From: Lysinibacillus pakistanensis
Lineage (GTDB): Bacteria > Bacillota > Bacilli > Bacillales_A > Planococcaceae
Length of the DNA stretch: 64,000 nt
Direction: 5' to 3'
Assembly: GCF_030123245.1 (NCBI RefSeq)
Contig: NZ_CP126101.1
Coordinates: 4,772,501-4,836,500 of the forward strand
Positions within the stretch are counted from its first letter, which is position 1; each line of letters opens with the position of its first letter. Position numbers and translations under genes: made by a program. Under the pieces are notes generated by a model, which saw only the letters and a program-made list of their open reading frames with translations, was not told where the DNA came from and did not search any database. Positions 1 through 64,000 of this stretch are shown in pieces.

Positions 1-30
1 TTGATTTCGAGATATATGACTTCCTTAGTC

Positions 31-84
31 TAAAAAATTTTCAGTCAAAAGTCAACACTATTAATTTTATACTTTTGACTGAAA
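31..84 (-). terminator. Intrinsic terminator of the DsbA-like gene
   Basis: A 14-bp perfect inverted repeat (39-52 with 71-84) is followed on the minus strand by a T run. It lies just downstream of the minus-strand oxidoreductase gene. A second, overlapping inverted repeat (about 50-64 with 99-112) could form an alternative hairpin. Confidence 0.75.
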
Positions 85-120
85 TACTTATATAGACATA
101 TTAATGTTGACTACCTTAAT

Positions 121-831
121 TTAAAACTTACAGCTTTCGTCTGTGCATACACCAGTTTCGTCAGTGCCGGCCATTTTTAATGCTGGCTGTAAACCCTCTT
201 CCTGTGCCACTTTACGCAAAGTATCTTCAAATACTTCCTGTGGTTGGGCACCTGAAATACCATACTTACGATTGACAACGAAGAACGGTACACCACGTAC
301 ACCAAGTTCTAGCCCTTCCTGAATGTCCGATTCAACCTCACTTTTATACTCATCAGACGCAAGAACTTTCGCAACTTCATCACGATTCATACCTACTTGC
401 TCAGCAATATCGACTAATACATTATCATGTCCAATCCGTTTTGCTTCAATAAAATAACCATGTAAAAGTGCTTCTACAAGTGCTGTAGCATCCCCTTGCT
501 GCTCCGCCCATTTCACTAGACGATGTGCCTTTAAAGTATTTTCTTCCATAAGCCTATCGAAATTATAGTTTAGACCAACCTCTTTGGCCCTAGCTGCCAC
601 GCCTTGCGTCATTTCCTTTGCTTTTTCTAAAGACATACCATACTTTTTCGCTAAAGCTTCAAACGTGGATACATTTGTATCAACAGGTGTAGTTGGATCA
701 AGTTGATAGCTTTTATATACAAGCTCCACCTGCCCTGCAAAACCTGTATCCTCTATTGCCTGCTCAAGCTGTTTTTTTCCAATATAACAAAATGGACATA
801 CATAATCTGACCATATTTCAATTTTCATCAT
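121..831 (-). CDS. DsbA family (FrnE-like) thiol oxidoreductase
   Basis: Cytosolic thioredoxin-fold protein of the FrnE/2-hydroxychromene isomerase-like DsbA family, expected to catalyse thiol-disulfide exchange. A CPFC active site lies near residues 12-15, followed by the long helical insertion typical of the family. A GVPFF cis-proline loop sits near residue 180. I place the start at the ATG-ATG pair at 831 because a GGAG ribosome site (840-843) is 8 bases upstream; the GTG at 840 overlaps that site. There is no signal peptide. It is monocistronic, with its own terminator, and divergent from the Rieske oxidoreductase gene. The substrate is unknown. Confidence 0.9.
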   Translation of the reverse strand: MMKIEIWSDYVCPFCYIGKKQLEQAIEDTGFAGQVELVYKSYQLDPTTPVDTNVSTFEALAKKYGMSLEKAKEMTQGVAARAKEVGLNYNFDRLMEENTLKAHRLVKWAEQQGDATALVEALLHGYFIEAKRIGHDNVLVDIAEQVGMNRDEVAKVLASDEYKSEVESDIQEGLELGVRGVPFFVVNRKYGISGAQPQEVFEDTLRKVAQEEGLQPALKMAGTDETGVCTDESCKF

Positions 832-957
832 CCAACACACTCCTTTTTGCTACATTGTAGCGATAGATCTTATAGCAAGGCAATTTTTATGCTTCTTTGC
901 ATAAATTTTCAATCCTATCTACATACTGAACGTAAAAACAATGTGAGGATTTTATGT

Positions 958-2337
958 ATGACACAATCTCTTTGGCTTGCAACATCTGATTCCATCTCGT
1001 TAACATCTCTAAATGCTTCTACAACTTGTGATGTATGCATTATCGGAGGAGGCTTGACAGGTCTCTATACAGCCTATACCTTGGCAAAATCGGGTGTTGA
1101 CGTAGTCTTACTTGAAGCAAATACACATTTAGGCCATGGTACGACCGGTCATTCAACAGGAAAATTAACTGCACAGCATAGCCTAGTTTATTCAGAACTT
1201 ATTGAAAAACTATCAGTAGAGGAAGCCAGGCTTTATTATCAGCTCAATCAGCTCGCTATTGAAAAAGCGATGCAATTACTTCCGAAGAATAGTGTCCAGC
1301 AAGTGGATTCATTACTTTATTGCCAAACAAAAACAGGATATGCACAGCTATTAAAAGAATGGAATGCCTACAAAGTTTTAAATATCAGAGCAAAGATCAC
1401 TTCTGAAACAGAGCTTCCTTTCCCAATTACAAAAGCACTTAGTATGTCGCAGCAGGCGCAAATAAATCCAGTGGAGGTTTGTAATTTTCTAGCAAAAGAA
1501 GCATTATCAATGGGTGCAAAACTCTATACAAATACTCGTGTGCAGCAATTAAACATATCACAAAATAATTTACATACCGAAAATAATATGTCGGTTCAAT
1601 ATAACAAACTTATTTTGTGTTCACATTACCCAATTGAAGCCTTTAAAGGGCTACATCTTTTTAAGCTTTCTAACAGCCGCTCCTATATGGTCGCTAGCAA
1701 AATTAAAGAAACGATGCAAGGACAGTATCTCTGTGTAGATTTCCCATCTCGTTCAATTCGTACAGCTACCATAAACAATGAGCATTATTTAGTGTTAGGT
1801 GGTGCTAACCATATTGCAGGTGAAAAAGCGAACACAGAACCCTATTATGAAGCCATCGAAGGAGAAATGAGGGCACATTTCGAACAAGAACCAATCTATC
1901 GTTGGTCCGCACAGGATATTGAAACACCTGACATGATTCCTTATGTGGGAAGAATTTCAAAATCGCAGCCTAATGTCCTCATTGCAACTGGTTACCGTAA
2001 ATGGGGAATCTCTAACTCATTTGTAGCTGGAGATATATTGTCTTCCTTGATTACAGGCTCAAGGAGTGAAGACGGTGCAATCGCTCTTTATTCACCAGCA
2101 CGTACAAAATTTGGTGCTCAATTTATGCAAATGCTTAAAGTAGGAGGATTTGTAGCCAAGGAATTTATCAGTGGCTATCTTAGACATGCCAATACACCAA
2201 CTTGCACGCATTTAGGCTGTAAAACAAAATGGAATGAAGCTGATGAAACTTGGGATTGCCCGTGTCATGGCTCCCGCTTCAATGCCAAGGGAGAAGTTCT
2301 TGAAGGTCCTGCTGTACAACCTTTAAAATTAGAATAA
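958..2337 (+). CDS. FAD-dependent oxidoreductase with C-terminal Rieske domain
   Basis: A two-domain protein like B. subtilis YhfW. The N-terminal DAO-type FAD domain has a GGGLTG dinucleotide-binding motif near residues 30-35. The last 44 residues form a Rieske [2Fe-2S] domain, with CTHLGC and CPCHGSRF supplying two Cys and two His ligands. The start at ATG 958 follows a GTGAGG-type ribosome site; upstream in-frame codons lack one. It probably passes electrons between the flavin and the iron-sulfur cluster in the cytosol. The substrate is not known from sequence. It is monocistronic. Confidence 0.92.
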   Translation: MTQSLWLATSDSISLTSLNASTTCDVCIIGGGLTGLYTAYTLAKSGVDVVLLEANTHLGHGTTGHSTGKLTAQHSLVYSELIEKLSVEEARLYYQLNQLAIEKAMQLLPKNSVQQVDSLLYCQTKTGYAQLLKEWNAYKVLNIRAKITSETELPFPITKALSMSQQAQINPVEVCNFLAKEALSMGAKLYTNTRVQQLNISQNNLHTENNMSVQYNKLILCSHYPIEAFKGLHLFKLSNSRSYMVASKIKETMQGQYLCVDFPSRSIRTATINNEHYLVLGGANHIAGEKANTEPYYEAIEGEMRAHFEQEPIYRWSAQDIETPDMIPYVGRISKSQPNVLIATGYRKWGISNSFVAGDILSSLITGSRSEDGAIALYSPARTKFGAQFMQMLKVGGFVAKEFISGYLRHANTPTCTHLGCKTKWNEADETWDCPCHGSRFNAKGEVLEGPAVQPLKLE

Positions 2338-2370
2338 AAGAGGCTGTCTTTTTCGAAGACAACCTCTTTT
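2337..2370. terminator. Bidirectional terminator
   Basis: An inverted repeat (AAAGAGG...CCTCTTT arms) with A and T runs on both sides separates the convergent Rieske oxidoreductase and ppaC genes. Confidence 0.85.
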
Positions 2371-2375
2371 CTCTA

Positions 2376-3299
2376 TTATTTCAATGCATCCGTTAAAACT
2401 GGCACAATTTGTTTTTTACGAGATACAACACCCGGTAAAATAACTCGATTATTTACTAACTCAGCTCCAAATCCTTTTGCTGCAGCCTCTGCTACTTGTC
2501 CAATTGCAACAGCTGTTGAATCATTATTTAAAATATCTGTCACAACAAAAAAGAATAAATCTAATCCATTTTCTGCAACATTTTTATTTAATAAAATTTC
2601 TAATTCCTCTTGGCGTCCAAGCACGTCATTAATATCAACAGCGTTTACCTGAGCAACTACAGATTTATATTCCCCAAACTGGAACTCTTTTGCATCTAAT
2701 GATAATAGATCCTCTAATGATTTATCTGAAAGGTCAGCACCTGCTTTCAACATTGCTAAACCGTATTCTGCGATGTCAACTCCTGCAATCGACGCTAGTT
2801 CCTCACCAGCTTTTATATCTTGCTCTGTACAAGTAGGTGATTTGAATAGTAATGTATCTGAAACAATAGCAGAAAGCATTAATCCCGCAATATTTGCAGG
2901 TATTTCAATACTATTCTCCTTGAAAATTTTATTTAAAATTGTAGCAGTACAGCCCACAGGTTCAGCTCGGTAGTATAAAGGATCAGCTGTTTGGAAGTTG
3001 GCAATACGGTGATGATCAATTACCTCTGTAATTTGCACTTCTTCAATGCCATCAGCAGATTGTTGAAATTCATTGTGGTCTACAAGAATTACTTGTTCTG
3101 CTCCTACTACTGATGAGATGGAACGTGGTGCCTCAAAGCCAAATTTATCTAAAGCAAACTGTGTTTCGTTGTTTACTTCACCTAGACGAACTGCTTCAGC
3201 ATCTATCCCTATCTGTTGCTTTAAATATGCATAGACAATAGCAGATGTAATTGTGTCTGTATCTGGATTTTTATGACCAAAAACTAAAACTTTACTCAT
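2376..3299 (-). CDS. ppaC: Manganese-dependent inorganic pyrophosphatase
   Basis: Family II (DHH/DHHA2) soluble pyrophosphatase that hydrolyses pyrophosphate to phosphate and pulls biosynthetic reactions forward. The N-terminus has the GHKNPDTDT metal motif, and DHH followed by RIANF lies near residue 95. The C-terminal DHHA2 domain ends with the basic SRKKQIVP segment. The length of 307-309 aa is normal for the family. The ribosome site is AGGAGGAG, 8 bases before the ATG. It stands alone. Confidence 0.97.
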
Positions 3300-3711
3300 T
3301 AAAATTACTCCTCCTAAATAGCAATAACATTTATTTTATTTTATCATACCCTATGAACTATCGTGATAGAAAGTAAAACTTTGTCTATCAGTGCTTGCAA
3401 TATACTTGCATTAAAAATCCCTTCGATATTTTCCGTATACCAAAATAATTTCTACATATCACATGCCTTACTTTTCCCATAGGTTAAAGAGGATACATAG
3501 GTTATCTAGAAAATGAATATTCTCCTCAATAACTATGGTTTTATATTTTTTTACCATCCTATTTTTAACATTTATTATTAATTATTAATACTTCATTAAA
3601 AATAATTGAAATAAATAGATATATAGTTGCGTTTTTATATTTAAGAAACCATAAGTTTATGCTATTATCAGATAGTCTATATTTTAGGATATACAGGAAA
3701 TGGGGATTACA
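3300..3711. other. Long AT-rich intergenic region
   Basis: About 410 bases between the divergent ppaC and the DUF7662-GNAT gene. It is very AT-rich near 3540-3660 and must hold both promoters. I see no coding potential or RNA motif that I can support. Confidence 0.5.
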
Positions 3712-4515
3712 ATGACAAAGAAGATGGAAAAAAAGTATATTCCTTTAGCAAATTATTTTGAAGTAGCTTTACAACAAGAAATTACTTTATCCTTTAGCGA
3801 ACTCGAAAATATTATGGGACAAGCCTTACCAAATGCAGCTTACTTGAATAAAAGCTGGTGGAAAAAAACAAAGCCTCCTCTTACACACTATTTGACATGG
3901 ACAAATGCAGGTTACTACGTCATTGACATTAAACTTGGAACTAGTGTAACTTTCTCACGTACACAAATGAAGGCTACAGCGAATAGTATCTCTAATGATG
4001 ATGACATCCCATCTGCCTACATAATCCGAGCAATCGAAGCATCAGATGCTAGATCATTTATACATTTACAGGAAGAGATTTTTGAACAAACTGACTTTAT
4101 GTATAATGTCCAAGATGAATTGGATTTAACTGTACAACAGCTTCGTAAAAATTTAACCTACTGGAAGCAACTAAAAAACAGAACAATTTTACTTTGTATT
4201 TTAAATGGTAGTTTTGCTGGCTATGCAGTTATCCATGGCCACAAGCATTCAAAAAATAAACACGTTGCATCTATTCACCTAGCTGTTAAGGAAGAGTACC
4301 AAGGAAAAGGAATTGGTTTAGCACTCATGGAGGCAGTTGAGAAATGGTCTAAACAGCGAGAAATCTCACGCTTAGAATTGTCTGTTATGGAGCATAATGA
4401 TATCGCCTTAAATTTATTCAACAAATTAGGTTTTCAGCAAGAAGGAATTCGAAAAAACGCCATTAAGTTAAACAATCGCTACATGAACGAATACAGCTTC
4501 AGTAAAATTTTATAA
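3712..4515 (+). CDS. DUF7662 domain fused to a GNAT acetyltransferase
   Basis: Residues about 6-85 match the DUF7662 pattern (KYIPLANYF, LSFSELENIMG, ALPNAA, WW, a conserved AGYYV stretch). This small domain of unknown role also occurs alone or beside nucleases and regulators. From about residue 100 onward is a GNAT N-acetyltransferase, with an acetyl-CoA loop seen as the YQGKGIGLALM motif and the usual FNKLGFQQEG C-terminal motif. The start at ATG 3712 follows GGGG with 6-base spacing; ATG 3700 is possible. The acceptor substrate is unknown. It is monocistronic with its own terminator. Confidence 0.8.
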   Translation: MTKKMEKKYIPLANYFEVALQQEITLSFSELENIMGQALPNAAYLNKSWWKKTKPPLTHYLTWTNAGYYVIDIKLGTSVTFSRTQMKATANSISNDDDIPSAYIIRAIEASDARSFIHLQEEIFEQTDFMYNVQDELDLTVQQLRKNLTYWKQLKNRTILLCILNGSFAGYAVIHGHKHSKNKHVASIHLAVKEEYQGKGIGLALMEAVEKWSKQREISRLELSVMEHNDIALNLFNKLGFQQEGIRKNAIKLNNRYMNEYSFSKIL

Positions 4516-4526
4516 GCTTCTTTTCA

Positions 4527-4559
4527 AGGTGTCTAAAACTTATTTGGGCATCTTTTTTT
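4527..4559 (+). terminator. Terminator of the DUF7662-GNAT gene
   Basis: An 11-bp stem (with G-T wobbles) around an ACTTA loop is followed by seven T residues. Confidence 0.7.
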
Positions 4560-4565
4560 CTGTTT

Positions 4566-4601
4566 TCTAAAAAAACGCATAGAACAGTAACGTTCTACGC
4601 G
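4566..4601 (-). terminator. Terminator of the RpiR-family regulator
   Basis: The stem CGCATAGAAC/GTTCTACGCG is followed on the minus strand by a run of T. It lies directly after the regulator stop codon. Confidence 0.85.
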
Positions 4602-4610
4602 CCTAATGCC

Positions 4611-5474
4611 TTAAAAAACTTGCTTTTCTCTTGCTGCATCTAAGAATAATAAATTATTTTCTACTTGTTCATAGGATTGCTGATATTTATCATATTGCGC
4701 CTTATCCTGACTAATCATTTCCTCAATTAACGCATGTAGAAACGAAAATAAAACGGGGACAATATCAAGAGGCGTTTGGTTTTTCATACCAAGTGCAAAT
4801 ATTGCACTTGCATAATCACGAATAGGTGACAAAGCTGATCCTGTAATGGCAATTATTTTTACCTTCTTCATCTTCGCAATTTCAACGATAGTTTTTATAT
4901 CGTTGGTATGCTTATCAAATGAGAAAACGATTAACGTTGTATGCTCTCCCATGCTGTTAATTTGTTGAACAATATCATCGGAATCTGAACGAAGCTGCTT
5001 AACGTTTGAGCGTAAAGTTCTTAGTGTGTATGATAACCAGTTTGCAATAGATGCCGCTTGACGAGTACCTAAAATATAAATATTATCAGCCGTATGCATC
5101 CATTTCGAACTTTTCTGTAGCATACTATCATTAATCAGATGGATCGTATCTTGAATATTTTGACTATCACGTTGCATAATCTTACCAAATCCTGTGTTTT
5201 GCTGTTTATTTGAAGTATATGTAGGTTGAAGAGTTGTCCCATTTTGTGACAATAAATACCCTCTAATTTCTTCCTGAAGCTCTACATAACCCGATAAATC
5301 CATCGCATAGCAAAAACGGATAACTGTCGATTCACTCACATTTGCTTGCCTCCCAACTTCAGCCGCACCGTTACCAATTACAGCCGTGGGGTTGTTCATA
5401 ACAAATTGTGCAACTTTACGTTGTCCCTTCGATAACCTAACAAACCTTCTTTTTATTTCTTCATTAATGCTCAT
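4611..5474 (-). CDS. MurR/RpiR family transcriptional regulator
   Basis: The N-terminal HTH_6 domain (residues about 5-80, with SESTVIRFCYAMDLSGY as the recognition helix region) is followed by a SIS sugar-phosphate-binding domain (about 110-270, ILGTRQAASIANWLSY, FSFDKHTND, AITGSALSP). Such regulators control sugar or amino-sugar catabolism in response to phosphosugars. I place the start at ATG 5474 because AAAGG lies 9 bases upstream; the longer frame has no ribosome site. No sugar genes are adjacent, so the target is unknown. Confidence 0.9.
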   Translation of the reverse strand: MSINEEIKRRFVRLSKGQRKVAQFVMNNPTAVIGNGAAEVGRQANVSESTVIRFCYAMDLSGYVELQEEIRGYLLSQNGTTLQPTYTSNKQQNTGFGKIMQRDSQNIQDTIHLINDSMLQKSSKWMHTADNIYILGTRQAASIANWLSYTLRTLRSNVKQLRSDSDDIVQQINSMGEHTTLIVFSFDKHTNDIKTIVEIAKMKKVKIIAITGSALSPIRDYASAIFALGMKNQTPLDIVPVLFSFLHALIEEMISQDKAQYDKYQQSYEQVENNLLFLDAAREKQVF

Positions 5475-5810
5475 CCCTAACAACCTTTCTTTCAATGAAA
5501 TTATCACGAATGGAGATTGTTTACTACTGACTCTAAATTCGATTAAAAATACAGTATCACGATTACAATTTGAATACAATGACTTTTCAGAAAAATCTTT
5601 AGCGCTTTAACTTGCTAATATGATAGTTCGCAATAAATTGACAAAAATTCATTATATTTTCACTAACCCTAGTATCTTTATCAACTTAATTAATTGAAAG
5701 GAACTTTATATTGATTTTTTATTTTAACAGATTCAAGAAAATAATTGTATAAAAATTAACAAAATCTAATTTTTATGTATTAAAAGAGCAATAATTAATA
5801 GCTTTTTTGT
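5475..5810. other. Intergenic region, AT-rich
   Basis: About 335 bases of very AT-rich sequence between the RpiR-type regulator start and the terminator of the NiaP-like transporter gene. It should contain the regulator promoter. I see no further gene. Confidence 0.5.
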
Positions 5811-5852
5811 AAAAAAGCAAAATGTCTTGGACTATTAATAATCCAAGACATT
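5811..5852 (-). terminator. Terminator of the NiaP-like transporter
   Basis: A perfect 11-bp inverted repeat (5821-5831 with 5842-5852) is followed on the minus strand by a T-rich tract. Confidence 0.85.
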
Positions 5853-5862
5853 TCTAATTTTA

Positions 5863-7092
5863 TTAATCTAATTCGATTTGTTTTGTCTCTTTTCCTAAAA
5901 ATAGCACTCCAACAACGCCAATAATGATAGCTCCGCAGAAAATTGCAAAAATAAAACCAATATCATAACCTGCTGTTAATAATGAACCTACTAGCAGAGG
6001 ACCAAAAATACCGCCAATACGCCCAACTGCTGCCGCCATCCCCGCACCTGTACCACGAATCACAGCCGGATACTGCTCAGGAGTATAAGCATAAAGAGCA
6101 CCCCACGCTCCTAAATTAAAGAATGACAAAAACATCCCAGACGTTAACAAGACTGCCAGCGTCTCAGCATTCCCAAAAATGAAAGCACTTACAGCCGTTC
6201 CAATTAAATAGGAAACAAGTATAAATTTCCGCCCAAATTTTTCAATAAACCACGCGGCAGTGAAATAGCCAGGTAGCTGAGCAAGTGTCATAATAAGCAC
6301 ATACTTAAAGCTTGAGATCATATCAAATCCTTTACCAACCATAACACTAGGAAGCCATAAAAACATTCCGTAATAAGAAAATACTACCGTGAACCATAGC
6401 ACCCACAGCATAAAAGTGGAACGCGCATATTTCTTCGACCATACTTCTCCAATATTTTGTCCTATACTACGTTTCTTCGATTCCGCTTTTACCGTAAACT
6501 GAGGGGAATCTGGTAAATGCCAGCGAAGATAAATTGCATATACTGCTGGAAGCGCTGTTAACAATAAAGCAACACGCCAGCCCCATGTAGGAATAACAAA
6601 ATAGGAAATCAGTGCTGCAATTAACCACCCTGCTGCCCAGAAGCTTTCTAGTAAAACAACTACCCTTCCTCTTTCCTTAGCTTCAACACTTTCAGAAACT
6701 AATGTTGAGGCAACAGGAAGCTCTCCACCAAGCCCCATGCCTACTAAAAAGCGTAAAGCCATAAATGCAAATAAAGAAGTTGTAAACGCTGATAAACCAC
6801 TTGCAATCGAAAACAATACCAATGTCCACATAAAAATTTGTTTTCTGCCTACTTTATCAGCAAATACACCAAAAACGAGTGCCCCTACAGCCATTCCGAT
6901 AGAATTAATGCTGCCTATCCAACCTGATTGATTAGGTGCTAGCCCCCAATCCGCCGCTAGAGCTGCAATGACGAACGATAAAATTCCTACATCCATTGCA
7001 TCGAAAAGCCAGCCAACACCCGCTACCCCCAAAAGCTTATTACGCGAGATAGATTGTTGAGTCTTATTTGTTTTAACTGTGTTTGTTGTCAT
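5863..7092 (-). CDS. niaP: MFS transporter, NiaP (niacin permease)-like
   Basis: A twelve-helix major facilitator superfamily protein of 409 aa. The N-terminal GWLFDAMDVGILSF stretch, the GSINSIGMAVGAL segment and the loop 2-3 motif FGVFADKVGRKQ resemble B. subtilis YceI/NiaP, which imports nicotinate. A second basic loop motif (EKFGRKF) lies mid-protein. Related sugar and aromatic-acid porters share this fold, so the substrate is inferred. A GGTGG ribosome site precedes the ATG. It is transcribed divergently from thrC, with a recognisable promoter at 7123-7151. Confidence 0.75.
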   Translation of the reverse strand: MTTNTVKTNKTQQSISRNKLLGVAGVGWLFDAMDVGILSFVIAALAADWGLAPNQSGWIGSINSIGMAVGALVFGVFADKVGRKQIFMWTLVLFSIASGLSAFTTSLFAFMALRFLVGMGLGGELPVASTLVSESVEAKERGRVVVLLESFWAAGWLIAALISYFVIPTWGWRVALLLTALPAVYAIYLRWHLPDSPQFTVKAESKKRSIGQNIGEVWSKKYARSTFMLWVLWFTVVFSYYGMFLWLPSVMVGKGFDMISSFKYVLIMTLAQLPGYFTAAWFIEKFGRKFILVSYLIGTAVSAFIFGNAETLAVLLTSGMFLSFFNLGAWGALYAYTPEQYPAVIRGTGAGMAAAVGRIGGIFGPLLVGSLLTAGYDIGFIFAIFCGAIIIGVVGVLFLGKETKQIELD

Positions 7093-7100
7093 ATAACCAC

Positions 7101-7151
7101 CTGTCTTTACACTTGACTTTACATTATGTGTATACTATACAGTTGTTTCAA
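7101..7151 (-). promoter_or_regulatory. Promoter and direct-repeat operator candidate upstream of niaP
   Basis: On the minus strand TTGAAA (7146-7151) and CATAAT (7123-7128) are 17 bases apart, a plausible sigma-A promoter. Between it and the start codon lie two near-identical 11-mers, CTGTCTTTACA (7101-7111) and TTGACTTTACA (7113-7123), in a 12-bp period. They could be an operator, for example for a niacin-responsive repressor such as NiaR. That regulator assignment is a guess. Confidence 0.4.
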
Positions 7152-7208
7152 GAAAGTGACAAGCAATATTCAAATTACCGAATTGTTTCGACAATTTCTT
7201 AAATGCTA

Positions 7209-7238
7209 TTGAAAATATAGTACGATTTGCGTTAAAAT
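7209..7238 (+). promoter_or_regulatory. Predicted sigma-A promoter of thrCB
   Basis: TTGAAA (7209-7214) and TAAAAT (7233-7238) are separated by 18 bases, about 60 bases before the thrC start. A small hairpin (GTTCTT...AAGAAC) sits in the leader just upstream of the ribosome site. Confidence 0.5.
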
Positions 7239-7296
7239 GTCTTTTATACAAAAACAACTGTTCTTTCTATAAGAACAAAAGGAGATCGTAAACGTT

Positions 7297-8349
7297 ATGT
7301 GGAAAGGCTTAATTGAAGAATATAAACAATTTTTACCCGTAACAGAAAATACACCTGCCCTAACTTTAAACGAAGGTAATACACCTCTTATACATTTAGT
7401 AAACTTATCCAAAAAACTTGGGATTGAGCTTTATGGAAAAATCGAAGGGGCAAATCCAACAGGCTCATTCAAAGATAGAGGTATGGTATTTGCCGTTGCA
7501 AAGGCCATTGAAGATGGAAGCAAATGCGTAATCTGTGCGTCTACAGGTAACACTTCAGCCGCAGCTGCTGCTTATGCAACACGTGCTGGAATCCAGTCAA
7601 TTGTAGTTATTCCTAAGGGCAAAGTAGCTCTAGGAAAGCTAGCACAGGCAACAATGTATGGAGCAAAGATTATCGAAATCGACGGAAACTTTGACGATGC
7701 CTTAAACATTGTCCGTCAAGTAAGTGAAACTACTCCTGTAGCTCTTGTAAACTCAGTAAATCCATACCGGATTGAGGGCCAAAAAACAGCCTCATTCGAA
7801 ATCGTAGATGCTTTAGGAGCAGCACCAGATTATCTATGCATCCCTGTTGGTAATGCAGGCAACATTACTGCATACTGGAAGGGCTTTAAAGAATACAACG
7901 CTGCAAAAAGCTGTGGTCTTCCAAAGATGTATGGCTTTGAAGCGGAAGGTGCCGCAGCCATTGTAAAAGGAGAACCAATTGCTGAACCAGAAACTGTAGC
8001 AACAGCAATACGTATCGGAAATCCAGCAAGTTGGAAATTAGCAGAGGCAGCTCGAGATGAATCTGGGGGCATTATTGATTCCGTTACAGACGAAGAAATC
8101 GTTACAGCCTATAGATTAATTGCTGGTACAGAGGGCATTTTCGTAGAACCAGGCTCTGCTGCATCATTAGCTGGTGTTATTAAATCTGTTGAAAATGGCA
8201 AAATCGCTAAAGGCTCAAAAGTTGTTACAATATTCACAGGTAATGGACTAAAAGATCCTGATACTGCAATGAATGTTTCAACAGTAGAGGTTGTTTCTCT
8301 TAAAAATAATGAAGAAGAAATTCGCCAATACATTGAGGGCGTACTATGA
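7297..8349 (+). CDS. thrC: Threonine synthase
   Basis: PLP-dependent fold-type II enzyme that converts O-phosphohomoserine to threonine. The PLP lysine lies in GSFKDRGM near residue 61. The phosphate-binding loop is PVGNAGN near residue 189. At 350 aa it is the short Bacillus-type form. AAAGGAG precedes the ATG with a longish 12-base spacer. The stop codon overlaps the thrB start (ATGA), indicating translational coupling. Homoserine dehydrogenase (hom), which often precedes this pair, is absent here. Confidence 0.96.
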
Positions 8350-9239
8350 GTAAAATGTGGCAAATCTCAGTTCCTGGGAGCACAGCCAATCTAGGCCCTG
8401 GCTTTGATTCAATAGGACTTGGCTTGTCCCTTTACTTAAAGCTAACTGTTTCTGTTCAAGAATACTGGGAAATTATCCATCTCGATGATAATGGTCCTAA
8501 AGAGTTTGAGTTAGAGGAGCATTTACTATACGTAATTGCCAAAAAAATTGCTGATCAATTCGGAAAACAGCTTCCTGCGTGTCGTGTAGAGATGGCAAGT
8601 GAGCTTCCATTAGCACGTGGTTTAGGAAGTAGCGCAGCCGTTATTGTGGCTGGCATCGAGCTTGCTAACCAGGTCTGTGAGTTAGGCTTATCTGTGCAAG
8701 ATAAACTTAATTTATCCTCACAAATTGAAGGACATCCAGATAATGCAACCGCCTCAGTATTAGGTGGCTTAACCATTTCCTCAATGAATGAGAACGGCAT
8801 TGTCGATACATTCCATGTCAATGATATTGATGCTGCCTTTGTGGTCTTTGTACCGGATGTTGAACTAAAAACAAGCGAATCTCGTTCTGTGCTACCAGAG
8901 CAATTTGAACGCACATATGCAGTGCATGCTTCAGCAAATGCCAATATGCTCGCAGCTGCATTAATGGCACGTGATTTCAAGCGGGCAGGTCGCTATATGG
9001 AAGCTGATTTATTCCATGAGCCATTCCGAGCAAAATTAATTCCAAACTATACAGAAATTCATAAAGAGGCTAAGGCGAATGGTGCATTTGGAACAGCATT
9101 AAGTGGAGCGGGACCAACGCTTATTTCCATTGTTCCAACCACTATTGCTGACGATTTTGTAAAAGCTATGAAAAATAAATTTCCAGATCATCAAATTATC
9201 TTAACCAAAGCCGATGAACATGGTATACAAGTAAAGTAA
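8346..9239 (+). CDS. thrB: Homoserine kinase
   Basis: GHMP-family kinase that phosphorylates homoserine to supply the threonine synthase substrate. The N-terminal [13 protein letters not shown] motif, the ATP-binding [15 protein letters not shown] motif (near residue 90) and the C-terminal [13 protein letters not shown] motif are all intact. The normal length is 297 aa. It overlaps thrC by 4 bases and ends at a strong terminator, so thrC-thrB forms a two-gene operon. Confidence 0.97.
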
Positions 9240-9245
9240 TGTTTA

Positions 9246-9274
9246 AACGTCTACTGAAAAGGTAGACGTTTTTT
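9246..9274 (+). terminator. Terminator of thrCB
   Basis: The stem AACGTCTAC/GTAGACGTT is followed directly by a T run, 6 bases after the thrB stop. Confidence 0.9.
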
Positions 9275-9292
9275 CTTGAAGGAGGAAGTAGC

Positions 9293-9979
9293 TTGAAACC
9301 AATTATTTTCTGTGATTTCGATGGCACCATAACAGAAACTGATAATATCGTCTCACTCATGACTCAATTCGTACCAGAGGATTCTGAGATCATCGCAAAA
9401 GCAATGATGGAACAAACCATATCCTTTAAAGAAGGTGTTTCAGCCATGTTCGAGCTATTGTCAACTAACCAAAAAGAAGCTATAATCGACTATTTATTAG
9501 ATACGGCCATCATACGTGACGGCTTTGGGGATTTTGTGAGCTTTGCACAGGAAAAGCAGATTCCACTTTATATCGTTAGTAGCGGAGTTGATTTTTTCAT
9601 AGAGCCACTGTTAGAAAACTACGGGCCATTTTCGGGGATTTATTGTAATCGTGCTGATTTTACGGGGCGGCAAATCAAGCTTGTCTTTCCAAACAGTTGT
9701 GATGAGGAATGTTCTAATTTTAACACGCAGGGTTGCGGCTGCTGTAAGCCAAGTGTCATGCGCAAGGTTACTCAGAGTGATTATTTTAAAATTGTGATTG
9801 GAGACTCCCTATCTGATTTTGAGGCTGCTAAACAGGCAGATTTAGTACTTGCTAGAGATCACCTTATAACACGCTGTCAAGAACTTGATCTTCCCCATAA
9901 ACCATTCGAAACATTTTATGACTGCTTAGAGGTTGTAAAAAAGCTTATAGAGGTTGAGCAGGGTATTCCCTTATCATAA
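9293..9979 (+). CDS. mtnX: 2-hydroxy-3-keto-5-methylthiopentenyl-1-phosphate phosphatase
   Basis: HAD-superfamily phosphatase of the methionine salvage pathway. It removes phosphate from the enol intermediate that follows MtnW in Bacillus. The catalytic DFDGTIT motif is near residue 8, a Cys-rich CGCCKPSV segment is typical of MtnX, and IGDSLSDFEAA supplies motif III/IV. The start is TTG at 9293, fixed by AAGGAGG 7 bases upstream. The other mtn genes are not in this window, so it stands apart from its pathway here. Confidence 0.88.
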   Translation: MKPIIFCDFDGTITETDNIVSLMTQFVPEDSEIIAKAMMEQTISFKEGVSAMFELLSTNQKEAIIDYLLDTAIIRDGFGDFVSFAQEKQIPLYIVSSGVDFFIEPLLENYGPFSGIYCNRADFTGRQIKLVFPNSCDEECSNFNTQGCGCCKPSVMRKVTQSDYFKIVIGDSLSDFEAAKQADLVLARDHLITRCQELDLPHKPFETFYDCLEVVKKLIEVEQGIPLS

Positions 9980-10001
9980 GCTACTTAAATTTCTATATAA
10001 C

Positions 10002-10035
10002 AAAGGGAGCTATGCTTATTATGCTAGCTCCCTTT
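10002..10035. terminator. Bidirectional terminator between mtnX and PAP2 genes
   Basis: An 11-bp perfect stem, AAAGGGAGCTA/TAGCTCCCTTT, lies between convergent genes. Confidence 0.85.
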
Positions 10036-10045
10036 ATACATGTCA

Positions 10046-10663
10046 TTATTGATTTCTTTGAAAATATCGCTTTCGACGTTCATACCAAAACATACAAATG
10101 ATGAACCAAGTATACCCCATACTCCAGCCAGCCAACACATCGGAAGCAAAATGACGAGCACCAGCGACTCGAGACAAACCAATAAGAACAGTTAAAATGA
10201 TTGCGCCAATCCAAAGCAAGATTTTACGTCCTTTACTATTGTTTTCCGATAAAATATAGGCTGTTGTGAATAAATATAAAATTCCCGTCATAGAATGTCC
10301 AGATGGAAAACTGAAAGAAGTAAGTTGTTCTTCGATTTCAGGACGTGGTCGTTGTACCCATTTTTTTAAAATTTGATTCAGTACATTACCACCCGCTATT
10401 GTTAATAAAACTAATAAAATACCTCGATAATTTTTTGCCTGCCAAGCTAAATAAACAATTAAAATAAGAGCTACAAAAACTACAAATGCAGGTTCGCCGA
10501 TATAATGAAAAAATTCAATAAAACGATTCTCGAAAAAAAGCTCTGCCATTTTTGTATCAAAATTTTCAATCGACTGACTTTGAAAATTAGCCTGTAGCCA
10601 ACAATAGATAATTAGTGTTAATAATGCTAATGGATATACCAAAGTTTTCATACCATACTTCAC
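10046..10663 (-). CDS. PAP2 family membrane phosphatase
   Basis: Integral membrane acid phosphatase with about six helices. The three PAP2 motifs are intact: KKWVQRPRP, FPSGHS and SRVAGARHFASD. Bacillus homologues include YodM and other PgpB/undecaprenyl-pyrophosphate phosphatase-like proteins. It may act on lipid pyrophosphates at the outer face of the membrane. The exact substrate cannot be read from sequence. It is monocistronic. Confidence 0.88.
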   Translation of the reverse strand: MKYGMKTLVYPLALLTLIIYCWLQANFQSQSIENFDTKMAELFFENRFIEFFHYIGEPAFVVFVALILIVYLAWQAKNYRGILLVLLTIAGGNVLNQILKKWVQRPRPEIEEQLTSFSFPSGHSMTGILYLFTTAYILSENNSKGRKILLWIGAIILTVLIGLSRVAGARHFASDVLAGWSMGYTWFIICMFWYERRKRYFQRNQ

Positions 10664-10726
10664 CCTGCCATTTTATTTTCCACATCATATCATATTTTAA
10701 TTAGCAAGGGGTGAATATCCATTTGT

Positions 10727-10861
10727 CTAAATCAATGAACAATTGCTTTCATTTTCTTGAACCATAACAAATGTTATTTTATTAGTTGTATTGAAATAAT
10801 TAGAAAGGGCTAATGCAACGATAAACAAGATTGCAATGATAGGTATTATTTTTCTAAACAA
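10727..10861 (-). CDS. Candidate 44-residue membrane peptide
   Basis: An open frame with a TTG start at 10861, preceded by GAGG with an 11-base spacer. It would encode one hydrophobic helix (IIPIIAILFIVALAL near residues 5-19) after a basic start, and an acidic tail containing one Cys. It lies 39 bases downstream of, and on the same strand as, the 295-aa unknown gene, so it may be co-transcribed. I recognise no family. It is a weak call that rests on the helix and the ribosome site. Confidence 0.3.
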   Translation of the reverse strand: MFRKIIPIIAILFIVALALSNYFNTTNKITFVMVQENESNCSLI

Positions 10862-10900
10862 AATAAACACTTCCTCATCTTTATATCATTGTCAGAAAGC

Positions 10901-11788
10901 TTATTTTAAAAGTACAGGGTCAAATAACCAATCTCTAGGTCCAAAGTTTTTATCCTTCTCGCCTCTTACCTCACGAGAAATATTGTTTTTAATAATAATT
11001 TCTCTGAACTTTCTACTAAACAAAGTTTTTCGGTACAAATATCTGCCATCATGACTCCACTCTGCTGAGTAGAATACATCACCTGTCAGACCTTTCAAGT
11101 CTTCATTCTTGTATATATCAGGGCCATTAATAACACCACTTAATCCACATCGACATGGCGGTTGCTCCGTTGCAAAATATAATTTCACTCTTTCATTACT
11201 ACATTGGGGCAATACTTGTGTGGGTATAATTTGAAATGCCTTTTGCTTACCTTCCTCTGTCCCCTGATGAATTACCTCAAGAAGCTCATAACCTTGAATG
11301 TCCTCCTGCTCCATTAATGCTACTAATTCCTGTGAAGCTATCCAATAACCGCTCACGTGTACAAGATGGCGATCTTTCATTTCTGTTGTATCAATAACAA
11401 TAGGTGAAAGTTGCTCTTTTTCCATTAGCCCACAATGTTGACAATAAGTACTTATGGAAAATAGAGTTCCTTTATCATCTACAAACATATCAGGTGAATT
11501 GCCTGTTGAATTTAACGTAAACAATGGTGCTTGCTCATATTCACTATCTGAAAAATCAAAGTAAAAACGTTCTCCAATAGAAACAATCCCTAATTCGCGC
11601 TCCAAAGATTTATATAATGCTGCTACTTGTTCATATGTTACTTCTTCATTTAATGTAAAAATTGGATTAAATGATGCCTTTAAATTTCTTTTTCTAATTT
11701 CAGGCGCACCGATAAATATTCCATAGCGATTATAAACTTTAATGACTTGATCTTGATTAGATTCATCTATAAGAAAATAAATTTTCAA
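10901..11788 (-). CDS. Uncharacterised 295-aa protein with Cys clusters
   Basis: I do not recognise this family. It is a soluble protein without a signal peptide or membrane helix. A CQHC pair at residues 116-119 and later cysteines at 196, 212 and 214 (CRCG) could bind a metal. The start appears to be TTG at 11788 with a weak ribosome site. It is the first sizeable gene downstream of the outward ComA-type operator-promoter at 11969-12032, with about 170 bases of leader. It is therefore a candidate quorum-controlled gene. Its role is unknown. Confidence 0.7.
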   Translation of the reverse strand: MKIYFLIDESNQDQVIKVYNRYGIFIGAPEIRKRNLKASFNPIFTLNEEVTYEQVAALYKSLERELGIVSIGERFYFDFSDSEYEQAPLFTLNSTGNSPDMFVDDKGTLFSISTYCQHCGLMEKEQLSPIVIDTTEMKDRHLVHVSGYWIASQELVALMEQEDIQGYELLEVIHQGTEEGKQKAFQIIPTQVLPQCSNERVKLYFATEQPPCRCGLSGVINGPDIYKNEDLKGLTGDVFYSAEWSHDGRYLYRKTLFSRKFREIIIKNNISREVRGEKDKNFGPRDWLFDPVLLK

Positions 11789-11828
11789 GTTCTACTTTCA
11801 AAATACACGCCTACCTTTATATAAAGTT

Positions 11829-11933
11829 TTATGGTGAAGTACGTTGACTAGCTAGTAACTTTAAAAAATCTACAATTTCTACTTTATTCATAGATAGCAA
11901 GGTACCTTTTTTACTAAATTTTTCGTCTATCAT
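11829..11933 (-). CDS. Candidate 34-residue small ORF in the outward com leader
   Basis: An ATG frame (11933 to a stop at 11829) encodes a Lys-rich peptide whose second half (EIVDFLKLLAS) could form an amphipathic helix. An internal ATG at residue 15 is an alternative start. Ribosome sites are weak. It lies between the outward ComA-type promoter and the 295-aa gene. Support is limited to position and openness. Confidence 0.22.
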   Translation of the reverse strand: MIDEKFSKKGTLLSMNKVEIVDFLKLLASQRTSP

Positions 11934-11968
11934 TACTTACTGCAGCAAAATTTACTTAACCACGATTA

Positions 11969-12032
11969 ACTTAAGCGTACCAGTACTTATACCGCCATTT
12001 CAATGTTAGGTTTACGCCAATTTTATGGCGGT
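11969..12032 (-). promoter_or_regulatory. Left outward tripartite ComA-type operator and promoter
   Basis: Read on the minus strand, CGCCA (12026-12030) and TGGCG (12015-12019) form a palindrome with a 6-base spacer. A third TGGCG (11993-11997) follows exactly 17 bases later and overlaps a -35-like TGGCGG. After 17 more bases comes TTAAGT (11969-11974) as -10. The same layout recurs at 16406-16466. The palindrome plus a third element resembles the tripartite ComA site known from B. subtilis, although the half-site sequence differs. Binding by this ComA is inferred. Confidence 0.6.
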
Positions 12033-12065
12033 CTTTAATCAAAATTTTGGCGTGATTTGGCGTAT

Positions 12066-12097
12066 ATATAAAAAACACCGCCATTTTTTGGCGGTGT
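12066..12097 (-). terminator. Hairpin that may be both comA terminator and operator
   Basis: A perfect 9-bp inverted repeat (ACACCGCCA 12075-12083 with TGGCGGTGT 12089-12097) is followed on the minus strand by a T run and TATATA. It lies 140 bases after the comA stop, so it can end the comQXPA transcript. Its arms are also the CGCCA/TGGCG half-sites found in the operators. Confidence 0.65.
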
Positions 12098-12236
12098 CAA
12101 AAGAAATATATAGGCATTTAGTATTGTTAATAAGGAAATTTTACCTAAGTTAATATATGGGATTTTAAAACTACCTAATGTCTCCCTTTTTATTGAAATA
12201 TATACCAGTTCCATTTTATTATAACACATAGTTGCA

Positions 12237-12860
12237 CTAGAGTAAATTCATTCTTTCAGCAAGATTTACAGCCTCCGTACGTGAGTCAACATTTAGCAAA
12301 GAAAACAACTGTGTTAAATATCTTTCTGTTGTTCGCTGAGGAATATTTAGCTCAATTGCTATCGCCTTATTCGTATGTCCCTCGGCAATTAATCTTAAAA
12401 TTTTCTTTTCTTTTTCATTTAAATGAATATCAAGCTTAGCGTCTTGCAATTTAAATCTATTATCGAGAAAGTCTAAGAAATTTTGAGGTAAAACAATTTC
12501 TCCATTAGCAATAGCGCGTACAGTCCGTAATATTTGTTCCTTGGAAGCTGTTTTCGCCAAAATTCCTTCTATTTTTCTTTCTAAGATAAGCGGATAATAA
12601 TCCGTAATATCATCACCTGTATAAAGAATAATTGAAGCTTTTGACTGAATAGCTTTAATGTTACGGGCTAAATTTATACCATTTTCTAATGGCATATTTA
12701 TATCTATCAAATAAATATCATAGGGGTTATTTCTAATTCTCTGGATAACATTTGTTGCATCGCATTCTGTATCAACGATAATGTCTTCGTTTTCTTGAAA
12801 TAGATTTTTTGTTCCCTCTAACACAATAGGGTGATCATCCACTATGAGCATCGTAATCAA
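12237..12860 (-). CDS. comA: ComA-type response regulator
   Basis: NarL/LuxR-class response regulator and last gene of the comQXPA cassette. The receiver domain (about 1-120) has the acidic VDDHP pair, the phosphoacceptor Asp in YLIDINMP, Thr in LYTGDD and Lys in LAKTASKE. The C-terminal LuxR HTH (about 145-205) has HLNEKEKKILRLIAEGHTNKAIA. Phosphorylated by ComP, it should bind the CGCCA/TGGCG operators nearby. The probable start is TTG 12860 with AGGA 10 bases upstream; GTG 12869 is too close to that site. It overlaps comP, implying coupling. Confidence 0.9.
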   Translation of the reverse strand: MITMLIVDDHPIVLEGTKNLFQENEDIIVDTECDATNVIQRIRNNPYDIYLIDINMPLENGINLARNIKAIQSKASIILYTGDDITDYYPLILERKIEGILAKTASKEQILRTVRAIANGEIVLPQNFLDFLDNRFKLQDAKLDIHLNEKEKKILRLIAEGHTNKAIAIELNIPQRTTERYLTQLFSLLNVDSRTEAVNLAERMNLL

Positions 12861-15141
12861 GTGTGTCACTTCCTTCTTTTACTGTAATTCTAATCGACAT
12901 CCCTTCATTAATTTGCGAATCAATATAAAATTGCCCGTTAAAGGCTTTTACACGCTCCTGCATACCACGAATCCCCATTGATTCTGCAATAATAATATCA
13001 TCAACATTGCAGCCAACACCATCATCTTTGTAAAAAATTTCAAATCCATCATCAGTCTCTTGAAGATGTATTTCAACCGTTCTAGCGTAGGAATGTTTTA
13101 AAGCATTATTGAGCAATTCCTGAAAGAGTCGATAGATCATTAAGTTCATACGTTCATCCTCTAGGTAAAGGCGATCTATCGTATAAAGTAACATAAAATT
13201 AGCTCTCTCTGTTACTTTTCGAATCAGCTTCTCTAAAGCTGCATTTAATCCTAACGTATCAAGTAATGGAGGCTTCAAATTTTCACAATAGGTTCTTAAA
13301 TCATGTAAGGAAGCAACCATCTGCTTATGAATATTTGCAAGTTTTTCTTGAATTTCTGCCGTGTTCTTTGCATTGACAAGAGCATCAACCTCTCGAGCAA
13401 TATGCAGCTGCTCTTGCAAATTGGTATCATGTAATTCCTGTGCCAATTGATATTTTTCTTCTTCAAAGCGTAGCCAAAGTAGTTTGTTTAACCAAGGTAA
13501 ATGACTATCGTCTGCTTGCTTCATATGCTTTAATTCCTCTAACAGTTCTTCCACCATCTTTGTATTTTCAATAAAATTATTAACATAAAGCAGGAGCAAT
13601 TCTAGCCATAAAAGCTCTTCTTCTTTTAAATGAATCGAATTATTATGCCCCAACACTAAGGCTCTTTTACAATGAGCATCTTGATGGAGAAAGGCTATGT
13701 AGACTTTGTCAATTTTTCGGATCTCTCCCAATTTTAAATCCTCTATAACTATAGGATTAAACGAAAGCCTTTTTCCCTCAGCCGTTGAAGTAAATTGATG
13801 GATACCATAGTCATAGGTTAGTACAAATACATCCTCTAGCTCAAGATGCAGCGAAACCTCTTGCGCAAATTTCTTTAATAGTTCATCTATTTTAATAGTT
13901 TTACCAATTCGATCTACCGCAGTATATAGCTGATGTATGTAATCACCTTTTGTTGAAAATAGGATTTTTCGTTTTCGATAATCAACCTTTTCTTTTATGT
14001 AAAAAAGTACAACTAAAGATACAAAGGTAAAGAATGAAACACCTGATACGACAGCCATCGTTAAGTATTTACCTGCAATCCAATATAAGCCAACTGTAAA
14101 CCACACAGTAAACAATAATGAAAAAATCACATAATAACGGAGTCTTGTAATATGATATTCAATATCAAATAATCGTTCAGCTAGCTGTGTAAAAATAAAA
14201 CTAAAAGGAATTAATAATAAAAATAGAGCACTAATTTCAGCTGAAAGAATGTATCGATGAAATAAGATGTTAGGGAATGCATATAGAAATAGGAATGGCA
14301 GAAAAGGAATCATAATACTATTCAGCAACATCTTCAACTGAGGCGATTTATATTTGAAATAGCTTAGCAATAATATACTAAGTATGATAATTAGGAAAAT
14401 GAAGAAAATAGCTAATACAACATTAGAAAGTAAATTATGAGAAGATGGATATATAATGCCAATACAGCCCAAAATCATGGCTATCACGGGTAGTAAATAG
14501 AATAATTTAATATTGTTAGAAAGCAACCAGTTCGTTTTTAAAAATGTATAATAATTCCTTAAAAAGTGTAGTAATAACACTAGGCATAACAACATGCTTC
14601 CACGGTTAATGATAATCCCAGCAGAATTCAATCTTCCCGAAGCTCCACTACTAACGTATGCTATAGAAACTGTGAGCATAAAAAGAATAAGTAGATTTAT
14701 AAGTTTTGTATTTTTTTGTTTAAAATAAAGGTAAGTAGTGATAATTAAAGTTATAAAATAATAACAAGCAGGCATCACCAATAGATAGTAAAATTGCTGA
14801 GGGATATCAAAATGATGTATCCTTACATTTACTTTCTCCCCATTCTGTTTAATGATCGTTAAATCATGCGCAGATAATATTGTAGATAAATATTTAACAT
14901 TTTCCAAATCTTCAATCGGTGTATCATTAACATTTACTACAATATCACCTGTAGATATATTTTGATCCATTGCCCATTCTTTGTAATAGAAATCAGTGAT
15001 TACCCATTGTCCATCCTCTTCCTTAAGCCCTATATTCAAAAAAGGCCCGCTATAATTCACATATAGCAAAAAAAGACCAATTGCTAAATAGAGACTTATA
15101 GCGCGCCAAAAAATCCTACCTGATAATAATTTTAGTTCCAA
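12835..15141 (-). CDS. comP: ComP-type pheromone receptor histidine kinase
   Basis: A 768-aa membrane kinase, almost the same length as B. subtilis ComP. TM1 (about 13-28) is followed by an external PDZ-like segment (about 35-110, STGDIVVNVNDTPIEDL). About seven more helices follow (to about 385), then a cytoplasmic region. The HisKA_3 box contains ELHDTNLQEQL with His 571, and the ATPase has N box LLNNALKHS and G box DDGVGC. It should sense processed ComX and phosphorylate ComA. The start is TTG 15141 with GAGG 7 bases upstream, inside the end of comX. The sensor half is the variable part of such proteins. Confidence 0.93.
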   Translation of the reverse strand: MELKLLSGRIFWRAISLYLAIGLFLLYVNYSGPFLNIGLKEEDGQWVITDFYYKEWAMDQNISTGDIVVNVNDTPIEDLENVKYLSTILSAHDLTIIKQNGEKVNVRIHHFDIPQQFYYLLVMPACYYFITLIITTYLYFKQKNTKLINLLILFMLTVSIAYVSSGASGRLNSAGIIINRGSMLLCLVLLLHFLRNYYTFLKTNWLLSNNIKLFYLLPVIAMILGCIGIIYPSSHNLLSNVVLAIFFIFLIIILSILLLSYFKYKSPQLKMLLNSIMIPFLPFLFLYAFPNILFHRYILSAEISALFLLLIPFSFIFTQLAERLFDIEYHITRLRYYVIFSLLFTVWFTVGLYWIAGKYLTMAVVSGVSFFTFVSLVVLFYIKEKVDYRKRKILFSTKGDYIHQLYTAVDRIGKTIKIDELLKKFAQEVSLHLELEDVFVLTYDYGIHQFTSTAEGKRLSFNPIVIEDLKLGEIRKIDKVYIAFLHQDAHCKRALVLGHNNSIHLKEEELLWLELLLLYVNNFIENTKMVEELLEELKHMKQADDSHLPWLNKLLWLRFEEEKYQLAQELHDTNLQEQLHIAREVDALVNAKNTAEIQEKLANIHKQMVASLHDLRTYCENLKPPLLDTLGLNAALEKLIRKVTERANFMLLYTIDRLYLEDERMNLMIYRLFQELLNNALKHSYARTVEIHLQETDDGFEIFYKDDGVGCNVDDIIIAESMGIRGMQERVKAFNGQFYIDSQINEGMSIRITVKEGSDTLDYDAHSG

Positions 15142-15290
15142 ATTCCGCCCTCTAAATCAATTTCATTATTAAATGCATCTATAATGGCTTTTTGTTCCAC
15201 ATCTGAAATTCCAATCAATGAGGCTTTTTGTTCCTTTAATAGTGTAACTAGGGCTGGGTTTTGTTCTAGATACTGAATTACGTTCATCAT
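15132..15290 (-). CDS. comX: ComX pheromone precursor
   Basis: A 52-codon gene between comQ and comP. The precursor starts MMNVIQYLEQNPAL and continues through LLKEQKASLIGIS, the conserved ComX leader pattern. It ends in GGIWN, giving a Trp at residue 51, the residue that ComQ prenylates in this family. AGGAG lies 8 bases before the ATG-ATG pair and overlaps the comQ stop region. The last codons overlap the comP TTG start, so all three genes are translationally linked. The mature peptide should be a short C-terminal piece carrying a modified Trp. Confidence 0.93.
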   Translation of the reverse strand: MMNVIQYLEQNPALVTLLKEQKASLIGISDVEQKAIIDAFNNEIDLEGGIWN

Positions 15291-15302
15291 AATAATCTCT
15301 CC

Positions 15303-16205
15303 TCATTTCATTAGTTTTTTTAGGTAATCTTTACCTACTTCTTTTATAGCTACATTTTCAAGATAGCCCAATGCTTTAAACTTATAGACATTTTTAATGG
15401 TAATGGCATAACGTATTGCACCACCATTTGTCAACTCGTTTTCTGTAGCATTATTATCCAAAACTGCAACTATATCATCATTATAATAGTTTTTTACAGA
15501 TTTTGAAACATCATTTTTTTGTGATAAAAGATAAATAATAGGCAATGAGTATCTTTTATTTAGCAAATCATTTTTCGGGCCCCAAGTTTTTAAACCCTGA
15601 ATATCATTTTTAATTTGTTGAATAATGCCTATGTATTTACTATATTCCTTCACCTGAGAAGAGATTTCACCTTTTGCAAGCACTTCCCCAATTAGGCAAC
15701 TTAGAGCTGTTAATGAACCTGATTTTTGTTCAATCATTTGTATATAGGACTGCTCATCTCTACAGTTATTGAGTAAATCAAGCTGCTGTCCGTTAATGCT
15801 GCCTAATGCGTACTCCTCAAGAATTTGAATAGCCTTATTTTTGTGTTCAAATGAGGTTTCACGTATTATTTTAGAAGCCATCACTAGCATAGCCAATGCA
15901 ACATTTAATGATAACTCAGGTGTTTTACTCCAGCTATAGTCTGAATCCTTATCTTGCAAATCATCTATAATATCAAATGACAAAATAAGAAGCTCAATAG
16001 CCGCGGCGACTTTATAAATATCCTTATCTAAACGCTCTGTAAATGCCTCGTAATGTAAAATACAGAGTCTCCCAAATGAATAGCCTACCGTTCTTTTTTC
16101 CTCTTTAAAGCTTTTTAGCATCGATTTTAAATCATAGCCCAACATAGTCTCGTTTTCCAAAATAATGTCCAATGATTCATTAATATGTTCATCAAGACCC
16201 TTCAA
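15303..16205 (-). CDS. comQ: ComQ isoprenyl transferase for ComX
   Basis: A 300-aa polyprenyl-synthetase-fold enzyme. The first Asp-rich motif appears as FDIIDDLQDKDSD (near 75-87) and a second Asp site as NDIQGLKTWGPKND. ComQ enzymes prenylate the C-terminal Trp of ComX and are needed for its processing and release. The start is TTG 16205 after a GGGGG run. It is the first gene of the comQ-comX-comP-comA transcript, with comX starting 12 bases after its stop. A housekeeping prenyl synthase is unlikely given these neighbours. Confidence 0.92.
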   Translation of the reverse strand: MKGLDEHINESLDIILENETMLGYDLKSMLKSFKEEKRTVGYSFGRLCILHYEAFTERLDKDIYKVAAAIELLILSFDIIDDLQDKDSDYSWSKTPELSLNVALAMLVMASKIIRETSFEHKNKAIQILEEYALGSINGQQLDLLNNCRDEQSYIQMIEQKSGSLTALSCLIGEVLAKGEISSQVKEYSKYIGIIQQIKNDIQGLKTWGPKNDLLNKRYSLPIIYLLSQKNDVSKSVKNYYNDDIVAVLDNNATENELTNGGAIRYAITIKNVYKFKALGYLENVAIKEVGKDYLKKLMK

Positions 16206-16238
16206 TAGTCCCTTCCCCCTTTAAATATATTAATAAAT

Positions 16239-16267
16239 ATTATACATTTTAATGGGAAATAATACTA
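16239..16267 (-). promoter_or_regulatory. Predicted comQ promoter
   Basis: A consensus -10 TATAAT (16239-16244, minus strand) lies 34 bases before the comQ TTG. The -35 position 17 bases upstream (TAGTAT) is poor, as expected for an activated or weak promoter. The palindrome at 16318-16338 lies about 50 bases further upstream. Confidence 0.45.
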
Positions 16268-16317
16268 CTCACTTTTATTTTTTTAGGAATATTTACCATA
16301 TTTTATTTAAACGTAAT

Positions 16318-16338
16318 TACCGCCAAAAATTGGCGGTA
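16318..16338. promoter_or_regulatory. Perfect operator palindrome upstream of comQ
   Basis: TACCGCCA and TGGCGGTA form an 8-bp inverted repeat around the spacer AAAAT. It has the same core and 5-base spacing as the other com-flanking sites, is not followed by a gene end, and lies about 113 bases upstream of comQ. It may allow autoregulation by ComA. Confidence 0.55.
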
Positions 16339-16405
16339 TTCATAGACATCACGCCATTTTTTTGTTAAGAATTAGTAAAAAAAGTGGCGGTGTTATATAA
16401 CCGAC

Positions 16406-16466
16406 CGCCATTTTTTGGCGTAAACTCACCATTGAAATGGCGTCCTTACTGATGTTACGCTTAAAT
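16406..16466 (+). promoter_or_regulatory. Right outward tripartite ComA-type operator and promoter
   Basis: CGCCA (16406-16410) and TGGCG (16416-16420) have a 5-base T spacer. A third TGGCG (16438-16442) follows 17 bases later within the -35-like TGGCGT, and TTAAAT (16461-16466) follows after 17 bases as -10. It matches the left outward site in architecture and in the linker ATTGAAA before the third element. It points to the 218-aa unknown gene at 16564. Confidence 0.6.
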
Positions 16467-16563
16467 AAAGCTACGATTAAGCATTTGGGCATAAGGTATG
16501 TAATTTTAAATAAAGGAAGAATTTAAATCTATTAAGGATTCTCCGAAACTGGGAGTGATTGAA

Positions 16564-17220
16564 ATGAAAAATGGAGTAAATGAAAATGTTTTAATCCTTA
16601 CGGGTACATTTTCTTGTGCAATTTCTGTCTCAGAAGAAGAAATTATCATCAAAAAACCTTCACATGAACAACAAAGCATTGAGCAGATTATGATTAAAGC
16701 CGAGCAACAAGCTTATTTGGAAACCTTGGCAGAATATAAAAATAACACTACATTATCGAATTTTATTAGTGAGATACCTGGATTTGAGGATACTTTTCAA
16801 CAGAGGTTAGACATGTTTATTGAACCTTACGGAATTATAAGAGTTTTTGAAGAAGGCTGGTCTGTATCACCTTTAGTCGTTCCATTTACCTCTGGGCTAA
16901 ATATAAATGCACCAATCCTATATACAACTACACATTGCACCATTATTAATGCAAGAGGTTCATCTATGACTAATAATGATTCTAATACTTCAGTTATTAG
17001 AAAGGAGGAGAATTTAATTGGCTCCTCCATTAATCATAGTAATACCGATTTGGCAATCGATATCTCCTCATCTGGTAATTTATCGACGATGAAGGAAACG
17101 AATTGGACACAATATCAACCTACCGCCAATTTAGCGGGTGTTTCCATTAATGATAGTGGTATTTCTTTTAATATTACTAAGGCCTTTAATACATGGAATA
17201 GAACATCAATTAAACATTAA
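16564..17220 (+). CDS. Uncharacterised 218-aa protein under com-type operator
   Basis: I do not recognise this protein. The start is ATG 16564, with GGGAG 8 bases upstream. An amphipathic helix-rich middle (about 35-80, many Glu and Gln) is followed by a hydrophobic stretch (about 100-125). The C-terminal third is rich in Ser, Asn, Thr and Ile (about 130-205), without a signal peptide or clear membrane helix. It lies about 98 bases downstream of the right outward operator-promoter and divergent from comQ. It is the best candidate for a direct quorum-controlled output. Low similarity to known families suggests a lineage-specific gene. Confidence 0.75.
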   Translation: MKNGVNENVLILTGTFSCAISVSEEEIIIKKPSHEQQSIEQIMIKAEQQAYLETLAEYKNNTTLSNFISEIPGFEDTFQQRLDMFIEPYGIIRVFEEGWSVSPLVVPFTSGLNINAPILYTTTHCTIINARGSSMTNNDSNTSVIRKEENLIGSSINHSNTDLAIDISSSGNLSTMKETNWTQYQPTANLAGVSINDSGISFNITKAFNTWNRTSIKH

Positions 17221-17329
17221 CTTAATTTTGATGCTAGAATGAACGATCCATTAATAATCCGCAAATCCCTCGCTCACTTATCAGTCTTTTGGAAGGTTTC
17301 TAATTGCCTTCCTTCTCCTCTTTTACATC

Positions 17330-17359
17330 AAAAAAAGGTGCCTCAAATTGAGACACCTT
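17330..17359 (-). terminator. Terminator of the siderophore/hmoA operon
   Basis: An 11-bp stem (AAGGTGTCTCA read on the minus strand) with one wobble is followed by seven T residues. A weaker GGAAGG/CCTTCC hairpin at 17291-17312, with a pyrimidine tract, may end the plus-strand gene. Confidence 0.8.
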
Positions 17360-17366
17360 AACTTTA

Positions 17367-17681
17367 TTATCCTTTTACATAGTAAACTTCTTGTCCGCTT
17401 TCAATAACGTGTTCAGGCTTCGGCTTGCCTGCGCTTGCCTTGTGACCTGCAATATGCTCGGGACTCTTCTCCCAATTTTTCCATGCTTCCTCTGATTCCC
17501 ACCGAACCATGATTAGCACTTCCTCATCACCACGGCGCACTTTTTTAACAAGTACCTGCTTATCAACAAAGCCAGGTTGCTGCTCAAGAAGCGATGGCCC
17601 GTCTGGCTTAGCACCAAAACGTTCCACAACCTTATTCGAATTTCCTTCCGTCACTACGATACGTTTAATTTGTACAAACAT
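17367..17681 (-). CDS. hmoA: Heme-degrading monooxygenase (HmoA/IsdG type)
   Basis: A 104-aa antibiotic-biosynthesis-monooxygenase fold protein close in pattern to B. subtilis HmoA. RRGDEEVLIMVRWESEEAW and WEKSPEHIAGHK are characteristic, with Trp and His expected at the heme site. It should open heme to release iron in the cytosol. The start lies 1 base after the stop of the siderophore-binding lipoprotein gene, so it is the last gene of the Fur-type operon. That placement links heme breakdown to iron starvation. Confidence 0.88.
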   Translation of the reverse strand: MFVQIKRIVVTEGNSNKVVERFGAKPDGPSLLEQQPGFVDKQVLVKKVRRGDEEVLIMVRWESEEAWKNWEKSPEHIAGHKASAGKPKPEHVIESGQEVYYVKG

Positions 17682-17682
17682 A

Positions 17683-18690
17683 TTAATTAAACGCCTTTAA
17701 GACATCTTCAACTTTTTGTGTTTCAGAAGTTAATCCACCACCTGATAAATACCATACTTGAGGATCAAGGTAGAAGATTTTGCTATTTTTCGCTGCATTA
17801 GTAGCACTAACGATTTCGTTTTCAATTGCAGCTTTTGTACCTGACTCACCTTCTGGGTTTACTGCAGCGTCACGGTCAACTACAAATAAAATATCTGGGT
17901 TTGTATCACGAATATATTCAAAGCTTACATTGTCACCATGAGTATCAACTTTAATGTTTTCATCAGCAGCTTTTACACCAAATACATCATGAATCACACC
18001 AAAGCGTGAACCAGGACCATATGCAGATAATGAGCCTTCAGAGCCTAAAACAATTAAAGCTTTCTCTTCTGATGTAGTAGTTTTCGCTTTTAATTCTTCT
18101 ACTTTAGCTTGATATGCAGCAAATGCATCAGCAGCTTCTTTTTCCTTACCAAAGATTTTACCAGCTAATTCAGTATTCGTTTTGAATGATTCTACAAAAT
18201 TAGCGTTATCAACACCAACAAATACTGTAGGCGCGATTTTAGAAAGTTCCTCGTAAGCTGAAGCTTGACGACCAGAAATGAAAATAATATCAGGAGCCAT
18301 TGAAGAAATCGCTTCGAAATCAGGCTCTTTTAATGAACCAACATTTACATAAGTTGTATCAGTATATTTGCTTAAATAGCTAGGAACAGATTGTTGAGGA
18401 ATACCTGCAACTTCTACTCCTAAAGCATCTAAAGTATCAAGGAAACCGTAATCAAATACTACAATGTTTTTTGGTTGTTCCTTAAGTGTTACTTCTTTAA
18501 ATGTGCTTTCTCCGCTTGTACTACCTGGGATTGTAATTGGATATGCTGAGGCTTCTTCTTTTTGTTCTTCAGCTGGTTTATCAGTTGTTGTACCTTTATC
18601 ATCTTCTTTATCTTCTTCCTTAGAACTACAAGCAGCTAATACTAATAGCATCATTGCCATTAATATAGTAAGTAATTTCCAATTTTTCAT
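17683..18690 (-). CDS. yclQ: Siderophore-binding lipoprotein (YclQ/FpbQ-like)
   Basis: The signal peptide ends in the lipobox LAAC (Cys near residue 21), followed by an acidic Lys/Glu/Asp linker. A class III helical-backbone binding protein domain follows (about 60-330). YclQ of B. subtilis binds petrobactin-type catecholate siderophores, and the same gene order occurs here. Conserved features include DYGFLDTLDALGVEVAG and the SGRQASAYEELSKIAPT region. AGGAG precedes the ATG. Confidence 0.9.
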   Translation of the reverse strand: MKNWKLLTILMAMMLLVLAACSSKEEDKEDDKGTTTDKPAEEQKEEASAYPITIPGSTSGESTFKEVTLKEQPKNIVVFDYGFLDTLDALGVEVAGIPQQSVPSYLSKYTDTTYVNVGSLKEPDFEAISSMAPDIIFISGRQASAYEELSKIAPTVFVGVDNANFVESFKTNTELAGKIFGKEKEAADAFAAYQAKVEELKAKTTTSEEKALIVLGSEGSLSAYGPGSRFGVIHDVFGVKAADENIKVDTHGDNVSFEYIRDTNPDILFVVDRDAAVNPEGESGTKAAIENEIVSATNAAKNSKIFYLDPQVWYLSGGGLTSETQKVEDVLKAFN

Positions 18691-18753
18691 TGTAAAATTG
18701 CTCCTTTAAAATTAAAATTTATAGTTTGATGATGGTTGAACCATCTATTACTA

Positions 18754-19515
18754 CTAAGAGTTAAAATACACACAAATACGACAGCCATTCTGTTCTTGAA
18801 CAGGGATATCCATATCATAGATTTCCTTCAATGCATCCGAGTTAATGATGTCATTTGTTGGTCCGTCTTTTACAACACGCCCATTTTTTAAGGCTACGAT
18901 ATGATCGGAATATACGGATGCAAAGTTAATATCATGCAATACAATAACAACCGTTTTACCTAGCTCATCAACTAGCTTTCGTAAAATTTTCATGATTTGC
19001 ACAGAGTGCTTCATATCTAAATTGTTAAGTGGTTCATCAAGCAGGATATAGTCTGTATCCTGAGCTATAACCATAGCAATAAAAGCACGCTGACGTTGAC
19101 CACCTGATAATTCATCCAAATAATTGTGCTGCATATCTTCTAAATTCATATATTGAATAGCTTCATCTACCTTCAGCTCATCTTCTGGCTTTAAATTTCC
19201 TTTTGAATAAGGGAAACGGCCAAATGACACAAGCTCACGAATAGTTAGACGTACATTCATATAGTTTGATTGCTTCAAAATAGAAACACGCTTTGCAAAG
19301 TCATCTGATTTCCAACGACGTACATCTGATTTATCGAGTAATACTTCTCCAGTATCTGCATTTAGTAAACGGCTTACCATTGAAAGTAATGTTGATTTAC
19401 CTGCACCATTTGGTCCAATAAATGACGTAATTTTCCCTGGGGCAACGTCCACACTGACATCTTGAATGACCGGTTTTTTACCAAAAAACTTGGAGAGTTC
19501 CTTTACTTGGATCAT
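18754..19515 (-). CDS. yclP: Siderophore ABC transporter ATPase
   Basis: FecE/FhuC-type ATPase of 253 aa. The Walker A is GPNGAGKST (near 33-41), the signature is LSGGQRQR and the Walker B is YILLDEPLNNLDMKHS. The sequence is very close in pattern to B. subtilis YclP. It energises import through the two permeases. It overlaps the upstream permease gene by 4 bases. Confidence 0.93.
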   Translation of the reverse strand: MIQVKELSKFFGKKPVIQDVSVDVAPGKITSFIGPNGAGKSTLLSMVSRLLNADTGEVLLDKSDVRRWKSDDFAKRVSILKQSNYMNVRLTIRELVSFGRFPYSKGNLKPEDELKVDEAIQYMNLEDMQHNYLDELSGGQRQRAFIAMVIAQDTDYILLDEPLNNLDMKHSVQIMKILRKLVDELGKTVVIVLHDINFASVYSDHIVALKNGRVVKDGPTNDIINSDALKEIYDMDIPVQEQNGCRICVYFNS

Positions 19516-20465
19516 CCTGCTGACCTACTTTCCTTCAATAATAAGTAGATGAAGTACACGCCACCTACAAAGTTAATAATAACGCTAAGTGTTGTATCAA
19601 AGTTGAAAATTCGTTCAACCATCCACTGACCACCGACCAAAGCAACAATACTCATCACACAAGAACCTGCTATTAACACAGAGTGCTTGTACGTTTTGAA
19701 AAATTGATAAGATAAATTCGCTACGATTAAACCAAAGAATGTAATGGGTCCAACAAGAGCAGTAGATACTGCAATTAATACTGAGGACAGTATAAGCATG
19801 CGTTGTACAAGCTTATCGTATGGCACTCCTAAGTTGATAGCTGTATCACGACCAAGAGACATTACGTCTAATTGGCTCATATGTCGCCACCCATAGATAA
19901 AGGCAACGATAATTGCAATAGCTGCAAGCCACACTAAATCCGAATTCACATTATTGAAGCTTGCAAACATTTTACTTTGTAAGCTTAAAAATTCATTCGG
20001 ATCAATTAAAACTTGGAAGAACGTTGTCACACTTCCTAAAAAAGTTCCTACTATCATACCGACAAGCAGTAAAAAGTAAATTGGACGCTTTCCCTCTTTG
20101 AACAATACACGATAGAAAAGTAATGCAAAGACAACCATTGCTGAAACAGCAAGTAAAAAATTGTATTGAGCGCTAATCACAAATATCGACATTGAACCAA
20201 AGAAATAATAGATAAATGTTTGAACCATCATATATAACGCATCGAGTCCCATTACACTTGGCGTTAAAATACGATTATGTGTAATTGTTTGAAAAACCAC
20301 AGTAGAATATGCAATAGCTATTCCTGTTAACGACATCGCTACGACTTTAATGAGGCGGCGAGGGAACGCATAATGATAGTTTCCATTTAGTTCATGAAAT
20401 ACATACAGTAAGATAGAAGCTACTGCAAGACCAATTAAAATCAACATCTTTGTATGGTTACGCAT
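19512..20465 (-). CDS. yclO: Siderophore ABC transporter permease 2
   Basis: A FecCD-family permease with about nine helices and 317 aa. It has the family motifs LGRDTAINLGVPYDK and a GPITFFGLIVANL segment before the last helices. It pairs with the adjacent YclN-like permease to form a heterodimeric channel. It overlaps its neighbours by 8 and 4 bases, showing tight coupling. Confidence 0.92.
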   Translation of the reverse strand: MRNHTKMLILIGLAVASILLYVFHELNGNYHYAFPRRLIKVVAMSLTGIAIAYSTVVFQTITHNRILTPSVMGLDALYMMVQTFIYYFFGSMSIFVISAQYNFLLAVSAMVVFALLFYRVLFKEGKRPIYFLLLVGMIVGTFLGSVTTFFQVLIDPNEFLSLQSKMFASFNNVNSDLVWLAAIAIIVAFIYGWRHMSQLDVMSLGRDTAINLGVPYDKLVQRMLILSSVLIAVSTALVGPITFFGLIVANLSYQFFKTYKHSVLIAGSCVMSIVALVGGQWMVERIFNFDTTLSVIINFVGGVYFIYLLLKESRSAG

Positions 20466-21408
20466 ATGCTTTCCCCCTAAACAACATAATTAGGAAGATC
20501 GCACTTCCGATGACACCAACTGTCATACTAATTGGAATTTCATAAGGGTAAATCAGCACACGCCCTAAAATGTCGCATAATAGTAAGAACGACATCCCTA
20601 GCAAAGCAGTATGAGGCAATGTTTTTGCAAGATTATCCCCCTTGAACAGCGAAATGATATTTGGAATGATTAACCCAAGGAAAGGAATCACACCAACAGT
20701 AAGCACCACTGTTGTTGAAATAAGGGCTACTAACACTAAACCAAAATTCACAACAAACTTGTAGGAAAGACCAAGATTTTTAGCAAAATCCTCACCCATA
20801 CCAGCGACTGTGAAACGGTTTGCATAAATGTAAGCAAAAATCAGCACGGGTACACTTATGTATAAAAGTTCATAACGACCTTTCATCATTAATGAGAAAT
20901 CTCCTTGTAACCATGCAGAAATGTTTTGGATAATATCTGCCTTATACGCAAAGAATGTCGTAATAGACGAAAGAATATTCCCAAACATCAAGCCAATAAG
21001 CGGTATAAAGATTGCATCTTTAAATTTAATCCGATTTAATATTTGCATAAATAATAGTGTGCCGGCTAGAGCAAATATGAAAGCGAAGGAAATTTTTTGA
21101 AAGTACGTGACATTTGTAAAAAACATCATCGAAATCAGCACACCCAACTTTGTAGCATCTAAAGTACCTGCAGTTGTGGGTGACACAAACTTATTCCTAC
21201 TTAAGCTTTGCATAATTAAACCAGCAATACTCATACCTGCACCAGCCAGTAAAATTGCTACAAGCCTAGGTACACGACTAATTAAAAATAGTCTAGTTTC
21301 TTCTGATTGGAAGTCTAATAGATCACTCGGTTTAATATTCACTACTCCGATAAACAGTGACACAATCGACAACACTACAGTTGCTGTTAAAAGATATCTT
21401 ATTTTCAT
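20458..21408 (-). CDS. yclN: Siderophore ABC transporter permease 1
   Basis: A FecCD-family permease and first gene of the operon. RVPRLVAILLAGAGMSIAGLIMQ is the typical first motif region, and GVIPFLGLIIPNI the later one. The start is taken at ATG 21408, with GGGG 6 bases upstream; ATG 21429 in frame is possible. Two Fur-box-like sequences lie upstream. Confidence 0.9.
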   Translation of the reverse strand: MKIRYLLTATVVLSIVSLFIGVVNIKPSDLLDFQSEETRLFLISRVPRLVAILLAGAGMSIAGLIMQSLSRNKFVSPTTAGTLDATKLGVLISMMFFTNVTYFQKISFAFIFALAGTLLFMQILNRIKFKDAIFIPLIGLMFGNILSSITTFFAYKADIIQNISAWLQGDFSLMMKGRYELLYISVPVLIFAYIYANRFTVAGMGEDFAKNLGLSYKFVVNFGLVLVALISTTVVLTVGVIPFLGLIIPNIISLFKGDNLAKTLPHTALLGMSFLLLCDILGRVLIYPYEIPISMTVGVIGSAIFLIMLFRGKAYA

Positions 21409-21453
21409 TGTAATCCCCGGTAGATTCATTTTAGCTCGTAATCCATTCTCTAG

Positions 21454-21472
21454 TGAAAATGATTATCATTAC
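21454..21472. promoter_or_regulatory. Fur box
   Basis: The sequence GAAAATGATTATCATTACT closely fits the Fur 19-mer consensus. It sits about 50 bases upstream of the siderophore operon, as expected for iron repression. Confidence 0.9.
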
Positions 21473-21518
21473 TCACGATTCCAATTATAAGTGTGTTTTC
21501 ATTCTCAGTCAACCTATA

Positions 21519-21537
21519 AATGAGAATTGTTCTCGTT
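21519..21537. promoter_or_regulatory. Second Fur-box-like palindrome
   Basis: GAGAATTGTTCTC within a 19-bp AT-rich frame resembles a second, weaker Fur site, 65 bases upstream of the first. Confidence 0.55.
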
Positions 21538-21644
21538 TTTACTAGAATCCTTTAAAAACGAGCAGAAATAACAAAATAGCAACACTTTCTACTATTACGT
21601 AAATTGAAAATATTCACTTATTCTTCAAATTTCTTATACAAAGG

Positions 21645-21694
21645 AAAAAGGTAATTGAGAATATAATATTTTATCTTTCCTCAATCACCTTTTT
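21645..21694 (-). terminator. Terminator of ykvI-like gene
   Basis: A 15-bp stem with one mismatch (AAAAAGGTAATTGAG with CTCAATCACCTTTTT) directly abuts the stop codon. Confidence 0.8.
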
Positions 21695-21696
21695 AA

Positions 21697-22749
21697 TTAA
21701 GCAATACGTTGATTTCTTTTTAGCCATGCAAAAATAATAAAAATGACTAACATAAAACCTACATATCCCATAACAGCATATAGCTTTGCCACAAGCGTCG
21801 TAAATCCGGCGAGGCTTGCAAAAAAACCTAAGATGCCAATAATGACGCTCGCAACCTTAAAACTGGGTTTGCTAGGTTTAAAAAAACGAACCATAAAGGA
21901 ATAAAACATTCCTACGGCAGTATTATAAATCATTCCTAATAAAGAAAAGGACATTAGAAGACCAGCGAATGGATGAATTTCATTTGCCAATGCTAGCATC
22001 GGTATGTCTAATCCTACTATGACATTCATTTTAGCAAGAAGGGAAAGATTAATTAGCAATATTAAAGCTCCAAGCAAAATCCCACCTATAATGCCCCCCA
22101 TACCTGCAACCTTCTCATTTCGAATAGCACCACACATTACTGTTAATAGGGAAAAACAAACACCTATATTAAAAGACATATAAAGTAATGCCGTCATCCA
22201 CCAGCTTTTTGAGCTTACTCGTGCCTGCTGTGCAATCACAGACTGCTCAACGAAGGTTAAATCCATTGTGGCTAATGAATAGACTGCTATTATGGATACA
22301 ATAATTAGCAAATAAGGGGTAGCTATCGCAATAATGTTGATGATGCTTTTGACATTCATCATGACTGTTGCGATCGTAAGAACAATCATGCAAATACTTC
22401 CTAGCCAAACAGGTAGCCCAAACATTTGCTGTAATGTGGCACCCGCTCCAGCAAACATAATAACCGCCACACCAAATAGGAAGAGTGACAGTAAATAATC
22501 CATCACAAATCCCATAGATTGCCCTGATATTTGATAAATCAAATCCTTATGTGATGTTGTACGATATCTTGAGCTAATTTGAGCAATGCACATACCAACT
22601 AAGGCAAACCCAAAAGTAGCAAGAAATGCACCGTAAATTCCTTTATAGCCATAGCTCGTAAAATATAGTACGATCTCCTGTCCTGATGCAAATCCTGCAC
22701 CGACGATAATCCCTACATAGGCACCACCGATTTGCAAGCTTTTCTTCAA
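21697..22749 (-). CDS. ykvI: YkvI-family membrane transporter
   Basis: A 350-aa protein with about ten helices. The opening GGAYVGIIVGAGFASGQEI motif identifies the YkvI family, which has an APC/LeuT-like fold and no established substrate. It lies 98 bases downstream of the N-succinylamino-acid racemase gene on the same strand with no terminator between, so it may carry amino acids for that pathway. That link is inference from position. Confidence 0.85.
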   Translation of the reverse strand: MKKSLQIGGAYVGIIVGAGFASGQEIVLYFTSYGYKGIYGAFLATFGFALVGMCIAQISSRYRTTSHKDLIYQISGQSMGFVMDYLLSLFLFGVAVIMFAGAGATLQQMFGLPVWLGSICMIVLTIATVMMNVKSIINIIAIATPYLLIIVSIIAVYSLATMDLTFVEQSVIAQQARVSSKSWWMTALLYMSFNIGVCFSLLTVMCGAIRNEKVAGMGGIIGGILLGALILLINLSLLAKMNVIVGLDIPMLALANEIHPFAGLLMSFSLLGMIYNTAVGMFYSFMVRFFKPSKPSFKVASVIIGILGFFASLAGFTTLVAKLYAVMGYVGFMLVIFIIFAWLKRNQRIA

Positions 22750-22847
22750 ACAGTCCTCTCCTCGTTTATGATGTTAAATCACTAAGAGATGCATATCACA
22801 AAAAAATATGGAATTTAGAGGGAAAATCGGCCAACCCCCTACTCTAA

Positions 22848-23954
22848 TTATTGGTAAACTTTCTTGCAAAGTGTCAACTTCTCAATTACTTTCATATTAG
22901 GAGAATACCCTATTCCTATAGCCTGCGGCACACTTATATAGCCGTTTTCCACAATCACTTCAGGAAAAATAATGTCCTCATACCAATAATGACTAGAACC
23001 CGCAGTATCTCCAGGCAATATAAAATTGCTAAGTGATGTTAATGCTATATTATGTGCTCGTCCGATTCCTGCCTCTAGCATGCCACCACACCAAACTGGA
23101 ATATTATTCTCTTTACATAGATCATGGATTCGCTTGGCTTCGGTTAATCCGCCAACTCGTCCTATCTTGATATTTATAACACCACAGCTACCAAGCTCTA
23201 TTGCCTTGCGGGCATCCTCATAGCAGGTGATACTTTCGTCTAAGCAAATAGGTGTTGTTATTTTCCCTTGCAGCTTAGCATGATCCACAATATCATCTAC
23301 AGCTAATGGCTGCTCTATCATTAATAAATTATATGCATCAAGCTGCTGCAATACATCTAAATCATTTAATGAATAGGCTGAATTAGCGTCTACCATCAAC
23401 GGGAGATCAGGCATCTCAGAACGAATAGCACGTACCACCTCCACATCATGGCCCGGCTTAATTTTCACTTTCACTCGTTTATAACCCTTCTTAAGATGAT
23501 TCTGTATAACAGTGAGTAAAACTTCCTTTGAAGGCTGAATTCCCACACTAACTCCTACCTCTATTCGCTCCTTTTTACCGCCTAAGGCTCTAGCCAATGA
23601 TTGATTTGTTTGTTGCGCGTATATATCCCATACAGCACCTTCAATTGAGGCCTTTGCCATGCAGTTACGGCGAATCGAGGAAAATAAAGTACTAACCTCA
23701 TCTGGATGCCCAATCTCTTTATGTAACAAGATAGGTATCAAAAAGTCCTCCAGCATATGCCATGTTGTTTTTAATGTTTCCTCTGTATACCAAGGTGCTA
23801 CAAAGGCAACTGCTTCTCCCCATCCTATCGTGCCTGATTGATCTTTAGCTTCTATTAGTAGCAATTCTTTGTCGTGAATGGTACCAAAGCTCGTTGCAAA
23901 AGGCGCTTTCATTGGCATTTTTATATGTCTAACAATAATTTCCTTTAGTTTCAC
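22848..23954 (-). CDS. menC: N-succinylamino-acid racemase / o-succinylbenzoate synthase
   Basis: Enolase-superfamily enzyme of the MLE subgroup (368 aa). Catalytic Lys residues lie in KVKIKP and in the late KIGRVGG region. Metal ligands lie in VDANSAY, EQPL and DES. The family has both OSBS and N-succinylamino-acid racemase activity. The adjacent GNAT and M20 genes match the operon shown in Geobacillus to convert D- to L-amino acids through N-succinyl intermediates, so racemase is the more likely role here. No other men genes are nearby. Confidence 0.88.
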
Positions 23955-23976
23955 GCATATTCACTCCTTAACCTTA

Positions 23977-24801
23977 TTATAAAGCTAATAAGGAGCGTCT
24001 TACTAACAGATAGCTATGCACATATTCCTTGTGCTTTTTCATTCTTACAATGGCATAATCTTGTTCAAATAATGTTGTTAAGATTGTACGAACTTTATAA
24101 CGCCAGTCCTCTGCAAGCTTAGGGCTTTCCACTTTCATCTTTTGTAAAAATTGAGGGATAGGTAATAAATAAGCATCTTTATAAAAGGATTGCTCTTGCT
24201 GGAATGTACCATCGATATCTAGTACTGGTAAGCCATCCACTGTCAATGACCACGCTACAACTTCTTCAGCTCCCTCTTCCAGCTCATCCAAACTATCCTC
24301 TACTCGGTCACGCTCAATCCACCATTCTACAACAATTCGATCTGAAGGCAGCCCCTCGTTAAAATCATCTTGGAGCTGACCATAATAATCATTTTCATAC
24401 TGATAACTAAAAGCATTCAATTTCAAAAATGACAAATTAGCCATACGCGCTTCCAATGGTTCAAATAGCCATTGCACAAGCTGAAACCCATGATCCCTTG
24501 CATATTCCTGTTGTGCGTGCTTTAATAATTCTCCTACGCCTTGTTCACGATATGATTTCTCCACTCCAATCATGTGTGAGTGCAAATACATTATCCCTTC
24601 ACGATAGCCTACAAAACAATAGTTAAAGCCAATAAGCTTTTCCTCTAAATAAGCTCCAAGTACTAGTCCACCATTTTGGACTGCTGCCAATAATTGATGT
24701 GAGGGGATAGCCTGAGTTCCCCAAATCTCTGCATTTAAACTCTGCACTTCTGCAATCTCAGTAGGTGTCATTATTTTTTGAATTCGCACTCTTTCTAACA
24801 T
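23977..24801 (-). CDS. GNAT N-succinyltransferase-like protein
   Basis: A 274-aa acetyltransferase-fold protein (N-terminal GNAT about 1-150, with HMIGVEKSYREQGVGELLK as the CoA site and the FLKLNAFSYQYENDYYG motif). A C-terminal extension follows. Homologues sit next to N-succinylamino-acid racemases and are thought to succinylate D-amino acids from succinyl-CoA. It overlaps the M20 gene stop by one base (TAATG) and is 22 bases before the racemase gene, so it belongs to one operon. Confidence 0.8.
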   Translation of the reverse strand: MLERVRIQKIMTPTEIAEVQSLNAEIWGTQAIPSHQLLAAVQNGGLVLGAYLEEKLIGFNYCFVGYREGIMYLHSHMIGVEKSYREQGVGELLKHAQQEYARDHGFQLVQWLFEPLEARMANLSFLKLNAFSYQYENDYYGQLQDDFNEGLPSDRIVVEWWIERDRVEDSLDELEEGAEEVVAWSLTVDGLPVLDIDGTFQQEQSFYKDAYLLPIPQFLQKMKVESPKLAEDWRYKVRTILTTLFEQDYAIVRMKKHKEYVHSYLLVRRSLLAL

Positions 24802-25946
24802 TATGCCGATGCCTCCTTTGTATTCCCCGACTCCAAAGCTAACAATACCGCTCTTGTCAGAATTTCAACTCCCGTTACAAGTCTTGCCTGTTTAAATCTC
24901 ATCTTTGGATGATGCAACCCTGGGGTTAATCCACAGCCTAAACCGAGCATACTTGTTTTTAAATGGGGGCGTTGCACTGCATAGTGATGAAAATCCTCGC
25001 CACCTGGGGTATGAACTGGCTTTCTTAAATTCGACAATCCGGTCGCTTGGACGATCGCCTGTTCCATGATGTATTGAGCAGCAGGGTCTACCTCAGCTGC
25101 GACTATATTTGCAACTGTTCTTAATTCAATTTGTACTTTATGCAAGATTTTAGAGGAGTCAATCACCCGTTTTACACCTTGAGCAAGTGCATCCATGACA
25201 TCATTTTTCTGCGCGCGAATATCAATCGTAAAGGATGCATTCCCCGGAATAATATTGCCAGATTCACCTCCCGCGTGGAATTTAGTCATTTTGATGGACA
25301 CTGGAACCATTGGATCGGTATGAATGGTTCTTAAATCTTCAATAATTGTTGCTCCTACCTCAATAGCATTTACACCAAGATGTGGTCTTGCTGCATGTGC
25401 ATCTTCACCAATAATTTCTCCCTCCATTAATCGTGAGGCACCATGATACAATGCAGCACAATATGTACCATCTTCAAGTTCATGCACTGGTCTTACATGG
25501 ACACCGAATAAAAAGTCTAAATCATCAATAACTCCCTCCTTTAGAACAGATAAAGCACCTGTTCCTTTTTCTTCAGCGGGCTGGAATATTACACGAATGG
25601 TACCCTTTAACGACTGAGCCTGCTCTTTTAACAGCAACAGAGCACCAATAGCCATCGTCATATGTCCATCGTGCCCACAGGAGTGATTTGCTCGAAAAAC
25701 ACCATCTACCTCCTGCCATAACGCATCTATGTCTGTTCGCAAGCCAACCTTGGGACTGCCTTTTCCTACGTCAACATAAAGTCCTGTACTGTTTTTAAAG
25801 CGTATAGGTGAAAATCCTTCATTTGTTAATAAATCAAAAATATAATTGGTGGTTTCAACCTCATGCCAGCTTACTTCTGGGTTTGCATGTAAATATGTGA
25901 AAATTCCCATTAATCTTGGCCTCAAACGATCCAATGCTTCCTTCAC
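24801..25946 (-). CDS. M20 family amidohydrolase, probable N-succinyl-L-amino-acid desuccinylase
   Basis: Zinc-dependent M20D peptidase-type hydrolase of 381 aa. HSCGHDGHMTMAIGALLLL and the QPAEEKGTGA motif carry the metal ligands and the catalytic Glu; HTPGGEDFHHY is the C-terminal site. First gene of the three-gene cluster, it would release free L-amino acid from the N-succinyl form. Related hippurate and indole-acetyl-amino-acid hydrolases have the same motifs, so specificity comes from context. Confidence 0.85.
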   Translation of the reverse strand: MKEALDRLRPRLMGIFTYLHANPEVSWHEVETTNYIFDLLTNEGFSPIRFKNSTGLYVDVGKGSPKVGLRTDIDALWQEVDGVFRANHSCGHDGHMTMAIGALLLLKEQAQSLKGTIRVIFQPAEEKGTGALSVLKEGVIDDLDFLFGVHVRPVHELEDGTYCAALYHGASRLMEGEIIGEDAHAARPHLGVNAIEVGATIIEDLRTIHTDPMVPVSIKMTKFHAGGESGNIIPGNASFTIDIRAQKNDVMDALAQGVKRVIDSSKILHKVQIELRTVANIVAAEVDPAAQYIMEQAIVQATGLSNLRKPVHTPGGEDFHHYAVQRPHLKTSMLGLGCGLTPGLHHPKMRFKQARLVTGVEILTRAVLLALESGNTKEASA

Positions 25947-26170
25947 AGCAACCAGCCCCCTTTAATTTTCATACTAGTAAGATTATTATAACTAAAAAAA
26001 AATCTTTTCATAGAAGCTTATACCCACATTTAGCAAATAAAACGATAGCGACAGCTCTTTCCTATCAGTCACTTTATGTGTTTTATCCTCCACTTTGATA
26101 CTTCTATCCTTCACTTCTGCCTCTCTTTTAATCATTTCATTCATTCTATCCATCCAGTTTTAAAATCAAT

Positions 26171-26215
26171 AAAAAAAGATGTAAGTACAGCCATCGATTA
26201 AACTGTACTTACATC
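26171..26215 (-). terminator. Terminator of the peptide transporter gene
   Basis: A perfect 13-bp inverted repeat (GATGTAAGTACAG arm) is followed by seven T on the minus strand. Confidence 0.9.
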
Positions 26216-26222
26216 CTTTAAT

Positions 26223-27710
26223 TTAGTTAATACCTCGCATAGCTTTTGAAATGATTGGCGAAAGTACTAATAAAATAATCCCGATAACAATTGATAAAGA
26301 ACCTAAGAAGCCGAAATACGTGAATTCGCTTACAACTTCATATACCCTAACAAGTTGTGCATTAATCGCTTGCGCTGCGGCACTAGTTAAAAACCATAGA
26401 GACATTGTTTGTGCAGCGAATGCCTTTGGTGCTAATTTTGTCGTAGCTGACAACCCTACTGGTGATAACAAAAGCTCTCCGACAACGACTAAAAAGAAAG
26501 ATAAGACTAACCACCATGGACTTACTAATGCTTCTCCACCTGATAAATATGCCGGAATCATCATTACTAGGAAGGATAGCCCTGCAAAGAATAAAGAATA
26601 GGCAAATTTTCGAGGAGTAGTTGGTTGTTTATCTCCCCATTTTAACCATAGCATTGCAAATAACGGAGCCATCGTAATAACGAATAATGGGTTTAATGAT
26701 TGGAACCATGAAGATTGAATGTGAAAGCCACCAATATTCAACTGTGTACGCGAATCTGCGTATGTTGCTAAAATAGTAGCACCTTGTTCCTGAATTGCCC
26801 AAAACATAACTGCAGATAAAAACAATGGAATATAGGCAAGCAGACGAGATTTCTCATCCTGTGTTGTTTTTTTACTACGATACATGAAGAAAAAGAACAG
26901 CGTTGGAATGATAATTCCTAAAGCTGTAATGATTAAACTGAATACATTCATTGTCAGTACACCCGTTTTAATGCCGATTGCACCTAAAATGATAATAATT
27001 AATGCTGCCATACCGAATTGTGTAAAGACTTTTTTACGTTCTTCTGGCTTTAACGGATTATTGACTTGTAAGCCTGCTAACCCCAAATATTTTTTCTCTG
27101 TTAATTTATAAACAATTAAACCAATTAGCATACCTAACCCAGCAAAACCGAAGCCAAGGTGGAAATTATATTTTTGTCCAATTGTTCCGACAATAAATGG
27201 TGCAATGAATGCCCCCATGTTAATACCCATATAGAAAATTGAGAACCCTGCGTCACGACGGCTATCCGTTTCTGCATAAATATCGCCAACAATACTTGAA
27301 ACGTTTGGCTTTAATAGGCCTGTCCCCATAACAATAAAGGCCATTGAAGTAAATAACATGGCTATACCACCTGGTAATGCTAGCAGTAAATGACCAACCA
27401 TAATTAACACGCCACCATAAAAGATTGTTTTACGTGTACCTAACAGTCGATCGGCAATCCAGCCCCCAATGATCCCCGACATATATACGAGTGAACCATA
27501 AATAGCCATTATAGAGTTTGCTGTTCCACGATCTAAACCAAGTCCACCTTGGTTCAATTCATAATACATAAAGAAAATGAGAATTGCTCGCATACCATAG
27601 TAGGAGAATCGTTCCCAAAATTCTGTAAAAAATAATGTAAAGAGCCCTTTAGGGTGTCCAACAAAGCCATTTTGAGGGACGGATTTTACAATTTCATCTT
27701 TAGTAGACAT
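26223..27710 (-). CDS. POT family di/tripeptide:proton symporter
   Basis: An MFS-type peptide transporter of 495 aa with about 14 helices (DtpT/YclF class). The motifs TEFWERFSYYGMRAIL (ExxER proton site) and GGWIADRLLGTRKTIFYGG are diagnostic, and the FSIFYMGINMGAF motif lies near residue 155. The start at ATG 27710 follows AGAGG by 8 bases; the ATG at 27734 has no site. It imports short peptides using the proton gradient. It is monocistronic. Confidence 0.93.
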   Translation of the reverse strand: MSTKDEIVKSVPQNGFVGHPKGLFTLFFTEFWERFSYYGMRAILIFFMYYELNQGGLGLDRGTANSIMAIYGSLVYMSGIIGGWIADRLLGTRKTIFYGGVLIMVGHLLLALPGGIAMLFTSMAFIVMGTGLLKPNVSSIVGDIYAETDSRRDAGFSIFYMGINMGAFIAPFIVGTIGQKYNFHLGFGFAGLGMLIGLIVYKLTEKKYLGLAGLQVNNPLKPEERKKVFTQFGMAALIIIILGAIGIKTGVLTMNVFSLIITALGIIIPTLFFFFMYRSKKTTQDEKSRLLAYIPLFLSAVMFWAIQEQGATILATYADSRTQLNIGGFHIQSSWFQSLNPLFVITMAPLFAMLWLKWGDKQPTTPRKFAYSLFFAGLSFLVMMIPAYLSGGEALVSPWWLVLSFFLVVVGELLLSPVGLSATTKLAPKAFAAQTMSLWFLTSAAAQAINAQLVRVYEVVSEFTYFGFLGSLSIVIGIILLVLSPIISKAMRGIN

Positions 27711-28040
27711 AACAATATCCTCTCCCGATTTCATTATTCAACAAAAATATTATTACCCATTATCATGAATAAAAAACTTTGTTTCATCATACTAAAGCGT
27801 TTTAAAAACTTTATCAAGAGTTTTAAAAAATGTTGAAAATTTATCATTTTTCTATAATTTCAGACTTATTTTTATATAATAATATTAAATCCTTTGATAT
27901 ATCTAAGTTTTCTTACTCTTTCATTACAATAAAACTATAAATAGCTATTAAATTATTCTAAAATACTTTATAGTCAGACTATTCATAGTTTTAACATATA
28001 TACTAGGATTATCCACAAAACATTTCGAACGTAGCCATGA
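27711..28040. other. Intergenic region upstream of the peptide transporter
   Basis: About 330 bases, very AT-rich, with no open frame of note. It holds the transporter promoter. No RNA motif recognised. Confidence 0.5.
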
Positions 28041-28076
28041 AAAAAAGCATGCTAGAAATACATCCAGCATGCTTTT
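28041..28076. terminator. Terminator of hflX
   Basis: The stem AAAGCATGCT/AGCATGCTTT has an A tract before and a T tract after, located 16 bases beyond the hflX stop. Confidence 0.85.
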
Positions 28077-28091
28077 ACATCAGTATGGCGA

Positions 28092-29375
28092 TTAAATTAC
28101 GTATCCCTCATATTTCGTATAATCAGCTTCCTTGACTTCAAGGGTAAGCAGTGTTCCATTTTCTTCATATTCTGTGTCATAGACAGAAGCATGTTCATTT
28201 AAATAGGACACAATATTCCCTTGTTCATAAGGTATGAGCATTTTACACGTCACATAGTTAGCGAAAATATGTTGTCGTATCAAATGTAGTAATTCCTCTA
28301 ATCCAACTCCCTGCTTTGCAGAGATCCAAATATTATCTCCACTTACAACTGGGTATGGAACGTTTGCCAAATCAGCTTTATTGTAAACATAAATCGTTGG
28401 TATTCCTTCAACACCCACAGCTTTAAGTGTTTCATTCGTTACCTCCATCATAAAACCATGCTCTGCATTTGATACATCTACCACATGTAGCAATAAATCT
28501 GCATCACGCGCTTCCTCCAACGTAGAACGGAACGCCTTTACTAAATGATGTGGCAATTTACTAACAAACCCAACAGTATCTGTTAATAAAAAATTCTTTC
28601 TATCAGGTAGTTCTATTTGACGGACAGATGTTTCAAGCGTAGCAAATAACATATCCTTTTCAAATACTTGTTTATGATCCTCCTGCCCGATTTTAGCGAG
28701 TAGTTGATTCATAATAGTGGATTTACCAGCATTTGTATAGCCAACAATAGAAACGACAGGGACAGCATTTTTGCGTCGTTGTTTACGCTGCGTCTCTCGT
28801 TGTTCCTTTACTTGCTCTAGTTCTTTCTTAATTTTAGCAATTTGATCCTCAATTTTTCGACGGTCTAGCTCTAATTTCGTTTCACCAGCTCCACGGTTTT
28901 TAAAGCCACCGCCTGTGCCACCCCCTTGGCGACTCAAAGAGGCATGTAAGCCAACTAATCGAGGCAGCATATATTGCAACTGCGCTAACTCTACTTGTAA
29001 CTGTGATTCTCGTGTTTTAGCTCGGCGTCCAAAAATATCTAAAATTAACATTGTCCGATCAATGACCTTAGTCTCCAAATCACGCTCTAAATTACGAATT
29101 TGTGAAGGAGACAATTCATCATTGAAAATGATTAAATTAGCATTTGCTTCATCATAAAAGCTTTTTATTTCTTGAATTTTGCCTGTGCCTACATAATGAG
29201 ATGGCGTAATACGCTCTAAATTTTGAGTAATAACCCCTACTACCTCAACATTTAAAGCTTCTGCTAAATTTTTTAGCTCCTCCACTGAATAATCAAAATG
29301 CTCATCATTTCGTAAATTGACGCCAACTAATATGGCCTTTTCTAACAATATATCGACATCCTTGATTCTATTCAT
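28092..29375 (-). CDS. hflX: GTPase HflX
   Basis: Ribosome-associated GTPase that splits stalled or heat-damaged 70S ribosomes. The N-terminal HflX domain has SQLQVELAQLQYMLPRL and the Gly-rich GGGTGGGFKNRGAGETKLE motif. A coiled coil follows, then the G domain with GYTNAGKST (G1), DTVGF (G3) and NKAD (G4). The start at ATG 29375 has GGAGG 7 bases upstream; the longer frame lacks a site. Single gene with terminator. Confidence 0.96.
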   Translation of the reverse strand: MNRIKDVDILLEKAILVGVNLRNDEHFDYSVEELKNLAEALNVEVVGVITQNLERITPSHYVGTGKIQEIKSFYDEANANLIIFNDELSPSQIRNLERDLETKVIDRTMLILDIFGRRAKTRESQLQVELAQLQYMLPRLVGLHASLSRQGGGTGGGFKNRGAGETKLELDRRKIEDQIAKIKKELEQVKEQRETQRKQRRKNAVPVVSIVGYTNAGKSTIMNQLLAKIGQEDHKQVFEKDMLFATLETSVRQIELPDRKNFLLTDTVGFVSKLPHHLVKAFRSTLEEARDADLLLHVVDVSNAEHGFMMEVTNETLKAVGVEGIPTIYVYNKADLANVPYPVVSGDNIWISAKQGVGLEELLHLIRQHIFANYVTCKMLIPYEQGNIVSYLNEHASVYDTEYEENGTLLTLEVKEADYTKYEGYVI

Positions 29376-29468
29376 CCACAATCCTCCCACCAATACCTGG
29401 TGCTTCTTACGATAAATTTTCTTCATCTTACCATATAATGCCCTAAATCATGCCGTTTTTTTCATAGC

Positions 29469-29497
29469 AAAAAGCGCCCCTGTAAAAGGCGCATTTT
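29469..29497. terminator. Bidirectional terminator between hflX leader and putP
   Basis: GCGCC and GGCGC arms within A/T tracts, directly after the putP stop. Confidence 0.7.
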
Positions 29498-29499
29498 GT

Positions 29500-30984
29500 T
29501 TATTTCTCTTGTTTTAGTAATTCTTCGGTACGTTCAAATTCCTCTTCTATTTCTTTGTTTGGTCTATATGTCAACATACTGACAATAACAGCAACAATTA
29601 AACAAACAACGAAGCCTGGTACAATTTCATACAGTGCACCACTTAAAACTTTAATCTTACCCCAAATAAAGGCTGTTGCAGCTCCTGCTACCATTCCACT
29701 TAACGCCCCGAAATTTGTTAGCTTTCTCCAGTATAATGAAAGCAATATAATGGGACCAAAAGCAGCACCAAAGCCAGCCCATGCGAAACCAACCAAGTCC
29801 AATATAGAACTTTCTGGATTCCAAGCTAAAATGGCGGCTACAATGGCTACAACTAAAACAGCAATACGCCCAACAAATACATAATGCTTATCCTCTGCTG
29901 TTTTATTAAATAATGCCTTATAAATATCTTCTACAAGTGCTGAAGAAGTAACAATTAATTGCGATGAAATTGTACTCATTACCGCAGCTAATATGGCGGC
30001 TAGCATAATCCCCGCAATAAAGGGATGAAATAGAATTTGACCAAGCACAATAAATACGGTTTCAGCATCTTTTAACTCACTAGCATTTTGGTCGAAATAG
30101 GCTACACCAACCAGCGCAGTCCCAATCGCACCAAATAGACTAAGCATCATCCAGCCAATACCAATACGTCGAGCCTGCTTCGTCTCTTTCACTGAGCTAA
30201 TGGCCATAAAACGAACAATAATATGTGGCTGTCCAAAATAACCTAACCCCCATGCGAGCGAAGAAATAACTCCTGCTGCTGTTGCAGTTGCTGGCAATAA
30301 ATTTAAATGCTCAGGATTTACCGCTTTAATAGATGCTATCGTATCCCCTAGACCCCCCGTTAAAAATAGACCAAATAATGGTACAGTTACGAGTGCCAAA
30401 AACATAATGAGTCCTTGTAAAAAATCGGTATAACTAACCGCTAAAAAACCCCCGAATAGTGTATAAGCTACAACAACTGCAGACACAATTAATAAACCTG
30501 TATGATAGTCAAAGCCAAATGAACTATCAAAAAACTTACCCCCTGCTACCATTCCCGATGATACATAAAATGTAAAAAATATTAAAATAATTATACCAGA
30601 TGCAATTCTTATCAGCTTTGTTTGGTCACGTAAACGATTATCCAAATAACTTGGAATGGTGATGGAGTCATTTGTTACTTGTGTATAGACACGCAGTCGT
30701 GGAGCAACAATCAACCAATTCAAATAGGCTCCTACGGTTAACCCAATAGCAATCCAAGCCTCCACCAAACCAGATAAATAAATGGCTCCTGGCAAGCCCA
30801 TTAAGAGCCAGCCTGACATATCCGCTGCTCCTGCACTAAGGGCTGTTACAGCAGGACCAAGTGATCGACCACCAAGCATATAATCTGTTAAATTGGACGT
30901 TTTAACGAATGCATACCAGCCGATTCCTAGCATTACTACCATATAAATAACAATCGCCAGTAATTGATACATGTTACCTGACAT
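29500..30984 (-). CDS. putP: Sodium/proline symporter
   Basis: SSS-family transporter of 494 aa and about 13 helices. The DYMLGGRSLGPAVTALSAGAADMSGWLLMG region is typical of PutP (GGRSL, SAGASDMSGW-like). Other conserved pieces are GGFLAVSYTDFLQG and GQPHIIVRFMA. It imports proline with Na+. AAGGAGG precedes the ATG at 30984; the ATG at 31011 overlaps that leader. No proline-catabolic genes are nearby, suggesting an osmoprotective (OpuE-like) or scavenging role. Confidence 0.93.
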   Translation of the reverse strand: MSGNMYQLLAIVIYMVVMLGIGWYAFVKTSNLTDYMLGGRSLGPAVTALSAGAADMSGWLLMGLPGAIYLSGLVEAWIAIGLTVGAYLNWLIVAPRLRVYTQVTNDSITIPSYLDNRLRDQTKLIRIASGIIILIFFTFYVSSGMVAGGKFFDSSFGFDYHTGLLIVSAVVVAYTLFGGFLAVSYTDFLQGLIMFLALVTVPLFGLFLTGGLGDTIASIKAVNPEHLNLLPATATAAGVISSLAWGLGYFGQPHIIVRFMAISSVKETKQARRIGIGWMMLSLFGAIGTALVGVAYFDQNASELKDAETVFIVLGQILFHPFIAGIMLAAILAAVMSTISSQLIVTSSALVEDIYKALFNKTAEDKHYVFVGRIAVLVVAIVAAILAWNPESSILDLVGFAWAGFGAAFGPIILLSLYWRKLTNFGALSGMVAGAATAFIWGKIKVLSGALYEIVPGFVVCLIVAVIVSMLTYRPNKEIEEEFERTEELLKQEK

Positions 30985-31143
30985 ATTTTCTCCTCCTTGT
31001 GGCTTTTTCATCTATTCTACTTAAAGTAAATATTCCCATAAAATTACTTTTATGCATTTTGTATAACACTTAAAGTATCATCGCTCTATATAAATTGTGT
31101 TAAACTAGTGCCATCTATTACTGAATAAAGAAGGCGAAAAAGT

Positions 31144-32304
31144 ATGATATTTGAAGAAATGAAAACTCAACTGACAGAGAGAATTTTACAGCAGCAACTT
31201 GTTACAGCGACCATTAGTCAACCACGAATGAAATCAAATGAAGTTAAGCGCATCAAGCTAAAGCCTATTTTGCTTAAGGAAGTTTATCATATACAAATTG
31301 AGTACCAATTTGAACGTATTTTAAAACATGAAAATGTCCCTCTAGAGGATTTTCCAGTAAGACTTGCATTATTTTTTAATGAATACCGTCAAGCGCATAT
31401 GGATTTTATAGACGAAAAAGTACAAATTCAACTATCCAAAAAGAATAAAGTACTATGGAAATCAGATAAATCAGCCGCTCCCAAGCAAATTAATTTAGCG
31501 CATAATCGCCAAAAAAACTATCTTCTTAGAGAGGATCAACCATATCCATTTTTAATCCGTCTTGGCGTGCAATCAGAAGAAGGAAAAATTAAAAAACAAA
31601 AATATGATAAATTTAAACAAATTAATCGCTTTATTGAATTTATTGATGATGCCCTTGCTTATTTACCAAAGGATCGCCAGGTTCGTATTTTAGATTTTGG
31701 CTCTGGAAAATCCTATTTAACTTTTGCGCTTTACCATTATTTGAAAGTTGAAAAGGGTTTAGATATTCGTGTTACAGGCTTAGATTTGAAAAAAGAAGTC
31801 ATTGAAGAATGTTCCAAAATCGCAAATGATTTAGGTTACGAGCAGCTTGAGTTTTTAGTAGGGGATATTAATGATTATAATAGTGAGTCAAATGTAGATA
31901 TGGTTGTGACATTACACGCCTGTGATGTTGCCACAGATATGGCTTTAGCACGTGCTGTGAAATGGGGAGCAAGGGTTATTTTAAGCGTTCCTTGCTGTCA
32001 GCATGAATTAAATCGCCAATTAAATACACCAGCACTTGACATTATGCTTCAGCATGGGCTTTTACGCGAACGATTTGCTGCACTTGCTACCGATGCTATT
32101 CGAGCCGAAATATTATCTCTTGTTGGCTATGAGGCACAATTACTGGAGTTTATCGACATAGAAAATACACCAAAAAACATTCTTATCCGTGCTTATCACA
32201 CAGGTAAAAAAACGAGCTCTGAGCAGCGTGCTCGTTACGATAATTTTTTAGCCTTACTAAATGCCCAGCCATTCTTAGCGAAAGAATTAGAAACATACTT
32301 ATAA
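31144..32304 (+). CDS. Class I SAM-dependent methyltransferase (METTL25/GSTCD-like)
   Basis: A 386-aa protein with a Bacillales-specific N-terminal region (about 1-150) and a Rossmann methyltransferase domain. Motif I is DFGSGKSYLTFALY, motif II GLDLKKEV, followed by LHACDVATD and SVPCCQHELN. The last motif is shared with the methyltransferase_32 family. The substrate is not known; RNA or protein is possible. It is divergent from putP and ends at a shared terminator. Confidence 0.8.
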   Translation: MIFEEMKTQLTERILQQQLVTATISQPRMKSNEVKRIKLKPILLKEVYHIQIEYQFERILKHENVPLEDFPVRLALFFNEYRQAHMDFIDEKVQIQLSKKNKVLWKSDKSAAPKQINLAHNRQKNYLLREDQPYPFLIRLGVQSEEGKIKKQKYDKFKQINRFIEFIDDALAYLPKDRQVRILDFGSGKSYLTFALYHYLKVEKGLDIRVTGLDLKKEVIEECSKIANDLGYEQLEFLVGDINDYNSESNVDMVVTLHACDVATDMALARAVKWGARVILSVPCCQHELNRQLNTPALDIMLQHGLLRERFAALATDAIRAEILSLVGYEAQLLEFIDIENTPKNILIRAYHTGKKTSSEQRARYDNFLALLNAQPFLAKELETYL

Positions 32305-32329
32305 TTTTGTATAGTTTAGTTAAACAGAA

Positions 32330-32359
32330 AAAAAGGCGGTCCAATATTTGGATCGCCTT
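32330..32359. terminator. Bidirectional terminator
   Basis: A stem AAGGCGGTCCAA paired with TTTGGATCGCCTT (one wobble) between convergent genes, with flanking A and T runs. Confidence 0.85.
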
Positions 32360-32364
32360 CTCTA

Positions 32365-33684
32365 TTATAGTTCTTGTCGTAACGCTTGGATAACATCGAT
32401 TTTAGTGGCTTTACGTGCTGGACGATAGCCTGAAATCATAGCTACTCCAATACTGATAGCTGCTGCAATAACAACAAGTTGCCAAGGAATTAAGGAAAAT
32501 GTAATATCGTTATTACTAAAACCATCTTCACCGGTTGCAGCCTTTAAAATTAACGGTAATACGGCATTAGCTACGAAGCTTATAGCATATGATATTGCTA
32601 CTGCAATAACAGTACCAACGATACCAATGAACATACTTTCCATTAAAAATAATCGTTGGATAAGCTTAGGACTAGCACCAATGGCCTTTAGCACACCAAT
32701 TTCACGAGTACGCTCTGTTACTGCCATTGTCATTGTATTGAAAATACCAATTGATGCAATTAATACGGCAATTGTTCCAACAAATATAAGACCAATTTTT
32801 AGGACAAGGAAAAATACATTCATTTGATCTAATTGCTCAGTAATAGAATACACGCTATAGCCTTTATCTTTAAGACTATCTAATATAGGCTTCACATTTT
32901 CTAATGTATCAGCAAAAATATTAAATTCTGAATAAAACATTTCATCCTCTTTAACATCTACCGCTGTAGCCAAATTAGATGCTAATACTGGCTTTTGTTC
33001 TATATCCATATAGACAGCGTTATTAATCATCCAATCATAGGAGGGCTCCTTCATCACACCCACAATTGTATAGTTCATTTTCTCTGTCTCTTTAGCTGCA
33101 CTAATGTTAGGTGCTAGTGACAATTCGATTTCTTTGCCAATTAAAGAGTCCTTATACCCTTCTTCTTTACCATCATAATATGTGCCTTCTACCTCGGCTT
33201 CTTTATTTTTTTCTTCAATAATTTTACGCTCAGCATCATTTAATAAGGTTTGAGCAAAATGATAGCCAACTATAATTTCATTTGGCTTTGATGGATACTT
33301 CCCTTGTGAAAGCTTGCCATTTACTTGCTCAAAATCCTGCATATTCGCAACATAGAGGGTAGAGCTTGTATCTCGCCCCTCAAAAAATGAGTGTGCAGAT
33401 GCATTCACTGTAATCGTTTCTAGTACAGATTCTACATGCTCAACTCCTTTTATTTCCTGTATTTGCTCATCCGTAAACGGCTCATTATCGAATACTTGAA
33501 TTTTTGTTACCTTTTCATTTGATAATATATTATTGCGTAATGAATCCTGTAGACCAAACCCTACAGATGCAAGGACAATTAAAAATGCACAGCCCATTGT
33601 TGCTGCTAGCACCGTCATAAAGACACGTAATTTATTTTTCTTAATATGTTGTGTAACAAAATCTATCTGATCTTTAAATAACAT
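32365..33684 (-). CDS. MacB/FtsX-type ABC transporter permease
   Basis: A 439-aa protein with the MacB layout: TM1 (about 18-40), a large extracellular domain (about 45-270), then three C-terminal helices with the FtsX motif TERTREIGVLKAIGASPKLI. The start is ATG 33684, with AGGAGG 6 bases upstream, one base past the ATPase stop. Such systems export peptides or lipoproteins or sense the envelope. The substrate is unknown. Confidence 0.88.
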   Translation of the reverse strand: MLFKDQIDFVTQHIKKNKLRVFMTVLAATMGCAFLIVLASVGFGLQDSLRNNILSNEKVTKIQVFDNEPFTDEQIQEIKGVEHVESVLETITVNASAHSFFEGRDTSSTLYVANMQDFEQVNGKLSQGKYPSKPNEIIVGYHFAQTLLNDAERKIIEEKNKEAEVEGTYYDGKEEGYKDSLIGKEIELSLAPNISAAKETEKMNYTIVGVMKEPSYDWMINNAVYMDIEQKPVLASNLATAVDVKEDEMFYSEFNIFADTLENVKPILDSLKDKGYSVYSITEQLDQMNVFFLVLKIGLIFVGTIAVLIASIGIFNTMTMAVTERTREIGVLKAIGASPKLIQRLFLMESMFIGIVGTVIAVAISYAISFVANAVLPLILKAATGEDGFSNNDITFSLIPWQLVVIAAAISIGVAMISGYRPARKATKIDVIQALRQEL

Positions 33685-33685
33685 G

Positions 33686-34378
33686 TTATGCCTCCTCCTT
33701 AACAAGCTCACCGTCGTACATACGGAAACGTCTATGCGCTATTGTTGCTACTTCTTCGTCATGAGTAATGATGACAAATGTTAAACCAAGCTCCCGATTT
33801 AAGCTTTGGATAAGCAACAAAATATCTTGCTCAGTTTCCGAATCAAGACTTCCTGTAGGTTCATCTGCCAACAGTATAGGTGGATTAGTGATCAAAGCTC
33901 TAGCAATACTTACACGCTGTTGCTGCCCACCAGACAATTCATTTGGATAATGGTCTGATACCTCTGATAAGCCAACATTGTCCATTATTTTTTTAACCTT
34001 TTCCTTTCGCACAGCCTTCCTAGCACCCTGTAACTTTAAAGGAAGTTCAATATTTTCAAACGCAGATAATCCGGGCATTAATTGAAAGTTTTGAAAAATA
34101 AAGCCAAATTGGCTCAAACGAAAAGCTGCACTATCTGCTTCTGTAAGATGAGCTGTTTCCTTTCCATTAATCTTGATAGATCCTTGCTCAGATTTCATGA
34201 ATCCTGCTAAAACTTGTAATAGGGTTGATTTTCCAGACCCACTTTTGCCAACAATTGCAACAATCTCTCCTTGCTTAACCTCAAAGTTAACTCCTTTCAA
34301 TACAGGAATTTGTTTTTCCTTGCCCTTTTTTCCGATTAAAAATGTATGTTGTAAGTTCTCGACTTGAATCATTGTCAT
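33686..34378 (-). CDS. MacB/LolD-type ABC transporter ATPase
   Basis: A 230-aa ATPase. The Walker A is GKSGSGKST, the Q loop FIFQNFQLMPGL, the signature ELSGGQQQRVSIARAL and the Walker B ILLADEPTGSLD, with the H loop VIITHD. It partners with the downstream permease in a two-gene operon. A GGGG site precedes the first of two nearby ATG codons. Confidence 0.92.
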   Translation of the reverse strand: MTMIQVENLQHTFLIGKKGKEKQIPVLKGVNFEVKQGEIVAIVGKSGSGKSTLLQVLAGFMKSEQGSIKINGKETAHLTEADSAAFRLSQFGFIFQNFQLMPGLSAFENIELPLKLQGARKAVRKEKVKKIMDNVGLSEVSDHYPNELSGGQQQRVSIARALITNPPILLADEPTGSLDSETEQDILLLIQSLNRELGLTFVIITHDEEVATIAHRRFRMYDGELVKEEA

Positions 34379-34490
34379 TAACGCCCCTTTCTCATTCTCT
34401 TTCTATTGTAGAAAAAAATTCTTAAAAAAGTTAAAGGATAAAAATGAAGATATTCTTAAGAAAAAGGGCACACTAAATAGAAAGCCGTTC

Positions 34491-34518
34491 TTTACATTAT
34501 CTTTACAATTACATTGAC
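34491..34518 (+). promoter_or_regulatory. Candidate PhoP box array
   Basis: TTTACA (34491) and TTTACA (34502), then ATTGAC (34513), are spaced at an exact 11-bp period, the layout of Bacillus PhoP sites (TT-A/T-ACA with about 5-base spacers). It lies about 230 bases upstream of the DUF47-Pit phosphate genes. The rest of the 34379-34746 region is AT-rich without genes. Binding is inference. Confidence 0.35.
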
Positions 34519-34746
34519 GATTGAAAGTTTTTTGTATAATACTGGCTATTATAATCCCCTATTTAAAAGCTCTTTTATTACTATTTCCAGTTTCTAGCTT
34601 ATATTTTGTGAACATTTTGCATATTACAGGAATGTAAAGTTTTGTGTAGAATGTATGAATTTTATGTAGAAAAATTAAAGATTTTGTTATGATAGTAAAG
34701 TTTAGAGGTCGATTAATTTATTTATATCCAGGAGGATTCGATTTGC

Positions 34747-35367
34747 ATGCTTAACTCAAAAAAACAAGACCCTTTCTTTATTGCCCTGCATAAAATTGCT
34801 GAAAATATGAGAGAGGCCGTACATTACGCAAATGATTTTCGTATCAACAGTGTAGCTGACCTGAAAGAGATTAGCATTACTATGAAAAATTACGAAACGG
34901 CTGGCGATAAGCTCATTCATGATCTAATCGTCATGCTAAATAAATCATTTATGACACCTATCGAGCGTGAAGACATCTTAGAATTTGCGATTCGTATGGA
35001 TGATGTATTAGATGGTACGGAGCATTGTATCGCTCATTTTGAAATGTTCTCCCTAACAGAAGTCGATGAATCAATGCGTATCTTCTTAGGATACATCTCA
35101 AAAAGTGCTGATGAAATTGTTAAAGCAACAGAAGAGTTAAAGAAAAAGAATCTTATTGGTATGCGTCCACACGCAATTCTAATTAAAGATTACGAGCGTG
35201 AATGTGATGAAGTACAACGTTCATCCATCAAACAATTATTTTTAAATGAGAAAGATCCGATTCGAATTATTAAATTTAAAGATATATATGAACAATTAGA
35301 AGATATCGCTGATTATTGTCAAAATGTTGCCAACACAATGGAAACAATTATCATGCGTAACGCGTAA
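34747..35367 (+). CDS. ykaA: DUF47/PhoU-like accessory protein of Pit
   Basis: A 206-aa all-helical protein of the PhoU_div (DUF47) family. Acidic helical motifs such as YETAGDKLIHDL, REDILEFAIRMDDVLD and KFKDIYEQLEDIADYCQNVAN are typical. These proteins lie next to Pit-type phosphate transporters and modulate them. AGGAGG lies 11 bases before the ATG. The pit gene follows 20 bases later. Confidence 0.92.
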   Translation: MLNSKKQDPFFIALHKIAENMREAVHYANDFRINSVADLKEISITMKNYETAGDKLIHDLIVMLNKSFMTPIEREDILEFAIRMDDVLDGTEHCIAHFEMFSLTEVDESMRIFLGYISKSADEIVKATEELKKKNLIGMRPHAILIKDYERECDEVQRSSIKQLFLNEKDPIRIIKFKDIYEQLEDIADYCQNVANTMETIIMRNA

Positions 35368-35387
35368 TTAGGAGATGGGCACTTACA

Positions 35388-36404
35388 ATGAACACAATCA
35401 TTATACTAACCGTACTGGTCGTCATCTTTGCCCTAACATTTGACTTTATCAACGGCTTCCATGATACAGCAAATGCTATCGCAACTTCGGTTTCCACTAG
35501 AGCATTACCACCACGAGCAGCCATTTTAATGGCAGCAACGATGAATTTTATCGGGGCTATTACCTTTGTTGGTGTGGCAAAAGCTCTTACAAAAGACATT
35601 GTAGATCCATTCTCTTTAAATGCCTTTCAAGGAGACACAACAGGCTCAATTGTTATTTTAGCCGCATTAATTTCGGCAATTATCTGGAATTTACTAACAT
35701 GGTATTTTGGAATTCCTTCTAGTTCATCACACACATTAATCGGTTCCATTGCAGGGGCTGCTGTAGCATCTGCGGGTTTCAACGTTTTAAACTATGGCGG
35801 CTTTACTAAAATTATCATGGCATTGGTCTTTTCACCAATCCTTGCTATTTGTGCCGGCTTTCTGATGATGACACTATTTAAACTATTATTTAAAAATTTG
35901 AATTTATATCGTACAAATAAAGGATTCCGTACGATGCAAATTTTCACAGCAGCTATTCAATCATTTACACACGGGACAAACGACGCTCAAAAGGCAATGG
36001 GAATTATGACCATGGCTTTAATTGCTGGAGGATTGCATACAGGAGATGAAATTCCTTTTTGGGTACGTGCTGCGGCAGCAACTGCTATGGGCCTTGGTAC
36101 CTCTATAGGCGGTTATAAAATTATTAAAACAGTCGGCGGTAAAATAATGAAAATCCGCCCTGTAAATGGGGTAGCTGCAGACTTAGCATCTGCATCTGTA
36201 ATTTTTGGCGCTACTTTAATCCACCTACCAGTATCAACAACACACGTAATTTCTTCCTCAATTATGGGCGTAGGCTCTGCACAACGAGTACGAGGTGTTA
36301 ACTGGGGAATGGCTCGTAAAATAGTTACTACTTGGATTATTACAATGCCAATTTCTGCAGTAATGGCCGCTGTTATTTACTTTTTATTATCTTTATTCTT
36401 TTAA
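35388..36404 (+). CDS. pit: Low-affinity inorganic phosphate transporter, PiT family
   Basis: A 338-aa membrane protein with duplicated PiT signatures: GFHDTANAIATSVSTRAL near residue 23 and FTHGTNDAQKAMGI in the second half. It imports metal-phosphate using the cation gradient. It is cotranscribed with the DUF47 gene and ends at a strong terminator. Confidence 0.94.
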   Translation: MNTIIILTVLVVIFALTFDFINGFHDTANAIATSVSTRALPPRAAILMAATMNFIGAITFVGVAKALTKDIVDPFSLNAFQGDTTGSIVILAALISAIIWNLLTWYFGIPSSSSHTLIGSIAGAAVASAGFNVLNYGGFTKIIMALVFSPILAICAGFLMMTLFKLLFKNLNLYRTNKGFRTMQIFTAAIQSFTHGTNDAQKAMGIMTMALIAGGLHTGDEIPFWVRAAAATAMGLGTSIGGYKIIKTVGGKIMKIRPVNGVAADLASASVIFGATLIHLPVSTTHVISSSIMGVGSAQRVRGVNWGMARKIVTTWIITMPISAVMAAVIYFLLSLFF

Positions 36405-36414
36405 ATTACATCTA

Positions 36415-36444
36415 AGACTCCTGTTCATTAATGGACAGGAGTCT
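36415..36444 (+). terminator. Terminator of ykaA-pit
   Basis: The stem AGACTCCTGT/ACAGGAGTCT is followed by a short T-rich stretch. A near copy lies at 36788-36819. Confidence 0.8.
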
Positions 36445-36528
36445 CTTGTTGTTGAAATACTATTATGTTAATGAAATCAAGGTGACAAATTAAAAAGTAT
36501 AGCCCTTTTTCAAAACGAGAGGTCTATC

Positions 36529-36729
36529 TCCGTTCCGACTGAGTGCTTTCCTGAGGGCGTCCGATGAGCCGCTTCACTTACGTTGCTCGCCCACTGGAAG
36601 CTTTGCTCTACGCGATAGAGAAGCGGCAGCAACAAATGTTTTAACTGTGCGAAAGCGAAGCGGCAGCAACAAATGTTTTAACTGTGTGAAAGTGAAGCGG
36701 CAGCAACAAAGCGAGTAGCTCGGAACGGA
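36529..36729. repeat. Intergenic element with terminal inverted repeat and 37-bp tandem repeats
   Basis: A 200-bp GC-richer island bounded by a perfect 10-bp inverted repeat, TCCGTTCCGA (36529-36538) and TCGGAACGGA (36720-36729). Inside is a 37-bp unit (36620-36656, 36657-36693, partial 36694-36710) beginning GAAGCGGCAGCAACAAA. No credible gene is present. The whole lies between two copies of the pit terminator hairpin. Confidence 0.75.
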
Positions 36730-36787
36730 ATTCCCCTTCATTTTGACTAAATATTCACAAAGGTATCCTTGATCTTTTTCAATGCTC

Positions 36788-36819
36788 AAAAACTCCTATT
36801 CATTAGTGGACAGGAGTCT
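36788..36819 (+). repeat. Second copy of the pit terminator hairpin
   Basis: Differs from 36415-36445 at only a few positions (CTCCTATTCATTAGTGGACA against CTCCTGTTCATTAATGGACA). The duplication brackets the intervening repeat element. Confidence 0.75.
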
Positions 36820-36887
36820 TAACATTGTCACACGACAAAATGAGACACATCCTTTACACTATTTGAAAAGGGGGATGCTACACAACT

Positions 36888-38999
36888 ATGAAAACTTTTT
36901 CAGCTTTTATAACAGCACATGCAAAAGCCATCGTAGCTATTTGGCTTGTGATTTTTATTGCTATGGCCGTTTTTGCCATACAATTGCCAAGTAAGTTGCA
37001 AGGAGATGGCTTTTTTGTGGAAGGAGATCATACCTATGTCACAAAAGAGCTAGCCGAAAATTTTGATTTACCTTCAGATACAATTTTGGTTGTTTTCGAT
37101 CCAGCTAAAAATAAGGAAATTCAAGATACTTTAAAGAAGTTGGATACCATCAAGGCAATCCATTCCATTCAGTCACCGCTTGATGATGCCTCTTTACAAA
37201 AGAACGGTATTGCCTATGCTATGGTTCATCTGAAAAATAATATTGATAATCAAACTGATATTGTAGAGGATATTCGTTCTTTAATTGAAAAAGACGGTGT
37301 TACTGTAACAGGTGGACCCGTTATTTCTGTAGACATTAATACAGCCAGTCAAAAAGATTTAGCGTCCGCAGAAGCAATAGGCTTGCCAATTGCAATTATA
37401 GTCCTATTACTTGCTTTCGGGACTGTCGTAGCCTCTATACTACCAATTATTATTGGTGTTGTCACAGTTGTCACTGCATTTGGCGTTATGACATTGCTTA
37501 GCGGTAATGTTAACTTATCTATTTTTGTATTAAATATAGTACCTATGCTTGGACTAGCTTTAAGTATCGATTTTGCTCTATTGTTTATTAACCGTTATCG
37601 TGAGGAACGGGCTCATACATCCATCCCTGAGGCCATACAAATCGCTATACAAACCGCTGGAAGATCTATTATTTTTTCAGCCGTATGTGTGATGATTGGT
37701 TTGGGTGCGATGATAGTTATAGACGTTGAAATTTTCCATAACATTGCATTAGGTGGCACTATTGTGGTATTACTGGCAGTGTTATCTGGCCTTACGCTAC
37801 TACCTGCTACGATGATGCTCTTAGGAGATCGCTTAAATAAATGGCGTTTAATACGTGTAAAGCCTGGTGGAGCTAATCGTTGGCGTGGCTTTGCAGGCTT
37901 TGTAATGAAGTATCCAGTAACGATTGTTATTGCAGCATTATTACTATTAGGCATTGGCATGATTCCATTGAAGGATATTGAACTTAAAATACCTCAAGTA
38001 GATTCATTACCGACTAAATATGACGCACGTACCGCCTATGACAAATTAGATGACACATTTGGGCTTGGTGAAACCTCAACATTATACTTGCTTGCTGATC
38101 GAAAGGAAGGATGGGAGGATAATGAGGCGAGAGAGCTTATTTATACGATTCAGGAAAAGCTACTTGCTGATCCATTAGTAACGAATGTGTCAACGATTTA
38201 TACGGCTGCTAACATCAATACTCCTGAGGAACTGAATGCTTCCTTGGAAATTCCACAGGTAGCAGAGCAATTACAGCCCGTTCTAAGTACGTTTACTAAA
38301 GAAACTCAGCTATTTATCCCAATTACATTAGATGCAGCCGGTTCTTCATCTACTGCACAAAAATTTGCTCGAACGTGGAAAGATAAGGATTTAGGCGTTG
38401 ATTTTGCACTCGGTGGGCAGGCAAAATTCAATCAAGAAATCTTCGATGAAATTGCCAATAAAATTGTATTGGCTATTTCTATTATTCTTATTTCAACATT
38501 TTTTATTTTAATGCTCGCTTTCAGATCCGTATTAATTCCACTAAAGGCGATTATTATGAATATTATTGGTCTTTCTTCTGCCTTCGGAATACTCGTCTAT
38601 ATTTTCCAATATGGACATTTTGGTATCGATGCAGGTTCAATTGTCCTGATTATTCCAGTTATTGTTTTCTGTCTAGTGTTTGGCTTAAGTATGGATTATG
38701 AAGTCTTCTTAATTTCACGTATTCAAGAGGAATATTTAAAAGGTGTAGATAATACACGTGCCACAATCGATGGACTTACTTCTACTAGTCGTATTATTAC
38801 ATCTGCAGCGCTTATTATGATTGTTATTACAGGTGCCTTTGCCTTTACGGATGTAATGCCTGTTAAACAAATTGGTGTAGGTATAGCCATTGCCGTTGCA
38901 ATTGATGCAACCATTATCCGTCTTATGCTTGTACCTAGTCTCATGAAGCTGTTCGGTGACTGGAACTGGTGGCTACCCTTTGCTAAAAAAAATAAGTAA
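36888..38999 (+). CDS. MMPL family RND-type transporter
   Basis: A 703-aa protein of the YdfJ/YdgH type with two repeats, each with one helix, an external domain and a block of five or six helices. MMPL motifs SIDFALLFINRYREER and GLSMDYEVFLISRIQEE carry the proton-relay Asp-Tyr/Asp-Phe pairs in helices 4 and 10. It may export lipids, drugs or other hydrophobic compounds. The start at ATG 36888 has a G-run 13 bases upstream. Single gene. Confidence 0.9.
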   Translation: MKTFSAFITAHAKAIVAIWLVIFIAMAVFAIQLPSKLQGDGFFVEGDHTYVTKELAENFDLPSDTILVVFDPAKNKEIQDTLKKLDTIKAIHSIQSPLDDASLQKNGIAYAMVHLKNNIDNQTDIVEDIRSLIEKDGVTVTGGPVISVDINTASQKDLASAEAIGLPIAIIVLLLAFGTVVASILPIIIGVVTVVTAFGVMTLLSGNVNLSIFVLNIVPMLGLALSIDFALLFINRYREERAHTSIPEAIQIAIQTAGRSIIFSAVCVMIGLGAMIVIDVEIFHNIALGGTIVVLLAVLSGLTLLPATMMLLGDRLNKWRLIRVKPGGANRWRGFAGFVMKYPVTIVIAALLLLGIGMIPLKDIELKIPQVDSLPTKYDARTAYDKLDDTFGLGETSTLYLLADRKEGWEDNEARELIYTIQEKLLADPLVTNVSTIYTAANINTPEELNASLEIPQVAEQLQPVLSTFTKETQLFIPITLDAAGSSSTAQKFARTWKDKDLGVDFALGGQAKFNQEIFDEIANKIVLAISIILISTFFILMLAFRSVLIPLKAIIMNIIGLSSAFGILVYIFQYGHFGIDAGSIVLIIPVIVFCLVFGLSMDYEVFLISRIQEEYLKGVDNTRATIDGLTSTSRIITSAALIMIVITGAFAFTDVMPVKQIGVGIAIAVAIDATIIRLMLVPSLMKLFGDWNWWLPFAKKNK

Positions 39000-39004
39000 G
39001 ACCG

Positions 39005-39042
39005 AAAAATCCGCTTTCTTTGTAAAGGCTGCGGATTTTTTC
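39005..39042. terminator. Bidirectional terminator
   Basis: A 10-bp perfect stem AAAAATCCGC/GCGGATTTTT between the convergent MMPL and esterase genes. Confidence 0.88.
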
Positions 39043-39044
39043 TT

Positions 39045-39653
39045 TTATGCATAAATATTGTTATACCATTCTTTTGCTGCTACTACTTCAGGCATAGTCA
39101 GCTGGTGACCAAAATTAAACCATTTAGTTGTCACATTTGCACCCGCCGAAATTAAAAGTGCCCCTAAATCCTCTGATTCCTGTGCAGTACACATCGGATC
39201 ATTAGTACCAGCACCGATAAAGACAGGAATAGATGAAAGTTTCGGAAGTTCTATGCCACGTCTTGGTACCATAGGATGATGAAGAATAGCACCTGCTAAA
39301 GCATTCTCATAATGGAATAATAGGCTTGCTGCAATATTTGCACCATTTGAATAGCCAATAGCTACAACTTGTTTGCGATCAAATCCATGCTGCTGTCCTG
39401 CCTCTGATAAAAAGTCATATAATTCCTTTGTACGGAAGATTAAATCCTCCATATCAAAAACACCCTCCGCTAAACGACGAAAGAAGCGTGGCATGCCATT
39501 CTCTAACACATTCCCACGAACGCTTAAAATGCTTGCAGTTTCATCAATTTCCCTTGCAAGACCAATTAGGCTCTCCTCATTTCCACCTGTACCATGTAGT
39601 AACAACAATACTGGCTTTGTTTCATCTGTTCCTTTATAAAAAACGTGCTGCAT
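39045..39653 (-). CDS. Carboxylesterase/hydrolase (MhqD-like)
   Basis: A 202-aa alpha/beta hydrolase of the phospholipase/carboxylesterase family. The oxyanion motif LLLHGTGGNEE, the nucleophile elbow GYSNGAN, the acid in GTNDPM and the His in FGHQLTM form the triad. MhqD of B. subtilis is induced by quinones, but no regulator or dioxygenase is next to it here. The natural substrate is unknown. Confidence 0.85.
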   Translation of the reverse strand: MQHVFYKGTDETKPVLLLLHGTGGNEESLIGLAREIDETASILSVRGNVLENGMPRFFRRLAEGVFDMEDLIFRTKELYDFLSEAGQQHGFDRKQVVAIGYSNGANIAASLLFHYENALAGAILHHPMVPRRGIELPKLSSIPVFIGAGTNDPMCTAQESEDLGALLISAGANVTTKWFNFGHQLTMPEVVAAKEWYNNIYA

Positions 39654-39671
39654 AAACAGACCACCTTCCGA

Positions 39672-39863
39672 TTATCTTGAATTCGAGATAATTGTAGCCT
39701 GTGGTAAAATTAAATTCAAGCTCTTTGACTTATTTATTTCACGATTTTCACTATTTGGCTGTTTCTCGTGGTCTTTGTAAAATTTAGTAATCGTGAAAAC
39801 TGAAAATAAACATGCCGCAACAACAACTACAATAACTATTCCCACAATTTTTTTCCCATTCAT
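39672..39863 (-). CDS. Small lipoprotein or single-pass membrane protein
   Basis: A 63-aa protein. A basic start (MNGKK) is followed by a hydrophobic run (residues 6-24) containing VAAC, which fits a lipobox with Cys 18; otherwise it is a membrane anchor. The tail is polar and rich in Asn, Ser and Lys. A GGGGG site precedes the ATG. No known family. It is between the esterase gene and the 154-aa gene, same strand. Confidence 0.55.
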   Translation of the reverse strand: MNGKKIVGIVIVVVVAACLFSVFTITKFYKDHEKQPNSENREINKSKSLNLILPQATIISNSR

Positions 39864-39885
39864 TGACCATGTTCCCCCGAACTAC

Positions 39886-40350
39886 TTATTTCTTCTTACG
39901 AAAACCTTCTTCTAGTAAATATTCTTTCGCAGCATCATACGTACCAAAAGCTTCTTCTAAATTTTCTCCATGATAAACATTCCAAGAACGCTGCTCAAAG
40001 GCTAATGTTAATTGTACATTATCTCTACTTTGCCATATCTCAACAACCGGCTCTTGTTCATCCTCTTCCTCTGATAAATATTGAATAGCATCTTCAATAA
40101 TTTCACGCAGTCGTTGCTCATCATAATCACGTATATTCACTAAGCCTTTATCATTCGCCTCTTCCTCATAACGCAATAAATCTCCAACAAAGACAAATCC
40201 GTTGCCATTTGGATGAAGCTTTTCTACAACAATGGTCTTTTCATACAGGCTGTCCATAAAATGATAATTTAAGCGCTTTAAAGAAATTTCCTTCTTAGTA
40301 AGCTCAGAAAATGATTCGATGATACCTTGTTTTTGTTCAAATGTTAGCAT
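39886..40350 (-). CDS. Conserved hypothetical acidic protein
   Basis: A 154-aa soluble protein without recognised motif. The start at ATG 40350 is set by AGGAG 8 bases upstream (AAAAGGAGCATTTTAT leader); the longer frame has none. It has a Glu/Asp-rich middle (EEEDEQEPVVEIW) and a basic C-terminus (RKKK). Likely cytosolic. I do not recognise its function. Confidence 0.7.
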   Translation of the reverse strand: MLTFEQKQGIIESFSELTKKEISLKRLNYHFMDSLYEKTIVVEKLHPNGNGFVFVGDLLRYEEEANDKGLVNIRDYDEQRLREIIEDAIQYLSEEEDEQEPVVEIWQSRDNVQLTLAFEQRSWNVYHGENLEEAFGTYDAAKEYLLEEGFRKKK

Positions 40351-40417
40351 ATAAAATGCTCCTTTTCTATACAATCTTCCTACAGTATAACTTATTTTTT
40401 CTGTTATAACGAAGCGA

Positions 40418-40458
40418 AATAGGACAAGCACTATTAATGAATAGCTCTTGTCCTATTT
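40418..40458 (-). terminator. Terminator of the Nudix gene
   Basis: The stem AATAGGACAAG/CTTGTCCTATT lies right after the Nudix stop codon. Confidence 0.75.
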
Positions 40459-40461
40459 TAC

Positions 40462-41082
40462 TTATGTTGTTTTAAACATCTTATCTTTTACAAACTGAAT
40501 AACATGTGCTACATATAGCTCTCGATATGGAACAAACTGTGCAGTACTTACTGGACGCACAATTTTTGCTCGTTGACCGTCTGGGAAGTATTCATAGCCT
40601 TCAATATTAAGAGTGGCTGTTTTTCCTAAAAAGAATGCCTCTGCCTCATTTAAATTTGCTCTCACAACCCCTGACACTTCCTCATATTGAAGATCAAAAG
40701 AATTCCAATCATGTTTGAATGGATATATGTAAACATGGCAAAATTCATTGTCAATCATATTTTCCGATACTATACTACAGGATGTCATGCCCATTTTTAC
40801 GACATCATCCACATTGATATCTAGACCCAGCTCTTCCTTTACTTCACGAATTCCTGATTCAACTGTCTCAACGGCTAATAAATGCCCTGCTGCTGTTATA
40901 TCCAACAAGCCTGGGTAGTCTTTTTTCTGTGCACTACGGATTTGAAAATAGATATAGTTCTCATTGACAAGCCAACAGTGGAATGTTTCATGCCACAGCC
41001 CTTTCTCATGTACCTCAGCTCTTGTTGCTGTTCCAATTTGTTCATGCTGCTCATTAAAAACCTTCACAATTTCTTGTTCCAT
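40462..41082 (-). CDS. Nudix hydrolase
   Basis: A 206-aa IDI-like Nudix protein. The Nudix box runs from GHLLAVETVESGIREVKEEL onward, with the REVKEEL catalytic helix. The N-terminal KVFNEQHEQIGTATRAEVH segment is typical of the isopentenyl-diphosphate-isomerase-like subgroup (YfcD relatives). The substrate is unknown; a nucleoside diphosphate derivative is likely. The AI-2E gene lies 12 bases upstream on the same strand. Confidence 0.88.
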   Translation of the reverse strand: MEQEIVKVFNEQHEQIGTATRAEVHEKGLWHETFHCWLVNENYIYFQIRSAQKKDYPGLLDITAAGHLLAVETVESGIREVKEELGLDINVDDVVKMGMTSCSIVSENMIDNEFCHVYIYPFKHDWNSFDLQYEEVSGVVRANLNEAEAFFLGKTATLNIEGYEYFPDGQRAKIVRPVSTAQFVPYRELYVAHVIQFVKDKMFKTT

Positions 41083-41093
41083 TTTTTCGACTC

Positions 41094-42203
41094 CTATACT
41101 GACTTCGTAGCCCTTTTCTTAATTGCGTTACGTTGATCATAAATATTGGATACGATAACCTTTAATACGGCATAAAATGGCACAGCAATAATAATTCCGA
41201 TAAAGCCCGCAATATTACCTGCTGCTAAAATTATCGTAATAACTGTAAGTGGGTGTATATCGAGTGATTTTCCCATAACATTTGGAGTAATAAAATTACT
41301 ATCAATTTGCTGCGCAACTAATGTGACAATCGATACCCATATTACAAGCACAGGATCCTGAATTACTGCTACAATTAATGCAGGAGTAAAGGCAATCCAA
41401 GGTCCAATAAACGGAATCATATTCATAAAGAAAGCGAATATGACAAGGAGCAATGAATACTCTAAACCAATAAGTAAATACCCAACGTACATAATTAGCG
41501 CTAATAAAAAACTAATTTGTAGTTGCCCTTGAATATAGCTGCGTAGAACATCATCAATTTCACTTAATGTTTTTTTAATCCATTCACGACGTTCTCCACT
41601 GAAATATTTATAAATCGAAGGCGCAAATTTCTCGTGATCCTTCAACATAAAAATAAAGAAGAACGGAATTAAAATAGCTAATAAAGATACAGATACTATA
41701 GATTGTAAAAAGGAGACAAGCCCTTTACTTGCCACTACCGCAATATCCTGTACGGAATTTGCCATTTTATCAATAATATCTTTCAACTGTGTTGGGAAGT
41801 TATCCTTATTTTGCAACAAATAGTCTGTTGCATCTTGAATACTTGTACTAATACTTGCACTTATACTCGCACTAATCATTGGTGCATTTTTTACTAATTT
41901 ATTGACCTGCTCTGCAATCGGATTTCCTACAATCCATCCAAAAGCACTTGCAATAGCAATCAACCCTATAATAATTGTTAATATACTTGCCCACCGCGGG
42001 AATTTACGTTTTTCCAAAAATCGCTGAATTGGCTCTGTCACGTAGTATAAAACACCACCAAGTAAAAGAGGCACAAAAATAGCTTTTAAAAGAATGACTA
42101 GCGGTGAAAAAATCCAATGAATCTCCACAAAATATTTAATGATTAGTAGTGTTAGTAATATCCCTACACCTACTTGAAACCAAACTTTTCTTGTCACTCT
42201 CAT
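41094..42203 (-). CDS. AI-2E family transporter
   Basis: A 369-aa polytopic protein of the AI-2E/UPF0118 family (YueF/YrrI-like) with about eight helices. The soluble helical stretch at about 100-165 and the late PFIGPWIAFTPALIVAVIQ and DSNFITPNVMGKSLDIHPL motifs are characteristic. Members include Na+/H+ antiporters and an AI-2 exporter, so the substrate is uncertain. A paralogue is at 61616. Confidence 0.88.
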   Translation of the reverse strand: MRVTRKVWFQVGVGILLTLLIIKYFVEIHWIFSPLVILLKAIFVPLLLGGVLYYVTEPIQRFLEKRKFPRWASILTIIIGLIAIASAFGWIVGNPIAEQVNKLVKNAPMISASISASISTSIQDATDYLLQNKDNFPTQLKDIIDKMANSVQDIAVVASKGLVSFLQSIVSVSLLAILIPFFFIFMLKDHEKFAPSIYKYFSGERREWIKKTLSEIDDVLRSYIQGQLQISFLLALIMYVGYLLIGLEYSLLLVIFAFFMNMIPFIGPWIAFTPALIVAVIQDPVLVIWVSIVTLVAQQIDSNFITPNVMGKSLDIHPLTVITIILAAGNIAGFIGIIIAVPFYAVLKVIVSNIYDQRNAIKKRATKSV

Positions 42204-42310
42204 TCACTTCCTTTTTTCACAGTTACTGAAAATACTACTGATATATTAACCATTTCGCAAGTATCCTAGTATTGATTGTTAAAATAAAATTTGCTTTTCA
42301 TTCACAACTG

Positions 42311-42366
42311 AAAAAAATTCGCACACTTTCACAAGTATTTACACAGTGAAAGTGTCACGAATTTAA
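42311..42366 (-). terminator. Terminator of the M3 peptidase gene
   Basis: A long stem (ATTCG plus CACTTTCAC arms with a small internal loop) is followed by seven T on the minus strand. Confidence 0.75.
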
Positions 42367-42387
42367 ATAATCAAGTGTGTATAAGAT

Positions 42388-44085
42388 TTATAGTGCCGTG
42401 TCGTCTACTGAATTTAGGTACGCCTTGATTTCACCAATAACTGATTCGACACAGCCATCCTCAAATGGTGATATTAAGCCAGCCTCTTTTACAAGCTTTG
42501 TGAAGGACATAGAACCACCTAAGCCGCATAAATGTAAATAGTCCTTCCATGCCTCCTCAAACTCTTCTCTTGAGCGTTTCCAGAACTGGAAGGCACAAAT
42601 TTGTGCTAGCGTGTAATCAATATAGTAGAACGGGCTTGCATAAATATGACCCTGACGCTGCCAAATTCCTCCTGCTTCAAGGTAGTCATTATGATCATAG
42701 TCACGATGTGGTAAATACGTTTCCTCAATTTTCTTCCATGCTAACTTGCGTTCAGCAGGTGTCATTGTTGGATTTTCGTATATAACATGTTGGAACTCGT
42801 CTACTGCAACACCATATGGTAAGAATAATAGGCCACTACTTAAATGTGTAAATTTATATTTCTCTGTATCCTCTTTAAAGAACAGCTCCATCCAAGGCCA
42901 TGTGAAGAATTCCATACTCATTGAGTGAATTTCACAAGATTCAAATGTTGGCCATAAGTATTCTGGAATACCGATGTCACGACTTGAATACACTTGGAAG
43001 GCATGTCCAGCTTCATGTGTTAATACATCTATATCACCTGAAGTACCATTAAAGTTTGAGAAGATAAATGGTGAATGGTAGTTTTCGATAAATGTACAAT
43101 ACCCACCGCTTTCTTTCCCTTTCTTCGCGACTAGGTCCATTAATTCATGATCAATCATGAAATTGAAGAATTCACCTGTTTCTTGTGATAACTCCTCATA
43201 CATTTTTTTACCGTTCTCTACAATCCAAGCTGGATCACCCTTTGGAGTCGCATTTCCTGATAAGAAATTTAATGCTTCATCATAGAATTTAAAATCAGAA
43301 ATACCAATTCGTTTTGCCTGACGCTCATACAGCTCAGAAGCAACTGGTACGATTAAATCGCGAACCTGATCGCGGAATTTCTTCACCATATCTGCATTAT
43401 AATCAATGCGGTTCATGCGAACATAGCCTAGCTCCACATAATTTTTATAGCCTAATTTTACGGCAATTTCATGACGTACCTTTACAAGCTCATCATAGAG
43501 TCGATCAAATTCTTCTTCATGCTCAGCAAAAAAGCCAAAGCGTGCTTCTGTTGCTGATTTACGTATTTCACGATCAGTGGACTCTGCAAATGGTCCAAGC
43601 TGAGCAAGTGTTAATGTTTCCCCATTAAAATCAATTTGTGCAGAGGCTACTAGTTTATTATATTCTGATACAAGCTTGTTCTCCTTTTGCATTAAATCAA
43701 TGACTATTGGTGAAAAGCCTTTAATTTGATAAGTTGCTAAATCGAATAGCTGCTGACCCCATTTATTCTCTAATTGTTCACGAAATGGAGAAGCAATCAA
43801 TGCTTTATAATATTCTGTGGTTACCTCTTCTAGCTTGGGACCTACCTCATCGAAATAATCACGCTCTGCTTGATAAAATTCATCATTTGTATCAATTGAT
43901 GCACGTATATACACTAAATTCGCCATTGTAGCATAATCATTACTTAAAGCGTTGAGTTGCTGAATGATGCTACTTTGCTCGTCCATCGTCTGCGCACGTT
44001 TAAATTGCTCAATTAAAGATAATTGCTGCTCTTTCATTTCTTCAATATTTGGTCGACGGTATTCATAGTCTTTAAACGTTTTCAT
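42388..44085 (-). CDS. M3 family oligoendopeptidase
   Basis: Cytosolic zinc metallopeptidase of 565 aa (PepF/YhfN-like M3B). The HEAGHAFQ motif supplies HExxH, and the third ligand Glu is in FESCEIHSMSMEFFTW. It cuts short peptides. The start at ATG 44085 follows AGAGGGG with good spacing. It is monocistronic. Confidence 0.93.
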   Translation of the reverse strand: MKTFKDYEYRRPNIEEMKEQQLSLIEQFKRAQTMDEQSSIIQQLNALSNDYATMANLVYIRASIDTNDEFYQAERDYFDEVGPKLEEVTTEYYKALIASPFREQLENKWGQQLFDLATYQIKGFSPIVIDLMQKENKLVSEYNKLVASAQIDFNGETLTLAQLGPFAESTDREIRKSATEARFGFFAEHEEEFDRLYDELVKVRHEIAVKLGYKNYVELGYVRMNRIDYNADMVKKFRDQVRDLIVPVASELYERQAKRIGISDFKFYDEALNFLSGNATPKGDPAWIVENGKKMYEELSQETGEFFNFMIDHELMDLVAKKGKESGGYCTFIENYHSPFIFSNFNGTSGDIDVLTHEAGHAFQVYSSRDIGIPEYLWPTFESCEIHSMSMEFFTWPWMELFFKEDTEKYKFTHLSSGLLFLPYGVAVDEFQHVIYENPTMTPAERKLAWKKIEETYLPHRDYDHNDYLEAGGIWQRQGHIYASPFYYIDYTLAQICAFQFWKRSREEFEEAWKDYLHLCGLGGSMSFTKLVKEAGLISPFEDGCVESVIGEIKAYLNSVDDTAL

Positions 44086-44153
44086 AGAAGTCCCCTCTTT
44101 CATACACCGTTATATTTCTATTATATGCCAAATATCTAGTATTAAGAAACAAT

Positions 44154-44729
44154 TTAATAGCCAATTATATATGTTTTTAATAATGCTGCTCTTTCACGTA
44201 GCTTTAACTTTGCTTCTACTGATTTTGGTGTTTTGGCCGCCACCACATCTACCTCTAGATCCAATGTTTCAGCTATATATTTTGCTCGCTTTAAATGAAA
44301 ATCATTGGAGACAATCGTAATATGCTTCGTTTCCTTTGGTAGTAGTTCTTTTGAAAATAGTAAATTTTCATAGGTTGATGTAGATCGATCTTCTGCTATT
44401 ATTCTGCTAGCTTCGATGCCATTGTTTAGTAAATATTCAAGCATAACTGAAGCCTCAGTCTGATCTTCATCCAGCCCTTGTCCGCCAGAAACAATTACTT
44501 GGACATGAGGGTATTTCTTTAGATACCTCACAGCCTCTTCCAATCTATTTTTCAATGAAAGCGATGGAATGCCCCCTGGTTTTACCTTTGCACCTAGCAC
44601 AATCATATACGCAGCTTTTCCGTTTGCAGCTGGCTGAACGCCTTCCTTCATCTCTTCACCTAGCCAAATATACATGCCAATACATATGACAATGCTTAAT
44701 AAGCCTAGTCTCATCACCCATTTTTTCAT
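44154..44729 (-). CDS. YdcF/SanA family (DUF218) membrane protein
   Basis: A 191-aa protein with one N-terminal helix (about 7-25) and an extracytoplasmic DUF218 domain. VLGAKVKPGGIPSLSLKNRL, VSGGQGLDED and RSTSTYENLLFSK are the three family motifs. Homologues (SanA, ElyC) affect the envelope and lipid carrier metabolism. The role here is unproven. Confidence 0.88.
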   Translation of the reverse strand: MKKWVMRLGLLSIVICIGMYIWLGEEMKEGVQPAANGKAAYMIVLGAKVKPGGIPSLSLKNRLEEAVRYLKKYPHVQVIVSGGQGLDEDQTEASVMLEYLLNNGIEASRIIAEDRSTSTYENLLFSKELLPKETKHITIVSNDFHLKRAKYIAETLDLEVDVVAAKTPKSVEAKLKLRERAALLKTYIIGY

Positions 44730-44769
44730 GATATTTTCCTCCCCTACCTTTTATTAACGTTTAGGAAAG

Positions 44770-44810
44770 AAAAAAGGATGCTTGTCCGGTGCTACGGTAC
44801 AAACATCCTG
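44770..44810 (-). terminator. Terminator of the chemoreceptor gene
   Basis: AGGATG/CATCC arms with an inner TTGT/ACAA and CCG/CGG extension, then a T run on the minus strand. Confidence 0.8.
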
Positions 44811-44815
44811 TTCAA

Positions 44816-46558
44816 TTATCTTAATATAAAGCGTCTAATCGATTCCTGTAATGCTGTTATTTCGTCTGTTAAATCATTAGAAGATTCACTAACCAATTGA
44901 ATCGCACGCTGTTGCTCATCAACGGATGCAGTTACCTCCTCTGATGCAGCGGCATTTTTCTCACTTATCAAGGCAATACTTTCAATAGAGTGCATAATGT
45001 GATTCTTTGAGCTATTCAAATACGCTACGCCCTCAGTCATATCTCCAATGACTGCAATTATTTTCTCTACCGCTAATTCAATTTCCTTGAAGGAGGACTC
45101 AGTAATAGCTACAGAGTCATTTTGCTGATGAACGATGACATTTGTTTTCTTCATCTCGTCGTTTACTAAATTGGTTTCGCTTTCAATTCCCTTTAAAGTT
45201 GTTCGAACTAGTTCAGTTGCAACAGATGTTTGGTCAGCAAGCTTTCTTACCTCCTCAGCCACAACTGCAAATCCCTTACCATGTTCACCAGCTCTAGCTG
45301 CCTCAATGGATGCATTTAATGCAAGAAGATTTGTTTGATCCGAAATCTCCGTAATCGTACCGACAATTCCTTCAATTTCTCTTACTTTCTCAATTAAACT
45401 ACTGAATACTGATTGTACAGTGTAAATTAATGCTGAAGATTCTTGTGATTTCTCTTTTAACCTATTTAAGTTGACAAGCCCTTCCTGATTGGATTGTTTC
45501 ATATGTTGGGAGGCGTCAAATATTAATTCATTCTTATCATGCAATACTTCAATCTGCTGCGCAAAATTAATAGCCGTTCGATTTGTATCCTCAGAATCTG
45601 AAGCTTGCTTTACAGCCCCTTTTGAAACCTCATTAATTGCTTTTACTATTTCATCCCCATAAGCATTTGTTTCCTCAGCGACAGATGTTAAATTTGATGA
45701 TGTTGATTGAATCTCTACAATGGCTTCTTCTACATCCGTAATTAACGTTTTTAATTGATCGACCATTTCATTGAAACCTTCATTTAACTGCCCAATTTCA
45801 TCTGAGCGTTGTAAATCTTCAATTTCTACTGTTAGATTCCCTTTAGCTACTTCACGCACACGTTTAGATAGCTTTTGAACAGGTACGGCTAAATGTCTAG
45901 AAACCGTTATGACAACTGCAGTTCCAATAATGGCGGCACCCAATAATGTTATGCCAATAACAAATAATAATGAATGAGCTTCCTTATTAAAGTCTTGCAT
46001 ATATGTACCTGATGCTATGATCCATCCCCAATTAGGATCCTTAGCAGAATAAATAATTTTATCGGCTAATACATCTTGACCAGGTAGCTCGAATTCATAC
46101 TCCGTAAAACCTCCTCCAGCAAGTGCTTTTTCTGTTACTTCACGAATAAAATAATTACCGCTGCTATCCTGATCCTCCCATAGATTATCCCCTTCTCTAG
46201 TTGGATGAGTTGTTAATGTCCCCTTATCATCTAAGACATAAATATAGCCGTATTCTCCTAAATCTCCAGGATAATTAATTGGCCGCTTTCCCTCACTATC
46301 CTTTGGTCCGAGAAATGCTTCACGCACTCGCTCCTGAGCCACCTCCAAAGGGATGTCCCCTTTTTCTACACTTTCATTTGCGAGCTCAATTAATTGCAAA
46401 GCAGATTCAACACTATTTTTAATAACTTGTTCCCCAATATCCTCCATACCATTTTTAGCTTTACCATAGCTAACTAAACCTATAATTAAACTAGGTATTA
46501 TTAATAATGCTAGTGAAATGATAATCAGTTTCCCCTGTATCGAACGTAAAAACTTCAT
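44816..46558 (-). CDS. Methyl-accepting chemotaxis protein with Cache domain
   Basis: A 580-aa receptor. TM1 (about 10-30), a single extracellular Cache domain (about 35-190, [19 protein letters not shown]), TM2 (about 200-220), a HAMP (about 222-275) and the MA signalling domain follow. The hairpin tip is [20 protein letters not shown]. It should control CheA-driven chemotaxis in response to small organic ligands. Single gene. A decayed homologue lies just upstream. Confidence 0.94.
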
Positions 46559-46712
46559 GCTTTGACCCCCTTTTTTTCTCGCTCAATCAGATGTATTACT
46601 ATATATTATGTTATGGTTTGAAAATTTTCACAATGGGTAAAACGCATTTATGCACGAATTATTTGATTATTTACACAAATATGCTTATATTCATACTTTT
46701 ATGCTAATAAAG

Positions 46713-46757
46713 AAACTATCTTTCCACAGGGGAAGTCCCCATTGAAAGATAGTTTTT
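46713..46757. terminator. Terminator next to the chemoreceptor remnant
   Basis: A perfect 12-bp inverted repeat AAACTATCTTTC/GAAAGATAGTTT with T-rich flanks on both sides. It lies between the remnant and the intact chemoreceptor. Confidence 0.75.
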
Positions 46758-46764
46758 TGACTTT

Positions 46765-47185
46765 TATGCTAATTTATATGTATTGATGGCTTCTCTATTA
46801 CTTCCTTCGTTCAGTGTACATTTTTCTCCGTTGCTGCTAATTTTTTTCAGAGCCAGCGGACACTTCCTCGATGACAGCTGAATCATCTTGAATTTTATTA
46901 TTCACCTGCTACGGATTCTAAAATTTCCGTTAAGCTATTTGTTGAACTACGTTATTACCAGCCTGTACATCCATCGTGCTATTAGACATTTCCTATAGAG
47001 CCCACTCTGTTATCAGCTTAAAACTAACGAAATGATTGTTTATATCGTCGGCAGATACTTTAGACATGTCCGCCAATTTACAAAGCTCATCGGCCACTAC
47101 AGCAAATTCTTTACCAGCCTCTCAGCTCTTGCTAATGCTAGTAAATTCGTTTGATCGGCATTAATTACCCATCGTGCTATCCTTT
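46765..47185 (-). pseudogene. Decayed methyl-accepting chemotaxis protein remnant
   Basis: On the minus strand the MA-domain hallmark is still readable: [12 protein letters not shown], then after a frameshift EFAVVADELCKLADMSK, and later ESVAGE and DDSAVIEEVSAGSE. Several stops and frameshifts interrupt it, and the N-terminal sensor half is gone. The nearby intact receptor has [20 protein letters not shown] and [15 protein letters not shown] at the matching site, so this is probably an old tandem or related copy. Confidence 0.85.
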
Positions 47186-47205
47186 TAACTATTTAGACTT
47201 GATTA

Positions 47206-48501
47206 CTATGATATTAGGGTTATCCACGCAACTAAAGCTAGTAAGGTAGCGAAAAGAGTCGGGATTGTTAGAATTATCCCTATTTTCATATATTGTACCC
47301 AGCTTATTTGAATATCCCGCTGCGCCAATATATGAAGCCATAACAATGTTGCAAGTGAGCCAATCGGTGTCATTTTTGGACCTAAATTGGAGCCAATGAC
47401 ATTTGCATAAATTAGCCCTTCTTTTATAATCCCTGTAGCATTTGTATCTGCAATAGCTAACGCATCAATCATGACGGTAGGTAAGTTATTCATGATAGCT
47501 GACAATACCGCTGCAACAAGACCCATCGTAATTGTCGAGACAACTAATCCCTGCTGAATAGCATGCTCTAATAAATCTGCAAGCAACCCCGTCATCCCTA
47601 CATTTTTCAAGCCGTAAACCACCACATACATCCCAATAGAAAAGAACACGATATTCCATGGTGCTCCTTTTACAACCCGCTTTGTATCGACCGTATCACT
47701 TTTGCGCGCAAGCCAGAAAAAGATAGCCGCTACACCACATAGAATAAAGGATACTGGAATTGTTAAAAGCTCACTCGTAAAGAAACCAATTAATAGAATA
47801 GCTATTACATACCAAGAAAGTGAAAATAATTTTCGATCACGAATTGCCAGTTTCGGGTTTTCAACTGCCTCTAGAGAATAGGTTTTAGGAATTGAACGAT
47901 GAAAAACAATATAAAGTACAACAATGCTTATCAGTAAAGAAATGATATTGGGCAGAAACATATGTAAGGCATACTCCATAAAACCTATATCAAAATAATC
48001 TGCTGACACAATGTTTGTTAAATTACTAATGACTAAGGGTAATGAAGTCGTGTCTGCTATAAAGCCACTCGCAATAATGAATGGGAAAATCATTTTTTCA
48101 GTTAAATGTAGCTTACGAACCATAGCTAAAACAATCGGGGTTAGTATCAAAGCTGCTCCATCGTTTGCAAATAAAGCTGCAACAATAGCTCCAAGACAGG
48201 CAATATAAATAAATAACCGAATACCACTGCCCTTAGCAAGTCGTGCCATATGTAGAGCTGCCCACTCGAAAAAACCGATTTCATCTAAAATAAGAGAGAT
48301 TAAAATAATGCCGATAAATGATAAAGTGGCATTCCAAACTATCCCTGTAACCTCTAAAACATCATGCCAAGTAACAATCTTTAGTGCCAATGCTAACAGA
48401 GCCCCTATACAGGCAGACCAACCTATAGATAATTGGCGTGGCTGCACTATAACAAAAAATAACGTTATTAAAAATAAAACAATTGCTAAAACCGTTTGCA
48501 C
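47206..48501 (-). CDS. arsB: Arsenite efflux pump membrane protein
   Basis: A 431-aa ArsB of the ArsB/NhaD superfamily, the same length as the E. coli protein. [55 protein letters not shown] and the late [20 protein letters not shown] are diagnostic. It expels arsenite or antimonite. No arsR or arsC is adjacent, unlike usual ars operons, so its control is unclear. Confidence 0.92.
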
Positions 48502-48515
48502 AAGTCTCCCCCTAA

Positions 48516-48548
48516 TTAAAAACCAGTAGCGTTTATGCTACTGGCTTT
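48516..48548 (-). terminator. Terminator of the YebC-family gene
   Basis: The stem AGCCAGTAGC/GCTACTGGTT (minus strand) is followed by a T run, directly after the stop. Confidence 0.82.
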
Positions 48549-48553
48549 CTTAA

Positions 48554-49273
48554 TTATTCACCTAAATCTGCATTATGGAAAACATTTTGTACGTCTTCTA
48601 AATCTTCTAATGCATCAATTAACTTTTCAAATTTCGCTATATCGTCACCCGTTAATGCTACTTCTGTTTGTGGAAGCATGGACAGCTCTGCCACAGTGAA
48701 TTCCTGAACACCAGCAGCTTTTAAAGCTTCTTGTGTAGCAAAGAATTGATCTGGCTCTGCATAAATAATAACTGTATCCTCTTCTTCTAGAATATCACGT
48801 GCATCAAGATCCGCTTCCATTAAAATTTCAAGAACTTCATCTGCTGACTTGCCCTCTAAACCGATTACTGCCGTAGAATCAAACATGTAAGCAACTGACC
48901 CACTTACACCCATATTCCCATTATTTTTACCAAATGCTGCACGTACATCAGAAGCAGTACGATTAACATTATTAGTTAAAGCATCAACGATAATCATTGT
49001 ACCTGCTGGTCCAAATCCTTCATAACGTAATTCATCATAGCTTTCATCGCCAGCACCTTTTGCTTTTTCAATTGCTTTTTCAATAATATGTTTAGGAACA
49101 CTATATGTTTTTGCTCGTTCAAGAACAACTTTAAGCGCACGGTTTGATTCAGGATCTGGTTCGCCCGATTTAGCTGCCACATAAATTTCACGTCCAAATT
49201 TTGCATAAATGCGACTTGTACTTTGGTCTTTAGACGCTTTCTTTTCTTTAATATTGTTCCATTTACGACCCAT
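48554..49273 (-). CDS. yeeI: YebC/PmpR family protein (YeeI-like)
   Basis: A 239-aa protein of the YebC/TACO1 family. [20 protein letters not shown] is the YeeI-subgroup start, and [19 protein letters not shown] the family core. Members were first described as transcription factors and more recently as translation factors helping at proline stretches. The start at ATG 49273 is the conserved MGRKW. Single gene. Confidence 0.9.
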
Positions 49274-49346
49274 TGTTTCCACTCTCTTTCAACATGTAAG
49301 TTTATCAAAATCATAGATGCGAAATTACACATCTGTATATGGTAAA

Positions 49347-49540
49347 TCAATTATGCCTAGGCATAATTGCGTCTGGAATCGGCTTTGTGCTACACAAAGA
49401 ATTCCTTTTCGATTCCGTGACATCCGCCGGAGGCTTTAACTTCTTTCAGCGGGTGTTTGGACACCCTCTAAAAAGTAAATAAAATTCGTATTCATCTCAC
49501 CACCTATAGAGGTGGGAAACTTCTGCTGAAAGAAGTTAAA
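49347..49540. repeat. Structured intergenic repeat, copy 1
   Basis: About 190 bases almost identical to 58017-58212. It begins with a perfect palindrome (CAATTATGCC/GGCATAATTG). A nested hairpin with GGAATCG and CGATTCC arms and an inner CTTTGTG/CACAAAG pair follows. Then AACTTCTTTCAGC pairs at distance with GCTGAAAGAAGTT at the end, enclosing a CCACCT/AGGTGG hairpin. No open reading frame. It lies in the 390-bp gap between the yeeI and phosphatase genes. Confidence 0.85.
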
Positions 49541-49667
49541 TACTTATCGTATCTTTACTCTGCAAATAATAACACAAAATACGCTTGCAAAGCTAGGTGT
49601 ACCAATGTTTAACACAAAAAATAAATTATGAAATTTTGCGTTATTAAGGCGCCTGACCATCAATTTC

Positions 49668-50132
49668 CTACAGTTTTTGTTCTCCTTTGATTTTTTCTAG
49701 CAAAGCATAGCAGCCCTCTAAAACTAAATCATAGGTTTCTTGAAAATCCCCTGTATAGTATGGATCAGGTACATCTTTTCGATGGATAGTTAAATCTAAA
49801 AAACGAAAAATCTTTGGCGAATCCGGACTGCCTAGCATTGCTCGAATATTACGTATATTACTTTCATCCATACCAATAATGTAATCAAATTTTTCAAAGT
49901 CTGTCTTGTGCAATTGGCGTCCTTGCATTCCTTTTATGGCGATGCCGTATTCTTTAAGCTTCTCTTGAGTTCCTTTGTGAGGAGGTTCACCAATATGCCA
50001 AGAGCTTGTAGCGGCTGAATCCACTGCAATTTTATGAGCCAAGCTCTCCTTCTCAACCAAATCACGCATAACTGCTTCTGCCATTGGAGAGCGACAAATA
50101 TTCCCCAAACATACAAAAAGTACAAGAATCAT
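49668..50132 (-). CDS. Low-molecular-weight protein-tyrosine phosphatase
   Basis: A 154-aa phosphatase. The active-site loop CLGNICRS (CX5R) is at residues 8-15, and the general acid Asp is in DPYYTG. It removes phosphate from protein tyrosine (YfkJ/PtpA type). The start at ATG 50132 has AGGAGG 9 bases upstream; the longer frame has none. No kinase is next to it. Confidence 0.93.
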   Translation of the reverse strand: MILVLFVCLGNICRSPMAEAVMRDLVEKESLAHKIAVDSAATSSWHIGEPPHKGTQEKLKEYGIAIKGMQGRQLHKTDFEKFDYIIGMDESNIRNIRAMLGSPDSPKIFRFLDLTIHRKDVPDPYYTGDFQETYDLVLEGCYALLEKIKGEQKL

Positions 50133-50152
50133 TTTCCATATCCTCCTACAAC

Positions 50153-50190
50153 AAAGCACCCAAAATCAAATGTGATTCTGAGTGCCCTTT
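50153..50190. terminator. Hairpin downstream of plsC
   Basis: An 11-bp stem (CACCCAAAATC with GATTCTGAGTG, one wobble) lies about 50 bases beyond the plsC stop. The T tract is clearer on the plus strand, so its direction is uncertain. Confidence 0.5.
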
Positions 50191-50237
50191 TAGTTATCTA
50201 CTAACGTTCAATGAATCTTCTCAAAATAACAGTGACT

Positions 50238-50846
50238 TTATTTTTTCCCTGCGGCAATGCGCTGTTCTAATTCCTCTGTTAAAGACGCTAGTTCATGCTC
50301 TAAACGATGTGTAAATTCATCGCGTCCTTCTTTGCCTTTCCCCGTAACATAAAAGGGTTCACCATAAATTAGATAACCTTTTCCACGTTTAAAAACATCA
50401 CCAACATTACGTGCACCCACGTATGCGGCAGGTACAATTTGTGCTTTGGACAGTTGTGCTATCGTAATAGCGCCCTGCTTTAAATCTGTACCTTCTGCAC
50501 TTCTAGTACCTGAAGGAAATATACCAACAATTTTCCCCTCCTTCAATAATTGTGAGGGAATTTTAATAACACTAGGACCAGGATTATCGCGGTCAACTGG
50601 GAAGGCATTTAAACGTTTAATAAGCCAGCCAAGTCCCTTCATTTCAAATAATTGCTTTTTAGCCATAAAATGAATTTCTTTAGGATACATCGCAACCCCT
50701 AAATTTAAAATATCAACATAGCCTGTATGGGTACATGCAATAATATACCCACCTTCTTCTGGTAAGTTTTCCTCTCCATATACCCGAGCCTTTGAGCCCA
50801 TTAATTTTAAAAATACTTTGACAACATTTGCTGCTAATTTATACAC
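50238..50846 (-). CDS. plsC: 1-acyl-sn-glycerol-3-phosphate acyltransferase
   Basis: A 202-aa membrane-associated acyltransferase that makes phosphatidic acid. The HX4D motif appears as HTGYVD, and motif III as FPSGTRS with Ser in place of the usual Glu. One N-terminal hydrophobic segment anchors it. Single gene. Confidence 0.9.
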   Translation of the reverse strand: MYKLAANVVKVFLKLMGSKARVYGEENLPEEGGYIIACTHTGYVDILNLGVAMYPKEIHFMAKKQLFEMKGLGWLIKRLNAFPVDRDNPGPSVIKIPSQLLKEGKIVGIFPSGTRSAEGTDLKQGAITIAQLSKAQIVPAAYVGARNVGDVFKRGKGYLIYGEPFYVTGKGKEGRDEFTHRLEHELASLTEELEQRIAAGKK

Positions 50847-50964
50847 TGTTTCATTCCTACCTTATTTCAATAGTTACCCCCATTGTAATCGAAAAGACCA
50901 GTATACTGCAATTGCATAAGTCCATTCAACGCTATCCGCTATAGCCTACTTCTTCTCGAGAAAC

Positions 50965-50995
50965 AATAAAACTCCTGTTTTTTTCACAGGAGTTT
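50965..50995 (-). terminator. Terminator of the rlmA-MATE operon
   Basis: The stem ACTCCTGT/ACAGGAGT is followed by T on the minus strand, 17 bases beyond the rlmA stop. Confidence 0.8.
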
Positions 50996-51011
50996 CCAAA
51001 TCTCTTCATAG

Positions 51012-51842
51012 TTATACACGGCCCACTAATATATCAACATCAATCGTAATTTCATTTAAACGGATAGCAGCGCCTTCTTTTTTATGCCACCCCATTGGCG
51101 TCATTTCAAGCAATTCTGGGATTAGTTCAGTAGCAAGTGGTGTCGTATAGGTCACGCGCTTCACATTTACTTCCATAAAGCTTTCTTTAAAACGAGCAAC
51201 TATTTGGTCATTTGAATAGGACTCCTTGTCCGAATCCGCATATAATTGTGCTCGAAGCTCATGCAAATACCTACTTTGAGGGACAACTTTTACTACACAA
51301 CCACCTGGGGTCAGTAAACGTTTAAATTCTTCGTAATTTGCAGGTGATAGAATATTTAAAATGGCATCAAAGCTCGATTTTGCAAATGGACTTTTCGCCA
51401 AATCACCCACACACCAAATCTGCTCTGGATAATGTCTAGATGCAGCAAGTATTCCTTCCTTCGCAATATCAATCCCCACACCAATGCCTTTTTTCTCAGC
51501 CATTATACGGGCTAAATGTGAGCCCTCCCCACAGCCAGTATCAAGCACGGTTTGTGCAGGAGCAATTAGTTCTATAATTTTATCTTCAATTTCATCATAA
51601 ATGCCACTATTAATAACTGTCTTACGAGACTCAAAGAGCTCCTTGCTATATTTTGAAGCAGCTCCATGTGTCAGCATATTAATGTAGCCTTGCTTGGCAA
51701 TATCAAAAGAATGATTGGCTGAACATACCATTCTTCCTTGCTCCTGTATCGTCATGGATTCCTGACAAATCGGACAGGCAAAAAGTGATAGATTATTATT
51801 CATTAAAGCCGCTCCTGCAGCTCGTTTAGAAAGTGCCCCCAT
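51012..51842 (-). CDS. rlmA: 23S rRNA (guanine-N1) methyltransferase, RlmA family
   Basis: A 276-aa protein. The N-terminal zinc site (CPIC ... CSANHSFDIAKQGYINML) and the Rossmann domain with VLDTGCGEGSHLARI (SAM motif I) and ILNILSPANYEEF are typical of RlmA/YxjB, which methylates G745 or G748 in helix 35. AGGAGG lies 8 bases before ATG 51842. The start abuts the stop of the MATE gene, so the two are cotranscribed; together they may relate to drug tolerance. Confidence 0.9.
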   Translation of the reverse strand: MGALSKRAAGAALMNNNLSLFACPICQESMTIQEQGRMVCSANHSFDIAKQGYINMLTHGAASKYSKELFESRKTVINSGIYDEIEDKIIELIAPAQTVLDTGCGEGSHLARIMAEKKGIGVGIDIAKEGILAASRHYPEQIWCVGDLAKSPFAKSSFDAILNILSPANYEEFKRLLTPGGCVVKVVPQSRYLHELRAQLYADSDKESYSNDQIVARFKESFMEVNVKRVTYTTPLATELIPELLEMTPMGWHKKEGAAIRLNEITIDVDILVGRV

Positions 51843-53228
51843 TTAATGTGCCTCCTTTTGTTCTGTCGGCGAAACAAGCGCATAACGCTCCCATTTTCGA
51901 CTCTTCCATCTAAAGTATACGATAATCGCTCTCATCCATTCATCTGCTGATATCGCTAGCCAAATGCCTACTAGACCCCAATCTAAAACAAAAACGAATA
52001 AATACCCCAAAGGAAGACTCATACAAACCATTGATAAAAAGCCAATCTTCACAGGAAATCTAGCATCACCAGAGGCACGTAATGAGTTAATAACAACAAT
52101 ATTCATTGTACGTCCTGTCTCAAGCAAAATACTTAATGCTAATACAGAGGCACCAATAGCAATAACCTCTGTATTATTCGTAAAAACATGCATTAATGGC
52201 TTACGGAAGATTGTCACAATCGCCACCATTGCAAATGTAAATACAAAGGCTGCACGTACACTTTTCCAAAGCTGTTGATAGGCCTGATCCTTATTGCCAG
52301 CTCCAACATAACGGCCAATAATAATGGCTGTTCCTGTACCAATTGCAATGGCAAATAAATACGTAAACATTGAAATATTCATTGCATATTGTCTCGCTGC
52401 CAATGTCTCAGCCCCTAAATATGTTGCATAGTATAGGAAAACTATCTGACAGAATTGATAAAGCACCTGCTCAAATGCAGAAGGCAAACCAATGTTTAAT
52501 ATTTTTCGAATATAGTCCTTTGAATACTCAAAATAATATTCTAGTTTCACTCTTACCTCCATCACCTGATAAAGCAGCCAGAAAAACACTAGAACTGCTA
52601 ATCCACGGCTGATAACAGAAGATACAGCTGCTCCCTTTACACCTAGCTCTGGTAATCCTAAATTACCAAAGATTAAACCGTAATTTAAAATAACGTGTAG
52701 CACATTCATTCCTAGTGATACATACATTGTTTGTTTCGTCCAACCATGTACGCGAATTATTGCTGCTAATGCATTGATAATTGCCTGTAAAAAAATAAAG
52801 CTTCCTATAATGACTAAATAGCTTTGTGCATATTTAAGTACTTCTCCCTGTAAGTTCATCATTGTCATTAGATGACTTGCGAAGAAGAAAAAGAGCACAC
52901 TCATCATGATTCCTACAACCATGTTCATCGTAACTGCCAAAGCTGATATCTTCGCAGCTTCAAAAAAGCGCCTTGAGCCTAAATATTGAGATACAACAAT
53001 CGATGCACCATTACCAACTACTTCAAGTATTAAAATTGCAATATGAATATATTGATTGGCTGCACCAACCCCTGATACAGCATTATCAGATAAAGCACTT
53101 AGCATAAAAGTATCGGCAAGGCCCATTAACATAAATAAAAATACTTCTAAGAAAATCGGCCAAGTTAAATGAAATAAGCTTAACTTGTTTGTGTCTTTAC
53201 TATCACTTTCTTTTACTGTCGTTGCCAA
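51843..53228 (-). CDS. MATE family multidrug efflux transporter
   Basis: A 461-aa protein with twelve helices in two related halves. It has MATE-type segments such as SIVVSQYLGSRRFFEAAK and ISRGLAVLVFFWLLYQVMEV, with AIIIGRYVGAGNKDQAYQ in the second half. It uses Na+ or H+ to expel cations or drugs. First gene of a two-gene unit with rlmA. Confidence 0.9.
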   Translation of the reverse strand: MATTVKESDSKDTNKLSLFHLTWPIFLEVFLFMLMGLADTFMLSALSDNAVSGVGAANQYIHIAILILEVVGNGASIVVSQYLGSRRFFEAAKISALAVTMNMVVGIMMSVLFFFFASHLMTMMNLQGEVLKYAQSYLVIIGSFIFLQAIINALAAIIRVHGWTKQTMYVSLGMNVLHVILNYGLIFGNLGLPELGVKGAAVSSVISRGLAVLVFFWLLYQVMEVRVKLEYYFEYSKDYIRKILNIGLPSAFEQVLYQFCQIVFLYYATYLGAETLAARQYAMNISMFTYLFAIAIGTGTAIIIGRYVGAGNKDQAYQQLWKSVRAAFVFTFAMVAIVTIFRKPLMHVFTNNTEVIAIGASVLALSILLETGRTMNIVVINSLRASGDARFPVKIGFLSMVCMSLPLGYLFVFVLDWGLVGIWLAISADEWMRAIIVYFRWKSRKWERYALVSPTEQKEAH

Positions 53229-53338
53229 TTCATTCCACTTCTCCTATTTCCATTAAAATAAATAGTATCTTATCATAGATTTCGCGACTGTAAAGAATTT
53301 TTCTAGTGTAATAAAAAATAAAACAGCCTATCTCACTT

Positions 53339-53376
53339 AAAAACCCCTCTCACCACATCATGTGAAAGGGGTTCCT
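53339..53376. terminator. Bidirectional hairpin terminator
   Basis: AACCCCTCTCAC/GTGAAAGGGGTT stem directly after the tyrosine phosphatase stop, with A run before it. Confidence 0.8.
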
Positions 53377-53377
53377 A

Positions 53378-54145
53378 TTATGTTAAACAATTTGCCTGTA
53401 ATTGCCTACGTTTATCTGCTGTTAATCCGAATTCCTGCTCTAAAAAGGCGGCCTTTGAACCATACCGTCTATCCATTGCATCAAATGCTGCCTGTAAATA
53501 ATCCTCACGAGCTGACATCAATGCATAAAATTGCTGTAATTCCCGTTCATTATAATGTTGTTGAATGGCCTGAGCCATTCTTTCAACCATCGGACGTAAA
53601 TGTAAATTTGTATCTAAATAGTCTTCCATAATTGTTTCCTCTGGTACATCTAAAGCCAGTAAAATAAGTGCACCACCGATGCCTGTTCGATCCTTCCCGA
53701 CTGCACAGTGATGAACCAGTCCAAGTTTATTCGGGTTTTGAATAATCGTCATTAACTCTTTAAAGGAAGCATTATTAAAGGGCATTTGTGCATAAAATTC
53801 CTGGAACATCTCTGGACTAACAACCTTATAAAAATCTTTTCTACCAGTGTTTGTTGGCATCTCAAAAGCATGATTGCCCTTTGCAGGGATTTGAATATAG
53901 TGAGCATGCGGAAAAATGGGATTAGGATTGTTTTGGGCTTCATGATTATCACGATAGTCAAATATTGTTTTCACACCTAATGTTTCAAAAAGCTGCTTAT
54001 CGGCTGCCGTCATTTTACCAAGTGCTGCTGAGCGAAAAAACAAGCGACTCTTTACGACGCGACCATCTCTCGCTTTATACCCACCCATATCACGAAAATT
54101 ATAGACTGCTTCAAATGGAATAACCTTCACATTAAACTGTTTCAT
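53378..54145 (-). CDS. Tyrosine/serine-type protein phosphatase
   Basis: A 255-aa member of the Tyr_phosphatase_3 (LipA/MptpB-like) family. The N-terminal FRDMGGYKARDGRVVKSRLF segment and the active site HHCAVGKDRTGIGG (CX5R) are complete. These proteins dephosphorylate protein or phosphoinositide substrates. Likely cytosolic. Single gene. Confidence 0.9.
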   Translation of the reverse strand: MKQFNVKVIPFEAVYNFRDMGGYKARDGRVVKSRLFFRSAALGKMTAADKQLFETLGVKTIFDYRDNHEAQNNPNPIFPHAHYIQIPAKGNHAFEMPTNTGRKDFYKVVSPEMFQEFYAQMPFNNASFKELMTIIQNPNKLGLVHHCAVGKDRTGIGGALILLALDVPEETIMEDYLDTNLHLRPMVERMAQAIQQHYNERELQQFYALMSAREDYLQAAFDAMDRRYGSKAAFLEQEFGLTADKRRQLQANCLT

Positions 54146-54258
54146 TCATTACCCCTCCCATAATTCAAGCATTATTATCTTTATTTTATAGAACGAGTAG
54201 AAAGAATACCAATTTTTGCACTATGAATTCAAAGATTTATTCACTTCATAAAAATAAT

Positions 54259-54294
54259 ACTCCAACAATCATTCCCTTAAAATGATGTTGGAGT
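54259..54294 (-). terminator. Terminator downstream of the 175-aa gene
   Basis: The stem ACTCCAACA...TGTTGGAGT extended by ATCATT/AATGAT, then T-rich sequence on the minus strand. Confidence 0.78.
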
Positions 54295-54321
54295 TTCAAT
54301 TTGCCAATTACGCTCGTGTCA

Positions 54322-54849
54322 TTAATTTTTCTGATTTTCACTTTTTTTATAAAAACCTTCTATAAATTGCATTAATTTTTCAAACTCCACTGAAAAAATA
54401 TCCTGTATACCAAAATATCCCTCGCTGTCCCCTATTATTTTAGCAAATTTTTTATAGAGTCGATGGATATATTCATGGTGACGATAGGCATAAAATTGAA
54501 CCTCCTTTACATCCCTATGTTCTTCTAAAATATGCTTGAGCATTTGTGAAAAGCCATTAACAAAGGAACGGCTATTTTGATATTCTTTCTTTAGTAGGGC
54601 ACAATCAATAAAGACAATTTCTTTACTTTTAAAATGATCCTCCCGTAATCCCAACGTATAGCTAGCTGCCGCGATTACTTCCTGTTGGATATTATAAAAG
54701 AGAAGTAGATTTGTCTCTTCTATCATGATTGATAAACTTCCTAGAGTCTCCAAAATGGGATACATATCATCAAACATATTTCTGTTTTGTAAAAAGAAAA
54801 TCGCAAACTTTTCATAATCCTCTTCTGTCTTACATTTCATTATATGCAT
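54322..54849 (-). CDS. Hypothetical protein, possible acetyltransferase-like fold
   Basis: A 175-aa protein with no certain family. Its size, an acidic strand-helix pattern and a late FAYRHHEYIHRLYKKFAKI segment faintly recall GNAT-fold proteins, but no CoA loop is visible. AGGAGG lies 9 bases before ATG 54849. It is 16 bases downstream of the aminopeptidase gene, so probably its operon partner. Confidence 0.65.
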   Translation of the reverse strand: MHIMKCKTEEDYEKFAIFFLQNRNMFDDMYPILETLGSLSIMIEETNLLLFYNIQQEVIAAASYTLGLREDHFKSKEIVFIDCALLKKEYQNSRSFVNGFSQMLKHILEEHRDVKEVQFYAYRHHEYIHRLYKKFAKIIGDSEGYFGIQDIFSVEFEKLMQFIEGFYKKSENQKN

Positions 54850-54865
54850 TCATCTCACCCTCCTT

Positions 54866-56098
54866 CTAATCGAGAAACTTAGCTGCCCATTTTCCATCTA
54901 TTAAAATTGGTTCCACAGTGCCGTCCTCACGCACACCATTCACTTGTAGGTATTCGGAGCCAATCATAAAATCTACATGGATTATACTAGAATTAATACT
55001 GCTTTCATGATCTACTCTATTTCCCTCTTTCAAGCCTGAAATATATCCATGCCCAATCGCTAAATGACAAGACGCATTTTCATCAAATAAAGTATGGTAA
55101 AATAGTTGATTACTTGCTGAAATAACAGAGTCATGAGGTACTAATGCAACCTCACCAATATATTTTGCTCCTTCATCTTTATTCAGGATACCCTTTAACG
55201 CATTCAGCCCTTTTTTAGCACTGCAATCAACTATCTTCCCGTATTTAAAAGTAAGGGTAAAATCATCAATTACATGCCCCTCATAAACTAATGGCTTTGT
55301 ATTTTTAACCATCCCATTAACACCCGTTTTAAGTGGTGTTGTATAAATCTCTTCTGTTGGCATATTACAAATAAATGGTGTCCCATTGACATTTGTTTCT
55401 AAGCCATTCAGCCAATGATGATTGTTTGGTAATTCGATTTTTAAGTCTGTGCCTTCACTGATAAAATGTAAATAGCGAAAGCGCTCATCGTTTAACAGCG
55501 CTGCCCTTTTATTTAATCCTTCTATATGTTGCTCCCATGCTGCTATTGGATTTTCAGCATCCAATTTCATTATCTTAAAAAATTCCTCCCATAGCTGCTC
55601 TAGTCCTTCCTTTGGCACCATATATGGAAAGATAGACTCTGCCCATTTCTCCGTCGGATAAGCAATAACAGTCCAGCTCACTTGCATGCTAGTCAATTTT
55701 TCGGTAAAGGAACGGAAAGCAATGGCAGAAGCATATTCAGCTTTTTCGGTCTTAATTGGATCAATTCCCTCCATGTTTTGCAGATGGGGTGAAATAATAT
55801 AAAGAAAGGCAGCACCATCACTAGCCATCTCTTCATATCCTTTCACAAGCCAATCTGGTGTATACCCCAACCCCTGCTCTGACATTAATTCATATTCAAT
55901 GCGAGCGAGCTCTTCATCTATCCATTTAATATATACAAAATGTGCCCCATTGAGATAAGCATATCGACAAATTCTTCTGACAAAATCAGCAGCAGCAATA
56001 GATGCAGATATTACTAATGTCTGCCCTTGTTGAATATTTATTCCCACATTTATGACTAACTCCGCATACTCTTCTACTTTATTTTCAAAAGTTTTCAT
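54866..56098 (-). CDS. M29 family aminopeptidase
   Basis: A 410-aa metal aminopeptidase of the AmpS/aminopeptidase T type. The metal-site motifs are in the second half: FTLTFKYGKIVDCSAKKG, EVALVPHDS, LFYHTLFDENASCHLAIG and the Glu/His of VDHESSINSSIIHVDFMIG. It removes N-terminal residues from peptides in the cytosol. A GGGAG site precedes the ATG. Confidence 0.93.
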   Translation of the reverse strand: MKTFENKVEEYAELVINVGINIQQGQTLVISASIAAADFVRRICRYAYLNGAHFVYIKWIDEELARIEYELMSEQGLGYTPDWLVKGYEEMASDGAAFLYIISPHLQNMEGIDPIKTEKAEYASAIAFRSFTEKLTSMQVSWTVIAYPTEKWAESIFPYMVPKEGLEQLWEEFFKIMKLDAENPIAAWEQHIEGLNKRAALLNDERFRYLHFISEGTDLKIELPNNHHWLNGLETNVNGTPFICNMPTEEIYTTPLKTGVNGMVKNTKPLVYEGHVIDDFTLTFKYGKIVDCSAKKGLNALKGILNKDEGAKYIGEVALVPHDSVISASNQLFYHTLFDENASCHLAIGHGYISGLKEGNRVDHESSINSSIIHVDFMIGSEYLQVNGVREDGTVEPILIDGKWAAKFLD

Positions 56099-56120
56099 TT
56101 TTTATTTCACTCCCTATGAT

Positions 56121-56882
56121 TTATTGAAGACGCCAATGTATTTTTTTACTTATCAATAGATAGGAAATACATGAAAAAATAATTAAAATAAACACTTCTT
56201 TCAATAAAGATGCTGTCCACCCTACAGTAAGCATCTCATGGAGGATATTTGCTACATAGGTTGTTGGCAGCACATAGGAAACCCATTGGAGAATAATTGG
56301 AAGATAAGTTATTTTTATCATAACTGGTGTTAAAAAAGTAACAAACATCAGTAAAAATTGAGCGACAATATTTGTGAATTGCGGATTTGGCGATAAAAAA
56401 CCCATTAAAACACCTATACCTACTACACTAAAGATTGCCAATAGTGCTACTGGTAGCAGAAGCCATTCGAAATGAAGACTCACCCCATATAGACGCTGAC
56501 CTAAAATAAATACGATAATAAAGGATGGTAGGGAGGTTAAAATGCCATAAAATAATAAGGATAGTATGAAATTAACTTTACGGATGGGAAGTGAAGAGTA
56601 ATATGTAAAATAGCCTCCAAATTTTTGATAGGAAATATCTTGTCCTAAAATATTCATCCCCATCAGCAGAATACTAAAAACCATATTTCCGATAATTAAT
56701 CGTGCCAACTGGTCTTGACTTGAATCCCCTAATAGAAAATTTAAGAAAATCAAGGTAACCATAGGAAATATTGCAGACATAGCGATAATCCACCATAATT
56801 GATGTCGTACAATAGCAATTTGGATTCGAAAGAGGATAAACAATTCAATAAAAATTTGAGTGAAGAGGTTCATTATTCTCAT
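56121..56882 (-). CDS. ABC-2 type transporter permease
   Basis: A 253-aa protein with six helices in the ABC-2 (DrrB-like) pattern. The start is put at ATG 56882, with GAGGAG 11 bases upstream, just after the ATPase stop; a longer frame to 56927 would overlap that gene. It forms an exporter with the adjacent ATPase. The substrate is unknown. Confidence 0.85.
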   Translation of the reverse strand: MRIMNLFTQIFIELFILFRIQIAIVRHQLWWIIAMSAIFPMVTLIFLNFLLGDSSQDQLARLIIGNMVFSILLMGMNILGQDISYQKFGGYFTYYSSLPIRKVNFILSLLFYGILTSLPSFIIVFILGQRLYGVSLHFEWLLLPVALLAIFSVVGIGVLMGFLSPNPQFTNIVAQFLLMFVTFLTPVMIKITYLPIILQWVSYVLPTTYVANILHEMLTVGWTASLLKEVFILIIFSCISYLLISKKIHWRLQ

Positions 56883-56886
56883 TTTG

Positions 56887-57825
56887 CTATTCACTCCTCT
56901 GTTGCTCTTGAAGCTTAGAATAGACATCCTCTAGGCTTGGCGGTAGCAGTGAATATTGGCTAATGTTCAATGCCTCGTCTTGTATCAAATCAATAACAGG
57001 ACGAATAGTATGTTTATCTATAAGCATTGCGAGCTTAGCATTCTCCACTAATTCAACTTTTCCAAAACTCTCAAGTTTATCTTGGATCTTTTGAAAAGAA
57101 GCTTCATGCGGATAAATTTCTAAACGCATTCTTTGATCCACCCTTCTCTTCAGTTTTTCTACATGGTCAATTGCTAAAAGCTTTCCGTTGTCTATAACAG
57201 CTACACGATGTACAACTTTTTCAGCTTCTAAAATATTGTGAGTCACTAAAATAATCGTTGTACCCTTGCAATTAAGCTCACGGATGATTTCCCATACTAA
57301 TTTCCGCTTTAATGGATCTAGCTCATTTGTAGGTTCATCTAGAATTATGACTGATGCCTGCCCAATCAATGTCGTTCCCAGGCTAATAAGTCTTCTTTGT
57401 CCTCCAGAAAGTTTAGATACCAGTTTATTTCGATATGCCTCCATTCCTAAACGTAGCAGGATGTTATCCGTCTGCTGCTTTGCTTCTTTTTTAGATAACC
57501 CCTTTAACCTCCCCGTAAAATAAATGGCTTCCCATGTTTTTAAAAATGATAAAGCAAAAGTCTCTTGTGAATAATAAGCGATTTGCTTAATGACATCCTT
57601 TGTATTTCTGGACACTTCCTGTCGCTGAAATTTCACTGATCCTACTGTAGGTGCTAAATGACCAATCATCTGCTTTATCAATGTTGTTTTTCCTGCACCA
57701 TTTGGTCCTAGAATTCCAATGATTTCTCCTTTATATATGGTCAGTGAAATGCCATCATTAGCTTTGTACCTTCCTTTTTTGTAGTAGAAAGTTACATCTT
57801 CTAACTCATACACTGGTTCAAGCAT
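56887..57825 (-). CDS. ABC-2 type transporter ATPase
   Basis: A 312-aa ATPase of the DrrA type. The Walker A is GPNGAGKTT, the signature KLSGGQRRLISLGTTL, the Walker B VIILDEPTNELDP and the switch LVTHN. A C-terminal domain of about 90 residues follows, as in drug and lipid exporters. It is cotranscribed with the permease. Confidence 0.92.
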   Translation of the reverse strand: MLEPVYELEDVTFYYKKGRYKANDGISLTIYKGEIIGILGPNGAGKTTLIKQMIGHLAPTVGSVKFQRQEVSRNTKDVIKQIAYYSQETFALSFLKTWEAIYFTGRLKGLSKKEAKQQTDNILLRLGMEAYRNKLVSKLSGGQRRLISLGTTLIGQASVIILDEPTNELDPLKRKLVWEIIRELNCKGTTIILVTHNILEAEKVVHRVAVIDNGKLLAIDHVEKLKRRVDQRMRLEIYPHEASFQKIQDKLESFGKVELVENAKLAMLIDKHTIRPVIDLIQDEALNISQYSLLPPSLEDVYSKLQEQQRSE

Positions 57826-58016
57826 ATTAAACAGCCTTCCCTGTTAAAATTTTAAAAGATTGAGGCCTGACTTATAAGCCAGACCTTTAAACAAATTATC
57901 TACCTATAGGTAATCTATCACCCGTACGAGTGGGAAATGATGGTGGTGGAAACATCATTACTATTCACCTCACATTCTATTGAAGAAATAAGAAGGTCAA
58001 TCACAGATTTTCGTGA

Positions 58017-58212
58017 TCAATTATGCCTCGGTATAATTGTGTCTGGAATCGGCTTTGTGTTTACACAAAGAACTCCTTTTCGATTCCGTGACATCCGCCG
58101 GAGGCTTTAACTTCTTTCAGCAGGTGTTTGGACACCCTCTGAAAAGCAGCTTAAATTCGCATTCATCTCACCACCTATAGAGGTGGGAGACTTCTGCTGA
58201 AAGAAGTTAAAA
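58017..58212. repeat. Structured intergenic repeat, copy 2
   Basis: Second copy of the 190-bp repeat at 49347, same orientation, with roughly 15-20 differences. Changes often preserve pairing, for example in the opening palindrome (GGCATAATTG to GGTATAATTG) and in the outer stem, where copy 2 pairs even better. The whole 57826-58262 gap has no gene; a further hairpin (57862-57885) and an AATGATG/CATCATT pair (near 57937-57960) lie beside it. Confidence 0.85.
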
Positions 58213-58262
58213 AACCCTCTCCTTCAAAATACAACCTGAAGGTTAAAATTAGGTTAAAAAAT

Positions 58263-58292
58263 ACAAAAAAGCTGCCCTTATTTGGGACAGCT
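58263..58292 (-). terminator. Terminator of btuF
   Basis: The stem AAGCTGTCCC/GGGCAGCTT (minus strand) is followed by a T run, about 15 bases after the stop. Confidence 0.85.
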
Positions 58293-58307
58293 TGCAGTTT
58301 TTATGTT

Positions 58308-59273
58308 TTATTTAAATAACTCAGGATAAACAGCCTTTGCTACTAGCTCAACAGCTTCACCAATACGAGGGCCAGGACGGTTTGTAATATCATTATCTAT
58401 ATAATAGACTGCTTTGTTTTGAATAGCTGTGATAGAATTCCACCCATCACGCGTAAGAATTTCTGCTTCTGGGTCTTTTGTATAGCCTACCGTAGTTAAA
58501 ATAACTTCTGGATTTTTCGCAATAACATCTTCTTCGGTTACTTTTTTCCAGCCTTGGAGCTCAGCAAATACATTGCTTACATTGGCAATATTTAAAATTT
58601 CCTGTTGGAATGTACCAGAGCCCGCTGTATAGATGTCTGGCTTTGGACTAATTTCTAAGTAGATATTTTTTGGTGCTTTTACATCTTTAACTTTTGCTTG
58701 TATCTCAGCAATTTTTGTTTTTATATCTTCATTTAATTTTGCACCTTTATCTTCAATTCCCATAACCGTTGCTATCTGTTCAATATCTCCATATACATCA
58801 TCAAATGAAGCTGCGGATTGAATGGCAAATACTTTTACACCTGCATCTTCAAGACTTTTTAGAGCATTTAAGTTATCTTCATCTTTTCCTGTTGTATAAG
58901 CAATGACAACATCTGGCTTCAAAGCTAAAATACGCTCACTATTAAACGTAACAGAATTAGAAACACGTTCAATTTTTTCTGCCTCTTCCGGATACGTATC
59001 ATAGTCAGTTGCCCCAACAATTTGATTGCCGACACCTAAAGCAAATAAAATTTCTGTATTACTTGGTTGTAATGAAATAATTGTTTTAGGTACTGCATCA
59101 AACTCAACCTCTATACCACGGTCATCCTTCACTTTATAGCCTGCTTTTTCGATTGGTTGATCTTCCTTAGTAATATCCTCTTTAGTAGTTGCCTCATCCT
59201 TCGCACCACAACCTATTAATATGAGCGACAGCATAATTACTGAAAGCCATTGAAGCTTCAACAATTTCTTCAT
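58308..59273 (-). CDS. btuF: Cobalamin-type ABC transporter substrate-binding lipoprotein
   Basis: A signal peptide with lipobox LIGC (Cys near 22), an acidic linker, then a class III binding domain (about 50-318). ISLQPSNTEILFALGVGNQIVGATDYDTYPEEA and the SGTFQQEILNIANVSNVF region resemble BtuF. The cobalamin riboswitch upstream of this two-gene unit supports B12 or cobinamide as ligand. No btuC or btuD is in the window. Confidence 0.88.
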   Translation of the reverse strand: MKKLLKLQWLSVIMLSLILIGCGAKDEATTKEDITKEDQPIEKAGYKVKDDRGIEVEFDAVPKTIISLQPSNTEILFALGVGNQIVGATDYDTYPEEAEKIERVSNSVTFNSERILALKPDVVIAYTTGKDEDNLNALKSLEDAGVKVFAIQSAASFDDVYGDIEQIATVMGIEDKGAKLNEDIKTKIAEIQAKVKDVKAPKNIYLEISPKPDIYTAGSGTFQQEILNIANVSNVFAELQGWKKVTEEDVIAKNPEVILTTVGYTKDPEAEILTRDGWNSITAIQNKAVYYIDNDITNRPGPRIGEAVELVAKAVYPELFK

Positions 59274-59274
59274 T

Positions 59275-59817
59275 TTATTTTTTCTCCTTTTTCTTTTTCA
59301 TAGGGTATGACTTGCTTACAAACGGAATTTCAGCAATCCCTGCTTGCTTATTCATATAAACGGCCATCACAAAAAATACATTGGCTAGTAGTCCTAAATA
59401 ATCAAAAAGAATTGTCGGTACTTCCTTTTCGTCAGATACCTTATGCAAAATACGATAAGATTTTTTTGCCTCACTACGACATACATGTAATGCAGTAGCA
59501 GCCTCTGTTCCTTGAGGTAATACAAAGCTCTGGATCTCTTCTTTTACATAACTAACATGAAAATCATAGCGAGCACTTAGCCATGCTAAATCCTCTTCAG
59601 TGACCGCTAATTTACCTCGAACCGAGCCATTAACATGGTAGGTCATTGGCAAGATTGTAGAGAGATCTTGTGCAACAACCTCTACTTCCTCTTTTTTTAC
59701 TGCTGTCAAAGCCATACCAATATGTGTAGTAAGGCTATCTGTTCGAATTTCAAAATCCACTGTAGATGCTTTTTCACGCATAAATGGATAACAAGAATAA
59801 CGCGCATCCTTTTTCAA
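59275..59817 (-). CDS. Diverged PduO-like cobalamin adenosyltransferase
   Basis: An acidic-to-basic protein of about 180 aa. The LPQGTEAATALHVCRSEAKKSYR segment resembles the PduO core (LPGG...LH.AR...RRAER), which binds ATP and cob(I)alamin. The usual N-terminal TGDxGxT loop is not visible, so activity is uncertain. The start is taken at TTG 59817, with GAGG 8 bases upstream; TTG 59844 is possible. It is cotranscribed with btuF (1-base gap) and controlled by the riboswitch. Confidence 0.65.
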   Translation of the reverse strand: MKKDARYSCYPFMREKASTVDFEIRTDSLTTHIGMALTAVKKEEVEVVAQDLSTILPMTYHVNGSVRGKLAVTEEDLAWLSARYDFHVSYVKEEIQSFVLPQGTEAATALHVCRSEAKKSYRILHKVSDEKEVPTILFDYLGLLANVFFVMAVYMNKQAGIAEIPFVSKSYPMKKKKEKK

Positions 59818-59961
59818 CTCTAAATCCTCGCTTTCTTTACACAATCAATTGTGTCCCAACGTAATTGCGTCTGGATTTTTCTTGATTCAAAGGCGTATGA
59901 AAGGCCCGCCGATAGGAAAAAACTGCATTTATCCTGCCCATATAAGGGTCTGAATCAAAAT

Positions 59962-59994
59962 AAAAAACGCCGTTCCTACTCCTAAGGAACGACG
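59962..59994 (-). terminator. Riboswitch attenuator terminator
   Basis: The stem CGTCGTTCC/GGAACGGCG is followed by six T on the minus strand, between the cobalamin riboswitch and the first gene. It probably ends transcription when cobalamin is bound. Confidence 0.85.
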
Positions 59995-60087
59995 AAAATA
60001 ACATAATTAGAATCGTATATAGATACGAAAGAGACTACGTATTTGCCGCATATCCTCCTAGCTTCCGAAGAGTATTTATACGTTCAA

Positions 60088-60275
60088 ATAAAGGTCGGTC
60101 TCCTGGCTTGTACAGTGTCCATCACTTAATGTAATGTATGTCATAAACACCTTCCCATCAAATTGACAGTGGTCTACGATTATGATTCCTGTACTTACAG
60201 TTGCGGAAACAGCTTCGGATTTTCACCGAATTCCCGATTATACTATCTTAGTACCCTTATCCTGCAAGAGCTATT
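60088..60275 (-). ncRNA. Cobalamin riboswitch
   Basis: On the minus strand the classic elements appear in order: GGGAATTCGGTG, AAATCCG, GCTGTTTCCGCAACTGTAA, and near the 3' end AGCCAGGAGACC. These are the conserved adenosylcobalamin aptamer core. About 95 bases later comes the attenuator hairpin. It controls the PduO-like gene and btuF. Confidence 0.95.
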
Positions 60276-60349
60276 CACTTATAAAGCAGTTTATCACATA
60301 TTATTATGAAAAACTATAAAGATAATAGTTTTACAATTGTACTAGAAAT

Positions 60350-60895
60350 TTATAGGATTTTTTCAATAGCCTGCTCGATATCAAGCTGAGAATCAGTAGG
60401 CTCAAAGCGTTCTACTGTTTTACCATTTGCATCGATTAAGAATTTTGTAAAATTCCAGCGGATATTACGTCCTTCTAAAAAACTAGGTGCTATTTGAACT
60501 ATTGATTCTGCTAGCATTTTTTCCTGCATACTTGCTTTTCCAAATGAGCGGTAATCGACCTCATGCTTTAAATAATTAAACAGCGGATGTGTTGCATCAC
60601 CATTGACCTGCACTACCTCAAAAATCGGGAATGTTACACCATAGTTAACCTGACAAAGTTGTGTAGTTTGCTCACCATCTTCAGGGTTTTGATTTCCAAA
60701 TTGATCGCAAGGAAAGCCTAACACAACAAAGTTTTCCTTGCCATATTTGTCGTACATTTTTTGCAAGTCTTCGAACTGATATGTAAAACGACATTGATTA
60801 GCTGTGTTGACAATTAACAGCGTCTTTCCTCGATAGGTCTCCATTGATAAAATCTCACCATTCGGCTTCTTTACTAAATAATTATAAATACTCAT
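60350..60895 (-). CDS. Glutathione peroxidase family thiol peroxidase
   Basis: A 181-aa GPx/BsaA-type enzyme. The peroxidatic Cys lies in NTANQCRFTYQF (near residue 35; the usual Gly after Cys is Arg). The Gln is in FPCDQFGNQNP, and Trp-Asn in RWNFTKFLID. It reduces peroxides, probably with thioredoxin rather than glutathione in these bacteria. Single gene. Confidence 0.92.
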   Translation of the reverse strand: MSIYNYLVKKPNGEILSMETYRGKTLLIVNTANQCRFTYQFEDLQKMYDKYGKENFVVLGFPCDQFGNQNPEDGEQTTQLCQVNYGVTFPIFEVVQVNGDATHPLFNYLKHEVDYRSFGKASMQEKMLAESIVQIAPSFLEGRNIRWNFTKFLIDANGKTVERFEPTDSQLDIEQAIEKIL

Positions 60896-60985
60896 GTATG
60901 AATCCCCTTACTTTTTTCCTATATTATAGTAAACTTTTTTCTATTCATAAAAGGATTTGCATTAAAAAAAGCCATTCCATTATTT

Positions 60986-61537
60986 TTAACGGATGGCTGC
61001 CCTATATTTCTTTTTGTATTTCATATCTTGCTCTTCCTCAATTAAACGTTTCACAATGTCTAGCACCTTTGAATTATTCGTAGCATCATATAATTTCTTA
61101 AAAGATACTACAATATCATAACGTATTAATGTTGGATGTTTTTCATCTAGACATGTCTGAAATCTTTTAGCCAAATAAGAAATAACTAAATCCCGTTGTA
61201 CCTGCCCTGCTAAACCTATTTTCCAGATGGCCTGTAGAGTATTACTTGCTGTTGCAGTATTTTCATCATATGTCACTGCCCAAATCTTTAAAAAGTCCTC
61301 CAATACTCTTTCTTCTGGATCACTTTTAGCTGCTAATGCGCATAAAAATTGTGCTGCAAGCGCGCGCATATGACCATCTTTATATGTAAGAGCTTGAACA
61401 AGTTGTTCCCAAACTGCATATGTCCAATCAACTGGTTCTTGCATAATTTTCATCAATTCTTCGTAAGATTCGTATTGAATTTCACGGTCACGCTCTGTTA
61501 AATTACTAAAAAGCTGCAAAATTTCTTTTTCCATCAT
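60986..61537 (-). CDS. HEAT-repeat-like hypothetical protein
   Basis: A 183-aa all-helical protein with a repeating pattern of paired helices (for example YKDGHMRALAAQFLCALAA), like HEAT or ARM repeats. No catalytic residues seen. It may be a binding scaffold. A terminator-like stem overlaps its last codons (60971-60998). Confidence 0.7.
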   Translation of the reverse strand: MMEKEILQLFSNLTERDREIQYESYEELMKIMQEPVDWTYAVWEQLVQALTYKDGHMRALAAQFLCALAAKSDPEERVLEDFLKIWAVTYDENTATASNTLQAIWKIGLAGQVQRDLVISYLAKRFQTCLDEKHPTLIRYDIVVSFKKLYDATNNSKVLDIVKRLIEEEQDMKYKKKYRAAIR

Positions 61538-61615
61538 TCATCCCTACCTTTATTGTGTCAGAACGTAAAATTTTTATGGTACACTTATCTTAATTTGCGT
61601 AAAGAAGGTGAATAT

Positions 61616-62674
61616 ATGAATAAATTAAATACTAGGAAACTGATATTTAGATTAATAATGATTATTTCTATAATCGTAGCTGCATATTTTATTATCCCTG
61701 TTTCCGTACCAATCATCTTAGCTGGAGCCACCGCATTTTTTTTAGAGCCAATTGTTATGTTCTTTAAACGGCAATGGAAAATGTCACGGAAGATTGCAGT
61801 TGCTTTTATTTACATAGTGAGTGTTATTCTAATTTCTATTATTTGTTACTTTACGATTACACAACTTATGTCTCAAATAATATTAGTTTCAAAGCAAGCT
61901 CCCTACTATATTTCAAAGCTATCAGAAATGTGGCTTACTATGCAAGAAAACATTTCTAAATACACTGAAGACTTTCCACCTGAAGTAAGCGCCTCGCTTC
62001 AAAATACAACGATGGATTTCATTAAGAAAATTGAAGAATCTTTTTTGAATTTCTTTAATTATACCAAAGTTACAGCCTTCTTTTCAGAAATTCCAAGCCT
62101 ATTCATTAGTCTTCTCGTATATATGATCGCTCTCTTTCTATTTATGCTAGATTTGCCTAAATTAAAACAGATCACTTATAAATATTTGAAGCCTAGCACT
62201 GCAAACAAATTAAAGATTATTTTAAATCGCTTAAAGGATGCTATTTTTGGATATATGAAGGCACATTTATTTGTTAGTTTTATCATTGGAGGCGTCACAC
62301 TAATTGGTCTTTTATTAATACAGCCTAAATACGCAGTGACAATGACCATCATCATATGGATCATTGACATTATTCCTTTCCTTGGCTCCATTATTATCTT
62401 GGCACCATGGGCACTGTATCATCTGCTGATAGGAAATATATCTATCGCTGTAAAATTATTCATCTTAGCAGCTATTTTACTCATTATTCGTCGAGTAGTC
62501 GAGCCTAAATTAATGGGTGACCATATTGGGCTATCCACTTTACCAACATTAATAGCTATGTTTATTGGTCTACAATTATTTGGTGTAATAGGCTTACTTG
62601 CTGGACCCTTTGTTATTATCTTCTTCGTTGCTTTAAAAGAAACTGGTATTATCAAATTGAATTTTAAAATATAA
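61616..62674 (+). CDS. AI-2E family transporter (YtvI-like)
   Basis: A 352-aa paralogue of the protein encoded at 41094-42203, with about eight helices. Typical segments are PVSVPIILAGATAFFLEPIV, the mid-protein soluble helices and DIIPFLGSIIILAPWALYHL with EPKLMGDHIGLSTLPTL. The start is set at ATG 61616, with GAAGG upstream. The substrate is unknown. Confidence 0.88.
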   Translation: MNKLNTRKLIFRLIMIISIIVAAYFIIPVSVPIILAGATAFFLEPIVMFFKRQWKMSRKIAVAFIYIVSVILISIICYFTITQLMSQIILVSKQAPYYISKLSEMWLTMQENISKYTEDFPPEVSASLQNTTMDFIKKIEESFLNFFNYTKVTAFFSEIPSLFISLLVYMIALFLFMLDLPKLKQITYKYLKPSTANKLKIILNRLKDAIFGYMKAHLFVSFIIGGVTLIGLLLIQPKYAVTMTIIIWIIDIIPFLGSIIILAPWALYHLLIGNISIAVKLFILAAILLIIRRVVEPKLMGDHIGLSTLPTLIAMFIGLQLFGVIGLLAGPFVIIFFVALKETGIIKLNFKI

Positions 62675-62695
62675 TCGAGAGGAAATAATGTATCA

Positions 62696-62732
62696 AAAAA
62701 AGGCCATCTTTGTAAAAAAGATGACCTTTTTG
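62696..62732 (+). terminator. Bidirectional terminator
   Basis: AAAAGGCCATCTTT/AAAGATGACCTTTT stem with T run, between convergent genes. Confidence 0.85.
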
Positions 62733-62762
62733 TTATTTCAATCGTCTATATATTAGTTGAGC

Positions 62763-63881
62763 TTATTGAATTCGACCGAAGCCAACTAAATACTGATTCC
62801 ACCAATCAAGTGATTCAACAACAACACCCTTATTTTGAGCATCGATCATTGTGTTGTTTCCTAAATAAATACCTACATGCGCTACTCCCGAGCCGTAGCT
62901 GAAGAATACTAGGTCACCAACACGTGCTTCATTTGCTGAAATACGTTGAGTTGCTAAATATTGTTGTGATGCTGTACGTGGTAAAGATACACCTGCTTGT
63001 TTGTAAGACCATTGTACAAGACCTGAACAGTCAAATCCTGTCGATGGGTTACTTCCACCCCAAACATAGCTACGGCCTAAGAATTGCTTTGCCGTTGAGA
63101 TAGCATCTCCTGAAGATGCTGTGCCTGCACCTGAACCGAAAACAATTTTACCCCCGTTATTTGAAGCATGTACAGCCGGAGTTGCTGCTTGAAGTGCACG
63201 TAAACGAGCTGCTTCTTCCTCTGCCGCTTTACGTTCCGCTTCTAAACGTTCTTCCTCTTGCTTCGTTGCAATTTGTGCTTTTAATGCAAGTGATTTAGCT
63301 TCATTTTCAGCCTTTTTCACTTCCATTTCACTTTCCTTTTGTTGAAGCTCTTGGAATTGTTTTTGAAGCTCTTTTTGTTTTTCATCTAATGTTGCCTTTT
63401 GTTGCTCTAAGCTAGCCTTGTCCGCTTCCTGTTGATTAACTAGTTCTTGGTCAGCATCCATTAATGTTTTAACCGCTACGACACGGTCCATTAAATCTGC
63501 AAAGCTTTTTGCCTCAAGGACAACGCTTAAATAAACACCCACTGTGTTATCCTGCGCTTGGTATGCAGCCATACGCTCGCTTAAAATAGCTGAACGCTGC
63601 TCAATACGTTTTTCAGTTTCAGCAATACTTGCATCGACTTCTTTAATGTCTGCCTGTACTTGATTAAATACTTTTACTTTTTCATCGATCTCTTGTTGTA
63701 GGTTTGTTAATTCTTCTTGGAGCTTTTTAACTTCTGCATCTATTTTAGCTTTTTTCTCGATCATTTGTTGAGAAGTTTCTTCCGCATGCACTTCTGTTGG
63801 TTGTACTGTATTAAATAATAAGCCGCCAGCTAGTGCCAGTGCTAGTACCATCGACTTACGCCATTTATTGCGCTTACCCAC
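62763..63881 (-). CDS. NlpC/P60 peptidoglycan hydrolase (CwlO-like)
   Basis: A 372-aa secreted endopeptidase. A signal peptide (about 1-34, cut after VHA) is followed by a long coiled coil (about 38-230, Glu/Gln/Lys-rich, with a central break). A short linker leads to an NlpC/P60 domain (about 260-372). The catalytic Cys is in STGFDCSGLVQWSY, the His in GVAHVGIYLG. It cuts the stem peptide, probably D-Glu to meso-DAP or Lys, for cell elongation. In B. subtilis, FtsEX controls CwlO through such a coiled coil. Confidence 0.93.
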   Translation of the reverse strand: MGKRNKWRKSMVLALALAGGLLFNTVQPTEVHAEETSQQMIEKKAKIDAEVKKLQEELTNLQQEIDEKVKVFNQVQADIKEVDASIAETEKRIEQRSAILSERMAAYQAQDNTVGVYLSVVLEAKSFADLMDRVVAVKTLMDADQELVNQQEADKASLEQQKATLDEKQKELQKQFQELQQKESEMEVKKAENEAKSLALKAQIATKQEEERLEAERKAAEEEAARLRALQAATPAVHASNNGGKIVFGSGAGTASSGDAISTAKQFLGRSYVWGGSNPSTGFDCSGLVQWSYKQAGVSLPRTASQQYLATQRISANEARVGDLVFFSYGSGVAHVGIYLGNNTMIDAQNKGVVVESLDWWNQYLVGFGRIQ

Positions 63882-64000
63882 GTTAACTTCTTTCCCTTCA
63901 TCTCGTCAATTTCGTTTCCTGTGTTTTATGTAATCACTTGAACGATGTATATTTGTAAATTTATTCTTATATTTTCATTAGCCTTTTAAAGTTTAGCATT
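63882..64000. other. Upstream region of the NlpC/P60 gene, cut by the window edge
   Basis: AT-rich leader with no gene. Cell-wall hydrolase genes of Bacillales often carry a c-di-AMP riboswitch; too little sequence is left to see one. Confidence 0.4.

Follow-up and report, generated by a model that had tools for sequence, protein, structure and literature searches.

Probable ComA-dependent operator-promoters on both flanks of a Lysinibacillus ComQXPA quorum-sensing cassette

The com cassette and its flanking sites

The window, a stretch of 64,000 nucleotides from Lysinibacillus pakistanensis, holds a complete comQXPA set, with comQ, comX, comP and comA as four neighbouring genes on one strand (Table 1). 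ComX ends in GGIWN, so that a Trp lies close to the C-terminal end, as described for ComQXPA systems in the available part of PMC4008528. The HTH domain of ComA has B. subtilis ComA as its top PDB match, and QRTTERYLTQLF is present in this domain both in the window and in all 16 aligned relatives (the comparison of ComA tails covered 16 of the 18 named relatives, with L021 and L024 left out). A match to the left flanking gene adjoins comA in all 18 named relatives, and a match to the right one adjoins the array of sites in 16 of the 18. A family search with either flanking protein gave no match above the thresholds, the organism-named homologs of both are from Lysinibacillus, and their AlphaFold models (mean pLDDT 65.4 and 50.5) are too poor for use.

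Table 1. Genes, operator sites and promoter elements of the com locus (positions in the window; P1, distal palindrome; P2, proximal palindrome)
Feature	Positions	Strand	Basis and remarks
Left target gene, 295 aa	10901..11788	-	Start codon uncertain; start in relatives apparently 12 nt further upstream
Left -10 TACGCT, extended by TGG	11974..11979	-	TACGCT in 18/19 loci, TACCCT in L022; TG three bases ahead in 19/19
Left third TGGCG, in spacer right after -35	11993..11997	-	Not conserved
Left -35 TTGAAA	11998..12003	-	19/19 loci
Left P2, CGCCA-N6-TGGCG	12015..12030	.	Pattern scan and alignment of loci
Left pair of half-sites in direct repeat (TGGCG-N5-TGGCG on +)	12048..12062	.	Conserved alignment block; second half-site altered in L012
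Left P1	12079..12093	.	Also provides the stem of a terminator-like site (intrinsic type) for comA
comA, response regulator (LuxR-type HTH)	12237..12869	-	PF00072, PF00196
comP, membrane histidine kinase	12835..15141	-	HisKA_3, HATPase_c
comX, pheromone precursor	15132..15290	-	PF05952, score 45.7 bits (cut-off 25)
comQ, isoprenyl transferase	15303..16205	-	PF00348
Right P1	16321..16335	.	Pattern scan
Right single half-sites, CGCCA 16352-16356 and TGGCG 16385-16389	16352..16389	.	Region shorter in L009 and L010
Right P2, CGCCA-N5-TGGCG	16406..16420	.	One arm mismatched in L015
Right -35 TTGAAA	16432..16437	+	18/18 loci
Right third TGGCG, in spacer right after -35	16438..16442	+	16/18 loci
Right -10 TACGCT, extended by TGT	16456..16461	+	TACGCT in 17/18 loci, TAGGAT in L021
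Right target gene, 221 aa	16555..17220	+	Start probably ATG 16564, as in most homologs

Each flank carries two palindromes of the form CGCCA-N5/6-TGGCG and further half-sites (at 12048, 12058, 16352 and 16385). The window contains four such palindromes against 0.01 expected, a number reached in none of 100 shuffles, and the entire 5.25 Mb genome contains only six, four of them at the com locus, compared with one match to the reversed-pattern control. Thus, the palindromes ahead of outward-facing promoters on both sides of the cassette far exceed chance. A tripartite pattern, the palindrome followed by a third TGGCG, occurs three times in the window and never in 200 dinucleotide shuffles; the third occurrence, from 12015-12030 to 12048, runs inward, so that the pattern alone does not mark a promoter.

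The first-pass annotation had described outward-facing sites on both sides of the com genes, and much of this description is borne out: the two proximal palindromes are in place, 17 nt separate each from a further TGGCG (11997-11993 on the minus strand, 16438-16442 on the plus strand), and the linker ATTGAAA is found on both flanks. The second spacing, also put at 17, measures 18, and the proposed -10, TTAAAT or TTAAGT, has to be replaced, because this hexamer varies among relatives; what is kept is TTGAAA together with an extended -10 that ends just before it.

Conservation of the promoter layout

In the window and the named relatives, the layout is fixed in all 37 flanks: palindrome, 11 nt, TTGAAA, 18 nt, extended -10. 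The -10 hexamer is TACGCT in 35 of the 37 flanks, and the preceding TG is present in every left (19/19) and right (18/18) flank. Mean pairwise identity, with gaps set aside, is 0.99 (left) and 0.98 (right) in the half-site columns, falls to 0.73 and 0.66 between the sites, and is 0.67 and 0.50 outside them. These counts, and those for genomes given below, are not independent, given that the named loci L007-L024 and the numbered genomes share species. A generic sigma-70 scan listed neither flank promoter, because TACGCT shares just three of its six bases with TATAAT. Helical phasing, calculated from six hand-chosen spacing classes, gave R = 0.51, 0.81 and 0.91 for periods of 10, 10.5 and 11 bp. 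The sequence comparisons support the view that the flank sites are under selection as operator-promoters, one directed at each flanking gene.

Two other origins of the repeated palindromes were weighed against this pattern. The flanks align as inverted copies of each other (local score 136 against a top score of 87 in 200 mononucleotide shuffles), and this, with the repetition of the palindromes, is what would be expected if a mobile cassette with the com genes ended here in terminal inverted repeats. Such an origin is nevertheless highly improbable: the same neighbour genes are found in the named relatives within the reach of the contigs, remote arrays stand ahead of other genes, conservation is focused on half-sites and promoter elements, and visual inspection of the ORF list for the surroundings of the cassette revealed no transposase. 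There is, likewise, very little chance that the palindromes act as RNA hairpins, i.e., terminators or attenuators, rather than as DNA operators. A loose scan does call three of the four terminator-like, and TTTT directly follows the left distal palindrome in the direction of comA, but the other two have weak tails (ATTACGTTTA and GTCTTTAATC), one of them lying between the right array and comQ and the other facing the comA end. Moreover, direct repeats and single half-sites are conserved as well, and the proximal palindrome lies upstream of the promoter at a spacing that does not vary.

A fixed ComA site at the com operon's own promoter was considered and rejected because the distance from the palindrome to the presumed -10 (TATAAT, TATACT or TATAAA) is not constant. 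From the exact com-side palindrome, it amounts to 73-79 in 14 of 18 loci (with L013 read as 76) and to 67, 91, 178 and 255 in the others, these -10 elements being assigned by hand, with more than one candidate in several loci.

Distribution in the genus and the candidate regulator

Within the genus Lysinibacillus, the array pattern was detected in 31 of 32 genomes, with 138 matches on both strands against 3 for the reversed-pattern control, and TGGCG arrays flank the com locus across the genus; G005 is the sole genome without a match. Outside the genus, the pattern was found in 84 of 229 genomes and the control in 89 (160 and 104 matches, respectively), and in all 14 of the out-of-genus hits among the matches listed, the spacer of the palindrome contains G or C. 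We take these matches as background.

The same operator-promoter grammar appears at remote sites ahead of secreted-type genes, some of them bacteriocin- or toxin-like, and 14 of the 19 promoter matches have TGGCG-N11 ahead of the -35. The 22 remote loci examined were hand-picked among the matches listed, several are mutually orthologous, and the shape of the search presupposed a promoter; two matches, G010:C1:2396573 and G031:C10:19915, were excluded as chance-like. Given this grammar elsewhere, control is not purely local, and the earlier notion of a 'self-contained' switch is not supported.

We infer that ComA is the best candidate for the protein that binds these sites, because the sites accompany the com locus throughout the genus, because B. 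subtilis ComA is the solved structure nearest to its HTH and because, in one case, a diverged ComA ortholog goes with an altered half-site while the promoter is the same. This case is G005, where ComA is 71% identical and the same place is occupied by four CGACA-N7-TGTC(G/A) palindromes in steps of 22, 22 and 23 bp, followed by 11 nt, by TTGAAA-N18-TAGGCT with a preceding TG and by the ortholog of the left gene.

Alternatively, the sites could serve a regulator other than the window's ComA, such as the ComA2 of a paralogous comP2-comA2 pair, their adjacency to com being incidental. Each genome indeed encodes other LuxR-type regulators, including several ComA-like paralogs, remote sites lie far from com, and in G002 the arrays are intact although comA has two stop codons. 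However, comP2-comA2 has a conserved CGAAA/TTTCG array of its own in 13 of 13 genomes examined (the window's genome and 12 hand-picked ones), the TGGCG arrays stand beside the com locus genus-wide, and the half-site differs where the window-type ComA has diverged. Hence, we consider a different regulator rather unlikely. A further point against ComA control comes from L. piscis (L023), where comX and comP are absent at the com locus and yet the comA-side array is kept; comX is present elsewhere in this genome, so that this point is not decisive.

A generic TTTCG-promoter pattern is not enriched in the genus (34 matches against 46 for the control), and, among its matches, only the subset with TTTCGGAA ahead of the promoter looks real. 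A few promoters carry both half-site types, TGGCG and TTTCG, and, among the other full com loci (L176, L177 and L178), L178 has a TTTCG-type site upstream of comQ. Tentatively, one can envisage a two-code network in Lysinibacillus, in which ComA1 reads TGGCG and its paralog ComA2 reads TTTCG, and some promoters of secreted-type effectors join a distal TGGCG cluster to a proximal TTTCG palindrome, possibly allowing AND- or OR-type logic between two sensor inputs, with orphan comX-comP pairs bringing in further signals while sharing one ComQ and one ComA1. This scheme is possible but less likely than not.

A probable ComA operator code distinct from that of B. subtilis

In the promoters described in the available part of PMC4797271, B. 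subtilis ComA recognises an inverted repeat of TTGCGG with a 4-nt spacer; a direct repeat lies proximal, adjoining the -35, and the inverted repeat distal, and a poorly conserved -35 is combined with an extended -10 that includes TG. So far as that account goes, the Lysinibacillus sites share with it a ComA-type regulator, inverted and direct repeats and the extended -10 TG, and the additional upstream cluster of sites has a counterpart in one B. subtilis promoter, pel. By contrast, the half-site here is TGGCG with a spacer of 5 or 6, the -35 is a well-conserved TTGAAA, and the order is reversed, with the inverted repeat proximal and the direct repeat distal. Thus, the resemblance to the B. 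subtilis ComA site suggested by the first-pass annotation extends to the kind of site but not to its layout. The third element downstream of the inverted repeat, a B. subtilis trait that had been claimed for both flanks, is well kept on the comQ side (16/18) but not on the comA side, where it is found in 1 of 19 loci or, with the sister genome G021, in 2 of 20 examined. With TGGCG taken as the counterpart of TTGCGG, the inverted repeat here would be everted. Altogether, this is probably ComQXPA/ComA control of the known type, but with an altered operator code and layout. Dogsa et al. (2014; PMC4008528) reported two comQXPA loci each in L. sphaericus C3-41 and L. fusiformis ZC1; the complete comQXPA set is common to those loci and ours, and the available part of that paper is silent on their operators, on target genes and on half-site codes.

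Most likely, then, both flanks are ComA-dependent operator-promoters of the Lysinibacillus ComQXPA quorum-sensing cassette. By analogy with known ComQXPA systems, ComQ would modify ComX, extracellular ComX would activate ComP, and ComP would phosphorylate ComA. Dimers of ComA would bind the CGCCA-N5/6-TGGCG palindromes; the proximal one, centred at about -55 of the presumed start, would recruit RNA polymerase to TTGAAA-N18 and the extended -10 (TGnTACGCT). Cooperative binding at the single half-sites and the distal palindrome, which share roughly one face of the helix with it, may assist. The predicted transcription starts lie near 11967 and 16468, some 6 nt upstream of those implied by the -10 of the first-pass annotation. 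That ComA drives both flanking genes, as proposed earlier, is partly upheld, as to the selected operator-promoters and the best candidate regulator, with binding, activation and cooperation remaining predictions.

The findings make it possible to read an operator code in a quorum system known best from B. subtilis, and they predict a regulon across the genus that comprises secreted-type proteins, partly bacteriocin- or toxin-like. Furthermore, given that the half-site differs (TGGCG to TGTCG) while the promoter stayed put, the evolution of this operator is directly testable.

Palindrome arrays on both flanks of the com cassette

The comQXPA cassette in this 5.25 Mb genome (G000; window at C1:4772501-4836500) is linked, on both flanks, to putative operator sites that keep a set spacing, are conserved among relatives and recur elsewhere. 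The CGCCA-N5/6-TGGCG palindrome occurs 4 times in the window, against 0.01 expected, and 6 times in the whole genome, with 1 match for the reversed-pattern control; 2 of the 4 are those of the first-pass annotation, and the other 2 are copies in a distal position, towards com. The annotation's tripartite pattern occurs 3 times in the window versus 0 in 200 shuffles, but its second spacing is 18 nt rather than the claimed 17. The third TGGCG, located in the spacer directly after the -35 and originally assigned to both sides, holds on the comQ side (16 of 18 loci) but not on the comA side, where it is found in 1 of 19 loci plus the sister genome G021.

We compared the flanks of the window and 18 Lysinibacillus relatives (n = 18 on the comQ side, since the L. 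piscis locus, L023, lacks that side). In 19/19 comA-side (left) flanks, TTGAAA lies 11 nt after the proximal palindrome and is separated by 18 nt from a -10 preceded by TG, the -10 being TACGCT in 18 and TACCCT in L022. The same arrangement characterizes all 18 comQ-side (right) flanks, with TACGCT in 17, TAGGAT in L021, and a mismatch in one arm of the proximal palindrome in L015. Mean pairwise identity reaches 0.99 (left) and 0.98 (right) in half-site columns, 0.73 and 0.66 in columns between sites, and 0.72 and 0.93 in the third element. A generic sigma-70 scan of the window listed neither outward promoter, so that the promoter call rests on conservation. On the left, the palindrome centres are 61.5-64.5 apart in the 18 loci where both palindromes are exact (~6 turns); on the right, the distance is 83-85.5 in 14 loci (~8 turns) or 31-31.5 in 2 (~3 turns). 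Computed on six hand-chosen spacing classes, phasing at 10.5 bp is reached by ~1% of random sets, with 11 bp fitting better and 10 bp worse, which is no more than suggestive of palindromes in helical phase.

A family search returned no match for either flanking gene, and the organism-named homologs of both proteins are Lysinibacillus hypothetical or uncharacterized proteins.

Features and loci in G000
Feature	Coordinates	Strand	Observation
comQ, comX, comP, comA		minus (window)	
Left gene			295 aa; adjoins comA, reads away from cassette
Right gene			221 aa; adjoins comQ, reads away from cassette
Left gene start region	window 11785-11802		apparent one extra base relative to relatives (alignment, protein lengths), hence shifted start codon
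L197	C1:4313459		transporter-like gene, EamA-type by eye; TTGAAA-N18-TGATAGGAT-ACTCGAG promoter, no TGGCG sites
L183	C1:2493000-2501500		own comP2-comA2 pair; no comQ/comX match adjoining
L101/L260	C1:2864042-2864158		remote promoter with distal TGGCG cluster and proximal TTTCG palindrome, ahead of gene for 107-aa secreted-type protein
L098	C1:2293000-2307000		extra comX-comP pair, 60-64% identical to cassette's (range for L098/L099); no comQ or full comA adjoining
L099	C1:3328000-3342000		as L098
L100	C1:1020000-1029000		diverged set, order comP, comA, comQ; comQ match in two pieces

Distribution across Lysinibacillus

ComX and a cassette-type ComA are each present in 32/32 genus genomes; the ComA copy of G002 has stop codons, and the G002 arrays are intact. 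The two-palindrome pattern matches 31 of the 32, with 138 matches versus 3 for the control. Scanning named genomes for relatives of ComA yielded 58 loci, including 18 from Lysinibacillus, the source of the closest named relatives of the window's ComA. The tripartite pattern is absent from the fetched DNA of all 40 non-Lysinibacillus loci, one of which (L031) carries a lone palindrome.

The genome without a match to the two-palindrome TGGCG pattern, G005, encodes a ComA with 71% identity and has, in the same place, four CGACA-N7-TGTC(G/A) palindromes at intervals of 22, 22 and 23 bp. The final palindrome lies 11 nt upstream of TTGAAA-N18-TAGGCT, with TG before the -10, and the left-gene ortholog follows. 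The recognition-helix region of this ComA reads QRTVERY, and that of the window and 16 relatives QRTTERY. A diverged ComA alongside a changed half-site helps the reading of the arrays as ComA operators, as a single case that is suggestive, not proof.

The 14.6 kb of L. piscis lack matches to comX, comP and the right gene, as well as a right-hand palindrome; comA and comQ are retained, along with the left gene and left array, and a comX is present elsewhere in what appears to be the same genome (G016). In the right slot of G009 and G014, a promoter of the usual type precedes a different gene, of 125 aa; thus, this slot can change cargo.

Remote promoters and a second palindrome

Several genomes also have arrays built on the grammar of the com flanks at sites distant from com. 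Among 22 hand-picked remote loci, 19 gave a promoter match, with TGGCG 11 nt before the -35 in 14, TTTCG in 4 (L101, L139, L141, L208) and neither in L202. Of the 19 matches, 17 have a spacer of 18 and two (L136, L203) a spacer of 17; TG precedes the -10 in 18. Many remote promoters (e.g., L134, L137, L142) have a conserved ACTCGAG just 3' of the -10, in several cases followed by a CTATAG-type inverted repeat. The ACTCGAG promoter pattern occurs at 19 places in 15/32 genomes (control, 0). Within 170 bp upstream, 13 of these places have at least 4 half-sites, one has a single half-site, and 5, belonging to a transporter-like gene, have none, 3 of the 5 carrying a TTTCG palindrome instead.

Several remote target proteins have a signal-peptide-like N-terminal stretch, judged by eye. 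Of 12 distinct targets scanned against one or both family libraries, 2 scored above curated cut-offs: a JUQZ/BLB8-family protein (L142; 41.9 bits versus a cut-off of 40) and a choloylglycine hydrolase (L138, with no match to the promoter shape). Sub-cut-off matches to EntV-like (L131), Ntox35 (L134) and DUF4258 (L137, L145) families are leads only.

A CGAAA-N7-TTTCG palindrome lies upstream of comP2, which is paired with the paralog comA2, in 13/13 genomes examined, along with a second palindrome whose right arm is changed in 2 of the 13 (L227, L228). A distal TGGCG cluster is combined with a proximal CGAAA-N-TTTCG palindrome in L260 (own genome), L251, L252 and L262, and a similar mixed promoter with a weaker left arm is found in L141; because the generic TTTCG promoter pattern is not enriched over control, the mixed-promoter claim rests on this aligned subset. 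The extra comX-comP pairs of the window's genome may feed its single full com set.

Proposed activation by ComA

Among the matches listed in the open-licence literature on Lysinibacillus ComQXPA/ComA and on comQXPA ComA binding or bacteriocin, no paper addresses these operators by title or abstract start, and passages of PMC8895600 and PMC11166776 do not mention them. We propose that the arrays are operators at which ComA would bind, presumably cooperatively, and activate the outward promoters; polymerase would be contacted from the proximal palindrome, at about -55. According to PMC4797271, ComA promoters of B. subtilis consist of an inverted repeat and then a direct repeat adjoining a poorly conserved -35, and a proximally located inverted repeat cuts expression more than 10-fold. 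By contrast, the Lysinibacillus flanks have a proximal inverted repeat and a well-conserved -35. Thus, the mode of activation in Lysinibacillus may differ from that in B. subtilis.
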